Position numbers and translations under genes: made by a program
Notes under the pieces: model-generated
Seen by the model: the letters and a program-made list of their open reading frames with translations, nothing else
What the model was told of the DNA's origin: nothing
Database searches by the model: none
Assembly (NCBI GenBank): GCA_015065165.1
Contig: SVQU01000006.1
Coordinates: 19,128 to 83,127 of the forward strand
Length of the DNA: 64,000 nucleotides
Direction: 5' to 3'
DNA from: Oscillospiraceae bacterium
GTDB taxonomy: Bacteria > Bacillota > Clostridia > Oscillospirales > CAG-382
In this document: piece by piece, positions 1 through 64,000 of the stretch
Numbering within the stretch: the first letter of the stretch is position 1
Layout of the letters: the number at the start of each line of letters is the position of its first letter

Positions 1-412
1 ACTTTAAGGTTGCATAATCACCCAATTTAGGGTTATGTGAATATGCTCCCTCGACGATATAGCAATTGGATTTTGGATATTTATTTCTATGAGATATGCA
101 ACCCTTTGAGCAATCGAATATGCCGATTTCGAAGCCTTTGCGGGACTTTATTCCACACACTGCTTCTTTATAAAAACGTTCTATATCGAAATTACCGTCA
201 AATTGAGAAATAGCAAGATTTCCCTTTTCGTCCCTTGGGCGGCAGAAATCGTCGGTATGGATAACCGAAACGCCCGTTATTTGGGATATTTCCTTAGCAA
301 AGGTAGTTTTTCCCGATGCGGAACGACCGTCGATTGCTATTACTATCGGGTTTGCCTCTGTAGCATTCTCAATTAAATCCAACACAAGGGAAACCGCGTC
401 TTTATATGTCAT
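1..412 (-). CDS. Uridine kinase-like P-loop protein (3' part missing)
   Basis: The minus-strand frame is open from an ATG at 412 to the window edge, so only about 137 N-terminal residues are present. Near residue 26 is AIDGRSASGKTT, a Walker A loop in the form typical of the uridine kinase / phosphoribulokinase group, followed by HTDDF, which fits the Walker B/substrate region of these kinases. The ATG overlaps the stop of the upstream PHP gene by four bases (ATGA), so the two are translationally coupled. The family phosphorylates a nucleoside or similar small substrate; the substrate here cannot be told. Confidence 0.75.
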   Translation of the reverse strand, partial: MTYKDAVSLVLDLIENATEANPIVIAIDGRSASGKTTFAKEISQITGVSVIHTDDFCRPRDEKGNLAISQFDGNFDIERFYKEAVCGIKSRKGFEIGIFDCSKGCISHRNKYPKSNCYIVEGAYSHNPKLGDYATLK

Positions 413-1266
413 TTTAAATTACCTTTTTCGGCAACTATACGTTTTATATTCTCCAAAACGCTATAGGGGATTTGCATATTTCCCTGCCCTATGCCGATTT
501 CTATATGGGGCTTCATTTTTGCGTGATAATCTGTACCGCCGCAAATCTCCAGACCTAAATCAACGGCAAGATTTTGGAAATAATCCTGCATTTCGGGAGT
601 ATATTCGTTATAATAACCCTCTATACCGCAAAGACCGCAACCCTTTAATTGAAGAAGAAAATCTCTTAATTTAGTATCATCAAGCCTTATAAGGTGAGGA
701 TGCGCCACAAAGCTTACACCGCCAAGGTCATTTATAAGCTTTACTGCATCGGCGGCTGTAAGATACTGTGTGCCGTCATAAGCAGGTCTGCCGTTGGCGA
801 GATATTTATCAAAGCCTTCTTTGACGCTTTGGGTATATCCCTTTTCGGCGAGTATTCTTGCGAAATGCGCTCTGCCGATTATACCCGAAGGGGCAATAGC
901 CAGTGCCTCCTCCATAGTAACGTCAAAGCCAAGCTCGCGAAGTTTGTTGCAGGTATTTACGGTACGCTGATAGCGAACCGAATTGATTTGTTCTAAAGCG
1001 TCTTTAATCAACTGACTTTTATGGTCGATATAAAAACCGAGGATGTGTGTTTCGGTTTCGGATTGAACCGAAAACTCTATTGCAGGGACAACCTCTACGC
1101 CAAAGCGTTTTCCCGCCTCCATAGCCTCGTCAATACCCGCGATAGTATCGTGGTCAGACAGGGCGATTGCCGTTAATCCCCTCTCGGCGGCATGGGCGAC
1201 AAGCTCGGAGGGTGTCATCGAGCCGTCGGAACAGTTTGAATGGGTGTGAAGGTCGATTAGCTTCAT
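409..1266 (-). CDS. PHP domain metal-dependent phosphoesterase
   Basis: 285 residues, full length for the YciV/TrpH-like PHP family (COG0613), cytosolic. The first PHP metal motif HTHSNCSDG is at residues 7-15, followed by LSDHDT (about 37-42), an internal VAHPHL and a C-terminal GTDYH, which together form the trinuclear metal site. Characterised relatives remove phosphate from 3',5'-nucleotides or act as 5'-3' exonucleases on short RNA/DNA. It starts one base inside the stop of the preceding 68-residue gene and ends overlapping the kinase-like gene, so it lies within an operon. The exact substrate is inferred only from the family. Confidence 0.85.
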   Translation of the reverse strand: MKLIDLHTHSNCSDGSMTPSELVAHAAERGLTAIALSDHDTIAGIDEAMEAGKRFGVEVVPAIEFSVQSETETHILGFYIDHKSQLIKDALEQINSVRYQRTVNTCNKLRELGFDVTMEEALAIAPSGIIGRAHFARILAEKGYTQSVKEGFDKYLANGRPAYDGTQYLTAADAVKLINDLGGVSFVAHPHLIRLDDTKLRDFLLQLKGCGLCGIEGYYNEYTPEMQDYFQNLAVDLGLEICGGTDYHAKMKPHIEIGIGQGNMQIPYSVLENIKRIVAEKGNLK

Positions 1267-1472
1267 TATTCCTCGTCCTTTCTGACGTAAATACCCTTAA
1301 GACGCATAAAGTGGTTTGTCAAGCGTATTTCTTTTTCTTCATCGCAGGAATCGAAATAATGGCTATAACCCACTGTGTCCTTATAAACCGCGCGAGTTTC
1401 TGTGCGGTCGGACCACCGAATTATAACCTTATCACCCGAATCTAAAACAACTTCACCAACAAGATAGCTCAT
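1266..1472 (-). CDS. Small hypothetical protein (68 aa)
   Basis: I do not recognise this protein. It is short, soluble and charged, starts MSYLVGEVVLDSG and has beta-rich character (alternating V/I residues), perhaps a small SH3-like or OB-like fold; that is a guess. It overlaps the PHP gene by one base and follows the MATE gene by 23 bases, so it is probably co-transcribed with them. No membrane segment or signal peptide is visible. Confidence 0.6.
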   Translation of the reverse strand: MSYLVGEVVLDSGDKVIIRWSDRTETRAVYKDTVGYSHYFDSCDEEKEIRLTNHFMRLKGIYVRKDEE

Positions 1473-1495
1473 TAAATATCACCGTATTTTTCAAA

Positions 1496-2947
1496 TTAAA
1501 TGTTAATCTTCGCCCATTTTCCACTTGAAAAGCGCCACGCGGAGAAAGCCAGGCGGAGATATTGGTCAATAAGTAGGCTTATCCAGGCGCCATAGATACC
1601 TATACCTGTAATGAAAGGTATAATTCCGTTAGGGTTGCACAACAAAAATGCAACCAGCGGGCGGAATATGCCGATGGAAATCGCAGAGGTAACGGCAACG
1701 AATTTTGTATCCCCAGCACCGCGCAGTGCGCCGTTATAAATCACCTGAGAAATCTGACCGGGCGAAACGATTGCAATAATATAAGTTAAATTTCTGCCCA
1801 CGTCCATAACGTAGGAATAATTAACGTCATCGGGGTTTGCAAACAGCTCTAAAACAAAGCCGCCGCAGAAAGTGAACAACAGCATTAGGACTGCGGAAAC
1901 CAAAAGTCCCACACGCTGACCCGCCTTTGCGTACAACGCCGCAAGGTCCTCGCGCTGTTTGCCGAGATTTTGACCTATCAGCGCACTTGCGGCAACACTT
2001 AAGCCATCGCCGCCCGCAAAGGAAAGAGTGATAATGCTCATACAGATAGTATGGGTAGCAAATTCGGCTGTGCCAAGGTTTGCAACAATAATCGAATAGA
2101 GTAAGAATCCGACACGCATAAATATCTGCTCGGTACCTGCCCCAAGAGCAACCTTGCCGATAGTTTTGAGCAAAGGAAGCTTCCATTTGAGCATACCAAC
2201 AAAGCTGAAACTTAAGAACTTTCCTTTTGCAAAAAGTGAGCTTAAGCTCATTACAAAGGATGCAATATTACCGATAAGCGTTGCGATCGCCGCGCCCTTA
2301 ACGCCAAGCTCGGGAAAAATCGTTACGCCTCCGAGAACAACGCCGTTTATAAGCAAGGCGTTGAAAACAACGTTAGTTACGTTTGCAACCACGTTGGTTC
2401 GCATTGATATTTTTGTATTACCGCTACCCCTTTGAGCGCCGTTGATTATCATACCGAAGGAGGTAAAGATAAGACCGACCATTGTTATTTGGAAATAAAC
2501 GGTAGCGTCGGCAAGAGTTTCGTCGTTTGCGCCGGACAGCTTAATAAGGAAATCTGCATTTAAAACCGCAAAACCGCAAAGAACAACCGCAAGCACGGCA
2601 ACAAGACCGAGAGATTGCATTAAACAAGCGTTTGCGCCTTCTTTATCCTCCTGCCCCTTTCGGCGTGATACTATGGCTGTAACCGCAATATTAAGGGCAA
2701 AAAACACCGAATAGAAAATCATACGAGGCTGAGTTGTAAGACCAACGGCAGAAACCGCCGCAGTGCCGCAGCTCGAAACCATCATAGTATCCACCATATT
2801 AACGAGGCTCATAAGCATTGACTCTATCATCGCGGGCCAAGCCATCTTTAAAAAGCCTTTGTACAGCGACGAGGTGTTAGGAATTTCACCCTTTATATTA
2901 AGTTTTCGAGACATACCCTCAGAGGAATAAATTTTTTGTAAAAACAT
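1496..2947 (-). CDS. MATE family multidrug/Na+ exporter
   Basis: Up to 483 residues with about 12 hydrophobic segments, the normal MATE size. The first helix region (AWPAMIESMLMSLVNMVDTM) carries the usual MATE N-terminal pattern and the second half repeats the fold. Proteins of this family export cationic drugs or metabolites in exchange for Na+ or H+. The start is uncertain: the first ATG (2947) lacks a ribosome binding site and an ATG at 2914 (MSRKL) has a GAGG very close upstream. It begins 11 bases after the DUF1846 gene and so belongs to the same operon. Substrate unknown. Confidence 0.85.
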   Translation of the reverse strand: MFLQKIYSSEGMSRKLNIKGEIPNTSSLYKGFLKMAWPAMIESMLMSLVNMVDTMMVSSCGTAAVSAVGLTTQPRMIFYSVFFALNIAVTAIVSRRKGQEDKEGANACLMQSLGLVAVLAVVLCGFAVLNADFLIKLSGANDETLADATVYFQITMVGLIFTSFGMIINGAQRGSGNTKISMRTNVVANVTNVVFNALLINGVVLGGVTIFPELGVKGAAIATLIGNIASFVMSLSSLFAKGKFLSFSFVGMLKWKLPLLKTIGKVALGAGTEQIFMRVGFLLYSIIVANLGTAEFATHTICMSIITLSFAGGDGLSVAASALIGQNLGKQREDLAALYAKAGQRVGLLVSAVLMLLFTFCGGFVLELFANPDDVNYSYVMDVGRNLTYIIAIVSPGQISQVIYNGALRGAGDTKFVAVTSAISIGIFRPLVAFLLCNPNGIIPFITGIGIYGAWISLLIDQYLRLAFSAWRFSSGKWAKINI

Positions 2948-2958
2948 AAAAATCGGTA

Positions 2959-4443
2959 TTAATTATGGAAAAGTTTTTTAGATTGATATTGAGGCTCGCA
3001 GGTTAGGTTGATACCTAAACGCTTAAGCAGTTTTTCATCAACGTGCGAAAGAATTACCGTAGAATGCATTTCGCTGCCCGCAAGCTTTTTAAGCTGGTCC
3101 AATGCAAGGCGTGCGTTAGGGTCTGTGCTTGCACAAACCGAAAGAGCGATAAGAATTTCATCGGTATGTAATCTGGGGTTTTGGTTACCCAAATGCTGTA
3201 TTTTAAGCTCTTGGATAGGCTCGAATACCTCAGGGGATATAAGATAAATACTTTCATCAATACCCGCAAGCTTCTTTAGCGCATTCAACAGCATCGCACT
3301 GGAAGCGCCCAAAAGCGCGCCTGTTTTACCTGTGATTATAGTTCCGTCGGGTAATTCTATTGCCGCCGCAGGCTCGTTGGTTTCCTTCGACCTATTCTGC
3401 GCCGCCGCAACAACCGCGCGGTCATCAACACTTATATCACACTGATTCATAAGAATTTCAAGCTTACGAACCGCCTCGTCCTCGCCCATTCCCTTACGTT
3501 GCTGACACAAAGCCTCGTAATAACGGCGGATAATTTCCTGCTTTGCGGCATCACGGCACACTTCGTCATCGCAAATGGCGTTGCCTGCCATATTTACGCC
3601 CATATCGGTGGGCGATTTATAAGGAGATTCACCGTAAATACTGTTGAACATAGCGTTCAGCACAGGGAAAATTTCCACGTCGCGGTTATAGTTGACGGTT
3701 TGAACGCCATACGCCGCCAAGTGGTAAGGATCGATACAGTTAGAATCGTCCAAATCGGCAGTAGCTGCCTCGTAAGCAATATTAACGGGGTGATTAAGAG
3801 GCAAATTCCAGATAGGAAAGGTTTCGAACTTTGCATAACCCGCTTTTATACCACGTTTATGGTCATGATAAAGCTGAGAAAGGCAGGTTGCCATTTTGCC
3901 GCTACCGGGACCGGGGGCGGTTATAACAGCCAGTTTACGCTGGGTTTGGATATATTCGTTCTTACCAAAGCCCAAATCGCTTACTATATGCTTTACGTTA
4001 GAGGGATACCCCTCGATATTATAGTGCTTATACGTGGTAATACCAAGCTTTTTAAGCCTTTTCTTAAAGGCAACGACAGAGGGTTGGTTATTATATTGAG
4101 TGAGAACAACGCTTCCCACAAACAAACCGCAGGAACGGAAAGCGTCGATAAGACGCAAAACGTCCTGATCATAGGTTATACCCAAATCGCCGCGAACCTT
4201 GTTCTTTTCGATATCCTTACTGTTAATGACGATAACTATTTCTGCCTCATCCTTAAGTGCAGTAAGCATTTCGATTTTGATGCTCGGTTTGAACCCGGGA
4301 AGAACGCGTGAGGCGTGATAATCGTCAAACAATTTTCCGCCGAATTCAAGATAGAGCTTACCACCAAATTGATGGATACGCTCACGGATATGACGGGTTT
4401 GTAATTCCACGTATTTTTCACAATCAAAGCCTTGTTTTCTCAT
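2959..4443 (-). CDS. DUF1846 (UPF0371) family protein
   Basis: The frame is open from 4572, but I set the start at the ATG at 4443 (MRKQGFDCEKY), which follows the HAD stop directly and has GGGGTG upstream. That gives 494 residues, the usual UPF0371 length. Family features visible are the N-terminal LPGFKPSIKIEML region, the APGPGSGK P-loop-like stretch and the C-terminal ILSHVDEKLLKRLGINLTCEP. The family is conserved in many Bacillota and structurally known, but its biochemical role is not established. It sits between a HAD phosphatase and a MATE exporter in one operon. Confidence 0.85.
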   Translation of the reverse strand: MRKQGFDCEKYVELQTRHIRERIHQFGGKLYLEFGGKLFDDYHASRVLPGFKPSIKIEMLTALKDEAEIVIVINSKDIEKNKVRGDLGITYDQDVLRLIDAFRSCGLFVGSVVLTQYNNQPSVVAFKKRLKKLGITTYKHYNIEGYPSNVKHIVSDLGFGKNEYIQTQRKLAVITAPGPGSGKMATCLSQLYHDHKRGIKAGYAKFETFPIWNLPLNHPVNIAYEAATADLDDSNCIDPYHLAAYGVQTVNYNRDVEIFPVLNAMFNSIYGESPYKSPTDMGVNMAGNAICDDEVCRDAAKQEIIRRYYEALCQQRKGMGEDEAVRKLEILMNQCDISVDDRAVVAAAQNRSKETNEPAAAIELPDGTIITGKTGALLGASSAMLLNALKKLAGIDESIYLISPEVFEPIQELKIQHLGNQNPRLHTDEILIALSVCASTDPNARLALDQLKKLAGSEMHSTVILSHVDEKLLKRLGINLTCEPQYQSKKLFHN

Positions 4444-4445
4444 AA

Positions 4446-5105
4446 CTACACCCCTGTGGTGGATAAATCCTTTATAATGTATTCCGCAAGTGCCGGAAAG
4501 GAGTTTAATATCTTTCTGCCCGAACTGTTCAAAGCCCTTTCGCTTTGATGTCCCACAGAAAGCAACACGCAATTCGCGCCTACTGCTTCGGCAACCTCGC
4601 TATCGTGGACCATATCGCCTACGAACAAGCATTTTTGCGGAGAAATATTGTTTGTTTTAACGTAATTCAAGGTACGCTCTACCTTACTGCCCACGTGGCA
4701 ATCATCAGAGCCGAGAACCGCCGTGAAATGTCGGGATATGCCCAGTTTTTCCAGATAAGGTCTTATCAAAGCGTTTTTGTTGGAAGAAAATATGTATTGC
4801 TTAACGCCCATTTGGGAAAGCCTTTGAAGCGTTTCCTTTGCACCGTTATTTAACGGAGATTCGCCGAGGTGAAAATCGTAAAAACGATTAAACTCAACGG
4901 ATAAATCATTTATATTTTCTTTAGAAACATCCATAACCTTTTCGTAAAACTTAATTATGGGAATATCTATATAATCACGGTATTGCTCGAAGGTTATTGA
5001 TGGCAGATTTCTTGTTGCCAACATATCTAAAACAGCAAGATAGGACGCGTATGCATCGTCAAGCAACGTGCCGTTCCAATCCCAAAAAACGTGCGTTAAA
5101 TTCAT
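4446..5105 (-). CDS. HAD superfamily hydrolase, phosphoglycolate phosphatase-like
   Basis: 219 residues. HAD motif I is WDWNGTLLDD near the N terminus (the common DxNGT variant, nucleophile and acid/base Asp both present), motif II is IFSSN around residue 105, and motif III/IV is FVGDMVHDSEVA near residue 167. The region after motif I is a helical C1 cap, as in phosphoglycolate phosphatases (subfamily IA). The start has AGGAGAT a few bases upstream. It most likely dephosphorylates a small metabolite in the cytosol; the substrate cannot be read from sequence. First of a set that continues into DUF1846. Confidence 0.85.
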   Translation of the reverse strand: MNLTHVFWDWNGTLLDDAYASYLAVLDMLATRNLPSITFEQYRDYIDIPIIKFYEKVMDVSKENINDLSVEFNRFYDFHLGESPLNNGAKETLQRLSQMGVKQYIFSSNKNALIRPYLEKLGISRHFTAVLGSDDCHVGSKVERTLNYVKTNNISPQKCLFVGDMVHDSEVAEAVGANCVLLSVGHQSERALNSSGRKILNSFPALAEYIIKDLSTTGV

Positions 5106-5218
5106 ATCAATCTCCTATTCGAGCATTTTAACATATTTTACATATTTTTTCAACACTTTTATGCATTCAAAACACACAATTTTTTAACAAATTTTACCCG
5201 AAAGCTCTGAAAAGTTAA

Positions 5219-5246
5219 AACGTCCTGCAAAAAGCAGGACGTTTCG
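5219..5246 (-). terminator. Rho-independent terminator after the ireB-95 aa pair
   Basis: Arms AACGTCCTGC and GCAGGACGTT with a short A-rich loop. Read on the minus strand it follows the 95-aa gene and runs into a T-containing tract. Confidence 0.7.
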
Positions 5247-5259
5247 TTATTACGTTTCT

Positions 5260-5547
5260 TTATTCTTTTTTCAGTGCGCGGTCCAACCAAATTGTACCGA
5301 TATCAAACGCATCGAAGAAACTGCTCTTTTCGCACTGCTTAACTACTTTTTCGTTGAAAGAAATTTCGTCGTCGGTGTTTTGAATCTGAACCAAAACCTT
5401 TGTTGCAACCTCAAGATCGCCGATTTTCTTAGTATCCAGAATATTCATAAACAAAATGAATTTATCATCGGGATTACCATAGAAAACGAAGCGGCCCTGA
5501 CGAACAAGAGGCTTGCCTTTATACATCAGTGTCTTTATTTCACCCAT
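5260..5547 (-). CDS. Hypothetical protein next to IreB (95 aa)
   Basis: I do not recognise this family. The protein is soluble, with a beta-rich first half (MYKGKPLVRQGRFVFYGNPDD) and a helical C-terminal part. It starts six bases after the ireB stop, with AAAGG upstream of its ATG, and ends just before a terminator, so it is co-transcribed with ireB. In many Bacillota the genes downstream of ireB are ruvX and a DUF1292 gene; this is neither by inspection. A role linked to IreB signalling would be inference from position only. Confidence 0.6.
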   Translation of the reverse strand: MGEIKTLMYKGKPLVRQGRFVFYGNPDDKFILFMNILDTKKIGDLEVATKVLVQIQNTDDEISFNEKVVKQCEKSSFFDAFDIGTIWLDRALKKE

Positions 5548-5553
5548 GGGAAA

Positions 5554-5844
5554 TCAACCTTTCTGTTTGCTGTCGACGTGGATGAAATCCTCTACGAGAA
5601 TACGCAGAAGCTCATCGCGGTCGATTTTGGAAATTATTGCGCGAGAGTTGTTGTAGTTTGTGATATACGTAGGATCTTCGGAAATGATATAACCAACAAT
5701 TTGGTTTATGGGGTTATATCCTTTCTCAACAAGGGAATCGTACACCGTTTGAAGCTGTACGCGCAATGACTCCTTATTTTGTTCTTTAACCGAGAACATT
5801 ATAGTTTTTTGCTTTTTATCCACCGGTTTCTTTTTATCCTGCAT
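5554..5844 (-). CDS. ireB: IreB family regulatory phosphoprotein
   Basis: DUF965/UPF0297 family. The central YDSLVEKGYNPINQIVGYII and the RDELLRILVEDFI end match the family closely. The ATG at 5844 lies six bases after GGAGGG; an in-frame TTG two codons earlier abuts the ribosome binding site and is less likely. 96 residues, normal length. In Enterococcus faecalis IreB is phosphorylated by the PASTA kinase IreK and dephosphorylated by IreP, and it affects cephalosporin tolerance. Homologues of that kinase and phosphatase are also in this window (23169-26302), which makes a working circuit plausible here. Confidence 0.9.
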   Translation of the reverse strand: MQDKKKPVDKKQKTIMFSVKEQNKESLRVQLQTVYDSLVEKGYNPINQIVGYIISEDPTYITNYNNSRAIISKIDRDELLRILVEDFIHVDSKQKG

Positions 5845-5885
5845 TTTCAACCCTCCTTAATAGTCTTAACAAAAGTTGTTCTTTT

Positions 5886-5914
5886 ATTATACACCAAACT
5901 TTTGTTCTTTGCAA
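5886..5914 (-). promoter_or_regulatory. Sigma-A promoter of the ireB operon
   Basis: Minus strand TTGCAA (5909-5914), 17-bp spacer, TATAAT (5886-5891) preceded by TG. An inverted repeat AACAAAAGTT / AACTTTTGTT overlaps the promoter and could be an operator. Confidence 0.75.
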
Positions 5915-5939
5915 GAGTTTTTTAACATTTTAAAGCATT

Positions 5940-8324
5940 TTAAGAGCGAAGCACTATTCCCTGCTCTTTTTCGAGCTTTTTCAATATTTTATTTACGCCT
6001 GCATCGGCATCTTCATCGGTCATAGTTTTATCCGCAAGACGGAACACCAATCTTACCGCAACGCTCTTTTTGCCTTCTTCAACGCCCTTACCGCTGTATA
6101 CATCGAAAACAGAAGCGCTTTCGAGAGATTTGTTTGCATAAGAACGAATATCTGCCAAAAGCTTTGCCGCTTCGTGATTTTTATCGCAGATAAGCGCGAT
6201 ATCACGCTCCATAGCGGGATATACGGGAAGCGGGATATAGCTTCTTTCGGTTTTAACCGAACCCAAAAGTGCTTCGGTATAAACCATTGCCGCACACACA
6301 CCGCGAGGTAAATCAAAGTTTTCGCAAACGAGAGGATGGATTTCGCCGATTCTGCCCACAACGGTTTCACCAACAAAAATATCGGCGCAACGACCGGGGT
6401 GGAAGGAAGGATCATCCGAAACAGCAACGTAGTTTCTTGCACAAATATTCAATCTGATAAACAATGCTTCTGCATCGGCTTTGATATCATAAAATCCGCC
6501 GCAATCGGGGGTGAAGGCAAAGCAAAGTGTTTTTGTTTCATCCGAAAGGTCGCCGTTACGACGGTAGATTGTCATAATTTCGGACATACGGCATTTTTCA
6601 ACCTTACGGTTTACGTTGCGAGACAATACCTCCAACATAGAGGGCAACGGATGAGTACGCATTACCGAGGTATCCTCACCGAGAGGATTGATAAGGCGGA
6701 TATAATCGCGAAGGTCGCTATCCTCGGGGAGGTTAATTTTATCAACTGCGTTAGGCGAAACGAAGGAATAGGTACAGCATTCGCAATAGCCCAAGCCCGC
6801 CATTGCATCGTTAATGCGGTAACGGAACGCCTCGTGGGGTGTTCTGCCGCCCAAATCCGCTGCGCCACGGAACATTGTAGGTTCGATATTATCAAAACCG
6901 TACAAACGAACAACCTCTTCGGCAATATCGGCGGTATTGATGATATCGCTTCTGTAAGGAGGTACGGAAAGACCGCCCTTACCGTCGGCGATAAGTTCTA
7001 CCGACGCAAGAATTTTATCCATTTCCTCGTTGGAAATATCAGTACCCAAAAGTGCATTAATCTTTTCGGGGTTATAAGCAACGGTACGTTGGGAAATATC
7101 GGCATAATTAACGTCGATAATACCCTCCACAATTTCACCGCATCCCAAAAGGGTAACCAATTCTGCCGCGCGGTCTACTGCGGGAAGAGTATTGCACGCG
7201 GGCAAGCCCTTTTCAAATTTTGCCGAGCTATCTGTACGCAAGCCGACAGATTTTGAGGTCTTACGGATATTTTCTCTGGCGAAGTTTGCGCTTTCAAACA
7301 CAACGGTGGTTGTATTTTCGGTGATTTCGCTGTTTTCACCGCCCATTACGCCAGCCAAAGCAACTGCACGGCTACCGTCGGCAATAACGAGCATATCCGA
7401 AGTTAAGTTACGTTCAACACCGTCCAACGTAACGATGGTTTCGCCCTCGTTAGCGTTACGAACGTTGATTTCACGGCTCTTGATATATTCATAGTCAAAA
7501 GCGTGCATAGGTTGACCGTATTCCAACATAACGAAGTTGGTGATGTCAACGATATTATTGATAGGTCTTACACCTGCGGCGCGAAGCTTTGCTCTGAGCC
7601 AAAGGGGCGAAGGGCCGATTTTAACGTTTTTAACAACCCTTGCGGTATAGCGGGGGCAAAGCTCTTTGTTATGAATATTTACACTGATATAATCGCTTGC
7701 CTTTTTATCTGACGCAATTTCAGTAACCTTGGGTTGAGGAATATTTACCTTTGTACCAAAGGTTGCCGCAACTTCGCGGGCGATACCTATATAAGAAAGG
7801 CAGTCGGGGCGGTTAAAAGTAAGTTCAAATTCAACAACAGTGTCGTTAATCTTGCATACTTCTTTAATATCGTCGCCCAGATTACATTCTTCCTGAAGGA
7901 CAAAGATACCATCTTCGATTGCATAAGGAAAGTCATTTACGGAAAGACCGAGCTCGCCGAGAGAGCAAAGCATACCCTGAGAGGGAACTCCGCGGAGTTT
8001 ACCGTTTTTAATAGTCTTTCCTCCGGGGAGCTTTGCGCCGTCAAGACAAACGGGAACAACATCCCCTGCCTTTATGTTCTGAGCACCGGTAACTATTTGC
8101 AATTTTTCTTCTTTGCCAACATCAACCTGACAAATTATAAGGTGGTCGGAATCGGGATGAGGTTCGGTTGACATAATTTTACCAACCACAACCTTTTCTA
8201 TATCAGAACCGGTGATGCTATAGCCTTCTACCTTTGTACCTGTCATAGTCATGGCTTCGCAGAACTCTTTTATATCATCAGGCACGTTTACATAATCTTT
8301 TAACCAATTAAGTGATACTTCCAT
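5940..8324 (-). CDS. pheT: Phenylalanine--tRNA ligase beta subunit
   Basis: 794 residues, normal for bacterial PheT. In order: an N-terminal EMAP-like tRNA-binding domain (residues 40-150), B3/B4 editing domain (around 210-370), B5 domain, catalytic-like core and the C-terminal anticodon-binding FDX-ACB domain (SYIPLPVYPAMERDIALICD near residue 700). With PheS it forms the alpha2beta2 synthetase that charges tRNA-Phe and edits mischarged Tyr. It starts 21 bases after pheS behind AAGGAG. I see no T-box leader before pheS, so tRNA-dependent control is not evident; expression probably follows the rpoD operon. Confidence 0.97.
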   Translation of the reverse strand: MEVSLNWLKDYVNVPDDIKEFCEAMTMTGTKVEGYSITGSDIEKVVVGKIMSTEPHPDSDHLIICQVDVGKEEKLQIVTGAQNIKAGDVVPVCLDGAKLPGGKTIKNGKLRGVPSQGMLCSLGELGLSVNDFPYAIEDGIFVLQEECNLGDDIKEVCKINDTVVEFELTFNRPDCLSYIGIAREVAATFGTKVNIPQPKVTEIASDKKASDYISVNIHNKELCPRYTARVVKNVKIGPSPLWLRAKLRAAGVRPINNIVDITNFVMLEYGQPMHAFDYEYIKSREINVRNANEGETIVTLDGVERNLTSDMLVIADGSRAVALAGVMGGENSEITENTTTVVFESANFARENIRKTSKSVGLRTDSSAKFEKGLPACNTLPAVDRAAELVTLLGCGEIVEGIIDVNYADISQRTVAYNPEKINALLGTDISNEEMDKILASVELIADGKGGLSVPPYRSDIINTADIAEEVVRLYGFDNIEPTMFRGAADLGGRTPHEAFRYRINDAMAGLGYCECCTYSFVSPNAVDKINLPEDSDLRDYIRLINPLGEDTSVMRTHPLPSMLEVLSRNVNRKVEKCRMSEIMTIYRRNGDLSDETKTLCFAFTPDCGGFYDIKADAEALFIRLNICARNYVAVSDDPSFHPGRCADIFVGETVVGRIGEIHPLVCENFDLPRGVCAAMVYTEALLGSVKTERSYIPLPVYPAMERDIALICDKNHEAAKLLADIRSYANKSLESASVFDVYSGKGVEEGKKSVAVRLVFRLADKTMTDEDADAGVNKILKKLEKEQGIVLRS

Positions 8325-8345
8325 TTTATTTCTCCTTCCTGATGA

Positions 8346-9359
8346 TTAAAACTGTTTAAGGAAACGGGCATCGTTTTCATACATAAGACGGAGGTCATCG
8401 ATACCCGACATAACCATTGCTACACGTTCTACGCCCATACCGAAGGCGAAGCCTGTGTAAACGTCGGGGTCTATACCGCCTGCGCGCAATACCTCGGGAT
8501 GAACCATACCCGAACCGAGAATTTCCATCCATCCTTCGCCTTTACACAAACGGCAGCCCTTGCCGCCGCAAACAAAGCAGGAAACGTCAACCTCGGCAGA
8601 GGGCTCGGTAAAGGGGAAATTGTGGGGGCGGAAGCGTGTTTTTGTTTCGGGGCCGAACATTGTTTTCGCAAACTGAGAAAGAATACCCTTGAGGTCGCCC
8701 ATTGTAATGCCTTTATCTACAACAAGGCCTTCCAACTGGTGGAACATAGGCGAGTGGGATGCATCTGCAACGTCGCTTCTGTAAACTCTGCCGGGAGAGA
8801 TTATACGTATGGGAGGTGTGGCATTTCTCATAGCGCGAATCTGCACGGGAGAGGTTTGGGTACGAAGCAAAGTGTTTTCGGTGATATAAAAGGTATCCTG
8901 AAAATCACGGGAGGGGTGGTCGGCAGGCGCGTTAAGTGCATCGAAGTTGTTATAAACCGTTTCAACCTCGGGACCTTCGGCAACCGAGAAGCCCATATCT
9001 ATAAAGATTTCTGTCATACGCTCCATAGCGCGAGTTATAGGGTGGATATGTCCCGCTTTGGGGGCGATGGCATCGTAAGTAACGTCGAGCTTTTCTGCCG
9101 CCAAACTGTTGGCGAGAGCGATTTTCTTAAGCTCTGCGCCGCGTTTTTCAAGGGCGGATTCGATGCAATTTCTAACCTCGTTGGCAACTGCACCGATAAC
9201 GGGGCGTTCCTCGGCAGAAAGACTGCCCATACCACGTAAAATCGCGGTAAGCTCGCCTTTTTTACCCAAATATTTTATTCTTATTTCTTCCAAAGAAGTA
9301 TCTGCCGCTTGGATTTCCGCAATTGCGGCAGACCTAATTTGTTCCAACTGCTGTTTCAT
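8346..9359 (-). CDS. pheS: Phenylalanine--tRNA ligase alpha subunit
   Basis: 337 residues, full length. N-terminal coiled coil, then class II synthetase motif 2 (SPGRVYRSDVADASHSPMFH) near residue 190 and motif 3 (GFAFGMGVERVAMV) near residue 308. It also carries an FVCGGKGCRLCKGEGW segment with zinc-binding-like cysteines, a common PheS insertion. It forms the catalytic part of PheRS together with pheT directly downstream. The gene follows rpoD by 20 bases with AAGG upstream of the ATG, so it is in the dnaG-rpoD operon. Confidence 0.97.
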   Translation of the reverse strand: MKQQLEQIRSAAIAEIQAADTSLEEIRIKYLGKKGELTAILRGMGSLSAEERPVIGAVANEVRNCIESALEKRGAELKKIALANSLAAEKLDVTYDAIAPKAGHIHPITRAMERMTEIFIDMGFSVAEGPEVETVYNNFDALNAPADHPSRDFQDTFYITENTLLRTQTSPVQIRAMRNATPPIRIISPGRVYRSDVADASHSPMFHQLEGLVVDKGITMGDLKGILSQFAKTMFGPETKTRFRPHNFPFTEPSAEVDVSCFVCGGKGCRLCKGEGWMEILGSGMVHPEVLRAGGIDPDVYTGFAFGMGVERVAMVMSGIDDLRLMYENDARFLKQF

Positions 9360-9379
9360 TTATATTTGCCTTTCTTGGA

Positions 9380-10480
9380 TTATTCTAAGTAGTCTTTGAG
9401 CTTTTTGGATCTGCTGGGATGACGAAGCTTGCGCAACGCCTTTGCCTCGATCTGACGGATACGTTCACGGGTGATGTCAAACACCTTACCAACCTCTTCC
9501 AAGGTGCGGGGGCGTCCGTCCTCGAGACCGTAACGCAATTTCAAAACCGCTTCTTCACGGGGAGTAAGGGTGTGAAGAACCTCTAACAAATGCTCACGAA
9601 GCATTTGATAAGATGCGGCATCAGCAGGCGCGGGGGTGTTATCGTCGGCAATAAAATCGCCAAGGTGAGAATCCTCCTCTTCGCCTATAGGCATTTCCAG
9701 AGAAACGGGTTCTTGGGCGATTTTGAGAATATCACGAACCTTATCAACAGGCATATCCATCGCCTTTGCGATTTCTTCATCAAGAGGGTCTCTTCCCTTT
9801 TCCTGAAGCAACTGTCTGGATACGCGGAGAACCTTATTGATAGTTTCAACCATATGAACGGGAATTCTTATTGTTCTTGCCTGATCGGCAATAGCGCGTG
9901 TAATCGCCTGACGAATCCACCAGGTTGCATAAGTAGAAAATTTAAAGCCTTTGCCGTAATCGAACTTTTCGGCAGCCTTCATCAAACCGAGGTTGCCCTC
10001 TTGAATAAGGTCGAGGAAGAACATACCTCTGTTTACGTATCTTTTTGCAATACTTACAACAAGACGAAGGTTTGCTTCTACAAGCTGTTGCTTTGCATAA
10101 AGGTCGCCATGGGACATTCTGTTTGCGAGTTCGAGCTCTTTTTCTGCGGAAAGCAAGGGTACCTTACCGATTTCTTTAAGGTACATTCTAACGGGGTCAT
10201 CGATTGAAACGCCCTCTTGTGTAAGAAGATTATCAACATCCTCGGGGCTTTCCTCAAATTCTTCCTCTATTTCGTCTTCGGGGATATCGAAAACGTCAGG
10301 TTCGGATTCAACGGCAACTTCTATACCGTTTCTTTCCAGTGCATCGCAGGTTTTTTCGAATTGTTCCAACGACAAATCGGTATCCGCCAAAGCGGTGAGT
10401 ATGTCGACAACCTTAATGCTGCCCGACGCTTTAGCTTCTTCAATTTGTTTCTCGGTGAAAGCAGACAAATCCTTATCCAT
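9380..10480 (-). CDS. rpoD: Primary RNA polymerase sigma factor (RpoD/SigA)
   Basis: 366 residues, typical for a clostridial SigA. An acidic region 1.1 ([20 protein letters not shown]) is followed by region 1.2, region 2 ([20 protein letters not shown], then [20 protein letters not shown]), region 3 and region 4 with the -35-binding helix ([20 protein letters not shown]). It directs RNA polymerase to housekeeping promoters; the TTGACA/TATAAT sites throughout this window fit that. It overlaps dnaG by eight bases and has a strong GGAGGA ribosome binding site, the classic dnaG-rpoD arrangement. Confidence 0.97.
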
Positions 10481-12284
10481 TATTGTCCTCCTGTGTGTTT
10501 ATATCTTTTTTCTTTTTTACTTTTCCTAAATATTCGTTAAGCGCGGACAGCGGGTCGGATTCGATTTTTTTATCAAACTCGTTACGCTCGCGCAGTTCCT
10601 TGAGGGCTTGTATATGTGAATTTAAAGCCGTTAAGGTTATATCTCCAAGCTGTAATCTCGAAGCACGGCAATTTTCCAAAGCGCCGATTTCACGGGAAGA
10701 AAGAACACCGTCCTTTGACAAAACAACCTCCCGCCCTGCGGCGAAATCGTCCTTAAACAGATTGAAAATCTTTTTGTTCAAAGCGGTGGCAAAATCATCC
10801 TCGGTAAGCTGTTTTACCGCCTCGGGACCGAAATCGCTTCTAACCAAAAGCAAGCCGAGAATTGCCTCCTCGTGGGATGCTTCCGAGGAAAAACGAAGCT
10901 TATCGGCGTTGACGTTCCCGCCGAAGCCGCTTTGCTCGCGCAGGGCATTACGCCCCTGCTCTTTTACCGCTTTACGTTCCTGACGGTTAAATTGCCGTTC
11001 GGCTTCGGTACGAACCGATTCCGCCGTTAAGCCAAGCTTTTCCGCGGCGCGGGATGAATAGACCTCGCGCTCGGGGCGGGATGCAAGGGTTGCTATAAAC
11101 GAAGTGATTTCCGAAACGGCACGAAGCTTGTCCTCGGCAACGGTAATATCATGTCTTGAAATAATTTCATCAATACGGTAATCAATTTGTCCCGAAGAAC
11201 CCGTAAGCTTTGCGCGGAACGCCGCCGCGCCGAATTTTTTTATAAATTCGTCGGGGTCCTTAGCCTCTGTACCCAAATTGATTATTTTTGTATCTACACC
11301 AACTTGATTTAGCAGGTCGATACCCTTTAAAGTAGCACGTCTTCCCGCTTTATCAATATCGTAGGCAAGATAAACCGTGCGGCAATATCTTGCGATTGTA
11401 CGGGCATGCTCGGGGGTTATGGCTGTACCCAGAGTGGCAATAGCGTTATCGAACCCTGCCTGGTGCATCGCTATGGCATCGGGTGCGCCTTCACACAACA
11501 CGAAGGTTGCGGTTTCGGTATTTTTCGCAAAATTAAGACCGAAAAGTATACGGCTTTTTTTGAATATAGGAGTATCCGAAGTGTTTATATACTTACGTTC
11601 CTCCTCGTTATCGCTTAATCGTCTGCCACTGAAAGCCACAACCTCGCCGTTGGCATCGAAAACAGGAAACATTACGCGGTGTCTGAACAAATCGTAAAGT
11701 CTGCCGTTTTTACTTTCCCCACCGAGGAAAGCGGTTTTAATTTCCAAAGGCGTAAAGCCTTTTGACATCAGATATTCGCACAGCGGTGCTTTGCCAAAGG
11801 GAGCGTTGGGGGCATATCCTATGCCGAAACGTTTTATTGTGGTGGAAGTAAACTGACGCTTTTCCAAATAAGAACGGGCAAAGGCGCCCTCTTGAGAAAG
11901 CAGGGATTTATAGAAGAAACGCGCCGCTTCGCGGTTGATTTCAAGCATCCTTTCCCGCCTTACGGTGGGTTCTTTGGATTTGTTTTCGTAGGTTTCTTCT
12001 ATTTTAATACCTGCGCGCTTTGCCAAAAATTCGATAGCTTCGCGGTATTCTAAATTTTCGGTTTGCATAACGAAGGTAACAACGTCGCCCCCTGCGCCGC
12101 AACCGAAGCAATAATAGCTTGAGGTAGCAGGAAACACCGTGAATGATGGGGTGCGTTCGCTATGAAAAGGACAGCGGCCAACAAGGTTCCCCCCTGCGCG
12201 TTTTAAGGTTACGGTTCTGCCGATAACCTCGTCTATACTGTTACGAAGCTTGATTTCTTCTAAAAATTCTCGGGTATACGCCAC
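10473..12284 (-). CDS. dnaG: DNA primase
   Basis: 603 residues. N-terminal CHC2 zinc finger ([11 protein letters not shown] then [10 protein letters not shown], residues about 38-66), Toprim catalytic domain ([15 protein letters not shown] near residue 265 and AYDIDKAG near residue 315), and a C-terminal helicase-binding region. It makes RNA primers at the replication fork. The start codon is GTG behind AAAGGAGG. It follows the dGTPase gene by 45 bases and overlaps rpoD, so chromosome replication, dNTP control and transcription genes are co-expressed. Confidence 0.96.
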
Positions 12285-12329
12285 GGTAATTCCTCCTTTC
12301 GTTATTGTGTGTCATAATTTGTTGAAATT

Positions 12330-13328
12330 TTATTTATATTGCCAAACCTTTGGCACAAAAAGCTCGTTAAAGCAGCCCAGGGCATATCTATCGGTCATAC
12401 CTGCAATAAAATCCGCCGCCGCGACACCGATACCGTCCCTCTCGGCATTTTTCAAATATTCCTTTGGGATGGCTTCGGGATGGGCGGAAAAATGCTCGTA
12501 AAGAAAGGTTATCATATTAAGAACCTTTCCGTCCTCGCTTTTGGCAATCTTGTTCATATAAACTCTGTCAAACATAAAATCTCGCAGTTCGTCCATAGCC
12601 TTTGCGTAAGGCTCTACAAGACCTATACCGTTTTCAACCCCGTGATTTACCGTTGCGGTAACAAGAGAGGTTATACGTTGGCTATGATTATCACCCAAAA
12701 GCTCGCTGATATGCTTTGGTATTTCCTTCACATCAAGGATACCTGCGCGGGAGGCATCGTCGATATCGTGGTTTATGTATGCAATTCTATCGGCGATTTT
12801 AATAATACGCCCCTCCAAAGTAGAAGCGGGCACCTCGCCGGTATGGCACAAAATGGCATCGCGAACCTCGAAGGTAAGATTTAAGCCCTCGCCCTCTTTT
12901 TCGAGATAATCCACCACGCGAAGGCTTTGCTCGTTATGGCGGAAGCCTCCGGGAAGAAGATAGTTAAGTGCCCTCTCGCCCGAATGGCCAAAGGGTGTAT
13001 GCCCCAAATCGTGGCCCAATGCCGATGCCTCGGTAAGGTCCTCGTTAAGCCTTAAAGCGCGGGCAATCGAACGGGCAATTTGTGCAACCTCTAAAGTATG
13101 AGTCAATCGAGTGCGGTAATGGTCCCCCTCGGGAGCGAGGAACACCTGCATTTTATGCATAAGACGGCGGAAGCTTTTTGAATGGATTATGCGATCTCTA
13201 TCCCTTTGGAATTCGGTACGCACATTACATTCCTCAACAGGCTTTAGCCTGCCCTTTGTATCCTTTACGTGAAATGCCTGTTCACAAAGGAAAGCATCCT
13301 CAAACGCCAACGTTCCGTTTTTAATCAT
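12330..13328 (-). CDS. dgt: dGTPase-like HD domain triphosphohydrolase
   Basis: I place the start at the ATG at 13328 (GGAG nine bases upstream) rather than the GTG three codons earlier; 332 residues. HD-domain metal ligands are in RLTHTLEVAQIARSIA (H near residue 73) and LGHDLGHTPFGHSGE (HD near residue 108), with a further downstream D in KIADRIAYINHDID. The family hydrolyses dGTP (or other dNTPs) to the nucleoside and triphosphate. This shorter clade is often found upstream of dnaG in Clostridia, as here. Substrate specificity among dNTPs is not certain. Confidence 0.9.
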   Translation of the reverse strand: MIKNGTLAFEDAFLCEQAFHVKDTKGRLKPVEECNVRTEFQRDRDRIIHSKSFRRLMHKMQVFLAPEGDHYRTRLTHTLEVAQIARSIARALRLNEDLTEASALGHDLGHTPFGHSGERALNYLLPGGFRHNEQSLRVVDYLEKEGEGLNLTFEVRDAILCHTGEVPASTLEGRIIKIADRIAYINHDIDDASRAGILDVKEIPKHISELLGDNHSQRITSLVTATVNHGVENGIGLVEPYAKAMDELRDFMFDRVYMNKIAKSEDGKVLNMITFLYEHFSAHPEAIPKEYLKNAERDGIGVAAADFIAGMTDRYALGCFNELFVPKVWQYK

Positions 13329-13458
13329 TACAACCACTCCAAAGCATTAAATTTCGCTTTTACAAACATATATACGCATAAAAAAACCGATTTTCTTTTT
13401 TTATTTCGAAAATTTTTATATTTTTTGTTAAATTTATTATTTGTTTTGGTTAATTGGG

Positions 13459-13487
13459 TTGTCTTTACGGAAATTTAGTGATATAAT
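13459..13487 (+). promoter_or_regulatory. Sigma-A promoter upstream of the DUF5685 gene
   Basis: TTGTCT (13459-13464), 17-bp spacer, TATAAT (13482-13487) preceded by TGA. It is the only good plus-strand promoter in the AT-rich 185-bp divergent gap. Confidence 0.7.
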
Positions 13488-13521
13488 GTAACTTGTATTA
13501 TTATGAAATTAGGGAGGCAAT

Positions 13522-14391
13522 ATGTTTGGATATATCCGCCCCGTAAAGGGCGAGCTGTACGTTAAGGACAGTGAATTTTATTCGGCGATTTATTGCGGTC
13601 TTTGCAGGCACGGCGGAAAAAACATATCCCACCTTACCCGTTGGCTTTTAAATTACGATTTCGTTTTATTGGCGTTGCTCAGAATGTCATTATCCGAAGA
13701 ATCTGTATGCGTTGAGAAAAAGCGTTGTCCCTACAAGATAAAAAAATGCAAATGCGCTCGTGCCGACGAAAGCTATTCTTTTGTTTGTTCGGCTTTCGGG
13801 TTGCTTACTTATCACAAGATTCTTGACGATATACGGGACGAAAAGGGATTTAAGCGAGCTTTAAAGAAAACTGTTTTACCTGTTTTTTCAAGAATTGCAC
13901 GAAAATGCGATAGCTTTGTCGGTTTGAAGGAGATAATAGAACGCGGCATGTCCAAAACGTCGGAGGCGGAAAAGGAAAACTGCCCTTCTCCCGACAGGGC
14001 GGCGGACGGGTTTGCCGTTATGATGCGAGAAATTGCCGCCTATGGTGTTTCGGAGGAAAAGAAAGCCGTTGCAGAAAACTGCGGTTATCATATTGGGCGT
14101 TTCATTTATCTTGCAGATGCATTTGACGACCTTGAGCAGGACGAAAAAAGTGGAAACTACAACCCTTTTATCCTGCATTACGGCAGTGCAAAGGATGCGC
14201 TTTTGAAAAACGAAGAAATTAAAACAACGTTGTATGACAGTTTGAACGTATTTTCCAACTGTTATGCCCTTATTGCAAAAACACCCTTAAACGGTATTGA
14301 CAGATTGATTTTCAACATAACCGAATTAGGCGGCAGAGATGCCGTGAGACGCATTTGCGAAAGGAAGACCAAAAATGAACAATCCTTATGA
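13522..14391 (+). CDS. DUF5685 family protein
   Basis: 289 residues, function unknown. The start [20 protein letters not shown] with GGGAGG upstream is typical of the DUF5685 family. Cysteine pairs CGLC (residues 30-33) and [10 protein letters not shown] (73-82) suggest metal or iron-sulfur binding in the N-terminal half. A later [15 protein letters not shown] resembles the acidic motifs of all-helical prenyl-synthase-like folds. It overlaps the following dnaJ-like gene by 17 bases, so the two are coupled. A metal-related role is inference. Confidence 0.8.
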
Positions 14392-14995
14392 AGTTCTCGG
14401 CGTTTCGGAAAACGCCACCGACGAAGAAATTAAAAAGGCTTATCGAAATTTAGCCAAGCAATATCACCCCGACAACTACGTTGACAACCCTCTTAAGGAC
14501 CTTGCCGCAGAAAAGATGAAAGCTATTAACGAGGCTTATGACACCATTCAGAAGATGAGGGCGCAGGGCGGAAGCGGTAACAGCGGCAGAACGAATTACA
14601 ATAACAACCAAAACCGCAACAACTATTACGGCGACAGCGGTTATGCAAGAGTGCGCCGTTTGATAAACGAAGGCAGAATCGGCGAAGCCGAAACCCTTTT
14701 GATGGGCATTAGCGACAGAAATGCGGAATGGCACTTTTTGATGAGCCTTATATATTACCGCAAGGGTTGGCTTCAGGATGCAAGAAACGAGATTAACATT
14801 GCTTGTCAGATGGACCCTTACAACAACGAATACCGGATGTTCCAGCAAAGAATGAGCAGCGGCGCGTTTTCCAGCCCTTATGCAGGTATGAACACAAATA
14901 CCGCAGGCTGTACGGGATGCGACGTTTGTCAAGGATTGATTTGCCTTAATTGCTGTTGTGAATGTATGGGCGGCGACTGTATACGCTGTTGCTGA
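14375..14995 (+). CDS. J-domain protein with Cys-rich C-terminal tail
   Basis: 206 residues. The J domain occupies residues 1-65 ([20 protein letters not shown], with the HPD motif in YHPDN), so it should stimulate a DnaK-type Hsp70. A linker rich in Asn and Gly (about 66-92) is followed by a TPR-like helical section and a last 30 residues with 11 cysteines ([21 protein letters not shown]). It lacks the G/F region and zinc fingers of true DnaJ, so it is a type III J protein. Overlaps with DUF5685 upstream; the next gene starts one base after its stop. Confidence 0.85.
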
Positions 14996-14996
14996 T

Positions 14997-15512
14997 ATGA
15001 AAAACGCAAGAAAAGTTGCCCTTTCGGGGGTTTTTACCGCCCTTTGCTTTGTATTTCTCTACGTGGGCTCGATTTTTCAGACGATGGATTTGAGTGCTGC
15101 GGCAATTGGAAGCATTATTGTTTTGGTGGCGATGATTGAGCTTGGAAAGAAATGGGCATTGGGTATATACGTATCGGCGGCAATACTTTCGGTTTTATTA
15201 TTGCCCTACAAATCACCTGCCGCGGTATTTGCTTTATTTGCGGGTTATTACCCTATTTTAAAAGCACCCCTTAACAGAATTAAGCCTATCGTATTTTCTT
15301 ATTTAGCAAGACTTTCCTGCTTTAACATTGCTTTTTTGGCTTTGTTTTTTGTGTTTACAAAGCTTTTGAACATTCAAGAAGATTATTTAAATTTAGAGAT
15401 TTTGATTTTCGTTTTGGGAAACGTTACCTTTTTGGTTTACGATTTTGCCTTGGAGCGTATTGCCGCAACCTATTTTACAAGGCTTAAACCAAAGCTTTTC
15501 GGCAAAGGATAG
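14997..15512 (+). CDS. Membrane protein resembling an ECF transporter S component
   Basis: I choose the ATG at 14997 (MKNARKVALSGVFTALCFVF), directly after the J-protein stop, over an upstream ATG at 14958 that overlaps it; 171 residues. Five to six hydrophobic segments are visible and the N-terminal RKVALSGVFTAL is like the first helix of ECF S components, which bind vitamins or metals for ECF importers. No ATPase genes are adjacent. The family assignment is by general resemblance only. Third gene of the DUF5685-J protein cluster. Confidence 0.6.
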   Translation: MKNARKVALSGVFTALCFVFLYVGSIFQTMDLSAAAIGSIIVLVAMIELGKKWALGIYVSAAILSVLLLPYKSPAAVFALFAGYYPILKAPLNRIKPIVFSYLARLSCFNIAFLALFFVFTKLLNIQEDYLNLEILIFVLGNVTFLVYDFALERIAATYFTRLKPKLFGKG

Positions 15513-15541
15513 TTGACAAAATATAATACCCGTGATATAAT
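15513..15541 (+). promoter_or_regulatory. Consensus sigma-A promoter of the yicC operon
   Basis: TTGACA (15513-15518), 17-bp spacer, TATAAT (15536-15541), both hexamers perfect. It lies immediately after the preceding stop codon and drives the long yicC to pssA gene run. Confidence 0.85.
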
Positions 15542-15568
15542 TATATGATATTTTTTCGGAGGACAGCC

Positions 15569-16447
15569 ATGATAAAGAGCATGACAGGCTATGGCAGACA
15601 CCGCGAGGTGATTGACGGCCGTGATATACTTTGCGAAGTCAAATCGGTTAACAGCCGATATCTTGACACAAACATTAAGCTTGGACGCGCATATAACGCC
15701 CTTGAGGACAAGGTTAAGCAATATGCCGCAACCCGTGTTTCCCGCGGGAAGATGGATATTTACATTTCCATCGACCGTATTGCGGGGGACGACAACGGTC
15801 TTTCTGTAAACGAGAAGTTTTTGGAAAGCTACGTTTCGCTTTTGAGAGATATTAAAGAAAGATATGCCTTGGGCGGAGACGTTACCATTCAGACCGTTGC
15901 GGGAAGAAGCGAGGTATTTCAGCTTACCCGTCCCGACGAGGATATGGAGGCAACTGCAGTTGCGCTGGCGCAGGTTATGGAAAAGGCCTTTGACGGCTTT
16001 ACCGCCATGCGCGAAACCGAAGGCGCAAAGCTTGAAGCCGACCTTTTGGGACATTTAGAGGTTCTTGAGGGTTTACGTGAAAAAATCGCGGAAAGAGCAC
16101 CTATTTCGGTTTCGGAAAACAACGAAAAAATGAAAGCCCGTATACGCGAATTGCTTGACGGAGTGGCTTACGACGAAGCAAGACTGCTTACCGAATGTGC
16201 TATTTTTGCGGACAAGGCCGACATAAGCGAGGAAATCGCGAGATTGGGCTCGCATTTTGAGCAGTTCAGGAAGATTTTAAAGGAAAACGTACCCGTTGGC
16301 AGAAAGCTTGATTTTCTTGTTCAGGAAATGAACCGCGAGGTTAACACCATCGGTTCGAAATGTAACGACGGCGAAACTGCAAAAATCGTTATCGATGCAA
16401 AGAGCTACGTAGAAAAAATCCGCGAGCAGATTCAGAACATTGAATAA
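15569..16447 (+). CDS. yicC: YicC family endoribonuclease
   Basis: The start is the ATG at 15569 (MIKSMTGYGR, the invariant family start) with CGGAGG upstream; 292 residues. The N-terminal MTGYGR and the C-terminal GRKLDFLVQEMNREVNTIGSK are family signatures, the latter with conserved acidic residues of the DUF1732 part. E. coli YicC is an endoribonuclease that affects RyhB turnover. The gene opens the operon yicC-remA-rpoZ-priA-def-fmt-rsmB-rlmN-stp-prkC-rsgA-pssA. Confidence 0.93.
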   Translation: MIKSMTGYGRHREVIDGRDILCEVKSVNSRYLDTNIKLGRAYNALEDKVKQYAATRVSRGKMDIYISIDRIAGDDNGLSVNEKFLESYVSLLRDIKERYALGGDVTIQTVAGRSEVFQLTRPDEDMEATAVALAQVMEKAFDGFTAMRETEGAKLEADLLGHLEVLEGLREKIAERAPISVSENNEKMKARIRELLDGVAYDEARLLTECAIFADKADISEEIARLGSHFEQFRKILKENVPVGRKLDFLVQEMNREVNTIGSKCNDGETAKIVIDAKSYVEKIREQIQNIE

Positions 16448-16458
16448 GGAGCTACGAG

Positions 16459-16695
16459 ATGAAATTGATTGATGCAGGCTTCGGCAATTTCGTTAACAGC
16501 GAAAGGTTGATTTCTATCGTGTCCCCCGATTCGTTACCTGTGAGAAGATTGATTCAGGATGCGAAAAACGCGGGCAGACTTATTGATATCAGCTGCGGCA
16601 AAAAGACAAAATCGGTTTTGATTACAGACAGCGACCATATTATCTGTTCTGCGGAAGAACCAGACGTTATTATTAAAACTATCGAAAATAATTAA
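16459..16695 (+). CDS. remA: RemA/DUF370 family regulator
   Basis: 78 residues. The start MKLIDAGFGNFVNSERLI and the SPDSLPVRRLIQDAK segment match DUF370 proteins; Bacillus subtilis RemA is a DNA-binding activator of matrix and osmoprotection genes that forms ring-like oligomers. AAGGAG precedes the start. In most Bacillota gmk follows directly; here rpoZ does, 26 bases later. Whether it regulates biofilm genes in this organism is unknown. Confidence 0.9.
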   Translation: MKLIDAGFGNFVNSERLISIVSPDSLPVRRLIQDAKNAGRLIDISCGKKTKSVLITDSDHIICSAEEPDVIIKTIENN

Positions 16696-16721
16696 ACTAT
16701 TATAAAAGAGGTATTTGTATT

Positions 16722-16982
16722 ATGATGCTTTATCCCACCGTTGCGGACCTTACAAACGACAAGGTTAACCGTTACAAATTAGTTATCGCTACCGCTAAAT
16801 GCGCACGTCATATTATTGACAAGGTTAACAGCGAGCAGGAATTGGCAGAACGTATGCGCGTTGACAACGACCGCTTCTCCAAGGACAGCAAAAACGACAA
16901 TCCCCTTCTTACCGAAAAGCCCGTTTCTATCGCTGTTCAGAAGCTTTACGACGGCGATTATACCATTGTTGACAACAAATAA
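16722..16982 (+). CDS. rpoZ: RNA polymerase omega subunit
   Basis: 86 residues. The N-terminal NRYKLVIATAKCARHIID aligns with the omega core helix that cradles the beta' C terminus, and the EKPVSIAVQKLYDGDYTI end is usual for clostridial RpoZ. An ATG doublet starts the gene behind AGAGG. It normally follows gmk, which is absent here. Omega assists assembly and stability of RNA polymerase. Confidence 0.88.
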   Translation: MMLYPTVADLTNDKVNRYKLVIATAKCARHIIDKVNSEQELAERMRVDNDRFSKDSKNDNPLLTEKPVSIAVQKLYDGDYTIVDNK

Positions 16983-16985
16983 AAA

Positions 16986-19457
16986 ATGAACAAAGCGTAT
17001 GCCTTCGTACACATAATTGATATTGCCTACGGTATTGACAGGCAATATACTTATGCGGTTCCTTATGATTTGCGAAATGAAATAAAGGTTGGTTCTGTTG
17101 CGGTTGTACCCTTTGGGAACGGAAACAAAAGAATGAGTGCGGTAGTTGTCGGGTTTTCGGACAATTGTGATTATCCGAGAATTAAAAGTATCGACAGCGT
17201 TATGCACTATCCTTTTGACGTGCCTGAGGATTTGGTTCGCGCATGCAGTTTTATGAAGGAACGCTTTTTTTGCACTTTCGGCAGTGCCTTTCGCGCGGTT
17301 ATCCCTCCGGGGGTGAATCTTTCAAGCGAAATTGTTTATTCGATTAATCCCGAAAAGGACCAAAGCCGCTTGAATGACGCCGCGGTTATTATGCTTCGCA
17401 GGATTTCGGAAAAGGAAATTGCCACCGAGCGTGAAATTATCATGGAGTTTGGCGACGAGGGCAAGGTTTTGTTGGATTCTCTTTGCAAATGCGATGCATT
17501 GATTAAAAACAGCCGTGTTGTTGAAAAGATGAACGAAAAAAATCTTTTCACATACAGTCTTACCGTAAACAACGAGGAAGCGCTTGCTTTGGCAGAATGC
17601 GGAGAGGGTTTAACAGAAAAGCAAAGGGGCTTAATTTCCCTGCTTTTGAATTACCCTGCCGCTACTATGCGAGAGATTGAAGAAATAGGCTCTTATTCGT
17701 CGGCAATAGTAAACGCTCTTATAAAAAAGGGCATTGTGGAAAAGCGAGAGACATCGTTTTTCAGAGAGGCTTATTCCTTTGAGGATATTCCGCCCGAAAA
17801 GGAATTTGTGCTTTCGGATGCACAGAAAAATGCCGTAGACGGTTTAAGCGAGCTTGCATTGAGCAACGAACCGAAAGCCGCTTTGCTTTTTGGTGTTACG
17901 GGCAGCGGAAAAACCAGAGTTATCACCGAGGTTGCCAAAAAGGTTATTGAGGACGGACGGCAGGTTATTGTGCTTTTGCCCGAGATTGGCTTGGCTTCGC
18001 AAGCGGTTAAGGCTTATGCCGCCGCCTTTGGAAAAAGGCTTGCGGTTATACATTCCATGCTTTCGGTTGGAGAGCGCACCGACACCTATCGCAGGATTCT
18101 TGCGGGGGACATCGACATAGTTATCGGCACACGAAGCGCGGTTTTTGCACCTTTTATTAAATTAGGTATGATTGCCATTGACGAAGAACAGGCGCACACC
18201 TATAAAAGCGAAATGCAACCCAAATACAATGCGGTTGATATGGCAAGGTTCAGATGTAATGAATCAAAGGCGCTTATGCTTTTGGCTTCTGCCACACCTT
18301 CAATCGAAAGCTTTTACAAGGCCGAAAAAGGCATTTACAAGCTATTTAAACTTGATAACCGTTTTGGCGGTGCAGTTTTGCCCAAGGTTATTATCGAAGA
18401 CCTGCGCGAGGATGCTTCACTTTCAAGCGGAAAGCTTATCGGCAAGCGTTTAAGCACGGAATTGAAGAATTCCAAGGAGAACGGCAGACAGGCTTTACTG
18501 TTTGTAAACCGCAGAGGATATAACTCGCACATTTCCTGCAAGGAATGCGGTTTTGTTTTTACCTGCCCGAATTGCTCGGTTTCGCTTACCCACCACGCTT
18601 ATGAGGGCAGTTTTAAAAGCGCAAGAAGAATGAGCTGTCATTATTGCGGTTACACCGCACAGTTACCCGCCATTTGCCCCGCTTGCGGCGGAAGTAAAAT
18701 TGGATATTCGGGATATGGGACACAAAAGCTTCAGGACGAATTAGAGCAGGATTTCCCTGATTTCAAAATCACCCGAATGGATTCGGACACCACCGGCGGT
18801 AAATTTTCCCACGATAAGATTATCGAAGGCTTTGCAAAGGGCGAAAGCGACGTTTTGATCGGCACACAGATGATTTCCAAGGGGCTGGACTTCCCCGGAG
18901 TTAACGTTGCGGGCGCTGTTTCTATTGACAGCAGTTTATATATGGACGATTTTAGAGCAAGTGAAAGAACCTTTTCGTTGATTACACAGCTTGTGGGCAG
19001 AGCCGGACGCTCGGGGGAAGAATCGAAAGCGATTTTGCAAACCTACAACCCCGAAAACGAAACCTTGCTTTTAGCGGCAACACAGGATTACGAAAGATTT
19101 TACGAAAGCGAAATTTTGCTTAGAAAAGCGGTGGTATTTCCCCCGTTTTGCTCTATGGCAGTTTTCGGTATTTCATCGGCAAACGAAAATGAATGTGAGA
19201 GCTTTGCATATAAGTTCGACACCGAATTACTTTCGCTTTACGACAAAAAATATAAAGACAGAATTAACGTTATAAAATTCGGTCCGTTCAGAAGCGGAAT
19301 TTATAAGGTTATGGGTAAATTCAGGCAGAGAATTATCATAAAATATAAGGACAATTCCCTTGCGCGTGAATTTTTCAAAGAATTACTAACAACGGGTTTG
19401 GATATGGCGCCCAAGGGTGTTAAGCTCGATTTGGACGTAAACCCCAGCATTATCTAA
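16986..19457 (+). CDS. priA: Primosomal helicase PriA
   Basis: 823 residues, full length. N-terminal 3'-DNA-binding domain, Walker A GVTGSGKT (near residue 305), motif II IDEEQ, and paired zinc-binding clusters CKEC, CPNC, CHYC, CPAC (about 520-575) followed by YGTQKLQDELEQDFP. PriA recognises stalled forks and reloads DnaB. The usual DEEH box reads DEEQ here. It starts three bases after rpoZ; coaBC, often between these genes, is missing. Confidence 0.96.
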   Translation: MNKAYAFVHIIDIAYGIDRQYTYAVPYDLRNEIKVGSVAVVPFGNGNKRMSAVVVGFSDNCDYPRIKSIDSVMHYPFDVPEDLVRACSFMKERFFCTFGSAFRAVIPPGVNLSSEIVYSINPEKDQSRLNDAAVIMLRRISEKEIATEREIIMEFGDEGKVLLDSLCKCDALIKNSRVVEKMNEKNLFTYSLTVNNEEALALAECGEGLTEKQRGLISLLLNYPAATMREIEEIGSYSSAIVNALIKKGIVEKRETSFFREAYSFEDIPPEKEFVLSDAQKNAVDGLSELALSNEPKAALLFGVTGSGKTRVITEVAKKVIEDGRQVIVLLPEIGLASQAVKAYAAAFGKRLAVIHSMLSVGERTDTYRRILAGDIDIVIGTRSAVFAPFIKLGMIAIDEEQAHTYKSEMQPKYNAVDMARFRCNESKALMLLASATPSIESFYKAEKGIYKLFKLDNRFGGAVLPKVIIEDLREDASLSSGKLIGKRLSTELKNSKENGRQALLFVNRRGYNSHISCKECGFVFTCPNCSVSLTHHAYEGSFKSARRMSCHYCGYTAQLPAICPACGGSKIGYSGYGTQKLQDELEQDFPDFKITRMDSDTTGGKFSHDKIIEGFAKGESDVLIGTQMISKGLDFPGVNVAGAVSIDSSLYMDDFRASERTFSLITQLVGRAGRSGEESKAILQTYNPENETLLLAATQDYERFYESEILLRKAVVFPPFCSMAVFGISSANENECESFAYKFDTELLSLYDKKYKDRINVIKFGPFRSGIYKVMGKFRQRIIIKYKDNSLAREFFKELLTTGLDMAPKGVKLDLDVNPSII

Positions 19458-19485
19458 CCCAAACAATATCTAAGGAGATTTAACT

Positions 19486-19956
19486 ATGGCAATTCTTAAT
19501 ATTTTAAAAGAGGGCGACGAAGCATTACGTAAAAAATGCAGAGAGGTTGAGGAAATTACCCCTCGCATATTACGGTTACTTGACGATATGCACGATACCC
19601 TCGAAAAGGCGCAGGGTGTTGGTCTTGCCGCACCTCAGGTTGGTGTTTTAAGAAGAATTGTTATCGTTGAAATCGACGACAAGAAATATGAAATGATTAA
19701 CCCCGTTATTATCGACAAAAAGGGCAAGCAGGAGGAAATAGAGGCTTGTCTTTCCGTACCTAACAAATACGGCAGCGTGGTTCGTCCCACCTGGGCAAAG
19801 GTTCGCGCTATGAACAGAAACGGCGAGATTTACGAGGTTGAGGGCGAAGGTCTTATGGCAAGATGCTTCTGCCACGAGCTTGACCATCTTGACGGTATTC
19901 TTTATATTGACAAGGCAAAAGAAATGTACGACCCCGAGGATATTGAGGAAGCATAA
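19486..19956 (+). CDS. def: Peptide deformylase
   Basis: 156 residues. The three metal-site motifs are present: GVGLAAPQVGV, EACLSVP (the usual EGCLS with Gly to Ala) and the zinc/iron-binding HELDHLDG. It removes the formyl group from nascent proteins, in partnership with Fmt encoded directly after it. AAGGAG precedes the ATG. Confidence 0.96.
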   Translation: MAILNILKEGDEALRKKCREVEEITPRILRLLDDMHDTLEKAQGVGLAAPQVGVLRRIVIVEIDDKKYEMINPVIIDKKGKQEEIEACLSVPNKYGSVVRPTWAKVRAMNRNGEIYEVEGEGLMARCFCHELDHLDGILYIDKAKEMYDPEDIEEA

Positions 19957-20886
19957 ATGAGAATTGTTTTTATGGGCACGCCCGATTTTGCGGTTTCTTC
20001 TTTGGAAGCGCTTTACGAATCGGGACACGAAATTGCATTGGTTGTAAGCCAACCCGACAGACCTAAGGGACGCGGTTATAATCTTACCCCTTCTGCGGTG
20101 AAACAATATGCTTTGGAAAAAGGCACCGAGGTTATTACCCCCGCTTCGCTTAAGGACGAGGATGTTATTGCCAAGCTGAAAAGCGTTAACGCAGATTTAT
20201 TTGTTGTTACGGCTTACGGCAGAATACTTTCGAAAGAAATTTTGGATATACCAAGGCTTGGCTGTGTTAACGTGCACGCTTCCCTTCTTCCCAAATGGAG
20301 AGGCGCTGCCCCCATTAACCGTGCGATTATGTGCGGAGACAAGGTTGGCGGTGTTACCATTATGTATATGGACGTGGGACTTGACACCGGCGATATTATT
20401 ATAAAAAAGGCTATTGATATAAAAGACGATTGGACTGCCGAGGAATATCACGATGCTCTTGCAGAATGCGGAAAAGAGGCATTGAAGGAATTTATCGAAT
20501 GCGCCGAAAAGGGCGACATCCCCCGCCAAAAGCAGGATGACGATTTGGCAACCTACGCCGCGAAAATCGGAAACGAGGATGCATATCTTACCTTTGATGA
20601 GGATGCAATTGACGTCAGAAACAGAATTCGCGGTCTTTCACCCTTCCCCGGTTCCTTCTTCTTCCTTAACGGAAAGAGGTTTAAGGTTAGAAACGCGGTT
20701 CTTTCCGACGGAAACGGAGAAGTCGGCACAGTAATTTCCACTGACAAGGGCGGAATTGAGATTGCTTGTAAAAGCGGAAGTGTTATTATTACAAAATTAT
20801 GTCCCGAAGGCAAAGGCGTTTGTGATGCCGAAAGCTATTTAAGGGGCAACAAAATTGCGATCGGAACGAAGGTAAATGAGCGATAA
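19957..20886 (+). CDS. fmt: Methionyl-tRNA formyltransferase
   Basis: 309 residues. Starts one base after the def stop. The 10-formyl-THF-binding/catalytic motif HASLLPKWRGAAPINRAI is at about residues 107-124, with the N-terminal FMGTPDFAV Rossmann start and a C-terminal OB-like tRNA-binding domain. It formylates initiator Met-tRNA. The rsmB start overlaps its last codons. Confidence 0.97.
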   Translation: MRIVFMGTPDFAVSSLEALYESGHEIALVVSQPDRPKGRGYNLTPSAVKQYALEKGTEVITPASLKDEDVIAKLKSVNADLFVVTAYGRILSKEILDIPRLGCVNVHASLLPKWRGAAPINRAIMCGDKVGGVTIMYMDVGLDTGDIIIKKAIDIKDDWTAEEYHDALAECGKEALKEFIECAEKGDIPRQKQDDDLATYAAKIGNEDAYLTFDEDAIDVRNRIRGLSPFPGSFFFLNGKRFKVRNAVLSDGNGEVGTVISTDKGGIEIACKSGSVIITKLCPEGKGVCDAESYLRGNKIAIGTKVNER

Positions 20887-22105
20887 AGCAAGGCTTGCGG
20901 CGTATAACGTCGTTAAAAGAATTTTCGACGGTGCATATTCCAACCTGGTGCTTTCCCACCAGGGTTTAAGCGGTTTGGACAGAGCTTTTGCCGAAAACAT
21001 TGTTTTGGGCACTCTTGAAAGAAAGGTTACTTTAGAGTACGTTCTTTCAAAATTTATAAACCGCCAATGCAGCTCGGAGGTTTCCGCCCTTTTAATTACG
21101 GGCATTTACCAGATCTTATATATGGACAGAGTTCCCGACAGCGCCGCTTGTGATGAAACGGTTAATCTAGCAAAAGAGCTTTTCGGACAAAAGGTTGCAG
21201 GATTTGCAAACGGTGTTTTAAGGAATATTTGTCGAAAAAAGGCAGCGGTTTTAAAGGGTATTGACCGTAGCGAGGGATATATCAAATATTCTGCCGACAA
21301 GGATTTATACAACCTTTTAAAGGGGTATTACCCCGAGAATATCGAAAAGATTTTTAATGCATTTTTTGGCAAGCCAGCCGCGTTTTTAAGGGTGAATACT
21401 CTTAAATCAAATGCAGAAGCGGTTGCCGAAAAGATAAATGGCAAGGTTATGGATTCAACCTGTGTTCAGGTGGAGGACATTTCCGAAGCTGTAAAATTGA
21501 TTTCCCAAGGTGAATTTTATATTCAGGGCAAGGCTTCTCAAGAGGCGGTCAAGCTTTTGGACGCAAAGCCCGACGAGATTATTATTGACGTTTGCGCCTG
21601 TCCCGGCGGAAAAAGTCTTGGCGCGGCAATTGATATGGAAAACAAGGGTAGGATTTATTCGCTGGACTTACACGATAAAAAACTGCCTTTAATTGAAAAA
21701 AGCGCATCACTTTTGGGTATTGACATTATCGAAACCCGCAAAAACGATGCGCGCAAGGCTATTGACGAATTTATAGGAATTGCCCACAAGGTTATTTGCG
21801 ACGTACCCTGCAGCGGTACGGGTGTTATGGGGTCAAAACCCGAAATTAAATACAAATCTCCCGAAGCTTTTAAAGGTCTTTATCCTACTCAGAGGGCGAT
21901 TATACAAGAAGCTTCTCGATATTTAAAGGTTGGCGGTGTTATGGTTTACTCTACTTGTTCCATCAACAAAGCCGAAAATGAAGACATCGTTGCAGACTTT
22001 TTGAAAAACAACTGGGGATTTAAGCTAACTTATGAAAAAACCTGCCTGCCCTTTGAAGCGGAATGCGAAGGGTTTTATATGGCGAAAATTATCAGGGAGT
22101 TATAA
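20876..22105 (+). CDS. rsmB: 16S rRNA m5C967 methyltransferase RsmB
   Basis: 409 residues with an N-terminal NusB-like RNA-binding domain (1-130) and a C-terminal Rossmann methyltransferase domain. SAM motif I is DVCACPGGKSLG, the general catalytic motif IV is DVPCSGTGVMG and the nucleophile motif VI is YSTCSI. It methylates C967 of 16S rRNA. It overlaps fmt by 11 bases and its stop abuts the rlmN start. Confidence 0.95.
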   Translation: MSDKARLAAYNVVKRIFDGAYSNLVLSHQGLSGLDRAFAENIVLGTLERKVTLEYVLSKFINRQCSSEVSALLITGIYQILYMDRVPDSAACDETVNLAKELFGQKVAGFANGVLRNICRKKAAVLKGIDRSEGYIKYSADKDLYNLLKGYYPENIEKIFNAFFGKPAAFLRVNTLKSNAEAVAEKINGKVMDSTCVQVEDISEAVKLISQGEFYIQGKASQEAVKLLDAKPDEIIIDVCACPGGKSLGAAIDMENKGRIYSLDLHDKKLPLIEKSASLLGIDIIETRKNDARKAIDEFIGIAHKVICDVPCSGTGVMGSKPEIKYKSPEAFKGLYPTQRAIIQEASRYLKVGGVMVYSTCSINKAENEDIVADFLKNNWGFKLTYEKTCLPFEAECEGFYMAKIIREL

Positions 22106-23137
22106 ATGAGCAAGGCAGATTTGCTTTCTATGTTCCCCGACGAGCTTGGCGAGCTATGTGTTTCGTTGGGACAGCCTAAATACAGAGGTAAACAGATTTT
22201 CGAGGCGTTATATAAAGGCGCGCGGGGATTCGATGGGTTCACTTCCCTGCCAAAAGCTTTTAGAGAAAGGCTTTCAGAGGAAGCGTTTATACCAAACGCA
22301 GAGATTGCCAGAAAGCTGGTTTCTAAAATTGACGGTACTGTTAAATATTTATACCGACTTTACGACGGAGAAACTGTAGAAAGCGTGTTTATGAGATATA
22401 AGCACGGCAATACCATGTGCATTTCTACCCAGGTGGGATGCAGAATGGGTTGTGCCTTTTGCGCCTCTACCAAGGCAGGACTTGTCAGGTCCCTTGCACC
22501 GTCGGAAATGCTTTTGCAGATTCTTGAAGCAGAACGGGATTTGAACGAGCGTGTTTCGAATATCGTGCTTATGGGAATGGGCGAGCCTTTAGATAATTAC
22601 GACAACGTGATTAAATTTTTGAAATTGGTTAATTACGAAAGCGGACTTAACATCGGTTTAAGGCACATTTCCCTTTCAACCTGCGGTCTTGTGGATAAGA
22701 TTGACAGACTTGCCGACGAAGGACTGCCGGTTACGCTTTCTATCTCCTTACACGCCCCAAACGATGAAAAGCGCAAAGAAACCATGCCTATTGCCAACAA
22801 ATACAGCATTTCACAGTTATTAGATGCTTGTAAACGCTTTATTGACAAAACAGGGCGCAGAATTTCTTTTGAATACGCTTTGATTTCGGGGGTTAACGAT
22901 TTACCCGCGGATGCACATCAGTTGGGAAAATTACTTGGCGGTATGCTATGCCACGTGAATTTGATTCCCGTTAACCCTATTAAGGAAAGAAGCTTTCAAA
23001 GCAGCGAAAAAAATGCCATTAAGGCATTTACCGATATACTTGAAACATATAAAATTAACGTAACGGTTCGCCGTAAGCTGGGTGCTGACATCAACGCCTC
23101 TTGCGGACAGTTACGTGCGGAAGAAAATAAAATTTAG
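22106..23137 (+). CDS. rlmN: Dual-specificity RNA methyltransferase RlmN
   Basis: 343 residues. Radical SAM cluster cysteines C112, C116 and C119 (CRMGCAFC), SAM-binding GMGEPLDNY, and a C-terminal catalytic Cys in the INASCGQLR tail. The enzyme makes m2A2503 in 23S rRNA and m2A37 in some tRNAs. It directly follows rsmB and precedes the signalling pair stp-prkC. Confidence 0.96.
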   Translation: MSKADLLSMFPDELGELCVSLGQPKYRGKQIFEALYKGARGFDGFTSLPKAFRERLSEEAFIPNAEIARKLVSKIDGTVKYLYRLYDGETVESVFMRYKHGNTMCISTQVGCRMGCAFCASTKAGLVRSLAPSEMLLQILEAERDLNERVSNIVLMGMGEPLDNYDNVIKFLKLVNYESGLNIGLRHISLSTCGLVDKIDRLADEGLPVTLSISLHAPNDEKRKETMPIANKYSISQLLDACKRFIDKTGRRISFEYALISGVNDLPADAHQLGKLLGGMLCHVNLIPVNPIKERSFQSSEKNAIKAFTDILETYKINVTVRRKLGADINASCGQLRAEENKI

Positions 23138-23168
23138 TTGAAATTAAGAAGAAAAGGAGGACACGGCT

Positions 23169-23921
23169 TTGAAATACGGCGGAAGAACCGACGTTGGTAT
23201 TAAGCGAAAAAACAATCAGGATAGTTATGCCGTTTTCTCCAAATCGGGATATTTTTGTGCAATAGTTTGCGACGGTATGGGCGGCGCCAACGGCGGTAAC
23301 ATTGCAAGCGGTCTTGCTGTTAAAACCTTTGCTTCTTGTATTAAAAGAGGATTTTCCCTTATGAATCCCGACGATTTTGATGAATTTGAAATTAAGCGTC
23401 TTTTGAAATCGGCGGTTAACGAAACCAATTACACCGTTTATGAAAAATCTCTTTCCTCGCCCGAGCTTGAGGGAATGGGAACGACCTTGGTTGCCGTGAT
23501 CGGTTGTTTATGCGGCACCTTTGCGGTAAACATTGGCGACAGCAGGCTTTATCGTCAGCTGGACGGCATTTTACAGCAGGTTTCCACCGACCATTCCTTT
23601 GTTCAATATCTTATCGACAAAGGAGATTTAAAGCCTGAGGATGCGGCAAACCACCCCAACAAGAACATTATTTTACGCGCTATCGGCGTTAATGAAATGG
23701 TGGAGGGGGATTATTTCAGAATTGACAATTATGACAGACTGTTGCTTTGTACAGACGGTCTTACCAACCACGTAAATGACAAACGGATTGAAAAAATTCT
23801 TTCCGGAGAACATACAGTTAAACCGACCACCCTTAAAATGAGGGCCGATGCGCTTATCAGTGAAGCCAACGACGGCGGCGGTTTTGATAACATCACCGCG
23901 GTTATTGTAGGCGGAGAATGA
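23169..23921 (+). CDS. stp: PP2C-type Ser/Thr phosphatase (Stp/PrpC/IreP)
   Basis: 250 residues starting with TTG at 23169, set by AAAGGAGG upstream. The metal-binding acidic motifs are all present: KKNNQDSY, CDGMGG, GDSRLY, TDGL and GFDNITAV. It reverses phosphorylation by the partner kinase encoded 38 bases downstream and, by homology to E. faecalis IreP, could act on IreB (5554-5844). Cytosolic. Confidence 0.94.
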   Translation: MKYGGRTDVGIKRKNNQDSYAVFSKSGYFCAIVCDGMGGANGGNIASGLAVKTFASCIKRGFSLMNPDDFDEFEIKRLLKSAVNETNYTVYEKSLSSPELEGMGTTLVAVIGCLCGTFAVNIGDSRLYRQLDGILQQVSTDHSFVQYLIDKGDLKPEDAANHPNKNIILRAIGVNEMVEGDYFRIDNYDRLLLCTDGLTNHVNDKRIEKILSGEHTVKPTTLKMRADALISEANDGGGFDNITAVIVGGE

Positions 23922-23959
23922 TTTGAGTTCGGCTATTCAAACGAAAGGAATGTTTTAGG

Positions 23960-26302
23960 ATGAATAAATACGAAGGCTTTGTAGGAAAAGTCCTTGACGG
24001 AAGATACAAGATATTGGAGCTTGTGGGTTTAGGCGGAATGGCTTGCGTTTTAAAGGCGCAGGACCTTGTTATGAACCGCATTGTTGCAATAAAGATACTT
24101 AACGACGAATATAACGGTAACGAAACTGCGGAAGCAAGATTTATTGACGAATCGAAGGCGGTTGCCATGCTTTCCAACAAAAATATCGTTAGCGTTTATG
24201 ACGTTGCGATTTATCCCGACATTAAGTATATCGTTATGGAATATCTTGACGGTATTACTTTAAGGGAATATTTAGACAACAAGGGCAATATCGATTGGAA
24301 AGAAGCCTGTTTTTACATTTTGCAGATTCTACGCGCTCTTGAGCATGCCCACAGCAAGGGAATTATTCACCGCGACATAAAGCCTCAAAACGTTATGTTG
24401 ATGAAAAACGGTGATATTAAGGTTACCGACTTCGGCATTGCAAAATTGCCCGATTCGGTTGCCGAGGAAAAGGACGAAAAGGCTGTCGGTACGGTTTATT
24501 ATATCTCGCCCGAGCAGGCATGCGGAAAGGATACCGATTATTATTCCGACCTTTATTCCGTTGGTATTATGCTTTACGAAGCAGTTACGGGTACACTTCC
24601 CTTCACTGCCGAAACGCCTATGGAAATCGCGATGATGCAGGTTAACGATACGCCTGTTCATCCCCGTGATATTGTTATTGATATCCCCGTTGGTGTTGCG
24701 CAGATTATTTTGAAGGCTATGGAAAAATCTCCTGAGGAACGCTTCCAATCGGCGCACACAATGGCAAAGGCTATCGAATGGGTTTTGAGATATCCCGACG
24801 TTATTTTTGCTATGACGCCTGCGGGCGAAGAAGAAAACCCCGTTAGCAACAGCAGTGTGGTTTCTATCGATATGATTTCCACCGCAGAGCTTGAACCCTT
24901 TGAAAGTGAAGACCTTGCGGAATCCTTGGGCAAGCCTAAGGACCCTATCCCCACCAAAAAGGAAATTACGGGCAAGAAAAAAGCCAATACAAACAAAAAG
25001 AAGAAAAAGAAAAAGCAAAAGAGAAGCACCTCGATGTTCCCGATTATTTTCGGTATTGTTTCGGCTTTTTTGATTATTTTGGTGTTGGTTGTCTTTACCT
25101 ACATTATGAACCTTCCCGGCGAGGGTTCGTTGATTGACAGATTTGTTAACCATTTCTTCTCACCTGCGAGCAGCAGCAGTAGCGAAGCAGTTTTCCCCAA
25201 TTTGGTTGGTGAAAGCTATACCGTTGACCTTAAGACCAATCTTTTGAACGGTAAAGGCTACGGCGCGAAATTTGTTATTGACGAAAAGATTGTTGAATAC
25301 GTAAGCAACGAGGATTACGAAAACAACGTTATTGTGGAAACCGAGCCAAAATATGGTGATATCGGTAAAATCGGCGCAGACGGCAAGCTTCATTTTACAC
25401 AGGTGCTGGTTAACCGTCTTGACCAGGTTGAGTTGCCTTACCTTGGCGGTTTTTCCAAGAGCGAGGCGAAAACCGCGCTTTTATCACTTGGTTTCCCCAG
25501 TGAAAATATTGTTTTCGTGGAAAGCGGTGATTGCGACAACCCGTTCTATGAAAACGAACAGGTTATAGGCACAGAGCCCAAGCAAGGCACGAAGGTTAAG
25601 GTTAGCGAAACCGTTAACATTATCGTTTTCAACCGTGCCGCAACCGAAACCACCGACTCGATGCCCAACCTTATCGGCAGAACAAAGGAAGATGCTTTGA
25701 AATTTGCCGAGGTTTATGCTAAATTCAAGGTTGTTTTTGAAGAACAGCCTATGGCAGACGGAAACTTTACAGTTATTCAGCAAAGCATTCCCGAGGGCGA
25801 AAAACACCCCTTGGGTACTGAGGTTATCGTTACCATAAGCGTTCCCCCTGCCCTTATGCCCGACTTTATGAATATGACCGCAACCGAGGTTGCCACAACA
25901 ATTAACACGGGCAACGGAAGCAAGCCGTTGAATATTTCGGCTTCGGGGTTGTATTTTAGTATGGACGTATCGATGAAGAGCATTATTGAAAGCGAAATTT
26001 CCAGCGCATCCAATACAAACGACGTTGTTTCGCTTTTGATAATTTACGGCGCAAACCAGTTGATAACCTATGATGAAAACTGCCACGTATATTACCAGAG
26101 CGTTGAACCGCAAACCGAAATTTCTACCGACGGAGTTCAGCCTGTAGACCTTGTATTTATTAAGTTTATCGGCGAAGAATTAAACCCTCCCGAGGGCGAA
26201 GTTCCCGAGGGTGAAACACCCGAAGGCGAAGCACCCGAAGGTGAAGTTCCCGAGGGTGAAACCCCTGACGCAGAAACACCCGTTGACGGAGGCGCGGCTT
26301 GA
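23960..26302 (+). CDS. prkC: PASTA-domain Ser/Thr protein kinase (PrkC/IreK)
   Basis: 780 residues. Cytosolic kinase domain 1-270 with catalytic K45 (VAIK), HRD at 137-139 and DFG at 157-159. A lysine-rich juxtamembrane stretch (about 340-355) precedes one membrane helix (about 360-385), then three or so extracellular PASTA repeats (415-660) that sense peptidoglycan fragments or lipid II in characterised relatives. The last 38 residues are a Pro/Glu repeat tail (PEGEVPEGETPEGEA). The kinase pairs with Stp and probably IreB in envelope stress control. Confidence 0.95.
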   Translation: MNKYEGFVGKVLDGRYKILELVGLGGMACVLKAQDLVMNRIVAIKILNDEYNGNETAEARFIDESKAVAMLSNKNIVSVYDVAIYPDIKYIVMEYLDGITLREYLDNKGNIDWKEACFYILQILRALEHAHSKGIIHRDIKPQNVMLMKNGDIKVTDFGIAKLPDSVAEEKDEKAVGTVYYISPEQACGKDTDYYSDLYSVGIMLYEAVTGTLPFTAETPMEIAMMQVNDTPVHPRDIVIDIPVGVAQIILKAMEKSPEERFQSAHTMAKAIEWVLRYPDVIFAMTPAGEEENPVSNSSVVSIDMISTAELEPFESEDLAESLGKPKDPIPTKKEITGKKKANTNKKKKKKKQKRSTSMFPIIFGIVSAFLIILVLVVFTYIMNLPGEGSLIDRFVNHFFSPASSSSSEAVFPNLVGESYTVDLKTNLLNGKGYGAKFVIDEKIVEYVSNEDYENNVIVETEPKYGDIGKIGADGKLHFTQVLVNRLDQVELPYLGGFSKSEAKTALLSLGFPSENIVFVESGDCDNPFYENEQVIGTEPKQGTKVKVSETVNIIVFNRAATETTDSMPNLIGRTKEDALKFAEVYAKFKVVFEEQPMADGNFTVIQQSIPEGEKHPLGTEVIVTISVPPALMPDFMNMTATEVATTINTGNGSKPLNISASGLYFSMDVSMKSIIESEISSASNTNDVVSLLIIYGANQLITYDENCHVYYQSVEPQTEISTDGVQPVDLVFIKFIGEELNPPEGEVPEGETPEGEAPEGEVPEGETPDAETPVDGGAA

Positions 26303-27186
26303 GCATTATTGAAAAGGAAGGGCTTGTGCTCTCTGCCTCGAACGGATTTTATAGTTTGGAATGCGACGGAAGCAAATATATTTGCCGTTGCGGAACCAAG
26401 ATTCGCAAAACCGACGGACGGATTCTTGCGGGCGACAGAGTTATTTTTAGAGATAACGGCGACGGAAAGGGTTTTATCGTTTCGTTAGTGCCCCGCAGGA
26501 ATTCACTTGTTCGCCCACCTGTTGCCAACATTGATTTATTGGCGATGGTGGTTGCACCCAAGGACCCGATGCCTTATTTATACAACATCGATTTATTAAC
26601 GGTTATTGCCACAAAATACAACATTGAATGTGCGGTTATTATCACAAAGAGCGACCTTGAGGATTGCTCGGAGATTCGCAGAATTTATGAAAAAACCCCG
26701 TTTAAGGTTGTGGAAACAAGCTCGAGGATGGGTTTGGGGGCAGATAACGTTAAGGAATTGCTTAAGGGCAAGGTTTGTGTTTTGTGCGGTGCTTCGGGGG
26801 TTGGTAAATCCACCTTGATTAACACTGTTTTTCCTCACCTTGACCTTGAAACGGGCGAGCTTTCGGAAAAAATTTCCCGCGGTAAGAACACAACTAGAGT
26901 TACAGAGCTGTTCCCTTTAGGTGATAACACTTATCTTGCGGACACCCCCGGTTTCAGCGCAGTAAACACCGAGCTTTATTGTGCAATTGAACACGGCGAG
27001 CTTTATACCCTATTTCCCGAATTTGCGGAATATACCGCCGATTGCAGGTATACGGATTGCACCCACACCAAGGAAACCGAATGCGGTGTGGCGAAAGCTG
27101 TTGAAAAGGGTTTGATTTCGTCGGAACGGCAGGAAAGCTATAAAAAGCTTTATACCGAATTGAAAAATATAAACAGATATAAATAA
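26299..27186 (+). CDS. rsgA: Small ribosomal subunit GTPase RsgA
   Basis: 295 residues, TTG start overlapping the prkC stop (TTGA). N-terminal OB fold, then the circularly permuted GTPase order: TKSD (G4), P-loop GASGVGKST (164-172) and DTPGFS (G3), then a zinc-binding CRYTDCTHTKETECGV. RsgA checks 30S subunit maturation. Its position after prkC is conserved in Bacillota. The usual following gene rpe is replaced by pssA. Confidence 0.96.
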   Translation: MSIIEKEGLVLSASNGFYSLECDGSKYICRCGTKIRKTDGRILAGDRVIFRDNGDGKGFIVSLVPRRNSLVRPPVANIDLLAMVVAPKDPMPYLYNIDLLTVIATKYNIECAVIITKSDLEDCSEIRRIYEKTPFKVVETSSRMGLGADNVKELLKGKVCVLCGASGVGKSTLINTVFPHLDLETGELSEKISRGKNTTRVTELFPLGDNTYLADTPGFSAVNTELYCAIEHGELYTLFPEFAEYTADCRYTDCTHTKETECGVAKAVEKGLISSERQESYKKLYTELKNINRYK

Positions 27187-27199
27187 TTAGGAGGACTAT

Positions 27200-27895
27200 A
27201 TGTTTATAGGCTTTTATTCATTAGCCAACAGCATTACTTTGTTCGGCTTGGCTTTATCTCTTACATCTTGTTTTCTTGCGGCAGGCGGTAATTTTAAGTT
27301 TGCCGTATACCTTATGTTTTTAGCGTGTATTTGCGATATGTGCGACGGTACGATTGCAAGAAACAGCAAGGAACGCACAAAGCCCGAAAGTTTTTACGGT
27401 ATTCAGCTTGACAGCCTTTGCGACATTGTAAGCTTTGGCGTTACACCCTGTTTTGTGGCTTATTCCTTTGGTTTTAAAGGCGTTTTGGACGTTATCATTT
27501 ATTTGATTTTCGTTATTTGCGGTGTTACAAGATTGGCTTATTTCAACACGCTTGCCAACTTCAAGCCTCAAAACGGTAAAAAGACCTTTAAGGGCGTGCC
27601 GATTCCTATGTCGGTGTTTGTGGTAACCTTTTTGTTTATGCTTACAACCTTTATTCCCGCAAGTGTTTGCGTTTGGTTGTTCAGGCTTGGTTATCTCGCC
27701 GTTGCGATTTCTTTCGTACTTAACGTAACCGTTAATAAGCCCGACAAGAAAAAGGCTTTGATTTTGATTGCTATTGAAATTATTATGCTGCTTGTTTTGG
27801 TTATTGCGCCTGCTTGCAAGACTCCCGAGAATGCAGTGGTAACCGATGCGGAAACCGAGGTTAGCGAAACGGTTTCGGACGGCGAAAGCGAATAA
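27200..27895 (+). CDS. pssA: CDP-diacylglycerol--serine O-phosphatidyltransferase
   Basis: 231 residues with about seven hydrophobic segments. The CDP-alcohol phosphotransferase motif is present as DGTIAR, then G-x3-D-x3-D in GIQLDSLCD, with a slightly longer gap (12 instead of 8 residues) between AR and G, as in the PssA subgroup. The next residues IVSFGVTPC support PssA. It makes phosphatidylserine, the precursor of phosphatidylethanolamine. A charged C-terminal tail (TDAETEVSETVSDGESE) is unusual but small. Last gene of the operon. Confidence 0.88.
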   Translation: MFIGFYSLANSITLFGLALSLTSCFLAAGGNFKFAVYLMFLACICDMCDGTIARNSKERTKPESFYGIQLDSLCDIVSFGVTPCFVAYSFGFKGVLDVIIYLIFVICGVTRLAYFNTLANFKPQNGKKTFKGVPIPMSVFVVTFLFMLTTFIPASVCVWLFRLGYLAVAISFVLNVTVNKPDKKKALILIAIEIIMLLVLVIAPACKTPENAVVTDAETEVSETVSDGESE

Positions 27896-27902
27896 GGACG
27901 AT

Positions 27903-27933
27903 AAAAACCACGATGAAATTCATCGTGGTTTTT
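27903..27933 (+). terminator. Terminator of the yicC-pssA operon
   Basis: Perfect arms AAAAACCACGATG and CATCGTGGTTTTT around AAATT, followed by TTCTTA, eight bases after the pssA stop. Confidence 0.9.
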
Positions 27934-27941
27934 CTTATACA

Positions 27942-28010
27942 CGGTGCGTCGGGGACGCCGCACCCTACGAAAATAGAATTGCGGTGCGTCGGGGACGCCG
28001 CACCCTACGA
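27942..28010. repeat. Two identical 29-bp palindromic intergenic repeats
   Basis: Identical units at 27942-27970 and 27982-28010. Each is a hairpin GGTGCGTCGGGGACGCCGCACC-like core ending in CCTACGA. Related units sit at 60747-61107, so this is a dispersed small repeat family. Confidence 0.85.
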
Positions 28011-28029
28011 TAGTATGATACAGACGAAC

Positions 28030-28060
28030 AAAACACCGAGGGTTTAACCCTCGGTGTTTT
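28030..28060. terminator. Bidirectional terminator between pssA and the dockerin gene
   Basis: Arms AAAACACCGAGGG and CCCTCGGTGTTTT with loop TTTAA. The A/T flanks let it work from both sides; it mainly serves the minus-strand dockerin gene ending at 28144. Confidence 0.85.
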
Positions 28061-28143
28061 GTGTTTTGTTCGTTGTGAAAAGACTGAAAAATGCAATACG
28101 TATTGTCTTTGTTTTTAATGGTTATCAGACAAGTCTTGTAAAT

Positions 28144-28848
28144 TTATTCTTCAACAGTGAAAAGGTCGAAGTAAGCACGCTTCATAAGTGCGCTGTCAAC
28201 AGCATCGATTTCGAGGTTGTTGTTAAGGTCGCCCTTGTTGCAATACATATCTGCTTCGTTATAGGTGCCGAAGTAAGCGCGCTTAACGGTGATATAGTCC
28301 ATTGTGTCGAAAACGTTGTCGAAGTTAACATCGCAGGGGACTTCTTCGATAGTAGCATCAATGCTACCTACTTCTGCAAGGTGAGGATTAAGAATAAAAT
28401 CGTATTCTGCAAATGCCGCTTTTGCTTCGTCAATTGTATAAAAATCGGTGGTTATGATGGTGTAAATTTGATTTTTGGGACCGTTTCTGAGCCATACTTT
28501 AAGCAAATCTTCAGATAAGGTATCTTCGAAGCAGGTGATTCTGAGAATTTCAACGCCGTAGAAATCCTTAGCTTCGCCGATTTTATATGCGGAGATATCA
28601 AGTTTTTCTTCTGTTTCAAATCTAATCATATAAGGAACACATCTGTTGCCGTCGAGATAGCGGTCGGGAACTAACCAGCCATCTTTGAGGCGATATTCAA
28701 GAGTATATCCGTTTTCCTTGGCGGTTTCTTCGTTGAGCATTAATTCAAAACCCTCTTCATCAACAACCATTTGCATTTTAGCATTTGCCGTGATACAGCA
28801 AGCCGTAAGCATAATAAGCGCGCATAATAAAGCAATAATCTTTTTCAT
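28144..28848 (-). CDS. Dockerin type I domain lipoprotein
   Basis: 234 residues. An N-terminal signal MKKIIALLCALIMLTAC contains a lipobox-like LTAC, so it may be a lipoprotein, or simply secreted. Residues 25-170 form an unrecognised domain. The C terminus is a dockerin with two Ca2+-binding repeats, DVNFDNVFDTMD (about 176-187) and DLNNNLEIDAVD (about 208-219), each followed by KRAYF. Dockerins bind cohesins on scaffoldins; no cohesin is in this window. Its upstream region carries the motif shared with the ECF sigma locus. Confidence 0.85.
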   Translation of the reverse strand: MKKIIALLCALIMLTACCITANAKMQMVVDEEGFELMLNEETAKENGYTLEYRLKDGWLVPDRYLDGNRCVPYMIRFETEEKLDISAYKIGEAKDFYGVEILRITCFEDTLSEDLLKVWLRNGPKNQIYTIITTDFYTIDEAKAAFAEYDFILNPHLAEVGSIDATIEEVPCDVNFDNVFDTMDYITVKRAYFGTYNEADMYCNKGDLNNNLEIDAVDSALMKRAYFDLFTVEE

Positions 28849-28969
28849 AATTAAATTCCTTTCTTAATTTGAATTTTTGTTTGGGTGATGCGCTTTTATG
28901 ATTTTCTGCGGGTAAACGCAGTAATCATTTAAAAATGTGTTTTGGGTTTTATTTCCCTGTTCACTATAA

Positions 28970-28998
28970 ATATGTCGTTACAATTGGCATTGTCTATT
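28970..28998 (-). promoter_or_regulatory. Shared 29-bp motif, copy B (dockerin gene)
   Basis: Minus strand AATAGACA, 15 bases, ACATAT. Identical spacing to copies at 29931-29959 and 30588-30616. It ends 121 bases before the dockerin start. Probable promoter recognised by the neighbouring ECF sigma factor. Confidence 0.6.
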
Positions 28999-29032
28999 CG
29001 TATTGGGAATTTTTTTAATTTTTTTAATTTTT

Positions 29033-29908
29033 TTAATCTTCAAGCACTTTTAAATTATCAATAATTAAAATTAAATCATCATAATTTCCAGCTTGTATAG
29101 AATAATAATCCCCGTTATAATAACTAAGTGCACGATAACTGTCATTTCTTTGATAAACGTGATATTTTACTCCGTTCACCTCATAAAAATCGTCGTGTTG
29201 CGCCCATTTATCCTCATTTGGGGCATTTCTCTCTATACCTATTTGTATGTCTTTGTCGTTGGTTAATATAAAGATATGATCTGTTCCACGTTCACTTTTA
29301 TCTGATGATATCATATCTATGGTAACATTTTCGGGGAATTTTGTAGGGTATAGAATATCCCAGTTTTTTTCTTCTCTTATTTCTTCTAAAGAAGAATAAT
29401 ATTTAACTTCACTAGCATGATAAAAGGTAAAGCCCTCGATATCTTTTCTTGCGCCGTCTTCCTGCGAGATTATTTTGCGAATTTCTTCGGAGATATTCAC
29501 CCCATAGGCGCTTGCAACGCCAACGGTTGTTGCGGATAAAATTAAAAATACCGCGGCAATTATGGCAATGTGCTTTAGCGAGAAGCGTCTTTGCTTTTGG
29601 GTGTGTTTGGGTTGGGTTTGGTGGGGATTGATAACTTCGACGTGATCTTTAAGAGTTTTATCAACAAGAGAAGCAAAGTCGAGTGTGGTTTTGAGAGTTT
29701 CGGTTTCGTAATTCTCTTTAGCGGTGAGAAGCTCTGAACAACAGGTTATAAGCTCCATATCGCCGCTGCCATGGCAGAGCAATTCGGTTTCGTAAGCCAA
29801 AAGCTGTTCTAACGCGGTGGTGCTTAGAGATTGGAGAGTTAGAACGTTTTTGGTTAACTGCTCTCTAAGTTCTTGGGCGGTCAGATTATCATAATTGATT
29901 TTATCCAC
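29033..29908 (-). CDS. Putative membrane anti-sigma factor
   Basis: 291 residues. An N-terminal helical cytosolic part (1-115), one membrane helix (HIAIIAAVFLILSATTVGVA, about 123-142) and an extracellular C-terminal domain with beta-rich, aromatic sequence (VKYHVYQRNDSYRALSYYNG) resembling DUF4367-type sensor domains. It lies directly downstream of an ECF sigma gene, the standard place for the cognate anti-sigma. It would hold the sigma factor at the membrane until an outside signal arrives; the signal is unknown. Starts behind GGAGG. Confidence 0.75.
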   Translation of the reverse strand: MDKINYDNLTAQELREQLTKNVLTLQSLSTTALEQLLAYETELLCHGSGDMELITCCSELLTAKENYETETLKTTLDFASLVDKTLKDHVEVINPHQTQPKHTQKQRRFSLKHIAIIAAVFLILSATTVGVASAYGVNISEEIRKIISQEDGARKDIEGFTFYHASEVKYYSSLEEIREEKNWDILYPTKFPENVTIDMISSDKSERGTDHIFILTNDKDIQIGIERNAPNEDKWAQHDDFYEVNGVKYHVYQRNDSYRALSYYNGDYYSIQAGNYDDLILIIDNLKVLED

Positions 29909-29930
29909 TTTTTTACCTCCTTCGTTATAA

Positions 29931-29959
29931 ATATGTTATAAAAGGTCAACCTGTCTATT
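29931..29959 (-). promoter_or_regulatory. Shared 29-bp motif, copy C (anti-sigma gene)
   Basis: Minus strand AATAGACA, 15 bases, ACATAT, in the 57-bp gap between the sigma stop and the anti-sigma start. An internal promoter here would give extra anti-sigma transcript. Confidence 0.55.
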
Positions 29960-29965
29960 TTGATT

Positions 29966-30520
29966 TTAAAAATCACAGGAATTAATTGCGTTTTTTATTT
30001 TATTCTTTAGAGTTATGCTTATTGTTCTAACGGTGCTGGCGCTTATATTTAGTTTTTCGGCGACCTGTTTTGAGGTTAGTTTTTCTATATAAATAAGGTT
30101 ATAAATTTCTCGTTCGTGGGGTGTTAGGATATTTAACAGTTTTTCTATACTGTTATTTTCCAGCCAGACTTTAAAAATAACTTCCTCATAGCCCATTTCT
30201 TCACAAGGCGAATCCGAAACCTCTTGTTCGGCGGTATTATTGGTTTTGGTGGCAATTTTTCTTGCCATATTTATCGCCGCGTTACGGGCGGCAACCACAA
30301 CCCAAGCGTTTGGGTTTTCGTGGGTTTCCAAAACAGCGATTTTTTGGCAGGCGATAAGACAAACGTCGCCAAAACAATCGTCGCCGTGTTGATAATAATT
30401 ATCCTGCAGGACAGATTTTATCTGCGCTTTTATGATAAATTCGTTTTTTATAATTAGGTTTTTGACAAATTCCGCCTGTTGGGGGGTGAGTTTAATTGAA
30501 TTATCATCAACTTTTTTCAA
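29966..30520 (-). CDS. ECF-type RNA polymerase sigma factor
   Basis: 184 residues. Region 2 spans about residues 30-95 (ending AWVVVAARNAAINMARK) and region 4 about 130-178 with the helix-turn-helix SKQVAEKLNISASTVRTISI preceded by LTPHEREIYNLIY. No region 1 or 3, as in extracytoplasmic function sigma factors. A putative anti-sigma is encoded downstream. The same 29-bp motif lies before this gene, before the anti-sigma and before the dockerin gene, which fits an autoregulated sigma factor. GGAGG ribosome binding site. Confidence 0.88.
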   Translation of the reverse strand: MKKVDDNSIKLTPQQAEFVKNLIIKNEFIIKAQIKSVLQDNYYQHGDDCFGDVCLIACQKIAVLETHENPNAWVVVAARNAAINMARKIATKTNNTAEQEVSDSPCEEMGYEEVIFKVWLENNSIEKLLNILTPHEREIYNLIYIEKLTSKQVAEKLNISASTVRTISITLKNKIKNAINSCDF

Positions 30521-30587
30521 GGTTTCGCCTCCTTTCTATGGGTTTATAGGTGGGGTTTGGTATAAATTGAAACTTTTTACATATTAT

Positions 30588-30616
30588 ATATGTCGTTAAA
30601 ACGTGTATTGTCTATT
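30588..30616 (-). promoter_or_regulatory. Shared 29-bp motif, copy A (ECF sigma gene)
   Basis: Minus strand AATAGACA, 15 bases, ACATAT, ending 67 bases before the sigma start. Copies A and B also share ACGACATAT at the downstream end. Confidence 0.6.
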
Positions 30617-30620
30617 GGGG

Positions 30621-30772
30621 GTTGAAAATTTTTGCGATTTTTTTATTTTTTGGTTTATTTTTTAATTTTCGTTAGAAAATCCCTCGGTTGGTTTTGCGGT
30701 ACGTCAGGGATGCAATCACACCCCAAAAATCTGCGATTTTCGGGGACCACGTTTGTCGCAGACGGAAATAAA
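30621..30772. other. Gene-free stretch between the sigma promoter and the M23 terminator
   Basis: T-rich sequence, then a weak hairpin (CCCCAAAAAT...ATTTTCGGGG, about 30720-30745) resembling a decayed intergenic repeat. I see no gene. Confidence 0.5.
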
Positions 30773-30804
30773 AAACCCAAGTTATGCAAAAATAACTTGG
30801 GTTT
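30773..30804 (-). terminator. Terminator of the M23 peptidase gene
   Basis: Arms AAACCCAAGTTAT and ATAACTTGGGTTT with loop GCAAAA; on the minus strand followed by a short T run. Confidence 0.9.
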
Positions 30805-30813
30805 AATTATTAT

Positions 30814-31920
30814 TTATTCGTAATCAACAAACATCAAGGGGTTTACGGGAACGTTATCGATACGAACCTCGAAATGGAGGTGGGGACCGAAGGAATAGCC
30901 TGTGTTACCGATAAGGCCGATTTCTTCGCCTGCTTCAACGATATCGCCGGGTTCTACCAAGCATTGGTTAAGGTGGGCATACAGGGTTGTTATACCGTCG
31001 CCGTGGTCGATAATAACACAATTGCCATAGCCGTTGCGAGAATCCTTGGCGTTGATAACAACACCTGCGCTGGCGGCAACAACAGCATCTTTAAAGCATC
31101 CGCCGTTTCTGCAGATATCAAGGCCGTTATGGTTTGTGCCCCAACGATAGCCGAAATAGGAGGAAATAACCAAGCCGTCCTCGGGATTATAAGGTCTGAC
31201 AAAGTTTGCAAGAGATGCGGTTGTCATACCGTCTGCACTTGTGCCGACACGGACAATTTCTTCTACCGCTTGGGTGGTAACCTCCAAGCAAAGGGGGTTA
31301 CGGCTTATTTCAACACCGTTAAGAGAAGTGATTTCGTAGGTTTGGATACCCTCGCCGTTAAAGCCTTCTTGAACCACCTTGGTGGTACCGTCCTTCATAG
31401 AATCGGTATAAACGGTTTTTGTTTCGTAATCGAGAACTACGTTTTCGCTATAAGTAGAAACAGAAGTAACCGAAAGGTTAACAGGAAGCTGTTCGCCCGA
31501 ATAGTTAAAAACGCTTTCACCCATAAGGGATGCGATATCTTCGACATAGGTTTCGGATGAATAATCACCGAAAATAATTTCAACACTATTGTTGAAGCTG
31601 TTATTTAAAGAAGCATCGATACCAAAGGAAGCAACACGGTTTGCCAAAGAGGCGGCAACAACGTTGTTTGCTTGTTCGGAAGTGTGGGTGGCGGCAACAA
31701 AATAGCCGTCAACATAAATACCGTATCCTGCGAAAATTTCGGGTGATGTTTCCACTTCGTCTGCGATGCTTTCGGTTGATGATATTTCTTGAATTTCGGG
31801 TTCGGCAGTATTACCTGCAAAAGCGAAAACACAAGAAAGAGCAACAACAAAAGCGAGAACAGACAAAACTGTTATTTTATTTTTAAGTATCTTTTGTAAA
31901 TTGACTGATATGTTCGCCAA
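30814..31920 (-). CDS. G5 and M23 (LytM) domain peptidoglycan hydrolase
   Basis: I place the start at the TTG at 31920, eight bases after GGAGG, instead of ATGs at 31986 or 31938 that lack a ribosome binding site; 368 residues. One N-terminal membrane helix or signal (ITVLSVLAFVVALSCVFAFA), a middle region, a G5 domain (YETKTVYTDSMKDGTTKV onward) and a C-terminal M23 domain with HNGLDICRNGG and HLHFEV zinc motifs. The family cuts peptide crossbridges in the wall; both zinc motifs are intact, so activity is expected. Confidence 0.88.
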   Translation of the reverse strand: MANISVNLQKILKNKITVLSVLAFVVALSCVFAFAGNTAEPEIQEISSTESIADEVETSPEIFAGYGIYVDGYFVAATHTSEQANNVVAASLANRVASFGIDASLNNSFNNSVEIIFGDYSSETYVEDIASLMGESVFNYSGEQLPVNLSVTSVSTYSENVVLDYETKTVYTDSMKDGTTKVVQEGFNGEGIQTYEITSLNGVEISRNPLCLEVTTQAVEEIVRVGTSADGMTTASLANFVRPYNPEDGLVISSYFGYRWGTNHNGLDICRNGGCFKDAVVAASAGVVINAKDSRNGYGNCVIIDHGDGITTLYAHLNQCLVEPGDIVEAGEEIGLIGNTGYSFGPHLHFEVRIDNVPVNPLMFVDYE

Positions 31921-32076
31921 AAGCGCAACCTCCGCCATATAATTCTTAGGTATTATACAGGATAAATATGAACAGATTGTTAACACAAATTAAACTTTTT
32001 TCGGTAGAGTTTTGGCGCAGACGCATATATTAGGTAAAATCAAGGGGTTTTATAAGATTTAATTTAACAAAAACTA

Positions 32077-32105
32077 TTGAAAATAAAAATAAAGAGATGT
32101 ATAAT
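32077..32105 (+). promoter_or_regulatory. Sigma-A promoter of ilvE
   Basis: TTGAAA (32077-32082), 17-bp spacer, TATAAT (32100-32105) preceded by TG. No T-box or attenuator is visible before the start. Confidence 0.8.
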
Positions 32106-32144
32106 GTCAGTTGTAATAAATTGTTTTGAAAGGCTTTTTTAGTT

Positions 32145-33209
32145 ATGGAAATCAAACGTACACTTACTACCGAACCCAAGGCTAAACCCACAGGCGCTTT
32201 AGGTTTCGGCAAAATATTTACCGACCATATGTTTATTATGGACTACTCTACCGAAATGGGTTGGCACGATGCAAGAATCGTTCCCTTTGGTGAAATTTCT
32301 CTTTCCCCTGCGAGCATGGTTTTCCACTATGGTCAGGAAATGTTCGAGGGTATGAAGGCTTACAAGACTAAGGACGGCAGAATACTTTTGTTCCGTCCTG
32401 AGAAGAATATTGAAAGAATGAACAACACCAACGTGAGAATGTGTATTCCCCAGGTTGATATGAAGGACGTTCTTACCGCTATTGAGGAGCTTGTTTTGGT
32501 TGACCAGGATTGGATTCCCACCGAGCCCGGCACTTCTCTTTACATCCGTCCCTTTATTATCGCTACCGACCCCTTCCTTGGTGTTCATCCTTCCCACACT
32601 TATAAGTTTATGATAATCCTCTCCCCCGTTGGTGCATATTATGCGGGCGGTTTGGCTCCCGTTAAGATTTGCGTTGAGGATGAATACGTTCGCGCAGTTA
32701 AGGGCGGTACAGGTTATGCTAAGGTTGGCGGTAACTATGCGGCTTCCTTGAAGGGTCAGGAAAAGGCAGAAGAAAAGGGTTATGCTCAGGTTCTTTGGCT
32801 TGACGGTATCGAGCACAAATACATCGACGAGGTTGGCGCCATGAACGTATTTTTCGTTATCGGCGACAAGGTTGTTACTCCTAAGCTCGAAGGCAACATT
32901 CTTCCCGGTGTTACCAGAGATTCTGTTATTAACTATCTTACCGCAAAGGGTTATTCTGTTGAAGAACGCAGAATTTCCATTGACGAGGTATATGAAGCAG
33001 GTATGAACGGCGAGCTTAAGGAAATGTTCGGTACAGGTACTGCGGCTGTTATCTCCCCTGTTGGTCTTCTTGACTGGCACGGCAAGATTTTGAACATTAA
33101 CAACGGCGAAATCGGTGAAATCGCGCAGATGCTTTATGATGATATCACCGGTATTCAGTTTGGCGAAAAGAAAGATGATTTTGGATGGAGCCACGAAATA
33201 AAGAGATAA
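32145..33209 (+). CDS. ilvE: Branched-chain-amino-acid aminotransferase
   Basis: 354 residues, the long type II (eukaryote-like) BCAT size. The PLP lysine is K193 in GYAKVGGNYAAS, and the substrate/cofactor loop GTGTAAVISPVG is near the C terminus. It interconverts Leu, Ile and Val with their 2-oxo acids using glutamate/2-oxoglutarate. The DUF3810 gene begins inside its last codons (25-base overlap). No other branched-chain genes are adjacent. Confidence 0.95.
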   Translation: MEIKRTLTTEPKAKPTGALGFGKIFTDHMFIMDYSTEMGWHDARIVPFGEISLSPASMVFHYGQEMFEGMKAYKTKDGRILLFRPEKNIERMNNTNVRMCIPQVDMKDVLTAIEELVLVDQDWIPTEPGTSLYIRPFIIATDPFLGVHPSHTYKFMIILSPVGAYYAGGLAPVKICVEDEYVRAVKGGTGYAKVGGNYAASLKGQEKAEEKGYAQVLWLDGIEHKYIDEVGAMNVFFVIGDKVVTPKLEGNILPGVTRDSVINYLTAKGYSVEERRISIDEVYEAGMNGELKEMFGTGTAAVISPVGLLDWHGKILNINNGEIGEIAQMLYDDITGIQFGEKKDDFGWSHEIKR

Positions 33210-34432
33210 TTTCGGAAGAAATTATCGGACCAGACAACTTAATTTCACAAGAAAACGAAAATGCCGCGGCGGATGAACAAACCGCGGCTTTTTGTGATGA
33301 AGAAAACCAAGAAACAGAAAATAAAGCTTCGTTTAAGGATTTCTTCCAAGAATTCTTTACACGGAAATTCAAAATTGTGTGCATTGCATTTTTGTGCGCC
33401 TTGGCGGTATATATTCTTTCGAGATTTATCCCCGCTTTTGCAGAATTTTGGACAAGATATCCCGCCCAAGGAATTCGATTTATTATGGCGAAGCTTACGG
33501 GATGGATTCCCTTTTCGGTGGCGGAATGTTTAATTCTTTCTCTGCCCGTTATTTGCGCGGCGTATATAACTGCATCGATGATTGCCACAAAAAGGGATGA
33601 AAGCAACTATACCTTTTACAAGTGGATTCGTCCTATGGTTTCGTTGGTATTAATTATCTTTACCTTGTTTCTTTCGATGTTCGGTCCCGCTTACGGTAGG
33701 CTTAGGCTTTCGGAAAACCTTGGGATTGAGCAAAAGGACGTTTCGGCAAACGAGCTTGTGGAAACTGCAACCATTATTTCACAAAAGGTTAGCGCAGAGC
33801 TTGAAAGCATCAATTTTGATTACAGCGGGGCTTCGGTTTTGCCCTATGATTATTGGGAATTAAGGGAAAAGATAAACGACGCATTTGACGAATATGCATC
33901 GGGGGTTGATTACGTTTCGCATTTTGATTCCAACCCCAAGCCTATTGCGGTTTCTGAGGTTATGACTTACACCCACATTTCGGGCGTATACACCTTTATG
34001 ACAGGTGAAGCAAACATCAACACCAATTATCCCAACTTCCTTATGCCCTTTACTATGGCCCACGAAATGGCACATCAAAGAGGCATTGCAAGAGAGGACG
34101 AGGCAAATTTCGTTGCGTTTTTGGTTTGTACCGGCAGTGATGACGCTTACATTCGATACAGTGGTTATGCGAATATGCTTAATTATATGTTAACGGCTAT
34201 TGCCAACGCAGACGTTGCGCTTTATGCAGACTTTGCGGTTAACGTTTTGCCCCATGATATTGCAAGAGAGTTTGTGGCATATTCCAGATTCTTCGACAAA
34301 TACCGCGAAAGCGTTGCCAGTGATATCACAGGTGCGGTAAACAACACCTTTTTACAATCGCAAGGTCAAAAGGAAGGCACAAAAAGTTATGGTCTTGTTG
34401 TTGATTTGGCGGTTGCTTATTACAAGCAGTAG
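33185..34432 (+). CDS. DUF3810 membrane protein with HExxH motif
   Basis: 415 residues. A soluble acidic N terminus (1-60), two to three membrane helices (about 62-160), then an outside domain with HEMAHQRGIAREDEANF (about 285-301), a gluzincin-like HExxH followed by a further Glu. This is the DUF3810 layout. A zinc peptidase role is inferred from the motif and not established for the family to my knowledge. It overlaps ilvE by 25 bases. Confidence 0.82.
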   Translation: MEPRNKEIISEEIIGPDNLISQENENAAADEQTAAFCDEENQETENKASFKDFFQEFFTRKFKIVCIAFLCALAVYILSRFIPAFAEFWTRYPAQGIRFIMAKLTGWIPFSVAECLILSLPVICAAYITASMIATKRDESNYTFYKWIRPMVSLVLIIFTLFLSMFGPAYGRLRLSENLGIEQKDVSANELVETATIISQKVSAELESINFDYSGASVLPYDYWELREKINDAFDEYASGVDYVSHFDSNPKPIAVSEVMTYTHISGVYTFMTGEANINTNYPNFLMPFTMAHEMAHQRGIAREDEANFVAFLVCTGSDDAYIRYSGYANMLNYMLTAIANADVALYADFAVNVLPHDIAREFVAYSRFFDKYRESVASDITGAVNNTFLQSQGQKEGTKSYGLVVDLAVAYYKQ

Positions 34433-34454
34433 TTAAATTTTCTTTTCATACAGC

Positions 34455-34482
34455 AAAAAACACCGCCGCAGCGGTGTTTTTT
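34455..34482. terminator. Bidirectional terminator between DUF3810 and topB
   Basis: Arms AAAAAACACCGC and GCGGTGTTTTTT, loop CGCA. Serves both converging genes and touches the topB stop codon. Confidence 0.88.
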
Positions 34483-36649
34483 ATTGCAATTTTGCATCTA
34501 TAAAAGCGATTTTTCCGTTTTCGTCAAGCTTTAGCTTGGAATCGAACTTCTTGCCTGTTTTACCTGTAAAGCCTTTTATAACTGCGGTTTCTCCGTCTTT
34601 TAAAAGCTTTGTAACTTGATTTTCGGTAAGCTTCTTCCCTGCCACTGTCATAGACATTATAAATTTACAGCCCTCTTTTGATGCAGAGCAGATATATCCC
34701 TTTTCCTCTACGATATTAACGGGTTTTCCGCAAAGGGGGCATTTCACACCGTCTAAAACCGTGCCGTAATTACATTGGGTTAGGGCAACTTTAGAATTAA
34801 TAACACGAACCCAATTTGCCACCGTGGTCTCGAAATCACGGCGGAATGCGGAGGCATCCTCGGTTCCCCTTGCTATATCCGCAAGACGGCGTTCCCATTT
34901 TGCGGTGAGCTCGGCGGATTTAATTTGCTCTAAGGGAAGTTTTTTTATAAGGTCTATTCCCTTTTCGGTTGCGCGCAGAGTTTTCTTTTCGCGGACGATA
35001 TATTCTCGCTGTATCAGAGTTTGAATTATCGCGGCACGTGTTGCCTCGGTACCGATACCGCCGGTTTTAGGGTCGGACATAAGCTTTTTCAGTTCGGCGT
35101 CGTCCAAATCCTTACCTGCGGAAAGCATTGCGGCAAGAATGGTTTTATCTGTATAGCGTTTGGGCGGCTCTGTCATTTTATCACAAAGCTTATAATCGCC
35201 CTTTAGAACCTCGCCAACCTCCATATCGGGGAGGATTTCGGTTTTGGAGGCATCCCCTACAATCATCCAGCCTGCATCGGCAATTATAGAACCGTTGGCT
35301 TTAAAGGTTTCGCCGTTTACGTCGATTGTAACCTTGGTTTGCTCTAAGGTGGCGGGACCGTAAAGCATTTTTATTACCGAACGGCAGATAAGGTCATAAA
35401 CCTTTTTATGCTCGTCGGGCAAGCCCTTTGGAATATTACCCGTGGGAATTATTGCAAAGTGGGATTCCACTTTTTTATTATCAAAATAATGTTTTTTATC
35501 GAAGGTACGCGGTCTGCCGTTGATTAGATTTTGATAAATAGAAACCGTGGCGAGTTTATTCAGAACGTTATTTACCGTGGGTTCCATATCCTCGGTGAGA
35601 TATTGGGAATTGGTACGGGGATAGGTTGTAAAACCGTCGTCATAAAGCTTTTGGACGATTTCAAGGGTTTTATCAAGGGTAAATCCAAATTTGGAGTTAG
35701 CGTCCATTTGCAAAGCCGAAAGACTATAAAGTAAGGGCGGTTCTTTTTTTACCTTTTTCTTCTTTATATCCGAAACCACACCGTCGTGTCCGTTGATTTT
35801 CTCGAACAGTTCTTCTGCCTTGGATTTTTCAAGGATTTTCTCTTGGCTGTGCTTTGCCTTAAAGGATTCGCCCTTTTGGTTAGTGAATTCGGCTTCTATT
35901 GCCCAATAGGGGCTTTTTTTAAATTCGGTTACGGCAATTTCCCTATCTACAAGCATAGCAAGGGTTGGGGTTTGTACTCTGCCGATGCTCATTACACCTG
36001 CGCCGGGGTTTTTAAGAGTCATCGCAACAGTTAGGTTTGCGCCAACAACCCAATCGGCTATACCGCGCATTCTGCCCGCGGATTCGGTATTTTTCATTTC
36101 TTCGCCGTTCTTTATATTTTTAGTGAAGCCTTCTATTATCCCCTCTTTGGTTTGAGAGGTAAAGCAAGCGCGTTTAACGGGCTTATCAACACCCGAAAGC
36201 TCATAGATATATGCAAAGATAACCTCGCCCTCGCGGTCAAAGTCGGTGGCGTTAATTATCATATCGCTTTTTTGGAAAAGGTCCTTAACTATATTAAACT
36301 GCTTTGCAACCTTGGAATCCCAGCTTGAATTATTGCTTGTACGAAGCATAATTTCATATTCGTTAGGGATATAGGGCAAGGGCATTGCGCGCCAATTTTT
36401 ATAGGAAGGAACGTAATCGGCGGCTTGCTTTAGCGAGCATAAATGTCCGAACCCCCAGGTTATATAGCAATCGTGGCCTTTGTATTGGATTTTTAAATAT
36501 CCGTCTTTATTTTGCTGTGATTTAACAGCCTTTTCGTTTGCTTTAAGGGAGGAAAACTCAACGGTTTTGCCGTTTGACAGATATATTTTATCCAACGCGG
36601 CGGCAATTTTATTGCCCACGTCGGGCTTTTCGGCAAGTATTGTAACCAT
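34481..36649 (-). CDS. topB: DNA topoisomerase III
   Basis: 722 residues. Toprim domain at the N terminus (EKPDVGNKIA; DFDREGE at 136-142), type IA core with catalytic Y343 in TTYPRTNSQY, and a C-terminal zinc-ribbon-like CPLCGKPVNIVEEKGYIC. The length and the TopB-type YPRTNS motif separate it from TopA. It relaxes and decatenates DNA. TopB is also common on conjugative elements, but it has its own sigma-A promoter and composition like its neighbours, so I take it as chromosomal. GAGAGGAG precedes the ATG. Confidence 0.93.
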   Translation of the reverse strand: MVTILAEKPDVGNKIAAALDKIYLSNGKTVEFSSLKANEKAVKSQQNKDGYLKIQYKGHDCYITWGFGHLCSLKQAADYVPSYKNWRAMPLPYIPNEYEIMLRTSNNSSWDSKVAKQFNIVKDLFQKSDMIINATDFDREGEVIFAYIYELSGVDKPVKRACFTSQTKEGIIEGFTKNIKNGEEMKNTESAGRMRGIADWVVGANLTVAMTLKNPGAGVMSIGRVQTPTLAMLVDREIAVTEFKKSPYWAIEAEFTNQKGESFKAKHSQEKILEKSKAEELFEKINGHDGVVSDIKKKKVKKEPPLLYSLSALQMDANSKFGFTLDKTLEIVQKLYDDGFTTYPRTNSQYLTEDMEPTVNNVLNKLATVSIYQNLINGRPRTFDKKHYFDNKKVESHFAIIPTGNIPKGLPDEHKKVYDLICRSVIKMLYGPATLEQTKVTIDVNGETFKANGSIIADAGWMIVGDASKTEILPDMEVGEVLKGDYKLCDKMTEPPKRYTDKTILAAMLSAGKDLDDAELKKLMSDPKTGGIGTEATRAAIIQTLIQREYIVREKKTLRATEKGIDLIKKLPLEQIKSAELTAKWERRLADIARGTEDASAFRRDFETTVANWVRVINSKVALTQCNYGTVLDGVKCPLCGKPVNIVEEKGYICSASKEGCKFIMSMTVAGKKLTENQVTKLLKDGETAVIKGFTGKTGKKFDSKLKLDENGKIAFIDAKLQ

Positions 36650-36682
36650 ATATTTCTCCTCTCTTTTTTCGTCATCCTTATG

Positions 36683-36711
36683 ATTTTAACTTAGCTTTAA
36701 TAAATTGTCAA
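36683..36711 (-). promoter_or_regulatory. Sigma-A promoter of topB
   Basis: Minus strand TTGACA (36706-36711), 17-bp spacer, TAAAAT (36683-36688). Confidence 0.8.
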
Positions 36712-36737
36712 GTTTTTATATAGTTAGTTTTATTTCC

Positions 36738-36766
36738 TTGACATTTGGAATAAAGTTTAGTATAAT
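36738..36766 (+). promoter_or_regulatory. Consensus sigma-A promoter of the GADGPTAI small protein
   Basis: TTGACA (36738-36743), 17-bp spacer, TATAAT (36761-36766), both perfect, so this small gene should be well transcribed. Confidence 0.85.
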
Positions 36767-36811
36767 TGCGGTTGTGGTGTTTTGGTAATCAATTTAGAGG
36801 ATTTAGATTTC

Positions 36812-37078
36812 ATGAAGATATTTAAAACCATGTTTTTCGTTAGTCTTGTTGTTCTTATCATTCTTCTTATTTTTGTTGCAACTGCAGTTGTTTCTGCTGT
36901 TTCTCTTGAAAACAGTAATACAGAAAGTGTCGCTATAATCGGCGGTGCCGACGGCCCTACCGCAATTTTGATTACCAGTACGCTTATTTTTGATCATCCG
37001 ACGTTTAGATTGCTCATCTTGGTTGCGATTGTGTTTATCGTTTCTTCAGTTGGATGGTTGGTAAGTCGAAAGAAGTAA
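36812..37078 (+). CDS. Small two-TM protein with a GADGPTAI motif
   Basis: 88 residues from the ATG at 36812 (AGAGGA upstream). Two hydrophobic helices (about 4-30 and 62-82) flank IIGGADGPTAILITS, a motif otherwise known from the beta subunit of Na+-translocating decarboxylases (oxaloacetate/methylmalonyl-CoA type), where it lines the ion path. The remaining 300 or so residues of such a subunit are absent, so it cannot be a working beta subunit. Either a decayed remnant or a dedicated small membrane protein; the perfect promoter and ribosome binding site favour the latter. Confidence 0.65.
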   Translation: MKIFKTMFFVSLVVLIILLIFVATAVVSAVSLENSNTESVAIIGGADGPTAILITSTLIFDHPTFRLLILVAIVFIVSSVGWLVSRKK

Positions 37079-37100
37079 TTTTAGACGGTCAATATTATTT

Positions 37101-37142
37101 CGAGGTGTGGCGCAATGGTAGCGCGCTTGCTTTGGGAGCAAG
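37101..37142 (+). tRNA. 5' part of a split tRNA-Pro(UGG)
   Basis: CGAGGTG acceptor strand, GCGC/GCGC D arm, and anticodon arm CTTGC-TTTGGGA-GCAAG, then unrelated sequence with no T arm. The missing 3' part is at 45884-45916: joined at the GCAAG, the two give a complete 75-nt tRNA-Pro in which CGAGGTG pairs with CACTTCG. Non-functional as it stands. Confidence 0.85.
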
Positions 37143-37242
37143 TGATATTCCCCTACTTCACCAATTGCACAAAAGCCGAAACCCCTTGATTTCACTTGAT
37201 TTTTTGTTGTTTTATTTTTTGTGTTTTTATCAAAAATGTGAT

Positions 37243-37268
37243 TTTGACCACAATTTTGACCACAATTG
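37243..37268 (+). repeat. 26-bp GACCACAA repeat, left copy
   Basis: Two tandem TTTGACCACAA-type units. The identical 26 bases recur at 45727-45752 in the same orientation near the other end. Probable integrase or excisionase arm-binding sites. Confidence 0.75.
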
Positions 37269-37324
37269 ATTTACTTATTTATAAGCAATTTTCTACCATT
37301 ATATATTATAATTTAATAATATTT

Positions 37325-37400
37325 CGGGGTGTAGCGCAGTTGGGAGCGCGCGACATTTGGGATGTTGAGGCCGCAGGTTCGAACCCTGTCACTCCGACCA
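37325..37400 (+). tRNA. tRNA-Pro(UGG), intact, inside the element
   Basis: 76 nt with encoded CCA. Acceptor CGGGGTG/CACTCCG, D arm GCGC/GCGC, anticodon arm CGACA-TTTGGGA-TGTTG (anticodon TGG), T arm GCAGG-TTCGAAC-CCTGT. It differs from the split tRNA at many positions but reads the same codons, so it may replace it. Confidence 0.92.
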
Positions 37401-37424
37401 GAATAGCGGTTTTGACCGCATACG

Positions 37425-37456
37425 AAAGCCGCAAAGTAGGGATACTTTGCGGCTTT
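37425..37456 (+). terminator. Terminator after the intact tRNA-Pro
   Basis: Arms AAAGCCGCAAAGTA and TACTTTGCGGCTTT with a 4-nt loop, followed by TCAAG; 24 bases past the CCA. Confidence 0.8.
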
Positions 37457-37547
37457 TCAAGTCTTGGAGGTTTATATGTGCATCTCGAAATATATATTTA
37501 GCAAAATCGGATTTATCATCAAGAAAAAAACTATTCGGAGGAAAATC

Positions 37548-38663
37548 GTGAAAAAACATAACTGGGTACAAAATATAAATTACAAAAAATTTATTGCACC
37601 ATTTGAAATTAGTTCTGGTAATCAATATCTTTCCGAACTAAAGACTCTATTAGACCTTTTTGTGGACGAACTAATAAATTGCAAAGCAGAAGAAACCATA
37701 GTTTCTGTTGCAAAACTTTACAGAGACAAAATTATTAATTCAATAGAACTGTATTATCAAGGAAATATTATAGATGCCCAAAGCACTATAAATGAACTAA
37801 TTGATGATTTTAGCGATGACTCCATTGCAATTTCGCATATTAATGACAGCATCGCCTTCCCTTCCCCGCGAAAGGGGGTTAAATCTGAGGTTCAATTCTT
37901 TAGAGCAAGACTTACCGAAAATGTAACAGATTTCCCTGCAAAAGATATGTTGCACATTCCATTTTCCAAACGCGATATTGTAAAGGGTGAACGTTTTAGT
38001 ATACCTGGATTACCTTGTTTATATTTGGCTAATTCAACATATACATGTTGGATTGAAATGGGTTGTCCTGCAGATCATAAATTTAATGTATCGCCTGTTG
38101 TGTTAGACAATACTCAAAGAATTTTCAATCTAACTGTATCTATACGCGACCTAATGGATTATACAACTATCGAAAACTCTGAAAACGACAACCATGAAGA
38201 GAGCATCATCGCCTTAATCAAGCTTTTAATGTTGTCGATGGGAACATCTTTCAACGTAGCTTCAGGTAGTGATCGCAACTTCAAGGCTGAATATATACTG
38301 CCACAAATGATCATGTTAGCCTGCAAACATAGGAACCTGGATGGTGTTACATACTATTCTAAGAAAGTTACAGATGATATTTTTGCACATGTTGTAGGTG
38401 TAAATTTAGTTTTGTTTGCATCTTATAACGGTGAAAAAGAACTTTCTAATATTTGCGAACATATTGAAATTAGCGATTCTTTTAATTATTCAATGTTTAA
38501 ACAATTAATGCCGAGTTTGCTTTGCAAATCATACGATCTGCGTATATTAGATTCTCCATATATAACTAATATCGGTTCGTTCGACCGACAGTTCCCTTAT
38601 CGAGAAACACAATTTTTCGCTTTTGATCAGTATTTATTTGCAAACTGGAACCGCGGGCACTAA
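37548..38663 (+). CDS. RES domain protein (NAD+-consuming toxin/effector type)
   Basis: 371 residues from a GTG at 37548 with CGGAGG six bases upstream. A helical N-terminal domain (1-110) precedes a RES fold: FFRAR (117-121), RFSIPGLPCLYLANS (149-163) with candidate R149, CWIEM with E170, and LPQMI...LDGVTYYS...GVNLVLF (251-290) with S271, the Arg-Glu-Ser set that names the family. RES toxins degrade NAD+ and usually pair with an Xre antitoxin; none is adjacent here. A 428-residue tail-anchored protein follows 17 bases later. Composition is AT-rich, so probably acquired. Confidence 0.75.
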   Translation: MKKHNWVQNINYKKFIAPFEISSGNQYLSELKTLLDLFVDELINCKAEETIVSVAKLYRDKIINSIELYYQGNIIDAQSTINELIDDFSDDSIAISHINDSIAFPSPRKGVKSEVQFFRARLTENVTDFPAKDMLHIPFSKRDIVKGERFSIPGLPCLYLANSTYTCWIEMGCPADHKFNVSPVVLDNTQRIFNLTVSIRDLMDYTTIENSENDNHEESIIALIKLLMLSMGTSFNVASGSDRNFKAEYILPQMIMLACKHRNLDGVTYYSKKVTDDIFAHVVGVNLVLFASYNGEKELSNICEHIEISDSFNYSMFKQLMPSLLCKSYDLRILDSPYITNIGSFDRQFPYRETQFFAFDQYLFANWNRGH

Positions 38664-38680
38664 AAAGGATTGAGAATAGA

Positions 38681-39967
38681 ATGAAAAAAGAAATCAAAAA
38701 ATGTATTAAATACTATTTAAGAAATATCGATTCCGAGGCATTTCGGGAATACGTTAAAAAGTCCGAAGAAAATGGTACGAGAGTGCATCAAGAGTATATA
38801 AAAGAGAAAAAACCTCAATGGGCAAATCGCACTGATTATTTTGAGGAAAGCACTATTGCTCGGATTATCATTGGAGATGTTTTATCTAATGATGGGGTTG
38901 TTAAACTTTTAAAGAAACTTTATGCACTACCCAAAAATAAATTTAAAGTAAAAAACTATTACAAAAAGCCACCTTTAAAAAACAAGTATGATTATATACG
39001 TCTTCAGTATACCCACTCCGGAATAGGTAGATTTGCAGAAATCGAATTTTTAGATGATAAATATATCAAACGTATAGAAATCAGTTGGAGCCAAATCAAT
39101 AATTATTTTGCTTTTATAGAGTATTCTTTTTGGTTCCATAAGTGTTTGGACGAAACACTCTACGGCAATTTCATTTCTGAAAACCTGCCTAAATTGACAA
39201 AAAAAGATTATATTACTTGGTATCACATAAAGAATGACAAAGAAGATAAATACAAGGATAATTATATGGCGTTACAGCAAATGCACACTGAATTTTTCAA
39301 TGTTGTTTGCCAACACTATATAACTACCCTGTTGTATAGTGAGCAAGGATCTACTAATCTTCTATTAAACATTACATTTTTTGTGAGAGAGAAACCCATT
39401 GACATTTCGACCTTGTATATTAGTGATTTTGGGGAAGCGTTTTATAACCGAAAAGGGAATTACATTATAGTTAGTGATTTTCATGGCGATCGTCATTGTC
39501 TTTATTCTGGAAATAATAGGATTCCTAATTTTAATCCATGCGGATATATTTCTAAATACGGAAATGACTTTTACTATAAGTTTTTCGGAGAAAAAGAATT
39601 AAAGAATTTTGAATATGAATTTTCCAAATATACGAACGGAAGAACGAAAGCTAAATACAACAAAAAGATAATAAGACTTCTGAATAAAATTCAGAGTCTC
39701 TCTGATTACGAATATCCCAATTCTTCAAAATTTTACTCTGGTTTCAAAGAGTCTTGGGATTTCTATGTAGGTAACGAAACGGAAGATATCAAGAAATGGC
39801 ATGGTAATAATCTGAAAAAAATCAAAAATATTTTCGAAAAGAACTTTGAATACCTAAAGGTTCTTACCGAAATAAATTATACTCGGAGCAATCATTCGAT
39901 ATCCATTATTGCAGCTGTGATTTCTGTGGTAGCAACGATCATATCATTAGTAGCTATTTTTGTGTGA
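38681..39967 (+). CDS. Hypothetical tail-anchored partner of the RES protein
   Basis: 428 residues, family not recognised. The bulk is cytosolic, charged and aromatic-rich, and the only clear membrane segment is at the very C terminus (SISIIAAVISVVATIISLVA, about 405-425), so it should be anchored by its tail. AAAAGGATTGAG precedes the ATG. Spacing of 17 bases to the RES gene and shared AT-rich composition indicate one transcription unit. It could be the antitoxin, the sensor or the membrane anchor of a RES module; the sequence does not decide. Confidence 0.7.
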   Translation: MKKEIKKCIKYYLRNIDSEAFREYVKKSEENGTRVHQEYIKEKKPQWANRTDYFEESTIARIIIGDVLSNDGVVKLLKKLYALPKNKFKVKNYYKKPPLKNKYDYIRLQYTHSGIGRFAEIEFLDDKYIKRIEISWSQINNYFAFIEYSFWFHKCLDETLYGNFISENLPKLTKKDYITWYHIKNDKEDKYKDNYMALQQMHTEFFNVVCQHYITTLLYSEQGSTNLLLNITFFVREKPIDISTLYISDFGEAFYNRKGNYIIVSDFHGDRHCLYSGNNRIPNFNPCGYISKYGNDFYYKFFGEKELKNFEYEFSKYTNGRTKAKYNKKIIRLLNKIQSLSDYEYPNSSKFYSGFKESWDFYVGNETEDIKKWHGNNLKKIKNIFEKNFEYLKVLTEINYTRSNHSISIIAAVISVVATIISLVAIFV

Positions 39968-40008
39968 TTTTCAAAATCCTTTTCTTTGTTTACTCCGAAC
40001 TAACCATT

Positions 40009-40032
40009 GAGGGCGCCTTAATCGGCGCCCTC
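40009..40032 (+). terminator. Terminator of the RES operon, overlapping the integrase 3' end
   Basis: Arms GAGGGCGCC and GGCGCCCTC, loop TTAATC, then TTTT on the plus strand. The right arm also encodes the last integrase residues on the minus strand. Confidence 0.85.
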
Positions 40033-40581
40033 TTTTAGTTTTGCTTTTTCTTCCTCTATTTCCGCTTTCTTGATTTTTATCATTTCGTCGAGCTTTTGTT
40101 CACATTCTTCAAGCGAATGTGTGTAGACGTTACAAGCAACTCTTTTGCCTTGTGCGTTGGTGGGCGTGTATCTACCTTCCCACAAGTTTTCTCCGATTCT
40201 ATAGATTCCACCAGTTCCGCTTCTTCTTATTTTACCTTTATATGGCTTAAACTCCACTTTCACGGGAGCTTTAGAATCTTCTATTGCCGTTATTTCAATT
40301 TCACTTTCTTCTATTATGGTGTCACTTCTGCACATATGTGCATCAATTTTCATCGCTGCATTATTAAGCATTTCGTTTGTAATGTGGCTATATATATCCA
40401 ACGTTGTTGACGATGACTTATGTCCTATAATTCGGGAGAGTGTTTTTATATCCATACCGTGTTCGAGAGCCATCGTAGCGAAGGTATGACGCAAATCGTG
40501 GAATCGTATTCTCTTGCAATCTGATCTTTCCAATATCTGCTGACATTTTCTATATAAATGATACCAAACAAATACTTCCAA
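40018..40581 (-). pseudogene. Tyrosine integrase, N-terminal part missing
   Basis: About 187 residues of the C-terminal half. Catalytic RIRFHDLRHTFATMALEHG (Arg and HxxR), GHKSSSTTLDIYSH (His and the nucleophile Tyr) are intact, but the arm-binding and core domains and the first catalytic Arg are gone: upstream of the TTG at 40581 the frame meets a stop at 40603-40605. After the catalytic domain follows an AP2-like, DNA-binding segment (GTGGIYRIGENLWEGRYTPT), an extension I associate with gut Bacillota integrases. Almost certainly not active. The break at about 40565-40605 is also where sequence identity changes. Confidence 0.85.
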
Positions 40582-40850
40582 TGAATGATAATAGATATAG
40601 CATTAGTTTTAAAGAAAAAGAACATTTTACTAAACTAATCTTTGGGGTTCCCATCAAAGATGTTTGCGAAGGAAAAATTGTTTCCCCAACCATAAGAAAA
40701 TTTAACAAATCATTCGTTTTTAAAGGAAGTAATGCAATTGTTGTTATTAGTAATAACAAATATACCTTCATGCACGACAACATAAGCATCGAATTTGCAT
40801 TAAATGATGTTTTTAAAAAATTATCTAACAACACTATGCTTCAACAACAG
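40581..40850 (+). pseudogene. Unidentified ORF fragment at the rearrangement point
   Basis: About 88 residues (MNDNRYSISFKEKEHF onward) with no ribosome binding site, no recognised domain, and an end that runs into RHS sequence in another frame. It lies between the truncated integrase and the truncated RHS gene. It may be a gene fragment or an assembly artefact. Confidence 0.35.
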
Positions 40851-43800
40851 CAAATCTCTTGCTGTAGTAAGCGACTTGGATTCTGAAGCTTATGCCTGCC
40901 AAACTATTAACGTGAAGAAAGAAGATTCTACACGCCAAACCTTTACCCTTTCCGGTTGGGCAAAAGGCGAAGGCATCATTGATCGTGAACGCGAAGCGTG
41001 TGAAAAGCCCTCGTTCTGTTTGCGTGCATGTATCAACTACAAATCCGGCGAATGTGAAGAACATATTGCAGAATTTTCGCCTTGCACTGATGGTTGGCAG
41101 TTTGCTTCGGTTGAATTCGCAAAGGAAAAATTCTGCGCTGTCGAGTCGATAAAGGTTTATTGCGACTATAGCAACAACGTCGGTACTGCATACTTTGACA
41201 ATATTCAGCTTGTTTGCAACTCTATCGAAACCGAACTTTTTGCAGACGACTTTACAACCATCAGCGAAGACTACTCCGCAGACGAAGATACCGCAGAAGA
41301 TACTTTCAATCCGGGCTTTAGCACCGAAGCAGAAGAAACTGATAGTGCGCCCGAATTCGAAGAAGCAAGAGATCCTCACGGTAATCCCTTCACCGAAACC
41401 AATTTTGTAGATGGCGAATTCGGTACAATCTATCGCTCGTTTAAATACTACAACGATATGGATCATATCGGCAACGACCTCACTTGCGAAACCGACCCCA
41501 GAGGTAACGAAACCAAATATGATGTAAATACAAATACTTCCAAAAACAACGCTGTTATCGACCGTTGCGGTAATAAAACCGAATACGAATATGACAGATT
41601 CGGTGAAGTATCTAAGGTAACCAGCTTTGAAAAAATCGGCGTAGATGACGAAGGTAATCCCATCTATCATCCCCTCGCAGACGTTTCCTATGCGTATTGC
41701 GAATTCGGTCAATTAGGAATGATCTCCCGTGGCGACGGCATGAAATATAACATCGATTATGACGAATTCAATCAACTTCAGGCGATCGGTATCAAGGGTA
41801 AGCCCGAAAAGCTTGTAAAATATGATTACAAGACCGGTTCCGGCAGACTTAAATCCGTAACCTATGCAAACGGTAACGTTATGTATGCTACCTACAACAG
41901 CATTGGTCAGATGATAAGCGAAACCTGGAAAGATACTGAAGACGGCAACATTATTGCATATTATAAATATGTTTATGACGGCAGCGGTAATATCGTAAGA
42001 AGCCTTGACATAGTTTCGGGAATTGAGTATACTTATACCTACGAGGAAGGCAGAATTGTTCGTGCTACCGAAACTGTTGTTATCTATGACAGCAACTGTA
42101 TCGCGGTTTCCAGAGGAGATACAAACACCATATTCTACAGCTATAATAACGAAGGTCAGCTTGTTAAAAAGCGTGTCGTTACTTCTGATGGTGCTGAACG
42201 TATCACCTACTATGAGCACAACGATGACAACACAATCGTTAAGTTCTCCGCAGGCGGTTTGAATGCCACTGCTCACAGCAAAACTGACGGTTTCGGCAGA
42301 AAGATTTTCGACGAAGTGCAGACCGGCAGAGGCTTTGTTTCCAGACAGTTTAGTTACCACGCAGGTGCTGTAACCGACGCTCACAAAGATTCGGACAAAG
42401 TTAAGTCCTCGCCTACCACACAGCTTGTAAGCCGTATTGAGCTTTCCGACGGCAGATCCCTTTCCTATGAATACGATGCTGAAGAACGCATCACCTCTGT
42501 TGTTGAGTCTTATGCTGTTGACGGTCAGCCTGTTACCAATACCATTCTTTACACTTACGATGCACTTGGTCAGCTTCTTACCGAAACGGTTAACGGTGTT
42601 GTAGTGAATGAAATGACCTATGACAATTACGGCAACATTCTTACCAAAAACGGCAAGATTTACACCTATGGCGATTCTGTTTGGAAGGATAAGCTTACCG
42701 CAATCGATGGTCAGGCTATTACCTATGATGCACAGGGCAACCCTGTTTCTTATCTCGGCCATGATTTGACGTGGGAGAAAGGCAGACAGCTTAAATACTT
42801 TGATGGTGTTTCTTACACCTACAATGCAAACGCCATTCGTACTTCTAAAACCGTCAATGGTGCAAAGCACACCTATATCTTAGACGGCACCAAGATTCTT
42901 CGTGAACATTGGATGGAATGCGCCACACCGCACACTATTACTCCTTTGTATGATAACGAAGACTCTGTTTGCGGTATCGACTACGGTAATCATACCTTCT
43001 ATTTCTTGAAGAACCTTCAGGGCGACGTTATTGCCATCGCAGACATCGAGGGCAATGTTGTTGGTCGTTACTCCTACGATGCTTGGGGCGTACCTACCAT
43101 TACTCAAGATAGCTCCTTCACAGTATGGGAAAAAGGCGTTGAGTTATATTCGTTCAATATTGCAGAAGTTAACCCCTTCCGTTACCGTGGTTATTACTAT
43201 GATAACGAAATTGGTTTGTACTATCTCCAAAGTAGGTATTACAACCCTGTAACTGGTAGGTTTGTGAATGCGGACATTCCTGAAATAATCGTCTTACATG
43301 GTAGATATTCTTTAAATGTAAACATGTATGCATATTGCAATAACGATCCAGTTATTGGCAACGATCCTATGGGAATGCTTGATGCAGCTGGCGCCGCAAG
43401 TTGGCTGAATGCAACTGATGTATTCAACATGTATGCACAAGACCTGTATACAGCTTATGCAGCAACTTTAACTAAAATTGGATTATATATAACAGCGTTT
43501 CTTACTCCTAAAGTAAGCGCAGCTTTTTGGTGGCAACCTTGGCTTATTGCAGGCATAGTGGTCGCAGCTGTTGCAATAGTAATTGCTTCTGTTGCAATTA
43601 TATATAATGCTAAAGTAAAGGAAAGAGAAAGAGAAAGACAAAAGTACCTAACGTCTGATAAAACGCTTTCTGATGTCAAGTTAAAACTGCAGTCCGGCAA
43701 GCATTATCACTTAGCCTATATTAGCAAGCAAGGCGAGTTATATAAAACCGGAAATAAAATGACCTTTGTTCAAGCTTTAATTGCATTAGGTATAACTGGT

Positions 43801-44052
43801 GCTGTTAACAGCATTACACGTAGGTACAAATACGACAAAACCAAATCTTCCACTGCCCAACGAACTCTCGAACATAAAGGTAATAGACAATGGGGCATAT
43901 ACGCTGATACTCAATCGGCTGCAAAAGCATTAGCTGTTGTTTTGGGTTCGTCAGAAAAACCCAAAGTGCATGGTTCGGGATATTATGGCCACTATCATGA
44001 TTTTACACACACTTTCCATATATGGTATGGTGGTAAAATCATATATAAATAA
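40804..44052 (+). CDS. RHS/YD-repeat polymorphic toxin, N terminus missing
   Basis: 1082 codons open, but real RHS sequence begins near codon 16 (KSLAVVSDLDSEAYACQT) in mid-domain: no signal peptide or export domain, so the 5' part is lost. A carbohydrate-binding-like jelly-roll segment (about 20-135), a long YD-repeat shell (200-800) and the RHS core end YYLQSRYYNPVTGRF (about 807-820) are followed by a hydrophobic stretch (about 910-935) and a variable C-terminal domain ending HGSGYYGHYHDFTHTFHIWY. Composition becomes AT-rich after the core, typical of a swapped toxin tip. Toxin activity unassigned; histidine-rich end suggests a nuclease. Confidence 0.85.
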   Translation: MMFLKNYLTTLCFNNSKSLAVVSDLDSEAYACQTINVKKEDSTRQTFTLSGWAKGEGIIDREREACEKPSFCLRACINYKSGECEEHIAEFSPCTDGWQFASVEFAKEKFCAVESIKVYCDYSNNVGTAYFDNIQLVCNSIETELFADDFTTISEDYSADEDTAEDTFNPGFSTEAEETDSAPEFEEARDPHGNPFTETNFVDGEFGTIYRSFKYYNDMDHIGNDLTCETDPRGNETKYDVNTNTSKNNAVIDRCGNKTEYEYDRFGEVSKVTSFEKIGVDDEGNPIYHPLADVSYAYCEFGQLGMISRGDGMKYNIDYDEFNQLQAIGIKGKPEKLVKYDYKTGSGRLKSVTYANGNVMYATYNSIGQMISETWKDTEDGNIIAYYKYVYDGSGNIVRSLDIVSGIEYTYTYEEGRIVRATETVVIYDSNCIAVSRGDTNTIFYSYNNEGQLVKKRVVTSDGAERITYYEHNDDNTIVKFSAGGLNATAHSKTDGFGRKIFDEVQTGRGFVSRQFSYHAGAVTDAHKDSDKVKSSPTTQLVSRIELSDGRSLSYEYDAEERITSVVESYAVDGQPVTNTILYTYDALGQLLTETVNGVVVNEMTYDNYGNILTKNGKIYTYGDSVWKDKLTAIDGQAITYDAQGNPVSYLGHDLTWEKGRQLKYFDGVSYTYNANAIRTSKTVNGAKHTYILDGTKILREHWMECATPHTITPLYDNEDSVCGIDYGNHTFYFLKNLQGDVIAIADIEGNVVGRYSYDAWGVPTITQDSSFTVWEKGVELYSFNIAEVNPFRYRGYYYDNEIGLYYLQSRYYNPVTGRFVNADIPEIIVLHGRYSLNVNMYAYCNNDPVIGNDPMGMLDAAGAASWLNATDVFNMYAQDLYTAYAATLTKIGLYITAFLTPKVSAAFWWQPWLIAGIVVAAVAIVIASVAIIYNAKVKERERERQKYLTSDKTLSDVKLKLQSGKHYHLAYISKQGELYKTGNKMTFVQALIALGITGAVNSITRRYKYDKTKSSTAQRTLEHKGNRQWGIYADTQSAAKALAVVLGSSEKPKVHGSGYYGHYHDFTHTFHIWYGGKIIYK

Positions 44053-44073
44053 TCTCAAATGAGGATAATTCAT

Positions 44074-44475
44074 ATGCAATGTTATGAAATGCTTTTACCA
44101 TATTTTAGATATTATAGAGATGAAGAAACATCTGATAACTTTTCGTGGTGGTTCTGTGTTTTAGATGAAAATATATACGAAACCAATGATATATACAAAG
44201 AATTTGGTTACACTTCAATATGCGACATTTGCGATTCGGGCAAATTCATCGAATTATACAAAGTAGATATTATTGAAACCAAAAAAGTATTTTTAAAGCA
44301 GTATCATCCAAAAAGTCAAATTTTGAACATTGAACATGACGGAGAATTCGATATTGCCTTTAACTCATTTATAGAAACCAGTTCCAGTTTAGATACATGG
44401 CAGGAATATGAAAAAGCTGTATTAGAATCAGCTCTATTGAAATGGAGTTCAGATAATAATATCATAATTTATTAA
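44074..44475 (+). CDS. Candidate immunity protein for the RHS toxin
   Basis: 133 residues from the ATG at 44074, nine bases after GAGG (an ATG at 44059 has none). Soluble, acidic and aromatic-rich (MQCYEMLLPYFRYYRD), no recognised family. It starts 21 bases after the RHS toxin stop, the position of immunity genes in polymorphic toxin loci, with the same AT-rich composition as the toxin tip. The immunity role rests on position. Confidence 0.6.
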   Translation: MQCYEMLLPYFRYYRDEETSDNFSWWFCVLDENIYETNDIYKEFGYTSICDICDSGKFIELYKVDIIETKKVFLKQYHPKSQILNIEHDGEFDIAFNSFIETSSSLDTWQEYEKAVLESALLKWSSDNNIIIY

Positions 44476-44583
44476 ATTAATCTATGACACTAATAAGTTT
44501 TTAGTTTTGGTATGGGAATGATATTATGGTCATTTCGAACATTGTATATTAACGAATAATAACTCATTATTTTGACATAATAT

Positions 44584-44612
44584 TTGCAATTTTCATTCCA
44601 ATGTGATATAGT
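44584..44612 (+). promoter_or_regulatory. Promoter of the lipoprotein gene
   Basis: TTGCAA (44584-44589), 17-bp spacer, TATAGT (44607-44612). The -10 box lies inside the left arm of the palindrome at 44601-44642. Confidence 0.6.
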
Positions 44613-44642
44613 GTTTTCATAGTAGAACACACTATATCACAT
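44601..44642. promoter_or_regulatory. Perfect 14-bp inverted repeat, likely operator
   Basis: Arms ATGTGATATAGTGT (44601-44614) and ACACTATATCACAT (44629-44642), 14-base spacer, covering the -10 box and ending just before the lipoprotein ribosome binding site (GGGGGA). A repressor site or an RNA hairpin at the leader. GTGATATAGTGTTTT also occurs at the promoter of the MATE gene near 54260, where it is only one half. Confidence 0.65.
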
Positions 44643-44655
44643 TCGGGGGATTTCT

Positions 44656-45042
44656 ATGAAAATCAAAACTATTGCTTTGTTACTTGTTGCGGTATTATGC
44701 TTTTCTTTAACTGCGTGCGGCGAAAGTGAAGCTAAACGTCCAATTGATTACCCAAACAGCAAATGGTCTTGCGATGTTGCCAGTATCACTTTTTCGGTAT
44801 CGGATGATGGAAAAATCATCGATGCAACTATGGTAGATAAAGACGACAACACGTTGCCGATTTCAATTGTTTTTTCTGATACCGATGAAAACAAGGTAAC
44901 CATAACCAATGCTGATGAAACCGAAACATATCTTTCCGGCACTTTTACATCCAGCAAAGACAAGTTCGTGATAACAGTAACCGATATTTACAATACGAAT
45001 CTTAGTATTTCTTCCAGAAGTTTGATATTCAAACGTTCATAA
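44656..45042 (+). CDS. Small lipoprotein
   Basis: 128 residues. Signal peptide MKIKTIALLLVAVLCFSLTACG with lipobox LTAC (Cys about 21). The mature part is a single beta-rich domain with repeated T/I/V strands (ITFSVSDDGKIIDATMVDKD), a common pattern of secreted Bacillota lipoproteins of unknown role. It is flanked by an operator-like palindrome and a strong terminator, so it is a single regulated transcript within the element. Confidence 0.75.
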   Translation: MKIKTIALLLVAVLCFSLTACGESEAKRPIDYPNSKWSCDVASITFSVSDDGKIIDATMVDKDDNTLPISIVFSDTDENKVTITNADETETYLSGTFTSSKDKFVITVTDIYNTNLSISSRSLIFKRS

Positions 45043-45049
45043 CTCAAAA

Positions 45050-45085
45050 AAGAACCATCTGTTCAATCTCGAACAGATGGTTCTT
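45050..45085 (+). terminator. Terminator of the lipoprotein gene
   Basis: Arms AAGAACCATCTGTTC and GAACAGATGGTTCTT, loop AATCTC, then ATTATTTTT. Confidence 0.92.
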
Positions 45086-45193
45086 ATTATTTTTACCGCA
45101 TAGTTTTAATATTTGAATGATACTTATTATACTCTTGAAATTTCACAAATAAATGTTATAATATTATAAATCGACGACAATACTGAGGTTCTT

Positions 45194-45682
45194 ATGAAAG
45201 TTTCTGAATTAAGGCTTAATGATATAAAAGAAGTTAACGGTTCTATTAAATCATTAAAAACCAAAGAAATTATCAATAAAATAACGCTGAGTTTTGATAT
45301 TTCTTCAAGAAAGAAACTTGCCAAGTTATTTATTTGCAATATTGTTACACCAGATGTGCAAAATTTGTGTATCGAACAATTATCTATAGAACAATCCGGG
45401 AACGAACTATTAACCAGAGGTCAATCTTCTTATGTCGATACCAAAACAGGATTTGTTTTATTTCCTCAAAGAACTTCCCCGCCCCACTTCGAAGCAACAT
45501 TTCAAGCTAAAACGGCATCAACTACAGATACACAACGCTGTTACGATATAGAAATGAATTTCGGCGATTTTTCATTCGACTTTTCAACCTCAGAAAAAAT
45601 CGAACATGCCGATAAAATAATCTATAAAAATGTAAACTTGCTGATTCACCCTAGCGACAATATAGTAAAGGTTTTGGAATAA
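45194..45682 (+). CDS. Hypothetical protein (162 aa), last gene of the element
   Basis: Not recognised. Soluble, no signal or membrane segment; helical N terminus then beta-rich with RTSPPHFEATFQAK in the middle. GAGG precedes the ATG. It stands alone between the lipoprotein terminator and the right arm repeat, in AT-rich sequence. It could be an accessory or immunity-type protein; no evidence beyond location. Confidence 0.55.
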   Translation: MKVSELRLNDIKEVNGSIKSLKTKEIINKITLSFDISSRKKLAKLFICNIVTPDVQNLCIEQLSIEQSGNELLTRGQSSYVDTKTGFVLFPQRTSPPHFEATFQAKTASTTDTQRCYDIEMNFGDFSFDFSTSEKIEHADKIIYKNVNLLIHPSDNIVKVLE

Positions 45683-45726
45683 GTTTCTTAACCATGTGTA
45701 TCCATTATATGTAATTTTGATTTTTG

Positions 45727-45752
45727 TTTGACCACAATTTTGACCACAATTG
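45727..45752 (+). repeat. 26-bp GACCACAA repeat, right copy
   Basis: Identical to 37243-37268, same orientation, 117 bases before the right core. Confidence 0.75.
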
Positions 45753-45869
45753 TAACCCGAACAGAAAAAACAAACGGAATATATGTTTCAAAAATGCGAA
45801 TTTTTGGCTGGAAAACATAACGAAAAGAGCCAAAATAATGCTTTTTTACCCAAAAAATGTTCTCGGAGC

Positions 45870-45916
45870 GCTTTGGGAGCAAGATGCTGCAGGTTCGAGT
45901 CCTGTCACTTCGACCA
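45870..45916 (+). tRNA. 3' part of the split tRNA-Pro(UGG)
   Basis: Core GCTTTGGGAGCAAG, variable loop ATGCT, T arm GCAGG-TTCGAGT-CCTGT, acceptor strand CACTTCG, discriminator A and encoded CCA. Upstream of the core there is no D arm or acceptor 5' strand. It completes the half at 37101-37142. Confidence 0.85.
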
Positions 45917-45951
45917 AAAAGGCTCAGGAAGTATTGTTTCCGGAGCCTTTT
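45917..45951 (+). terminator. Original terminator of the split tRNA-Pro
   Basis: Arms AAAAGGCTC and GAGCCTTTT, extended by GGAA/TTCC, directly after the CCA. Confidence 0.8.
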
Positions 45952-45977
45952 CTATGTTTGACTTTCATACCTACCTA

Positions 45978-46006
45978 TTGCTAAATAGCCGCTGTTGTGA
46001 TATAAT
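45978..46006 (+). promoter_or_regulatory. Sigma-A promoter of the small membrane protein cluster
   Basis: TTGCTA (45978-45983), 17-bp spacer, TATAAT (46001-46006) preceded by TGTGA. Confidence 0.7.
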
Positions 46007-46022
46007 TAAATGAGGTGATTAT

Positions 46023-46418
46023 ATGAACAAAACACATAAAATTATGATATTCATCAAATTTGTTTTATTGGAATGTTTAATGTACGTATGCGCATTATTA
46101 AGTATAATATGTTATGCTGGTGGTTTTTATATTGATATATTAAATACTATAATCGCAATAATCCTTGCACATGTAGGATATAAATTCACAACCGGGATTA
46201 TTGATATCACATTTGTGTATATCAATTTATTGTTATCGGTTTATATAGGTTCAAAATATCAAACATTACTGTACTATAATAACATAAGCTCCGATCCACT
46301 AACATTAGTTGCTGGTGATACATTTATGCGCATTGCATTTATTACCACATTTGTATTTGTTATTTTGTTTATGATGATTAGAATTGTAAAGGTAATTAAA
46401 GCAAATAAATGTGTATGA
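46023..46418 (+). CDS. Small membrane protein (131 aa, about 4 TM)
   Basis: Not recognised. Four hydrophobic helices cover nearly the whole length. ATG follows GAGGTG. Its stop is fused to a GTG-started fragment of a different membrane protein family. AT-rich and surrounded by other small membrane genes; such clusters occur near polymorphic toxin loci and may be immunity-type proteins, but nothing in the sequence proves this. Confidence 0.6.
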   Translation: MNKTHKIMIFIKFVLLECLMYVCALLSIICYAGGFYIDILNTIIAIILAHVGYKFTTGIIDITFVYINLLLSVYIGSKYQTLLYYNNISSDPLTLVAGDTFMRIAFITTFVFVILFMMIRIVKVIKANKCV

Positions 46419-46605
46419 ATTTGATTATTCATCTAATTTTGTTTACACAAACAAGACAAGGCTAAACCTCATATCAACTACTTTAATAATTGATATCTTG
46501 TTGTTATTAGCGATTAACTATCTTGAACTCGTAAATAGTTTTCATAGCGATATGCCTCACAGACAATGCGTTCTTGAAAAAGTTTATTCGTACTTGCAAC
46601 TTTAA
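46411..46605 (+). pseudogene. C-terminal fragment of an MPHRxCVL membrane protein
   Basis: 64 codons from a GTG without a ribosome binding site. One hydrophobic helix, then FHSDMPHRQCVLEKV near the end. The same end (FHSKMPHRECVLSKV) closes the broken gene at 48297-48663, where a full N terminus precedes it. So this is the tail of a paralogue joined behind the previous gene. Confidence 0.55.
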
Positions 46606-46639
46606 ATTCCTTTATTACAACAGGAGAATGTAACATCAT

Positions 46640-47491
46640 ATGAAAATTTTCAACATTTTGAAAACTGACAAAAAATATATAAAGTCGATATATGGTTTAC
46701 TAATATTCCAATTGTATATCGCCATACTATATTGGATAGACGATAATCCAAGCAATAGCTATATATATATAATAGTGCATCCAATATTCTCGGCTATTTA
46801 TGGTTGTACGTCTTTTCTTTCTTCCAAAAAAGTAATAGTTCCAAACTTGATTTTGGTAGTATGTACCATTCCTTTTTGTTATATTATCGAGTTGCTCTTT
46901 GATGATAGGATGCCGTTTTTATCTATATTAGGTCCTATCGTTTCTTTAATATTTTCATTGTTAATGAAGCTCGCGGTATATATTTCAAACAAATCAACCC
47001 AATCTCCTCAACCAATACAATCCCAAAAGACGGCGCAATTATATCAAGCACCGCAAATAACACAATCGAACAAACCAACGCAATCCGCAAAACGTGCTAA
47101 ATATCTATTTCTATGTGTATATGCAGTCGCTGTGCTTGTAAGCTACGTTATTTACATTTTTGGCGATGATGTGGGTTCTATAACACGCATTGTATCTATA
47201 ATACGCGTTGTATATTGGGCTCTTTACGTGGTATCAATCTTTCCTTTACTCGCTGTTGGATACGGTATTTTTGCGTATTTACAAACCAAACGGGTTTGGT
47301 TGCCCAATTTGTGCCTATTTGTACTGTTTTTAACCTTGACGATTATTTTAGAAATGACCAATACCTACTATGATATGCCAAATGGGTTCTGGATGTCTGT
47401 TTTACTGTTTATTATATCCACCGTATCTTCGTTAATTACAAAGGTTGTGGTTAAACGTAAAATGCGCAGTGAAGAACAGAGCGATGAATAG
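46640..47491 (+). CDS. Membrane protein with two tandem 4-TM modules
   Basis: 283 residues. Module 1 spans about 12-115 and module 2 about 153-275, joined by a Gln/Pro/Thr-rich linker (STQSPQPIQSQKTAQLYQA). Each module has four helices and a shared motif, GCTSFLSSKKVIVPNLIL in module 1 and GIFAYLQTKRVWLPNLCL in module 2. The gene at 48693-49145 is a single module (GYITYAKIHSFFIPHLCF). It therefore looks like an internal duplication. Function unknown; AGGAGA lies upstream. Confidence 0.65.
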   Translation: MKIFNILKTDKKYIKSIYGLLIFQLYIAILYWIDDNPSNSYIYIIVHPIFSAIYGCTSFLSSKKVIVPNLILVVCTIPFCYIIELLFDDRMPFLSILGPIVSLIFSLLMKLAVYISNKSTQSPQPIQSQKTAQLYQAPQITQSNKPTQSAKRAKYLFLCVYAVAVLVSYVIYIFGDDVGSITRIVSIIRVVYWALYVVSIFPLLAVGYGIFAYLQTKRVWLPNLCLFVLFLTLTIILEMTNTYYDMPNGFWMSVLLFIISTVSSLITKVVVKRKMRSEEQSDE

Positions 47492-47521
47492 GATTTATAA
47501 TAGAATTTTTTATGTTATATC

Positions 47522-47583
47522 TTTCTGTTGTATAGACTTTTAAGTTAGGTACTTCTTTGAGGTATCAAATTGACAGAGGGCTA
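47522..47583 (+). repeat. 62-bp direct repeat, copy 1
   Basis: Matches 49204-49265 with two mismatches (TTTCTGTTGTATA at the start, TTGACAGAGGGCTA at the end). Here the sequence diverges right after GGGCTA and lacks the hairpin present at copy 2. Confidence 0.8.
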
Positions 47584-47696
47584 TCTACTTTTATCAATAC
47601 CTTAAAAAATACCGCACAACGAATACTTGATTTTGTAAAAGCTTTGATATGGGACAGCATGATCAAAGCCTTTGCGCTCTGTGGTTGAGGAAATAT

Positions 47697-48191
47697 ATGT
47701 ACAATCAATATGAAAATGTGTTACATGGCGTTTTGCGATATGAGCAAACACAAAATTCTATAATTATAATTTCGTCTATACTGATCTTTGCATTAGTTTT
47801 CTTTGTGGCGTTCAAATATACTCCCAAAGCAACTACTAACAAATTAATTATGTATATCGTAATTGCAATTTTAGTTTTATCTTTTATCGGCTATATTATC
47901 TATTATTGGGTTTACACATCTAACATAGAAAAGGATATAGAAGATAAAAATTATGTTGTTTATTCGGGAACATTTACGCATGATAACTTTCAAAAAGATT
48001 CCTTTTATCATAACATTTATATATTCGACGATGATGGACATAAATATAGACTAAATTATCCCGATTACGGAAATCAATATAAAACTTATCGAGAATTTGA
48101 AATATTACCATTCGATACCTTTAACGGAACAATAGTTTATACCAAAAATAGTAGAATCGTTTTAGAATGGTCGATAAGTAATGATGAATAA
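47697..48191 (+). CDS. Membrane protein with extracellular C-terminal domain
   Basis: 164 residues from the ATG at 47697, seven bases after GAGG (an upstream ATG at 47649 has no ribosome binding site). Two helices (about 22-42 and 50-72) and a polar C-terminal domain (VVYSGTFTHDNFQKDSFYHN onward). Not recognised. Part of the AT-rich small membrane protein cluster. Confidence 0.6.
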   Translation: MYNQYENVLHGVLRYEQTQNSIIIISSILIFALVFFVAFKYTPKATTNKLIMYIVIAILVLSFIGYIIYYWVYTSNIEKDIEDKNYVVYSGTFTHDNFQKDSFYHNIYIFDDDGHKYRLNYPDYGNQYKTYREFEILPFDTFNGTIVYTKNSRIVLEWSISNDE

Positions 48192-48296
48192 CACATCTTC
48201 ATAATTGATAGAACCACTAATATTATTCATAGAGCAAATTATTGTAACAATGCCACACTAATTCTTGTTTAGCTTGAACATCAAAAGGAGACGAAT

Positions 48297-48663
48297 ATGA
48301 CCAAAACACAGAAAACGGTTATAAATATCATAACAATACTATTGCTTAACGTTGCTTTTTGGATATGTAACGATTATCCGCGCCATCTTTTGGAATTTGG
48401 CGAGGTAACGTCGGGCTTGTCGATTTTTCTTAATCTGTTGTATTTCGCCTTTTTCTATTACTTTGTGATTTTGGCGTTTAAACGCAACGAAACCCTGTTT
48501 TCCAACCGCTTTTGAGACGAAAAAACGGCAATAAAGTTTCTTCCCCTTTTACTTATTATCCAGCTTGTTTTTGATGGCGGAAATGAATATTGGGATCTTT
48601 TTCATTCAAAAATGCCTCACAGAGAATGTGTTCTTTCAAAAGTAATGGAATGTCTATTAATTT
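48297..48663 (+). pseudogene. MPHRxCVL membrane protein with in-frame stop
   Basis: AAAGGAG and ATG at 48297 open a 72-residue frame (two helices) that stops at TGA 48513-48515. The same frame continues immediately, DEKTAIKFLPLLLIIQLVFD then FHSKMPHRECVLSKV, to TAA at 48661-48663, and that tail matches the fragment at 46411-46605. So one 121-residue gene is interrupted by a nonsense codon, or the TGA is read. The flanking genes use TGA as a normal stop, so nonsense is more likely. Confidence 0.65.
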
Positions 48664-48692
48664 AATATAGTATTTTTACGGAGTACTAACTT

Positions 48693-49145
48693 ATGAGAAA
48701 AAACATAGAAATAATAAACAAAAAATACAAAATGTTCTATATAATCTTTACTTTCATAAATGGTTTAGCATTTGCTGGTATTGCAAGCGGTGGCGACCTA
48801 GGAATGATGCCCATTTTAGTTCTTTTCTGGATTTTTTCCTTTTTGATTGCTATTTTTCATGGGTATATAACTTATGCTAAAATTCATTCGTTTTTTATAC
48901 CACATTTGTGTTTTTACATTTCTTGGGTTGTTTCACTATTGCCACTTATGTTTTTGCTTCCGAAAGAGGATATTGATGACTTAATTGATATTTTCCAGAT
49001 AGCGTCTATTTTCTTGTTGATTTCTTGCATCGGAGCGTTGATAGCTAAAATAGTGATGATAATTAAAAGAACTAATATATCAAAAGTTAGTGAAATCATT
49101 TCTAAGGTTGAAGAAACAACATCAAGCGACACCGATTCAGATTAA
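48693..49145 (+). CDS. Single-module 4-TM membrane protein
   Basis: 150 residues. Four helices (about 13-33, 40-62, 72-92, 104-128) and a Ser/Thr/Asp-rich tail. The loop motif GYITYAKIHSFFIPHLCF matches both modules of the 46640-47491 protein, so it is a paralogue. CGGAG precedes the ATG. Function unknown. Confidence 0.65.
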   Translation: MRKNIEIINKKYKMFYIIFTFINGLAFAGIASGGDLGMMPILVLFWIFSFLIAIFHGYITYAKIHSFFIPHLCFYISWVVSLLPLMFLLPKEDIDDLIDIFQIASIFLLISCIGALIAKIVMIIKRTNISKVSEIISKVEETTSSDTDSD

Positions 49146-49203
49146 ATAGATAGTTAGCAATGTAATCAATTCTAAAATAAATGTTTGTTAGCTTATAGTC
49201 TAT

Positions 49204-49292
49204 TTTCTGTTGTATAAACTTTTAAGTTAGGTACTTATTTGAGGTATCAAATTGACAGAGGGCTACTGACACCTAATGGGCGCAGTAGCCCC
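49204..49292 (+). repeat. 62-bp direct repeat, copy 2, with terminator hairpin
   Basis: 49204-49265 repeats 47522-47583 with two mismatches. It continues into a hairpin, GGGCTACTG (49261 on) pairing with CAGTAGCCC, then CTTGTTG, which probably acts as the terminator of this cluster. Confidence 0.8.
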
Positions 49293-49332
49293 TTGTTGAA
49301 AAGAAATTGAATATTAAAGCAGATAATAACGG

Positions 49333-49566
49333 TTACTTGTAAAAGAACCGTTTTTTCTGTATGCATAGACGTAAAACATTTGAGTTATCTTGACAATTTG
49401 GGCATTTTCGAAGCCATACATCGCAACCGTTTGCCATGTATTTATGTCCGCAATCGAGGCATTCCATTTCAAAAAATTTCTGGTTATTGTGAGTTTCGGA
49501 CATTCCTCTGTATCCGAGATTCTTTTGATTATTTTTGTTTATATATCCTTCGTCTGTTGTTTTCAT
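49333..49566 (-). CDS. Small zinc-ribbon protein
   Basis: 77 residues. ECLDCGHKY and CPNCQ form a two-knuckle zinc ribbon (residues about 35-58). No other domain. AAGGAG precedes the ATG and it follows the methyltransferase gene by 21 bases, so it is the last gene of the PAP2-TipAS-radical SAM operon. Possible nucleic-acid or protein binding; not assignable. Confidence 0.65.
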   Translation of the reverse strand: MKTTDEGYINKNNQKNLGYRGMSETHNNQKFFEMECLDCGHKYMANGCDVWLRKCPNCQDNSNVLRLCIQKKRFFYK

Positions 49567-49587
49567 ATTGTTTTATCTCCTTGTTGC

Positions 49588-50190
49588 TTACATATCCATC
49601 AAAGGCAAGCGGAAAATCATAATTCGTTCTCTACTGTCGTTACCGTCAAAAAGGTCGCCACAGTCTATTTCGTCGTAAAATTCCAGCTCGTTCACCGTGG
49701 TAAGGTAACACATATACTCGCTTGATGGATAATAGAAAAACAAAAACATTTCCCTTGGGGCGGTATAATAGGATTCGATAATTCTTGCCATAACCGAACG
49801 AAGAATCTCCACGGAAAATGGGTTGAAGAAATAGCACCTATTGACATCTTGCGGAACTTCGAATTCTTCTGCACGAGTGGCTACAAAATCTGCCTTTGCT
49901 CTTGCCGTTTTTAGATTTCCTATGGCACGGGCATAAATTCGCTCGTCGTATTCAATTCCTATGGTCTTGGCTTTCGCCTGATACGAGAGGAAAAAGGAGA
50001 CACGACCTTTCCCACAGCCATAGTCCAAAACCACATCGCCCTTACGAATAAATCCACTGTTCGCCAAGCGTTCCAAAACACAGTAGGGCGTTGGCTCGTA
50101 GGGATAACGGTACATGTCAGCATTGCTGTCATCCCGACCGCTTGTTTTTATGTTTAACAGCTTGTCCCATGCATTTTCGTTATCTATCAT
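49588..50190 (-). CDS. Class I SAM-dependent methyltransferase
   Basis: 200 residues. SAM motif I VLDYGCGKGRVSFFL (near residue 52), acidic motif II GIEYDERIYARA, and a YFFNPF motif IV region near residue 117 (in place of the NPPY seen in N6-adenine enzymes). Cytosolic, Rossmann fold. Its start overlaps the radical SAM gene by four bases. It may act on the product of the radical SAM enzyme; the substrate is unknown. Confidence 0.85.
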   Translation of the reverse strand: MIDNENAWDKLLNIKTSGRDDSNADMYRYPYEPTPYCVLERLANSGFIRKGDVVLDYGCGKGRVSFFLSYQAKAKTIGIEYDERIYARAIGNLKTARAKADFVATRAEEFEVPQDVNRCYFFNPFSVEILRSVMARIIESYYTAPREMFLFFYYPSSEYMCYLTTVNELEFYDEIDCGDLFDGNDSRERIMIFRLPLMDM

Positions 50191-50942
50191 TGTTCGCCTC
50201 TGTATTTACGTAAAATCTCCATAATATCACACTCATACATGTTTCCGCCGAGAACGTCGCCGTTTGGTGAGAACGAAACACAATGCACGTCGTGCGAGTC
50301 TTCGATATACGGATTCTTGGGAAGCTCATCCGTAAAATACTCGGCGAGATATTTCAGCGCATTACCCTCGGGGAAAATGATATTTCCCTCTCCCACCGGA
50401 ATCTCCATATCGCCAAAGCTGTTAAGTATTTCTCTCGTTTTGCGGTTGTATGGGTTATCATCAGTCTTGCTTACCAACCACGCAGGTTGAAGGCGCATTG
50501 GAATACCTTTTTTCTTTGCTTCATCGGCAAAAACTTTAACCGCTTCAAGCGGAATAGTTTCCTGATGAAAGGCATCAACAGAAAGAAGCAAATCGTTCAC
50601 GCCACATTGGGCAAGACGCTCTGAAACTTCGCAAATCTGCTCGACATTCTTTGAAAAGTAACCGTTGGTTATTACCTGGCGTTTAGGAATATTCAGTTCC
50701 TTTGCAGCGTTCATAATTTCATAGACGGCATCTGCATACAAAAGCGGTTCTCCGCCGAAAGTCATCACAGTTTTGATGTTATACTCCGCCGCAATTTTTC
50801 GCACCGCATCTGCGGCAATTAGCGGATCGATTCGCTCACCGCAAGAGGTATGATCGCCCTCGGAGCAGTGTTTACACCGACCTGTGCAGGCGTAGGTTAC
50901 GACGAACTCGATTTTGTTTAGGTTTTTAAGGTATTGGTTCAT
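50187..50942 (-). CDS. Radical SAM protein
   Basis: 251 residues from the ATG at 50942, directly after the TipAS stop (an alternative ATG at 50972 overlaps TipAS). Cluster motif CTGRCKHC (Cys x3 Cys x2 Cys) lies at about residues 20-27, GGEP near residue 60. The C terminus has only one or two further cysteines (DVHC, YECD), less than a full SPASM domain. Members of this type modify peptides or small molecules. Its tight coupling to a methyltransferase suggests a short modification pathway, which is inference. Confidence 0.85.
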   Translation of the reverse strand: MNQYLKNLNKIEFVVTYACTGRCKHCSEGDHTSCGERIDPLIAADAVRKIAAEYNIKTVMTFGGEPLLYADAVYEIMNAAKELNIPKRQVITNGYFSKNVEQICEVSERLAQCGVNDLLLSVDAFHQETIPLEAVKVFADEAKKKGIPMRLQPAWLVSKTDDNPYNRKTREILNSFGDMEIPVGEGNIIFPEGNALKYLAEYFTDELPKNPYIEDSHDVHCVSFSPNGDVLGGNMYECDIMEILRKYRGEQ

Positions 50943-50943
50943 A

Positions 50944-51315
50944 TTAGTCTTTGATGTAAGTATCGATCGCATCCGCTACAAATTCGGCGGTTCCTTCGCC
51001 GTATTTGTCGATGTTATTCTTGAATCGCTCGTCGGCGGTGTACATCTTACCAAGCCCTGCAAGAATATCATCCGTGCAGGTGTAGTAGTTGGCGGTGATG
51101 TGAGATTGAAGTTTTTTAACAAGCGCCTGTGCTTCGGCAGAATCGGCAGTTACGCCGCTATTTTTGAGCGTTGCAAACTCGGCAAAAATAGCCATCAAAC
51201 CATCGTTTGCTTCCGCCCATTTTTCTTTTGAATAGTTATTTGTTTTCTCGGTATATTCGGTATAGGCGTCGGTATTTCCAAAGCGTTCTTTAGTTTCATT
51301 TGAATAGTTATTCAT
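50944..51315 (-). CDS. TipAS antibiotic-recognition domain protein
   Basis: 123 residues, stand-alone TipAS domain. The start YSNETKERFGNTDAYTEYTE and the repeated NNYSKEKW pattern are typical. In TipA of Streptomyces this globin-like domain traps thiopeptide antibiotics covalently; stand-alone forms sequester such compounds. The MerR DNA-binding half is absent. It overlaps the PAP2 gene by four bases and is followed at once by the radical SAM gene. Confidence 0.85.
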   Translation of the reverse strand: MNNYSNETKERFGNTDAYTEYTEKTNNYSKEKWAEANDGLMAIFAEFATLKNSGVTADSAEAQALVKKLQSHITANYYTCTDDILAGLGKMYTADERFKNNIDKYGEGTAEFVADAIDTYIKD

Positions 51316-51950
51316 TTATTTACCTCCGAAAAATATTTATAGGTCATAACAAGTCCCGAGCTAAGCAGAGCGCCACCGATGATGTCGGTTATCCAATGCA
51401 CCCCCGAAAGAATTCTTGCAACAACCATAAAAGCGGCAAATGAGTTAATCACAAATGAGGCAAAACGCTTTACGATAAGGTTTCTGATTCGGGAGTTTAT
51501 CTGCATTGATGCCGTTGGCATTACGCAAAGGACAAGCATTGTAGTTGACGAGGGATATGATGCTTCGAGATAACCGTCGATAATTATAGGGCGATAATTT
51601 ATAACGACAAATTCGAAAAGAATATACGCCATTATTACAGCGATATAGAAACCACCGAGAGCGAGAATATCGCGGTCTACCTTTAACAAGTTTCTTCTTT
51701 TTATCAACTGTGAAAGCCCGAGAATTGCAAAATCCAGGGCGATAAATATGGGAACAAGACCTAACCAATCGGTTATTGTGTAAAGGCGCATATTAGTTCC
51801 CGTTAGGTTGTGGACAAAGCCGTTTAGTGTGGAAAAACCCACAGAGGTTTCCTTTGGTCCGATTGCTTTCACGTCCACAAAACGCAGGAGCAATGTCCAG
51901 ACGATAAAGGATGCGAACAGGGAGAATGTGAGAATCGGTTTCTTTTTCAT
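51312..51950 (-). CDS. PAP2 family phosphatase
   Basis: 212 residues, about six membrane helices. Phosphatase motifs: YRPIII (C1-like), YPSSTTM (C2, the usual PSGH replaced by PSST), and SGVHWITDIIGG (C3 with catalytic His). The missing C2 histidine resembles some PAP2 subfamilies, so activity is likely but altered. It could act on undecaprenyl pyrophosphate or phospholipids. First gene of the five-gene minus-strand operon; AGGAAGG upstream. Confidence 0.82.
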   Translation of the reverse strand: MKKKPILTFSLFASFIVWTLLLRFVDVKAIGPKETSVGFSTLNGFVHNLTGTNMRLYTITDWLGLVPIFIALDFAILGLSQLIKRRNLLKVDRDILALGGFYIAVIMAYILFEFVVINYRPIIIDGYLEASYPSSTTMLVLCVMPTASMQINSRIRNLIVKRFASFVINSFAAFMVVARILSGVHWITDIIGGALLSSGLVMTYKYFSEVNK

Positions 51951-52042
51951 TTTGATACCTTCCTTTTTTGTGTTGATTACAGTCTAAAGGAAGTAATTAA
52001 ATTTGCAAGAAACGGGATTTCACATCTACGATACGAATCGTA

Positions 52043-52648
52043 TCAAGGGCGTTTCGCAAGCATTATTGCTTTGATTATAAGCAATGCAAAGGCAAACACG
52101 GCGGCATAGGGTTGTAGGCTTAGGATAAACAAAAGCAATGTGAGGATGCCAAACGTTAAAGAGATTACCGTTTTACTTTTCATCCAAAACACCCCTTGGC
52201 AATTCTGCAAAGCGAGTGTAAGAACACCCACCAAAACCATTCCCACCACAACGGTGAAATATGCGGTTTTTAAGTAGGAACCCACACCGTCCATCGTTAA
52301 AAGAGTGGCTTCGGTAATAACGCCCTCGGCTTTTGTTGCGAACAGCGGAAGAAAAAGGAACAAGGACGCGCAAATATCTAAAAGACCAAACACCAAATCA
52401 CGGAAATGTAAAGTAGTGATCTTTTGATTTTCTTCCGCCAGTGTTAACACCTCATTGGACGAAAGAAGATCATCAACCGTTACCGAGAAGAACTGTGCTA
52501 TAACCTTAAGCGATTCGATATTGGGGTATCCCCTGCCCGATTCCCATTTGGAAATTGCGGTTCGGGACACGTAAAGTTTACTTGCAAGTTCTTCCTGCGT
52601 TAACCCTTTTTGCTTTCTTAGTTCTTGAAGTTTTTCGTTAAATTCCAT
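52043..52648 (-). CDS. XRE family regulator with membrane domain
   Basis: 201 residues from the ATG at 52648 (AGGA upstream). HTH of the XRE type at residues 3-60 (LTQEELASKLYVSRTAISKW), then about four membrane helices (85-198). Such membrane-tethered XRE proteins usually control a neighbouring transporter or envelope operon. It is separated by 92 bases from the PAP2 operon, the likely target, and is divergent in no direction, so regulation is inferred from proximity. Confidence 0.85.
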   Translation of the reverse strand: MEFNEKLQELRKQKGLTQEELASKLYVSRTAISKWESGRGYPNIESLKVIAQFFSVTVDDLLSSNEVLTLAEENQKITTLHFRDLVFGLLDICASLFLFLPLFATKAEGVITEATLLTMDGVGSYLKTAYFTVVVGMVLVGVLTLALQNCQGVFWMKSKTVISLTFGILTLLLFILSLQPYAAVFAFALLIIKAIMLAKRP

Positions 52649-52870
52649 AGTCAATCCTAAAAGATTTATTACCGAATAAACGTAATAATCCTGTATTTTA
52701 ATTGTTTTATAATTACATATTTCACCGATGATGGCCTTTTACGTTATTATGGGTATTATATCATATTTACGCATACTTTTCAATGTGTTTAGATTATTTG
52801 TGTTACATCACGGGGATTGTTTTAGGATATTTTGAAATTCGTCCCTTATTTTTTTGAACAACAATAAACT

Positions 52871-52913
52871 AAACACCGCAGAGAAATCCTTTTTGATTTT
52901 TCCGCGGTGTTTT
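52871..52913 (-). terminator. Terminator of the second MATE gene
   Basis: Arms AAACACCGC and GCGGTGTTT with a long loop, 12 bases after the MATE stop at 52925. Confidence 0.7.
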
Positions 52914-52924
52914 ATTTGGATTTT

Positions 52925-54247
52925 CTATGGATTGTTGAAGAATTTAACAGACAAGATAAAGCCGATAAGTGATACCGTTGTATCGGTTACGGGATAGGTA
53001 AACCAGAAATAATCAAGCCCGAAGCGAGAGAAAAGGTAGGCTAAAGGGACAAAGAGAAAAACCGTACGTATAATGGTTAGCATAGAGCTTGTAAGACTCT
53101 TCCCTACCGCTTGGAACAGCACGGGATAGGTCAGCGAGATTGCAAGGGGCACGTAGCTTAAGCCTATAATACGAAACGCGGTTATTCCCACGGATATAAC
53201 CTCGGAATCCGAGGAGAAAAAGCGCAGCAACGGTTCGGGAATGATTTCGAAGCAGAGCGTGCCGATTATCATAAGTCCGCCACCGAAAAGGAGCGATGTA
53301 TTAAGCGCTTTTTTGCACCTATCTATCTTTCTTGCGGCGTAATTGTAGCTGATTACGGGGACAACGCAGGTTTGCATTGCGCCGATAGGAATGAAAAAGA
53401 AGGTCTGCCATTTATAATAGAGCCCGAGGACGGTTACCGCCGCATCCGAAAAGGTGGCAAGTATCACGTTAAGACCGAATATGTAAAGTGTATATGCCGA
53501 TTGCATTAGGATATTTGGCACACCCAGACGGAAGATTCTTTTTAGGTAGTGGGGGTATTTTTGAAGTTTAGGCGAAGGGAAAAAGCCTTTTTTCATTACC
53601 ACCAGTGCCGCGGCAAGCTGTCCCAGCACGGTTGCCACTGCCGCACCTGAAATACCCATTTGAGGAAAGCCGAACAGACCGAATATGAGAATAGGGTCTA
53701 AAATTATATTAGTTACCGCGCCGAGGATTTGGGCAACCATGGGGGTCTTCATATCACCACGGGATTGAAGAACCTTTGTCCATATACTTTCGAGGAACAA
53801 GCCGAAGCTGAACACACAGACGATTCGCCCATAGGAGATAACGTCGGCAACAACCTCGGGTGTGTCGGTTTGCAGTCTTGCGTACAAGGGCATAAGCGCA
53901 TAGCAAACTGCCGCGAAAATTGCCCAAAGGGCAATTGCAAGGGGTGTACCCACACCTGCGTAGTCGTTGGCGTCTTTCTCTTTACCTACGCCAAGCTTTG
54001 CCGCCATAGCGGTGTTTATGCCCACACCTGTGCCCACCGCCAAGGCGATCATAAGAAGCTGAAGCGGATAGACGATGGAAAGGGCGGTTAAGCCGGATTG
54101 GGAAAACCTGCCCACAAACAGGCTGTCTATGATATTGTACAATGCTTGAATTAGCTGCGCCAGCATAACGGGTGGCGCCATTTTTAGAATTATTTTTGTG
54201 ATATTTCCTGTACCGAAGCTATCACTTTGATGCTTTATATTTTCCAT
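52925..54247 (-). CDS. MATE family efflux transporter
   Basis: 440 residues from the ATG at 54247 (MENIKHQSDSFGTGNITKII); the frame extends eight codons further. About 12 helices, with the MATE N-terminal KMAPPVMLAQLIQALYNIID. No ribosome binding site precedes this ATG, and the likely -10 box (54257-54262) puts transcription start within a few bases of it, so the message may be leaderless. Exchanges Na+ or H+ for a cationic substrate; substrate unknown. Not closely similar to the MATE at 1496. Confidence 0.88.
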   Translation of the reverse strand: MENIKHQSDSFGTGNITKIILKMAPPVMLAQLIQALYNIIDSLFVGRFSQSGLTALSIVYPLQLLMIALAVGTGVGINTAMAAKLGVGKEKDANDYAGVGTPLAIALWAIFAAVCYALMPLYARLQTDTPEVVADVISYGRIVCVFSFGLFLESIWTKVLQSRGDMKTPMVAQILGAVTNIILDPILIFGLFGFPQMGISGAAVATVLGQLAAALVVMKKGFFPSPKLQKYPHYLKRIFRLGVPNILMQSAYTLYIFGLNVILATFSDAAVTVLGLYYKWQTFFFIPIGAMQTCVVPVISYNYAARKIDRCKKALNTSLLFGGGLMIIGTLCFEIIPEPLLRFFSSDSEVISVGITAFRIIGLSYVPLAISLTYPVLFQAVGKSLTSSMLTIIRTVFLFVPLAYLFSRFGLDYFWFTYPVTDTTVSLIGFILSVKFFNNP

Positions 54248-54256
54248 AGTAAAAAA

Positions 54257-54285
54257 CACTATATCACACAAAGGTTAGTTTTTCA
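54257..54285 (-). promoter_or_regulatory. Sigma-A promoter of the second MATE gene
   Basis: Minus strand TTGAAA (54280-54285), 17-bp spacer, TATAGT (54257-54262). Only ten bases separate the -10 box from the chosen ATG. Confidence 0.65.
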
Positions 54286-54344
54286 ATAAAATTCAAGTGT
54301 AATGTTTTAAAAATATGTCGCGAATGTAAAAAATGTCAATTCTA

Positions 54345-54373
54345 TTGACAAGAAAAACGCAAACTAATATAAT
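54345..54373 (+). promoter_or_regulatory. Consensus sigma-A promoter of the DUF805 gene
   Basis: TTGACA (54345-54350), 17-bp spacer, TATAAT (54368-54373). Confidence 0.85.
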
Positions 54374-54413
54374 TAACGCAAGAACCGATAATTTTCGACG
54401 GAGGTAACTATTA

Positions 54414-55022
54414 ATGGCTGCTGTAAAATGCAAGAATTGCAAAAGTTTGGTGTCCTCGAACGACGAGCTATGTCCTCATTGCGGTTCAAAGGTTGAATTG
54501 GAAGTTCAGTGTCCCAAATGCGGCAATAAAGATTGCACCTTTAGAAACGAAGGACAAATTGTATATTCTTGCGAAAAATGCAATTTTCATTTCACCGTTA
54601 AAGACGGCATAACAGAAGAATATATCCCACCCCAACCCAAAAATTTCAACCCCATTACCGCTTTTATCAGCATGTGGAAAAACGCTTTGAATTTTAAAGG
54701 GCGCGCACGCAGAAGCGAATATTGGTACGGTATGTTATGGTTCTACCTATTGGAAATTGCTTACATCATTTTTACGATTTTCGGTGTTGTTAATGACACC
54801 TGCGCAATCATTTCTTTGGCTTTAACTGCTATTTTGTTGATTTCTATTCTCCCTATACTTGCTTTAACGGTTAGACGTTTGCACGACACAGGAAAAAGCT
54901 TTGCGTTTTTACTGTTGGGATTGATTCCTACGGTGGGCTCCATACTTATGCTGATTTTCATGATTTTGAACAGTGAAATTGGTGGTAACAAGTACGGCCC
55001 CAACCCAAAGGGCGAAAATTAA
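54414..55022 (+). CDS. Zinc-ribbon and DUF805 membrane protein
   Basis: 202 residues. Two zinc ribbons at the N terminus (CKNC, CPHC; CPKC, CEKC; residues 5-60) followed by a DUF805 domain with FKGRARRSEYWYG, about four helices and the terminal GGNKYGPNPKG motif. DUF805 proteins are membrane proteins of unknown function. GGAGG precedes the ATG. The paired ribbons suggest a cytosolic metal- or partner-binding part. Confidence 0.88.
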   Translation: MAAVKCKNCKSLVSSNDELCPHCGSKVELEVQCPKCGNKDCTFRNEGQIVYSCEKCNFHFTVKDGITEEYIPPQPKNFNPITAFISMWKNALNFKGRARRSEYWYGMLWFYLLEIAYIIFTIFGVVNDTCAIISLALTAILLISILPILALTVRRLHDTGKSFAFLLLGLIPTVGSILMLIFMILNSEIGGNKYGPNPKGEN

Positions 55023-55061
55023 ACTAATCATTAGTTTTAGACCTTTATTTCAATACAAATA

Positions 55062-55083
55062 ACAGGGCGCAGTCGTGCCCTGT
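55062..55083 (+). terminator. Terminator of the DUF805 gene
   Basis: Arms ACAGGGC and GCCCTGT, loop GCAGTCGT, then TTTTC. Confidence 0.8.
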
Positions 55084-55093
55084 TTTCTTATAC

Positions 55094-55123
55094 AAAAAGA
55101 CGACTTACGAGAGCCGTCTTTTT
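55094..55123. terminator. Second hairpin in the DUF805-tetR gap
   Basis: Arms AAAAAGACG and CGTCTTTTT with a 12-base loop; can serve the converging tetR gene. Confidence 0.65.
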
Positions 55124-55197
55124 AAAAATTATTGTTGTGATATTTCCTTTTCAGAAATTATTGTTTTGATACATTACGTTTTTCATTTTACGGCGTT

Positions 55198-55791
55198 TTA
55201 TCCATTTAAATCCCGCGATCCCAAAACGCAATCGTTAATTATATTCACCACAGAATCTATATCGTCGCAACAATCCCCATCGAGCCATTCCATAACAATG
55301 GCGAATATACCTGTAAGATAAAATTTTATCACATAGGCACGTTTATTTTCGGGAATTTTAAACTTTACAAGGATCGGCTCGAATATAGATTTGAACAGGT
55401 TACCATATACATCATCCATATTCATAACGTGATATTGCTTAATGGCAAGCTTAAAAATACGGCGGTTATCCTTTACAAAGGTGAGATACGGAACCAGATA
55501 ATCACGTGTTACGAATATAAGCTGTTCTCCGCCGTGGTCTAATCGAAAAAGCACGTCCTTTTTATCTACATCATAATAAGAAAAATGCTTATTGAGAATA
55601 TACTCGGTTGTTTCCTTAAGTAAATCTGCCGTATTTTCATAATGAAGATAGAAGGTGGAACGGTTTACGCCCGCTGTGTCGCAAATTTCTTTTACGGTAA
55701 TAAAAGAGAATTCCTTTTTTTCAAGAAGCGATATGAGGGCTTCATCCATTTTTACCGCAGTATTAAAATATTTACTTTCGTTCTTGTTCAT
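55198..55791 (-). CDS. TetR family transcriptional regulator
   Basis: 197 residues. N-terminal HTH (FSFITVKEICDTAGVNRSTF, residues 28-47, then YLHY) and an all-helical ligand-binding part. It belongs to the broad TetR/AcrR group, of the clade with a C-terminal DUF4-like helical domain common in Bacillota. GGAGG precedes the ATG. It follows the 117-residue membrane protein gene by 21 bases, which it may control together with itself. Ligand unknown. Confidence 0.85.
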   Translation of the reverse strand: MNKNESKYFNTAVKMDEALISLLEKKEFSFITVKEICDTAGVNRSTFYLHYENTADLLKETTEYILNKHFSYYDVDKKDVLFRLDHGGEQLIFVTRDYLVPYLTFVKDNRRIFKLAIKQYHVMNMDDVYGNLFKSIFEPILVKFKIPENKRAYVIKFYLTGIFAIVMEWLDGDCCDDIDSVVNIINDCVLGSRDLNG

Positions 55792-55812
55792 AAAAGAAGC
55801 CCTCCTTTTATA

Positions 55813-56166
55813 TTATTTTCCTTCGCTGATTTCTCTTGCCAGCTCGACAATTTCGTAAGCGTATTTCTTTTTTCCGGCTTCAAGCATTTTCTTATAAATG
55901 GGGTAGTTAATTCCTGTGCCTGTAAATCCGATAATTCCTATTACTATTCCCAATGCGGTAAGAAAGGGCGTTCCGCCGATTACCTGCATAGCAAGGCACA
56001 TTCCCAACCCTGCAACCAAGGTTGTGATTATTCCGAAGGTATAGGTAAACACCGTTGCGGGAAGCTTTGCCTTTGCATCAAGCTTGCGAAGGGCAACTAC
56101 CTTTGAATTGTCTTTAGGAGCGTACTCCTTGGCGATGGATTCTGCATAAATTTTGTCTGTGTTCAT
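55813..56166 (-). CDS. Small two-TM membrane protein upstream of tetR
   Basis: 117 residues. Soluble N terminus (1-35), two helices (about 37-60 and 66-88) and a charged C-terminal helix (YKKMLEAGKKKYAYEIVELA). I recall similar proteins as conserved hypotheticals in gut Clostridia, but no function. Co-transcribed with tetR. AAAGGAG precedes the ATG. Confidence 0.65.
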   Translation of the reverse strand: MNTDKIYAESIAKEYAPKDNSKVVALRKLDAKAKLPATVFTYTFGIITTLVAGLGMCLAMQVIGGTPFLTALGIVIGIIGFTGTGINYPIYKKMLEAGKKKYAYEIVELAREISEGK

Positions 56167-56300
56167 TTTTTATCTCCTTTTGATTTTGTGATTTTATTGT
56201 ATCAAGCATCAAAAGAAAAAAGAACAACACGTTTTTGAAAAAACGTTGATTTTTAAAATATTATACAGCAAGGCAATTATTTTTTCAACAAGGCTTTGTA

Positions 56301-56329
56301 TTTACAAATGCTTTTTTGTTTGATATAAT
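56301..56329 (+). promoter_or_regulatory. Sigma-A promoter of pepT
   Basis: TTTACA (56301-56306), 17-bp spacer, TATAAT (56324-56329). Confidence 0.75.
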
Positions 56330-56363
56330 AAATTAAAGAAAACCTAAAACGAGGAAAATATAA

Positions 56364-57569
56364 ATGACAGTTAGCGAGAGATTTTTGAAATACGTTTCAT
56401 TTGGCACAAACTCTGACGAAAATTCCGAAACCTGCCCTTCTACAAAGAGTCAGCTTATTTTGGGCGAATTTATCGCAGAGGAGCTTACAAGAATAGGGCT
56501 TTGCGACGTTGAGTTTGACAAGGACGGTTACGTTTACGGCGTGATTCCCGCAACAGCAGGGAGAGAAAACGACCCCAAGATTGGGTTTATTGCCCATATG
56601 GACACCAGCAGCGACGTTAAAGGGGACGATATTAAGCCCCAAATTGTTAATTACCACGGCGGCGACATTAAGCTTAACGAAAACGTCAGCATTAGGCTAA
56701 AGGACTTTCCCTTTTTAGAAAAATATAAAGGCTGTGATATTATTACCACAGACGGTACAACTCTTTTAGGCGCAGACGACAAAGCCGGTATCGCCGAAAT
56801 TTTAACCGCTTGTGAATATATTATCGCACACCCCGAAATCAGCCATGGCAGGATTGCTGTGGGAATTACTCCCGACGAGGAAATCGGCAGAGGCGCGGAC
56901 AGGTTTGACGTTAAGAAATTCGGTTGTGATTGGGCATATACCATTGACGGCGGTGAATTGGGCGAGATTGAATTTGAAAACTTCAATGCCGCTTCGGCAA
57001 AAATCACCGTACACGGGGTTAACATTCACCCGGGAAGTGCAAAGAACAAAATGAAAAATGCCAGCCTTTTGGCGGCAGAATTTATTAATATGATGCCCAA
57101 AGCCGAAACACCCGCCCACACCGAGGGTTACGAGGGATTTTATCACCTTGGCGGTATGGAGGGGGACGAAACCTTGGCAAAGCTGAGCTATATCATTCGC
57201 GACCACGATATGGAGAGTTTTTTAAAGCGCAAGGAATTTGTTGAAAACCTTGTTAAATATCTTAACAGCGTTTACGGGGACGGAACCTTTGAGGCGGTTA
57301 TCAAGGACAGTTATTATAATATGCGGGAAAAGATTTTGCCCTTTATGCACATTATCGATAAAGCGGCAGAGGCTATGAAGCAAGCCGAGGTTGAGCCTTT
57401 GATTGTACCTATACGCGGAGGTACGGACGGCGCAAGGCTTTCTTTCGAGGGACTTCCCTGCCCCAACCTTTCCACAGGCGGCGCGAACTTCCACGGTGTT
57501 CACGAATTTATCCCTATTCAATCTATGGAAAAAATGGTTGAAATTATTGTAACATTGATGAAGAATTAA
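56364..57569 (+). CDS. pepT: Peptidase T (tripeptide aminopeptidase)
   Basis: 401 residues, M20 family. Zinc ligands in AHMDTSSDV (about 76) and the bridging Asp in LGADDKAGIAEIL, catalytic glutamates in TPDEEIGRGADRFD, and the last ligand in GGANFHGVHEF. Length and motifs fit PepT rather than PepV or DapE. It removes the N-terminal residue from tripeptides in the cytosol. Single-gene unit with its own promoter and terminator. Confidence 0.94.
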   Translation: MTVSERFLKYVSFGTNSDENSETCPSTKSQLILGEFIAEELTRIGLCDVEFDKDGYVYGVIPATAGRENDPKIGFIAHMDTSSDVKGDDIKPQIVNYHGGDIKLNENVSIRLKDFPFLEKYKGCDIITTDGTTLLGADDKAGIAEILTACEYIIAHPEISHGRIAVGITPDEEIGRGADRFDVKKFGCDWAYTIDGGELGEIEFENFNAASAKITVHGVNIHPGSAKNKMKNASLLAAEFINMMPKAETPAHTEGYEGFYHLGGMEGDETLAKLSYIIRDHDMESFLKRKEFVENLVKYLNSVYGDGTFEAVIKDSYYNMREKILPFMHIIDKAAEAMKQAEVEPLIVPIRGGTDGARLSFEGLPCPNLSTGGANFHGVHEFIPIQSMEKMVEIIVTLMKN

Positions 57570-57585
57570 ATACTTTTAAATATAT

Positions 57586-57609
57586 AGGGCGGCTGTTTAG
57601 AGCCGCCCT
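57586..57609 (+). terminator. Terminator of pepT
   Basis: Arms AGGGCGGCT and AGCCGCCCT, loop GTTTAG, then GTTTT. Confidence 0.9.
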
Positions 57610-57628
57610 GTTTTCATATTACTTATAA

Positions 57629-58159
57629 TCACTCCACAAACTTAACAAGCTTTTCTATATCCTTGCGTTTCTTTTGGCGGAGTTTATCGTCATCTTTGGG
57701 GTAGCCAAGGGTTATCACAAGGCGGACAGGTTCGTCAAGGTCGCAAAGTTTGCGTATTTCGCTATCGTCAAGCCAGCCAAGAATACAAGAGCCAACACCT
57801 TGGGCGGTAGCTTCCGCAGTGATGTAGGCGGCAAGGATACCGATATCTATAGAACGGTAGTCGTTCTTCTTAACCTTTGCGCCCATCGCCGCAGTGGCAT
57901 TATAAGGCATTTCGGATATAACCAGCAAAACGGGAGCATCAGGAGCGAATTTGTTAAGCCCCATTCCTTGGGTTGCCTTTGCAACCTTTTTTGCCGTTTC
58001 CCCACGGCAGACGGTTATTTGGTAAGGCTGACCGTTGCAGGCAGAGGGCGAAAGGCGGGCGGCTTGCAGGATGCGGTCTAACTTTTCTTGTTCTATATCG
58101 CGGTTTGGGTTATAGTTACGGCAGGATTGGCGTGTTTCTGCTATTTCTGTGAAGTTCAT
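57629..58159 (-). CDS. Nitroreductase family protein
   Basis: 176 residues from the ATG at 58159 (GGAG seven bases upstream). FMN-binding TRQSCRNYNPN at the N terminus, SPSACNGQPYQI near residue 40 and LGYPKDD near the C terminus fit the NfsA/FRP-like superfamily. It reduces nitro groups, quinones or flavins with NAD(P)H; the true substrate is not evident. Transcribed alone toward the pepT terminator. Confidence 0.88.
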   Translation of the reverse strand: MNFTEIAETRQSCRNYNPNRDIEQEKLDRILQAARLSPSACNGQPYQITVCRGETAKKVAKATQGMGLNKFAPDAPVLLVISEMPYNATAAMGAKVKKNDYRSIDIGILAAYITAEATAQGVGSCILGWLDDSEIRKLCDLDEPVRLVITLGYPKDDDKLRQKKRKDIEKLVKFVE

Positions 58160-58273
58160 ATATATCTCCATTTGTGAATTACTTAATTAATTTTATCACA
58201 TAGAGGTAACTATTGCAAGTTTTAAGTATATAACGCTGCGAATATGCATAAAATTCTTACAAATAATTGATGG

Positions 58274-58804
58274 GTGAAGGTTATGAAGCGGAATTTATCT
58301 TATTGGCAATTGGGCGGGTTTATATTTACGGCAATCGGCGGGGTTTTACTGCATTTTCTTTATGATTGGACGAAGGAAAGTCTTTTAATTGCGCCATTTT
58401 CGGGAGTTAACGAATCTACCTGGGAGCATATGAAGCTTCTATACTTCCCTATTTTAATATTTGCTATTATAGAAAGCAGATTTTTCAAGGAGAAACAGGA
58501 TTTTTGGTGGGTGAAATTAATGGGAATCATCGTGGGACTTTTGACAATACCTATTTTATTTTACACCTACAACGGCGCGTTTGGGAAATCACCCGATTGG
58601 TTTAACATTACCATATTTTTCATTTCGGCGGCGGTAGCTTTTATTTTGGAAACACGGCTTTTCAAGAACAACATCCCTTGCAAGCGGCCTTGGCTTGCAT
58701 TTGGGGCGGTTTGTTTTATAGGGTTGCTGTTTGTTGTGTTTACCTTTATTCCACCGCAAATCCCTTTGTTTCAAGACCCGTTGACGGGTGGTTTTGGGGT
58801 GTGA
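58274..58804 (+). CDS. DUF6512 family membrane protein
   Basis: 176 residues (GTG at 58274; an ATG three codons later is an alternative). About five to six helices. LHFLYDWT and FSGVNESTWEHMKLLYFP (residues 27-56) are the conserved polar segments of DUF6512, a family of unknown function. The histidines and acidic residues in these loops suggest a metal or catalytic site, which is inference. Confidence 0.8.
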   Translation: MKVMKRNLSYWQLGGFIFTAIGGVLLHFLYDWTKESLLIAPFSGVNESTWEHMKLLYFPILIFAIIESRFFKEKQDFWWVKLMGIIVGLLTIPILFYTYNGAFGKSPDWFNITIFFISAAVAFILETRLFKNNIPCKRPWLAFGAVCFIGLLFVVFTFIPPQIPLFQDPLTGGFGV

Positions 58805-58931
58805 GGGTGTAATGAAATCCTTGTTGAGGTTAAATATAACAACATCATCTATACTATTCTCTTTTCACTCTTATCTTTTATCCGGGAACGACAATTTTAG
58901 AGAAGAGAGAAGAACGAAAAGTGAAAAGAAC

Positions 58932-58975
58932 AAAAAGAAACGACAACCTTCTGTCGAAAATTGTCGTTTCTTTTT
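58932..58975. terminator. Terminator between DUF6512 and tRNA-Leu
   Basis: Arms AAAAAGAAACGACAA and TTGTCGTTTCTTTTT. It directly abuts the tRNA-Leu 3' end and can end transcription from both sides. A near copy of the core (ACGACAA...TTGTCGT) closes the window at 63963-63998. Confidence 0.8.
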
Positions 58976-59062
58976 GGTGCCGGTGATCGGGGTCGAACCG
59001 ATACGGTATCGCTACCACTGGATTTTGAGTCCAGCACGTCTGCCAATTCCATCACACCGGCA
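58975..59062 (-). tRNA. tRNA-Leu(CAA)
   Basis: Minus strand, 88 nt with encoded CCA. Acceptor TGCCGGTG/CACCGGCA, anticodon arm CTGGA-CTCAAAA-TCCAG (anticodon CAA, reads UUG), a long variable arm typical of type II tRNAs, and T arm with GGTTCGACCCC. Confidence 0.94.
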
Positions 59063-59149
59063 ATTATTTAGCGGTTTTCTCACCGCGCAAGGGTTATTAT
59101 ATCACATTATTTTTCGTTTTGCAAGTGTTTTTTTGCAACTTTCCAAAGT

Positions 59150-59178
59150 TTGACTTAATTATGTTTATATGTTATAAT
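59150..59178 (+). promoter_or_regulatory. Sigma-A promoter of the CPBP protease gene
   Basis: TTGACT (59150-59155), 17-bp spacer, TATAAT (59173-59178). Confidence 0.8.
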
Positions 59179-59205
59179 TAATTGACCACCGAAAGGAGCT
59201 TTAAT

Positions 59206-60165
59206 ATGAATTTTTCCATTGACACCACCATGGTTATTGAAGAAGCAAAAGCCACTGTTAAGAAGCGTGGCGCTGTTAGAATAACCGTCAATTTTCTTTT
59301 GGTTTATTTAATGACCATTTTGCTTGGCGCTTTTATTTTGTCAGGAGTATTTATACTTTTGGCCGTTTTTAGTTCTTTAAGCGATAATCCCCAATCCGGC
59401 TTAATGGGTATGATTCTTAATTTTCTGCAAGAGACAAGCGGCATTTTGAACTTTGCCTCTATACTTTCCTGCATTATGTTAATAGCAATACCCATTTATT
59501 ACTGTACCAAGCTTGAAAGACGCCGTTTATTTACAATGGGATTCACGAAGAAGAACGCGGTTTCTGAATATTTAGTTGGTCTGGGCATTGGATTTTTAAT
59601 GTTTGCCCTTTCCTTCGGGGTGATATATATTTTTGGTGGGTATGATTCGCTTTCTTTTAACTCCGACATTTCGGCGGGCATAATTGTTTTGACATTTCTC
59701 GGTTTTGTTATTCAAGGCATGAGCGAAGAGGTATTTGTGCGCGGCTATTATATGGTTTCTTTAGCCACCAACGGTAATATTCCCTTGGCGATTTTTATTA
59801 GTTCTTTTGCCTTTTCCCTTTTACACCTTGGTAACGACGGTTTAAATGCAATTGCGTTAATCAACCTGTTATTGTTTGGCATTTTCGCAGGTTTATATTT
59901 CATTCGCCGCGGAAATATTTGGGGCATCGGCGCATTACATACTATGTGGAACTTCGCCCAGGGCAATATTTTCGGATGTAAGGTTAGCGGGAATTTTGCG
60001 GGTGAATCCATTATTGCAACAAGCCAGACCGACAGATTTAGCTTTATCAACGGCGGAGAATTCGGACCTGAGGGCGGTATTGCCGTTACGGTTATACTTT
60101 TGGCGGGAATCGTTGTTTTATATTTTATAAAAAACAAGGACAGGTTTGCTGAAATTGATTGTTAA
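59206..60165 (+). CDS. CPBP family intramembrane glutamic endopeptidase
   Basis: 319 residues from the ATG at 59206 (AAAGGAG upstream). About eight helices. Catalytic motif 1 is GMSEEVFVRGYYM (EExxxR), motif 2 FAFSLLHLGN (FxxxH) and motif 3 LHTMWNFAQG. These are the active-site residues of CAAX-protease/Rce1-like enzymes, which in bacteria mature bacteriocins or provide bacteriocin self-immunity. No bacteriocin gene is evident next to it, so the target is unknown. Confidence 0.9.
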   Translation: MNFSIDTTMVIEEAKATVKKRGAVRITVNFLLVYLMTILLGAFILSGVFILLAVFSSLSDNPQSGLMGMILNFLQETSGILNFASILSCIMLIAIPIYYCTKLERRRLFTMGFTKKNAVSEYLVGLGIGFLMFALSFGVIYIFGGYDSLSFNSDISAGIIVLTFLGFVIQGMSEEVFVRGYYMVSLATNGNIPLAIFISSFAFSLLHLGNDGLNAIALINLLLFGIFAGLYFIRRGNIWGIGALHTMWNFAQGNIFGCKVSGNFAGESIIATSQTDRFSFINGGEFGPEGGIAVTVILLAGIVVLYFIKNKDRFAEIDC

Positions 60166-60190
60166 GGCTTTACAATCTACGTTATAACAC

Positions 60191-60220
60191 AAAGAGGCGA
60201 CGATTTCGTCGTCTCTTTTT
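60191..60220 (+). terminator. Terminator of the CPBP gene
   Basis: Arms AAAGAGGCGACGA and TCGTCGTCTCTTT with a two-base loop, then TTT. Confidence 0.85.
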
Positions 60221-60274
60221 TCGTTATAACCACTTATGATATATCTGAATATATTATAAGTGGAGGTGAAAATT

Positions 60275-60682
60275 ATGGCTTTATTTAACTGCAGCTGCAA
60301 ATGCAATTGCACCCTTTGGGCGGTTATTTCTTCTTTGATTATCGGTATTATCACCGCATTTTTGCTGATAACCGGTGTTATCACCGTTGGCAACGCTTTT
60401 CTTTGGGTTGTTTTGGGTATTGCGGTTGTTTATCTTGGGATTTTATTGGTTGCTACCGCCCTTAACGGCGACAAGGACAACTGCGGATGCATTTGCACCG
60501 TTATTAACAGTGTGTTAGCGGGTATACTCGGCAGTGCCCTTTTTGCTGTAATTCTTCTTGCTGTGGGTGTTGTTGCCGCAAGTGTTGTAAGCGCGGTTTT
60601 AGTTGGGTTGCTTTTATTCTTCCTTTCGTTAACCTTAACCTCTACGGCTTGTTTGGTTAAGTGTATTGCAGATTGCGATTGA
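60275..60682 (+). CDS. Cys-rich four-TM membrane protein
   Basis: 135 residues from the ATG at 60275 (GGAGGTG upstream). Helices at about 14-36, 42-62, 78-100 and 103-122. Cysteines cluster at the three membrane edges: FNCSCKCNC (N terminus), DNCGCIC (after helix 2) and ACLVKCIADC (C terminus). Such clusters could bind metal or form disulfides. Family not recognised. Single-gene unit with its own terminator. Confidence 0.7.
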   Translation: MALFNCSCKCNCTLWAVISSLIIGIITAFLLITGVITVGNAFLWVVLGIAVVYLGILLVATALNGDKDNCGCICTVINSVLAGILGSALFAVILLAVGVVAASVVSAVLVGLLLFFLSLTLTSTACLVKCIADCD

Positions 60683-60689
60683 CGTTAGA

Positions 60690-60718
60690 TATCGGCAGAG
60701 GGGTATTCCTCTGCCGAT
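60690..60718 (+). terminator. Terminator of the Cys-rich membrane protein gene
   Basis: Arms ATCGGCAGAGG and CCTCTGCCGAT, loop of about seven bases, then TTTTTT. Confidence 0.9.
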
Positions 60719-60746
60719 TTTTTGTGTAGTTATATGGGAGTGAAAG

Positions 60747-61107
60747 CGGAACGTCGAGGACGCCGTTCCCTACACGGTTATTGGGCGAGAACGGGCGATT
60801 CGTGAATCGCCCCTACGGCTCGGGATGACAGGACGGGGAGGGTTCGCGGATGACCCGTTTTTTTCAAGAATTGTAGGGACAGGCGTCCTCGACTGTCCGT
60901 AAAAACGGCGGGAGTAGAACCCCCGCCCTACGGTGGAATCGGTGTGGTATCGCGTTAAGGTGAGATTTTTACGTATAGGTTACATTACGGGCGGTCGAGG
61001 ATGGCATTCACTACAGGGATGTTGGGTGAAAACGGAACGTCGGGGACGCCGTTCCCTACACGGTTATTAGGCGAGAACGGGCGATTCGTGAATCGCCCCT
61101 ACGGCTC
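60747..61107. repeat. Palindromic intergenic repeat cluster with a 75-bp direct duplication
   Basis: 60747-60821 and 61033-61107 match over 75 bases with two mismatches. Each holds two hairpins (GGAACGTC...GACGCCGTTCC and GGGCGATTCGTGAATCGCCC), each closed by CCTACG or CCTACA. Between them lie further hairpins of the same style (GGACAGGCGTCC...ACTGTCC, GGCGGGAGTAGAACCCCCGCC). No open frame is convincing. The units resemble those at 27942-28010, so this is a family of small non-autonomous repeats. Confidence 0.85.
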
Positions 61108-61120
61108 ATAGCAAAAAACT

Positions 61121-61146
61121 AAGACCACCGATTTTGCGGTGGTCTT
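61121..61146 (-). terminator. Terminator of glnA
   Basis: Arms AAGACCACCG and CGGTGGTCTT with loop ATTTTG; on the minus strand followed by AGTTTTTTG. Confidence 0.88.
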
Positions 61147-61187
61147 GGTTATTATGAGTGCACAAGAATATTAAATGTAACACCGGA

Positions 61188-62612
61188 TTAAAGATTATAA
61201 TATCTATCGAATTCGGCGGGATGGGGGATTTTGGCAAGCTCGCGGCATTCTTCACGTTTGGTACGGATGAAGTTGGTAATAAGCACCTCGGGGAATACAC
61301 CGCCTGCGGTAAGGTAATCGTGGTCGGCTTCCAATGCGTTAAGCGCTTCGTCAAGAGAAGTGGGAAGATGCTTAAGCTTTGCCTTTTCCTCGTCGCTTAA
61401 GTGATAAAGGTTAACGTCATAGGGGCCCCAGCCGTTGGCGTGAGGGTCGATTTTATTTTTAACACCGTCGAGACCTGCCATAAGGATTGCCGCATAGCAG
61501 AAATAGGGGTTACAGGTCGCATCGGGGTTGCGAAGCTCGAAACGGCGTTTATCGGGGCTTTTTGCATAGGCGGGAATACGGATTACCGCGCTGCGGTTAG
61601 AGGTTGCATAACCCACTGTTACAGGTGCTTCAAAGCCGGGAACGAGACGTTTGAAGGAGTTTGTGCTGGGATTGGTTATTGCACAAAGAGATGCGATATG
61701 CTTAAGCAAACCGCCCATGAAGTAATGTGCAGTTTCGGAAAGGTTGGAATAGCCGTTATCATCGGAGAAAACGGGCACGCCATCCTTAAAGAGAAGCATA
61801 TGAACGTGCATACCGCTACCCGCTTCGCCATAGATGGGCTTGGGCATAAAGGTGGCGGTTTTGCCGTATTTAAGGGCGGTGTTACGGATGATATATTTAA
61901 TCATCATCGTAGCATCTGCCATATGAACAACCTCGCCAAGCTGGGGTTCGATTTCGAACTGACCGGAGGCGGCAACCTCGGGATGATGATAGTTGATATC
62001 TATGCCCATTTCCTTCATAAGAAGGCACATTTCGCTACGGCAATCGTAGGAGGTATCGAAGGGTTTTGCGATATGATAGTTTTTCTGTTTTGCAACCACA
62101 ACGCCCTTACCCTCGGTATCGCTGTTCCAATAGGACTGTTTTGCATCTACGGACGCGCCGATATAGTTACCCTGAACACCCCAGGTTACATCATCGAACA
62201 GATAAAACTCGAATTCGGGAAGAATTTTCATTGTATCTGCCACGCCGCTTTGTTTCATATATTCAACGGCGGCGCGAATGATGTTACGGGGATATTGAGC
62301 AAGAGGACGGTTTTCGGGTTGGTCGATAATCATCGCGTTACCCGTCATAGAAAGAGTGGGAATTTCACAGAATGGGTCGATTAAGGCAGTGTCGGGGTCG
62401 GGTATGAAAACCATATCGCTTTTTTCTACCACGGCGTAGCCATAGTTAGAAGCATCAAACCCTATACCGCTTTTCATCGTTTCCTCGGAAAAGTTATCTG
62501 CGGGGATGCTTACGTGGCGGTATTGACCGTTGATATCAACCATTTTGAAATCAACCATCTTTATACCCTTTTCTTTGATTAAATTAAGTATATCCTGAAT
62601 TGTTTTTGCCAT
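61188..62612 (-). CDS. glnA: Glutamine synthetase, type I
   Basis: 474 residues, GSI size. Beta-grasp N-terminal domain (1-100), then catalytic metal and ATP motifs: EFEFYLFD, GSGMHVHMLLFKDG, NPSTNSFKRLVPGFEAP and RFELRNPDATCNPY. It makes glutamine from glutamate, ammonia and ATP. The adenylylation-loop signature of GSI-beta is not obvious, in line with GSI-alpha regulation by feedback and GlnR in Bacillota. No glnR gene is adjacent. Own promoter and terminator. Confidence 0.96.
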   Translation of the reverse strand: MAKTIQDILNLIKEKGIKMVDFKMVDINGQYRHVSIPADNFSEETMKSGIGFDASNYGYAVVEKSDMVFIPDPDTALIDPFCEIPTLSMTGNAMIIDQPENRPLAQYPRNIIRAAVEYMKQSGVADTMKILPEFEFYLFDDVTWGVQGNYIGASVDAKQSYWNSDTEGKGVVVAKQKNYHIAKPFDTSYDCRSEMCLLMKEMGIDINYHHPEVAASGQFEIEPQLGEVVHMADATMMIKYIIRNTALKYGKTATFMPKPIYGEAGSGMHVHMLLFKDGVPVFSDDNGYSNLSETAHYFMGGLLKHIASLCAITNPSTNSFKRLVPGFEAPVTVGYATSNRSAVIRIPAYAKSPDKRRFELRNPDATCNPYFCYAAILMAGLDGVKNKIDPHANGWGPYDVNLYHLSDEEKAKLKHLPTSLDEALNALEADHDYLTAGGVFPEVLITNFIRTKREECRELAKIPHPAEFDRYYNL

Positions 62613-62641
62613 TTTACTTCTCCTTATTTTTAATTTACTAA

Positions 62642-62670
62642 ATTATAACAGTTTTTAAAGGTTTCGTCAA
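62642..62670 (-). promoter_or_regulatory. Sigma-A promoter of glnA
   Basis: Minus strand TTGACG (62665-62670), 17-bp spacer, TATAAT (62642-62647). No clear GlnR or nitrogen-control palindrome is visible beside it. Confidence 0.75.
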
Positions 62671-62681
62671 GTGGAGGAAAT

Positions 62682-63569
62682 TTAGCAATACATTAGTGAT
62701 TGGGTATTATCCTCGGAATATTCGATTTCTTCGGAAATTATGCTTGCCAAAACCGATATTTCCTGCAAGGTTTTTGCCTTTTGATTGCAGATTAGCGAAG
62801 CCAACAGGCTTTCGCAGAACAAACAGAAGGACAGACGGGAGGTAAAATCCTCATTATCAAAGGCTTCTGTACAATGGCGATAAATAAAATATGCCAATGC
62901 TCTCTCTAAATATTCATCTACACCAAAGGGGCATTTTTGGGAAGAATAGGTTAGGAACAAAGCCTTATGAGAATTATCAAGATACTCCAAGGAATCGATT
63001 ATTTTAAGCCAAAAGGTATCGTCATAGGTTTCTATTTTATATTTCTGTTTAATCATTTCGATTTTTGTTTTGTAATCGAAGGATTGGTTTTGCAATATTT
63101 CGTATATTTTCTTACGTTCTTTACGACCGTTAAAATTAATTAATTCATCGGTGGCACTGTCTTCTCCGATTTCTTCCATAACGTCATAGTTTTGAGAAGA
63201 AAGAATGATTCGCGCCGCCTCTCTGCAGGACATGCCCAACCCTATTTCTGCCACGTCTGTAAAATTATAAAATCTCGGATGTTCACGGCAGATATCACAA
63301 AGATAGCCTTCGCCCGCATTGAGGATGATTTTACACAAGCCGTTTTCATCGAGATGAGGACATCTGTCGCGGTCGCAAAGCTTAAAATGAGGTGTTTCTT
63401 CCCAAGAGATGCTTTCTTTTATATTTGAAGCGTAGCCGTTTTGTAGGTTTTGGTATTTATTGAGGGTGGTTTCATCAATATCTATTTCCCAACCGATGCA
63501 ACAGCTATGGTCGCATTTATCGGCAATACATTTGAATTTTTTATAATATGCGGGGGCGTAAAGCTTCAT
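62682..63569 (-). CDS. FliB family protein (flagellin lysine-N-methylase-like)
   Basis: 295 residues from the ATG at 63569 (AAGGTG upstream; a GTG three codons earlier is the alternative). A Cys-rich N-terminal part CIADKCDHSCCIGW (about 14-27), then RDRCPHLDENGLCKI and CDICREHPRFYNF, the signature of FliB/YkgJ-like proteins and suggestive of an iron-sulfur cluster or zinc sites. Salmonella FliB methylates flagellin lysines. No flagellar gene is in the window, and many gut Clostridia carry this family without flagella, so another target is possible. Confidence 0.85.
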   Translation of the reverse strand: MKLYAPAYYKKFKCIADKCDHSCCIGWEIDIDETTLNKYQNLQNGYASNIKESISWEETPHFKLCDRDRCPHLDENGLCKIILNAGEGYLCDICREHPRFYNFTDVAEIGLGMSCREAARIILSSQNYDVMEEIGEDSATDELINFNGRKERKKIYEILQNQSFDYKTKIEMIKQKYKIETYDDTFWLKIIDSLEYLDNSHKALFLTYSSQKCPFGVDEYLERALAYFIYRHCTEAFDNEDFTSRLSFCLFCESLLASLICNQKAKTLQEISVLASIISEEIEYSEDNTQSLMYC

Positions 63570-63682
63570 AATTTTCACCTTGGTTAAACGGAATGTTTTT
63601 TACATTGTACCACAAGGAGTAGAAAAAGTAAATAAAATTAGATTCTCTCTTATCATATATCCGATGACGGCGGATTTAAATA

Positions 63683-63710
63683 AAAAAGACTTGCATACGC
63701 AAGTCTTTTT
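63683..63710. terminator. Terminator-like hairpin upstream of the FliB gene
   Basis: Arms AAAAAGACTTGC and GCAAGTCTTTTT, loop ATAC, extended by GGCGGA/TCCGCC outside. Probably ends a gene beyond the window or belongs to a repeat. Confidence 0.7.
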
Positions 63711-63779
63711 TCCGCCTATGGGCTACAAAAAAGATATTTTTGCAGTTTTACGTATGAATTTGAACTCTTGCATATCCGT

Positions 63780-64000
63780 TCGTTTTTTAGTGATATTCCG
63801 ACTTCGTCGGAGTGATATTACTTGCTTTGCTCGTAGTGATATTGCTCCACTTCGTTCCGCAGTGATATTATATTCGCCATTAACTGCCGAAGGCAATATC
63901 ACTCGGCTTTAGCCGAATACCACTGCGAAGCAATATAACTCGCTGTAAGGCGAATATAACTGAAAACGACAAGTTTCTGTCGAAACTTGTCGTTTTCTGG
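63780..64000. repeat. Array of short GTGATATT hairpin repeats
   Basis: Successive short palindromes (CCGACTTCGTCGG, GGCTTTAGCC, CGCTGTAAGGCG, TGCCGAAGGCA) are joined by AGTGATATT or its complement AATATCACT and relatives. At least seven junctions lie between 63789 and 63955. It ends with the hairpin ACGACAAG...CTTGTCGT. No coding sequence is evident in this gap. Confidence 0.75.

What the first reader, a model, noticed from the sequence alone, without database searches (positions are those of the whole stretch)
37548..39967. RES-domain effector paired with a tail-anchored protein instead of an Xre antitoxin
Seen: a RES fold with R149, E170 and S271 in the right order and an unusual 110-residue helical N-terminal domain, then 17 bp later an unrecognised 428-residue protein with a single C-terminal membrane helix. 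Known: RES toxins consume NAD+ and normally pair with an upstream Xre antitoxin. Inference: this could be an uncharacterised NAD-depleting defence or toxin module with a membrane-located partner. Its place in an integrated element by a tRNA is a common place for defence genes.
Basis: partly seen in the sequence, partly recalled or inferred. Interest (0 to 1): 0.7.

Follow-up and report, generated by a model that had tools for sequence, protein, structure and literature searches.

The report
Stand-alone RES toxin on tRNA-integrated island
A gene for a predicted NAD-destroying enzyme of a little-studied, phage-carried RES subfamily sits on a small mobile island in a bacterial tRNA gene without any recognisable antitoxin; the unusual membrane-tailed protein encoded next to it is found without it in every relative I could find, so it looks like separate cargo and not a dedicated partner.

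Summary
Window 37548-38663 encodes a RES-domain protein (PF08808, above its cut-off) with R149, E170 and S271, all invariant in an 11-sequence alignment, and a helical N-terminal domain. The next gene, 17 bp on, encodes a 428-residue protein of no known family ending in one hydrophobic helix.

The pairing is not conserved. None of the four closest RES relatives (43-53% identity) shows the second gene next to it (one sits at a contig edge). None of the three relatives of the second protein lies next to RES; all lie near a tyrosine integrase. No Xre_MbcA_ParS_C antitoxin domain was found in this genome or in six other genomes that carry the subfamily.

The RES protein belongs to phage family phrog_7835 (function unknown). 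Relatives sit inside two BREX clusters, beside a CBASS cassette, next to the integrase of P2-like phages, and in SPbeta (yopC).

Best reading: a stand-alone, NAD-consuming, abortive-type defence gene, with the tail-anchored gene as separate cargo. Both lie on an 8.7-kb island that split a proline tRNA gene and carries the only intact tRNA-Pro(UGG) found in the assembly. Chemistry and defence are inferred, not shown.

The parts
37101..37142 (+). attL: 5' half of the host tRNA-Pro(TGG) gene, cut in the anticodon loop
   Evidence: Joining 37142 to 45884 restores a complete tRNA-Pro(tgg) found by ARAGORN; sequence
37129..37142 (+). 14-bp att core GCTTTGGGAGCAAG, left copy
   Evidence: only two copies in the window, 37129 and 45870
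37243..37268 (+). 26-bp perfect direct repeat near the left end of the island, possible integrase arm-type site
   Evidence: family D5
37325..37400 (+). intact tRNA-Pro(TGG) carried inside the island
   Evidence: the only intact TGG proline tRNA found in the assembly
37537..37541 (+). GGAGG ribosome-binding site of the RES gene
   Evidence: sequence
37548..38663 (+). RES-domain protein, 371 aa, member of phrog_7835
   Evidence: Pfam RES E 1.2e-5; phrog_7835 E 4.2e-39 over residues 15-305
37548..37883 (+). N-terminal helical domain, about residues 1-112
   Evidence: AlphaFold2 model, pLDDT mostly 86-97 over residues 20-90; no Pfam domain
37992..37994 (+). R149 of the RES triad
38055..38057 (+). 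E170 of the RES triad
38358..38360 (+). S271 of the RES triad
38681..39967 (+). 428-aa tail-anchored protein of unknown family
   Evidence: three relatives at 46-53% identity
39905..39964 (+). single C-terminal hydrophobic helix, residues 409-428
   Evidence: hydropathy 2.91 over 19 residues, conserved in 4 of 4 members
40009..40032 (+). intrinsic terminator after the tail-anchored gene
   Evidence: 9-bp stem, 8 GC pairs
40018..40581 (-). C-terminal fragment (187 aa) of a tyrosine integrase; N-terminal part missing
   Evidence: Pfam Phage_integrase positions 112-170 of 172
40804..44052 (+). RHS-repeat protein, 1082 aa, within the island
   Evidence: Pfam RHS_repeat E 1.7e-19
45727..45752 (+). 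26-bp perfect direct repeat near the right end of the island
   Evidence: family D5
45870..45916 (+). attR: 14-bp core and 3' half of the split tRNA-Pro gene

Best explanation
The RES protein is a stand-alone, NAD-consuming effector of a mobile-element-borne RES subfamily (phrog_7835): helical N-terminal domain, then RES, then a short C-terminal region. It has no dedicated antitoxin. The N-terminal domain most likely holds the enzyme inactive and releases it on a cue from infection or from another element; the RES domain then destroys NAD+ (phosphorolysis or hydrolysis), so the cell stops growing before the invader spreads. The tail-anchored protein is a separate cargo gene that travels next to integrases and shares a terminator with RES here; it is a candidate defence or superinfection-exclusion protein of its own. 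Both were brought by an 8.7-kb island that integrated into the anticodon loop of a tRNA-Pro gene. Shown: domain, conserved triad, island ends, lack of canonical antitoxin, lack of conserved pairing, recurrent defence and prophage contexts. Inferred: NAD chemistry in this protein, autoinhibition by the N-terminal domain, trigger, phage protection.
For: RES domain and invariant R-E-S triad. Relatives of the same architecture lie inside two BREX clusters (PglX, BrxC and PglZ confirmed by PADLOC profiles), beside a CBASS SMODS plus S_4TM pair, near a NERD-domain gene and a helicase-like ORF on a viral contig, directly after the integrase in P2-like prophages, and in SPbeta as yopC. 15-kb stretches taken elsewhere from carrier genomes gave 6 PADLOC families at 1e-20 against 110 around RES, though BREX redundancy inflates the latter. 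No PF09722 antitoxin domain in 7 carrier genomes. No relative of the tail-anchored protein lies by RES. GC of RES 34.1% and tail-anchored gene 30.7% against 41.5% for the window. [quoted passage not shown]
Against: No activity data. The predicted fold found no solved RES structure by Foldseek, and the A6 profile found none by sequence; the model is only moderate in the RES part (mean pLDDT 67.8). Some relatives have an adjacent HTH gene (SPbeta yopB, G091, G356, Priestia), so part of the subfamily could be ordinary regulated toxin-antitoxin. Two carrier loci (G850, and G808 with a broken RES) showed no evident defence genes nearby. Only a handful of independent contexts are clearly defence or prophage-like.
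Confidence: 0.5

Rival explanations
1. The two genes form a true two-gene system: the tail-anchored protein holds the RES enzyme at the membrane, inhibits it or senses infection there, and releases it.
For: Same strand, 17 bp apart, a single terminator after the second gene; no other antitoxin in the genome; both have low GC, consistent with joint acquisition.
Against: None of the four closest RES relatives (G035, G121, G091, viral L036) shows the tail-anchored gene beside it; for G091 the downstream side is cut by the contig end. All three relatives of the tail-anchored protein lack RES as a neighbour. In Streptococcus it stands alone after an integrase, and in G431 it follows a different two-helix membrane protein.
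Confidence: 0.12
2. The RES protein is a plain selfish or addiction toxin of the island, kept quiet by a non-Xre regulator or by low expression, with no role against phages.
For: RES toxins are known mostly as TA components; some relatives carry a small HTH gene next door. Several relatives are broken into fragments, as expected of a costly gene.
Against: No antitoxin gene is adjacent here or in the P2-like and BREX loci, and addiction needs one. Repeated placement inside BREX clusters and in phages is better explained by defence.
Confidence: 0.25
3. The RES protein is a decayed or inactive remnant with no present function, like the integrase fragment beside it.
For: The island is partly degraded: truncated integrase and a left-end tRNA chimera that ARAGORN does not call.
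Against: Full-length ORF with good ribosome-binding site, intact triad and no stop; 53% identity to an independent full-length relative.
Confidence: 0.1

Closest known systems
phrog_7835 (phage protein family of unknown function; matches SPbeta YopC-type proteins and the integrase-adjacent gene of P2-like phages)
   Same: Same domain order; match E 4.2e-39 over residues 15-305 of the window protein
   Different: Members found here are in phages of Bacillus and enterobacteria; the window copy is on a small tRNA island and is followed by an unrelated tail-anchored gene
RES-Xre toxin-antitoxin systems (NatT, MbcT, ParT, RES-Pp)
   Same: RES domain with R-E-S residues in order
   Different: No Xre_MbcA_ParS_C antitoxin domain in the genome; extra helical N-terminal domain; about 370-450 residues; no PDB RES chain found by profile or fold search
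HEPN/RES-NTD1 plus RES fusions (PMC3710099)
   Same: About 100-residue mostly helical N-terminal domain fused to RES, proposed in conflict systems
   Different: No match to that Pfam N-terminal domain in any of 12 members at E up to 1
NAD-depleting abortive immunity (TIR and SIR2 effectors, e.g. DSR2, Thoeris)
   Same: Predicted outcome: NAD+ loss and growth arrest
   Different: Unrelated catalytic domain; no RES system had been tied to immunity according to PMC11535050

Membership tests
RES domain (PF08808) | profile match over the curated cut-off | tested here: met
   25.8 bits against 23.2, E 1.2e-5; 11 of 12 family members match at E up to 1
RES domain (PF08808) | R, E and S catalytic residues in order | tested here: met
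   R149, E170, S271 invariant in 11 sequences
RES domain (PF08808) | fold similar to solved RES toxins | tested here: inconclusive
   Foldseek against PDB found nothing significant; RES part of the model is of low to moderate confidence
RES domain (PF08808) | consumes NAD+ | not testable with these tools
   needs enzyme assay
RES-Xre toxin-antitoxin | Xre antitoxin with C-terminal toxin-binding domain (PF09722), normally adjacent | tested here: not met
   0 of 7 carrier genomes, own genome included, hold a match
HEPN/RES-NTD1 fusion | N-terminal domain matches the HEPN/RES N-terminal domain 1 profile | tested here: inconclusive
   no such match at E up to 1 in 12 members, but only single-sequence scans were possible and such domains diverge fast
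phrog_7835 | profile match over N-terminal and RES regions | tested here: met
   E 4.2e-39, residues 15-305
Known anti-phage defence protein (PADLOC) | profile match | tested here: not met
   neither protein matches at E up to 1
   0 of 4 closest RES relatives and 0 of 3 tail-anchored relatives show the pair; one RES locus is at a contig end

The most novel reading that the evidence does not exclude
RES and the tail-anchored protein act together in this lineage as a membrane-sited, antitoxin-free NAD-depleting immune system, in which an island has joined two otherwise independent integrase-linked defence genes into one operon.
Probability: 0.1. Interest if true: 0.7.

Novelty: new variant of a known kind. 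Interest (0 to 1): 0.45.

Why it matters
RES enzymes are widespread, yet none had been tied to phage immunity according to a 2024 study (PMC11535050), although computational work predicts such a role (PMC9503650). The subfamily here lacks the usual antitoxin, has its own helical N-terminal domain, and recurs inside BREX and CBASS loci and at the integrase end of P2-like phages. That makes a simple question testable: is RES a third class of NAD-destroying immune effector beside TIR and SIR2? Ready-made test copies exist in SPbeta (yopC) and P2-like prophages. The tail-anchored family is undescribed in the libraries searched and also clings to integrases.

Tried and rejected
Structure of the tail-anchored protein: the model failed (mean pLDDT 36.2 with 3 sequences), so no fold claim is made. 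Foldseek of the RES model against PDB and BFVD: nothing significant. Sequence search of PDB with each protein and with the RES profile: no RES chain; the top profile matches are chance. Viral-contig scans for the tail-anchored protein and plasmid and phage searches: none. Two weak genome search matches to it (G522, G302) lie over unrelated genes and were dropped. Empty-site comparison with same-genus genomes: similarity stops at the topoisomerase gene, so no occupied/empty pair was obtained; the island ends rest on the split tRNA instead. The idea that the tail-anchored protein is the replacement antitoxin was rejected as the main reading because it is absent from the relatives of RES.

Full report
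OBSERVATION. The RES gene starts at GTG 37548, 6 bases after GGAGG, and ends at 38663; the next gene starts at ATG 38681, 17 bp later, and ends at 39967. A strong terminator lies at 40009-40032. Protein 1 matches Pfam RES above the curated cut-off (E 1.2e-5, residues 136-291). R149, E170 and S271 are correctly numbered. In an alignment with ten relatives from viral contigs (22-44% identity) all three are invariant, as are G154, Y159, C167 and W168. The N-terminal part is a confident helical domain in the model. Protein 2 has no match in Pfam, NCBIfam, PADLOC, PHROGs or the PDB sequences. Its only strongly hydrophobic stretch is residues 409-427, leaving a one-residue tail, and this holds in all four family members.

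ISLAND. A 14-bp core, GCTTTGGGAGCAAG, occurs at 37129 and 45870 only. To its left stands the 5' half of a tRNA-Pro gene, to the right of the second copy the 3' half; joining the two flanks gives a complete tRNA-Pro(tgg) by ARAGORN. A perfect 26-bp repeat lies inside each end (37243 and 45727). So an 8.74-kb element entered the anticodon loop of a tRNA-Pro gene. It carries an intact tRNA-Pro(TGG) at 37325-37400, the RES gene, the tail-anchored gene, a C-terminal fragment of a tyrosine integrase (40018-40581, minus strand), an RHS-repeat protein (40804-44052) and small ORFs. The assembly has 37 tRNA matches; the other proline tRNAs have anticodons CGG and GGG, so the intact TGG copy found is the island's own. 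GC is 34.1% (RES) and 30.7% (tail-anchored) against 41.5% for the window.

IS THE PAIR CONSERVED? No. Among 394 genomes of the order, 10 (the own genome included) have a RES relative by single-sequence search. The closest are G035 (53%), G121 (45%) and G091 (44%); a viral contig, L036, adds one at 43%. In G035 the gene beyond RES is a convergent UvrD-like helicase; in G121 a gap and then other genes; in L036 a helicase-like ORF; in G091 the contig ends just after RES. None shows the tail-anchored gene. In the other direction, searches of 99, 391, 394 and 359 genomes found one relative of the tail-anchored protein outside the own genome (G431, 53%), and a scan of genome contigs found two more, in Streptococcus (46-47%). 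In G431 the gene directly upstream is a different, two-helix membrane protein. In both Streptococcus loci it follows a tyrosine integrase, or its C-terminal remnant, by about 80 bp. In G431 a tyrosine integrase lies about 2 kb away; in the window an integrase fragment lies 50 bp away. So the constant companion of this family, four times in four, is an integrase, not RES.

NO XRE. A search for the toxin-binding domain of Xre antitoxins (PF09722) gave no match in the window's genome or in six other genomes that carry the RES subfamily; a control genome showed that the search works. The window genome has one RES gene.

WHAT THE RES PROTEIN IS. It belongs to phrog_7835, unknown function (E 4.2e-39, residues 15-305), a family that also takes in the SPbeta YopC-like and P2-like phage proteins. 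Contexts seen: between pglX and pglZ in BREX clusters of G178 and G403 (PADLOC confirms PglX, BrxC and PglZ); beside SMODS (E 2.8e-10) and S_4TM (E 7.8e-45), a CBASS pair, in G035; directly after the integrase of Escherichia phage Cartapus and of many P2-like prophage contigs, one allele being present in 11 of 5,426 complete E. coli genomes as a 'hypothetical protein'; SPbeta yopC after the HTH gene yopB; Priestia plasmids. A rough control with 15-kb stretches elsewhere in carrier genomes gave 6 PADLOC families at 1e-20 against 110 around RES; most of the listed latter are redundant BREX models, so the contrast rests on few loci. G850 lies among sugar-transport genes. Several copies look broken (G212, G127, G178, G403, G808, and viral L057), which fits a costly gene, though assembly errors cannot be excluded.

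MECHANISM. From published work, RES toxins consume NAD+; [quoted passage not shown] NatT has a flap through which its antitoxin controls it (PMC11535050). With no antitoxin here, control most simply lies in the N-terminal helical domain; this is inference. A helical N-terminal domain on RES has a precedent, HEPN/RES-NTD1 (PMC3710099), but no member matches that Pfam domain at E up to 1. A 2024 study states that no RES TA system had been implicated in immunity (PMC11535050), while a 2022 survey proposes that prokaryotic immunity deploys RES and that phage RES toxins might block superinfection (PMC9503650).

LIMITS. No structure support: the RES model is moderate (mean pLDDT 67.8, pTM 0.74) and finds no solved RES fold; the tail-anchored model failed. 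The tail-anchored family has four members in hand. Papers were searched only in the open library, so subscription-only reports of RES defence may exist.

VERDICT. Observation confirmed; the 'module' reading is not supported by relatives; the NAD-effector and defence reading of RES alone is the better hypothesis, as a new variant of a known kind.

Noticed in passing
window 37101-37142, 37325-37400, 45870-45916: The island split a tRNA-Pro(UGG) gene in the anticodon loop and carries its own intact tRNA-Pro(UGG), the only intact UGG proline tRNA found in the assembly; the host may depend on the island for it.
   Followed up: partly
window 37143-37165: At the left end the element supplies 'attcccctacttcacca', which looks like a tRNA 3' end lacking half of the T arm; Rfam still scores 37101-37189 as a weak tRNA (31.3 bits). 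Possibly a decayed restored tRNA.
   Followed up: no
window 40804-44052: RHS-repeat protein inside the island with small following ORFs of no known family (44059-45682), perhaps immunity genes.
   Followed up: no
window 47522-47583 and 49204-49265: 62-nt repeat at 97% identity 1.7 kb apart beside small ORFs to the right of the island; looks like a duplicated unit.
   Followed up: no
window 60740-60821 and 61026-61107: 82-nt direct repeat at 96% identity.
   Followed up: no
window 58938-58969 and 63964-63995: 32-nt near-palindromic repeat (AAACGACAA...TTGTCGTTT) in two copies.
   Followed up: no
L024 6201-7070 and L025 7493-8530: RES gene between pglX and pglZ in BREX clusters of two genomes; a possible accessory BREX gene not known to me. 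Both copies look split.
   Followed up: partly
L019 6644-10015: RES gene next to a CBASS SMODS synthase and an S_4TM effector, with a 75-aa ORF (MATYKQIQEY...) between them.
   Followed up: partly
L030 4332-6504: Relative of the tail-anchored protein 8 bp after a 286-aa protein with two N-terminal hydrophobic helices, near a DUF262-like ORF, a methyltransferase-like ORF and a tyrosine integrase.
   Followed up: no
L021 1552-2863: A DUF3990 protein (ADP-ribosyltransferase-like by my own knowledge) and an HTH gene directly before a RES gene of the same subfamily.
   Followed up: no
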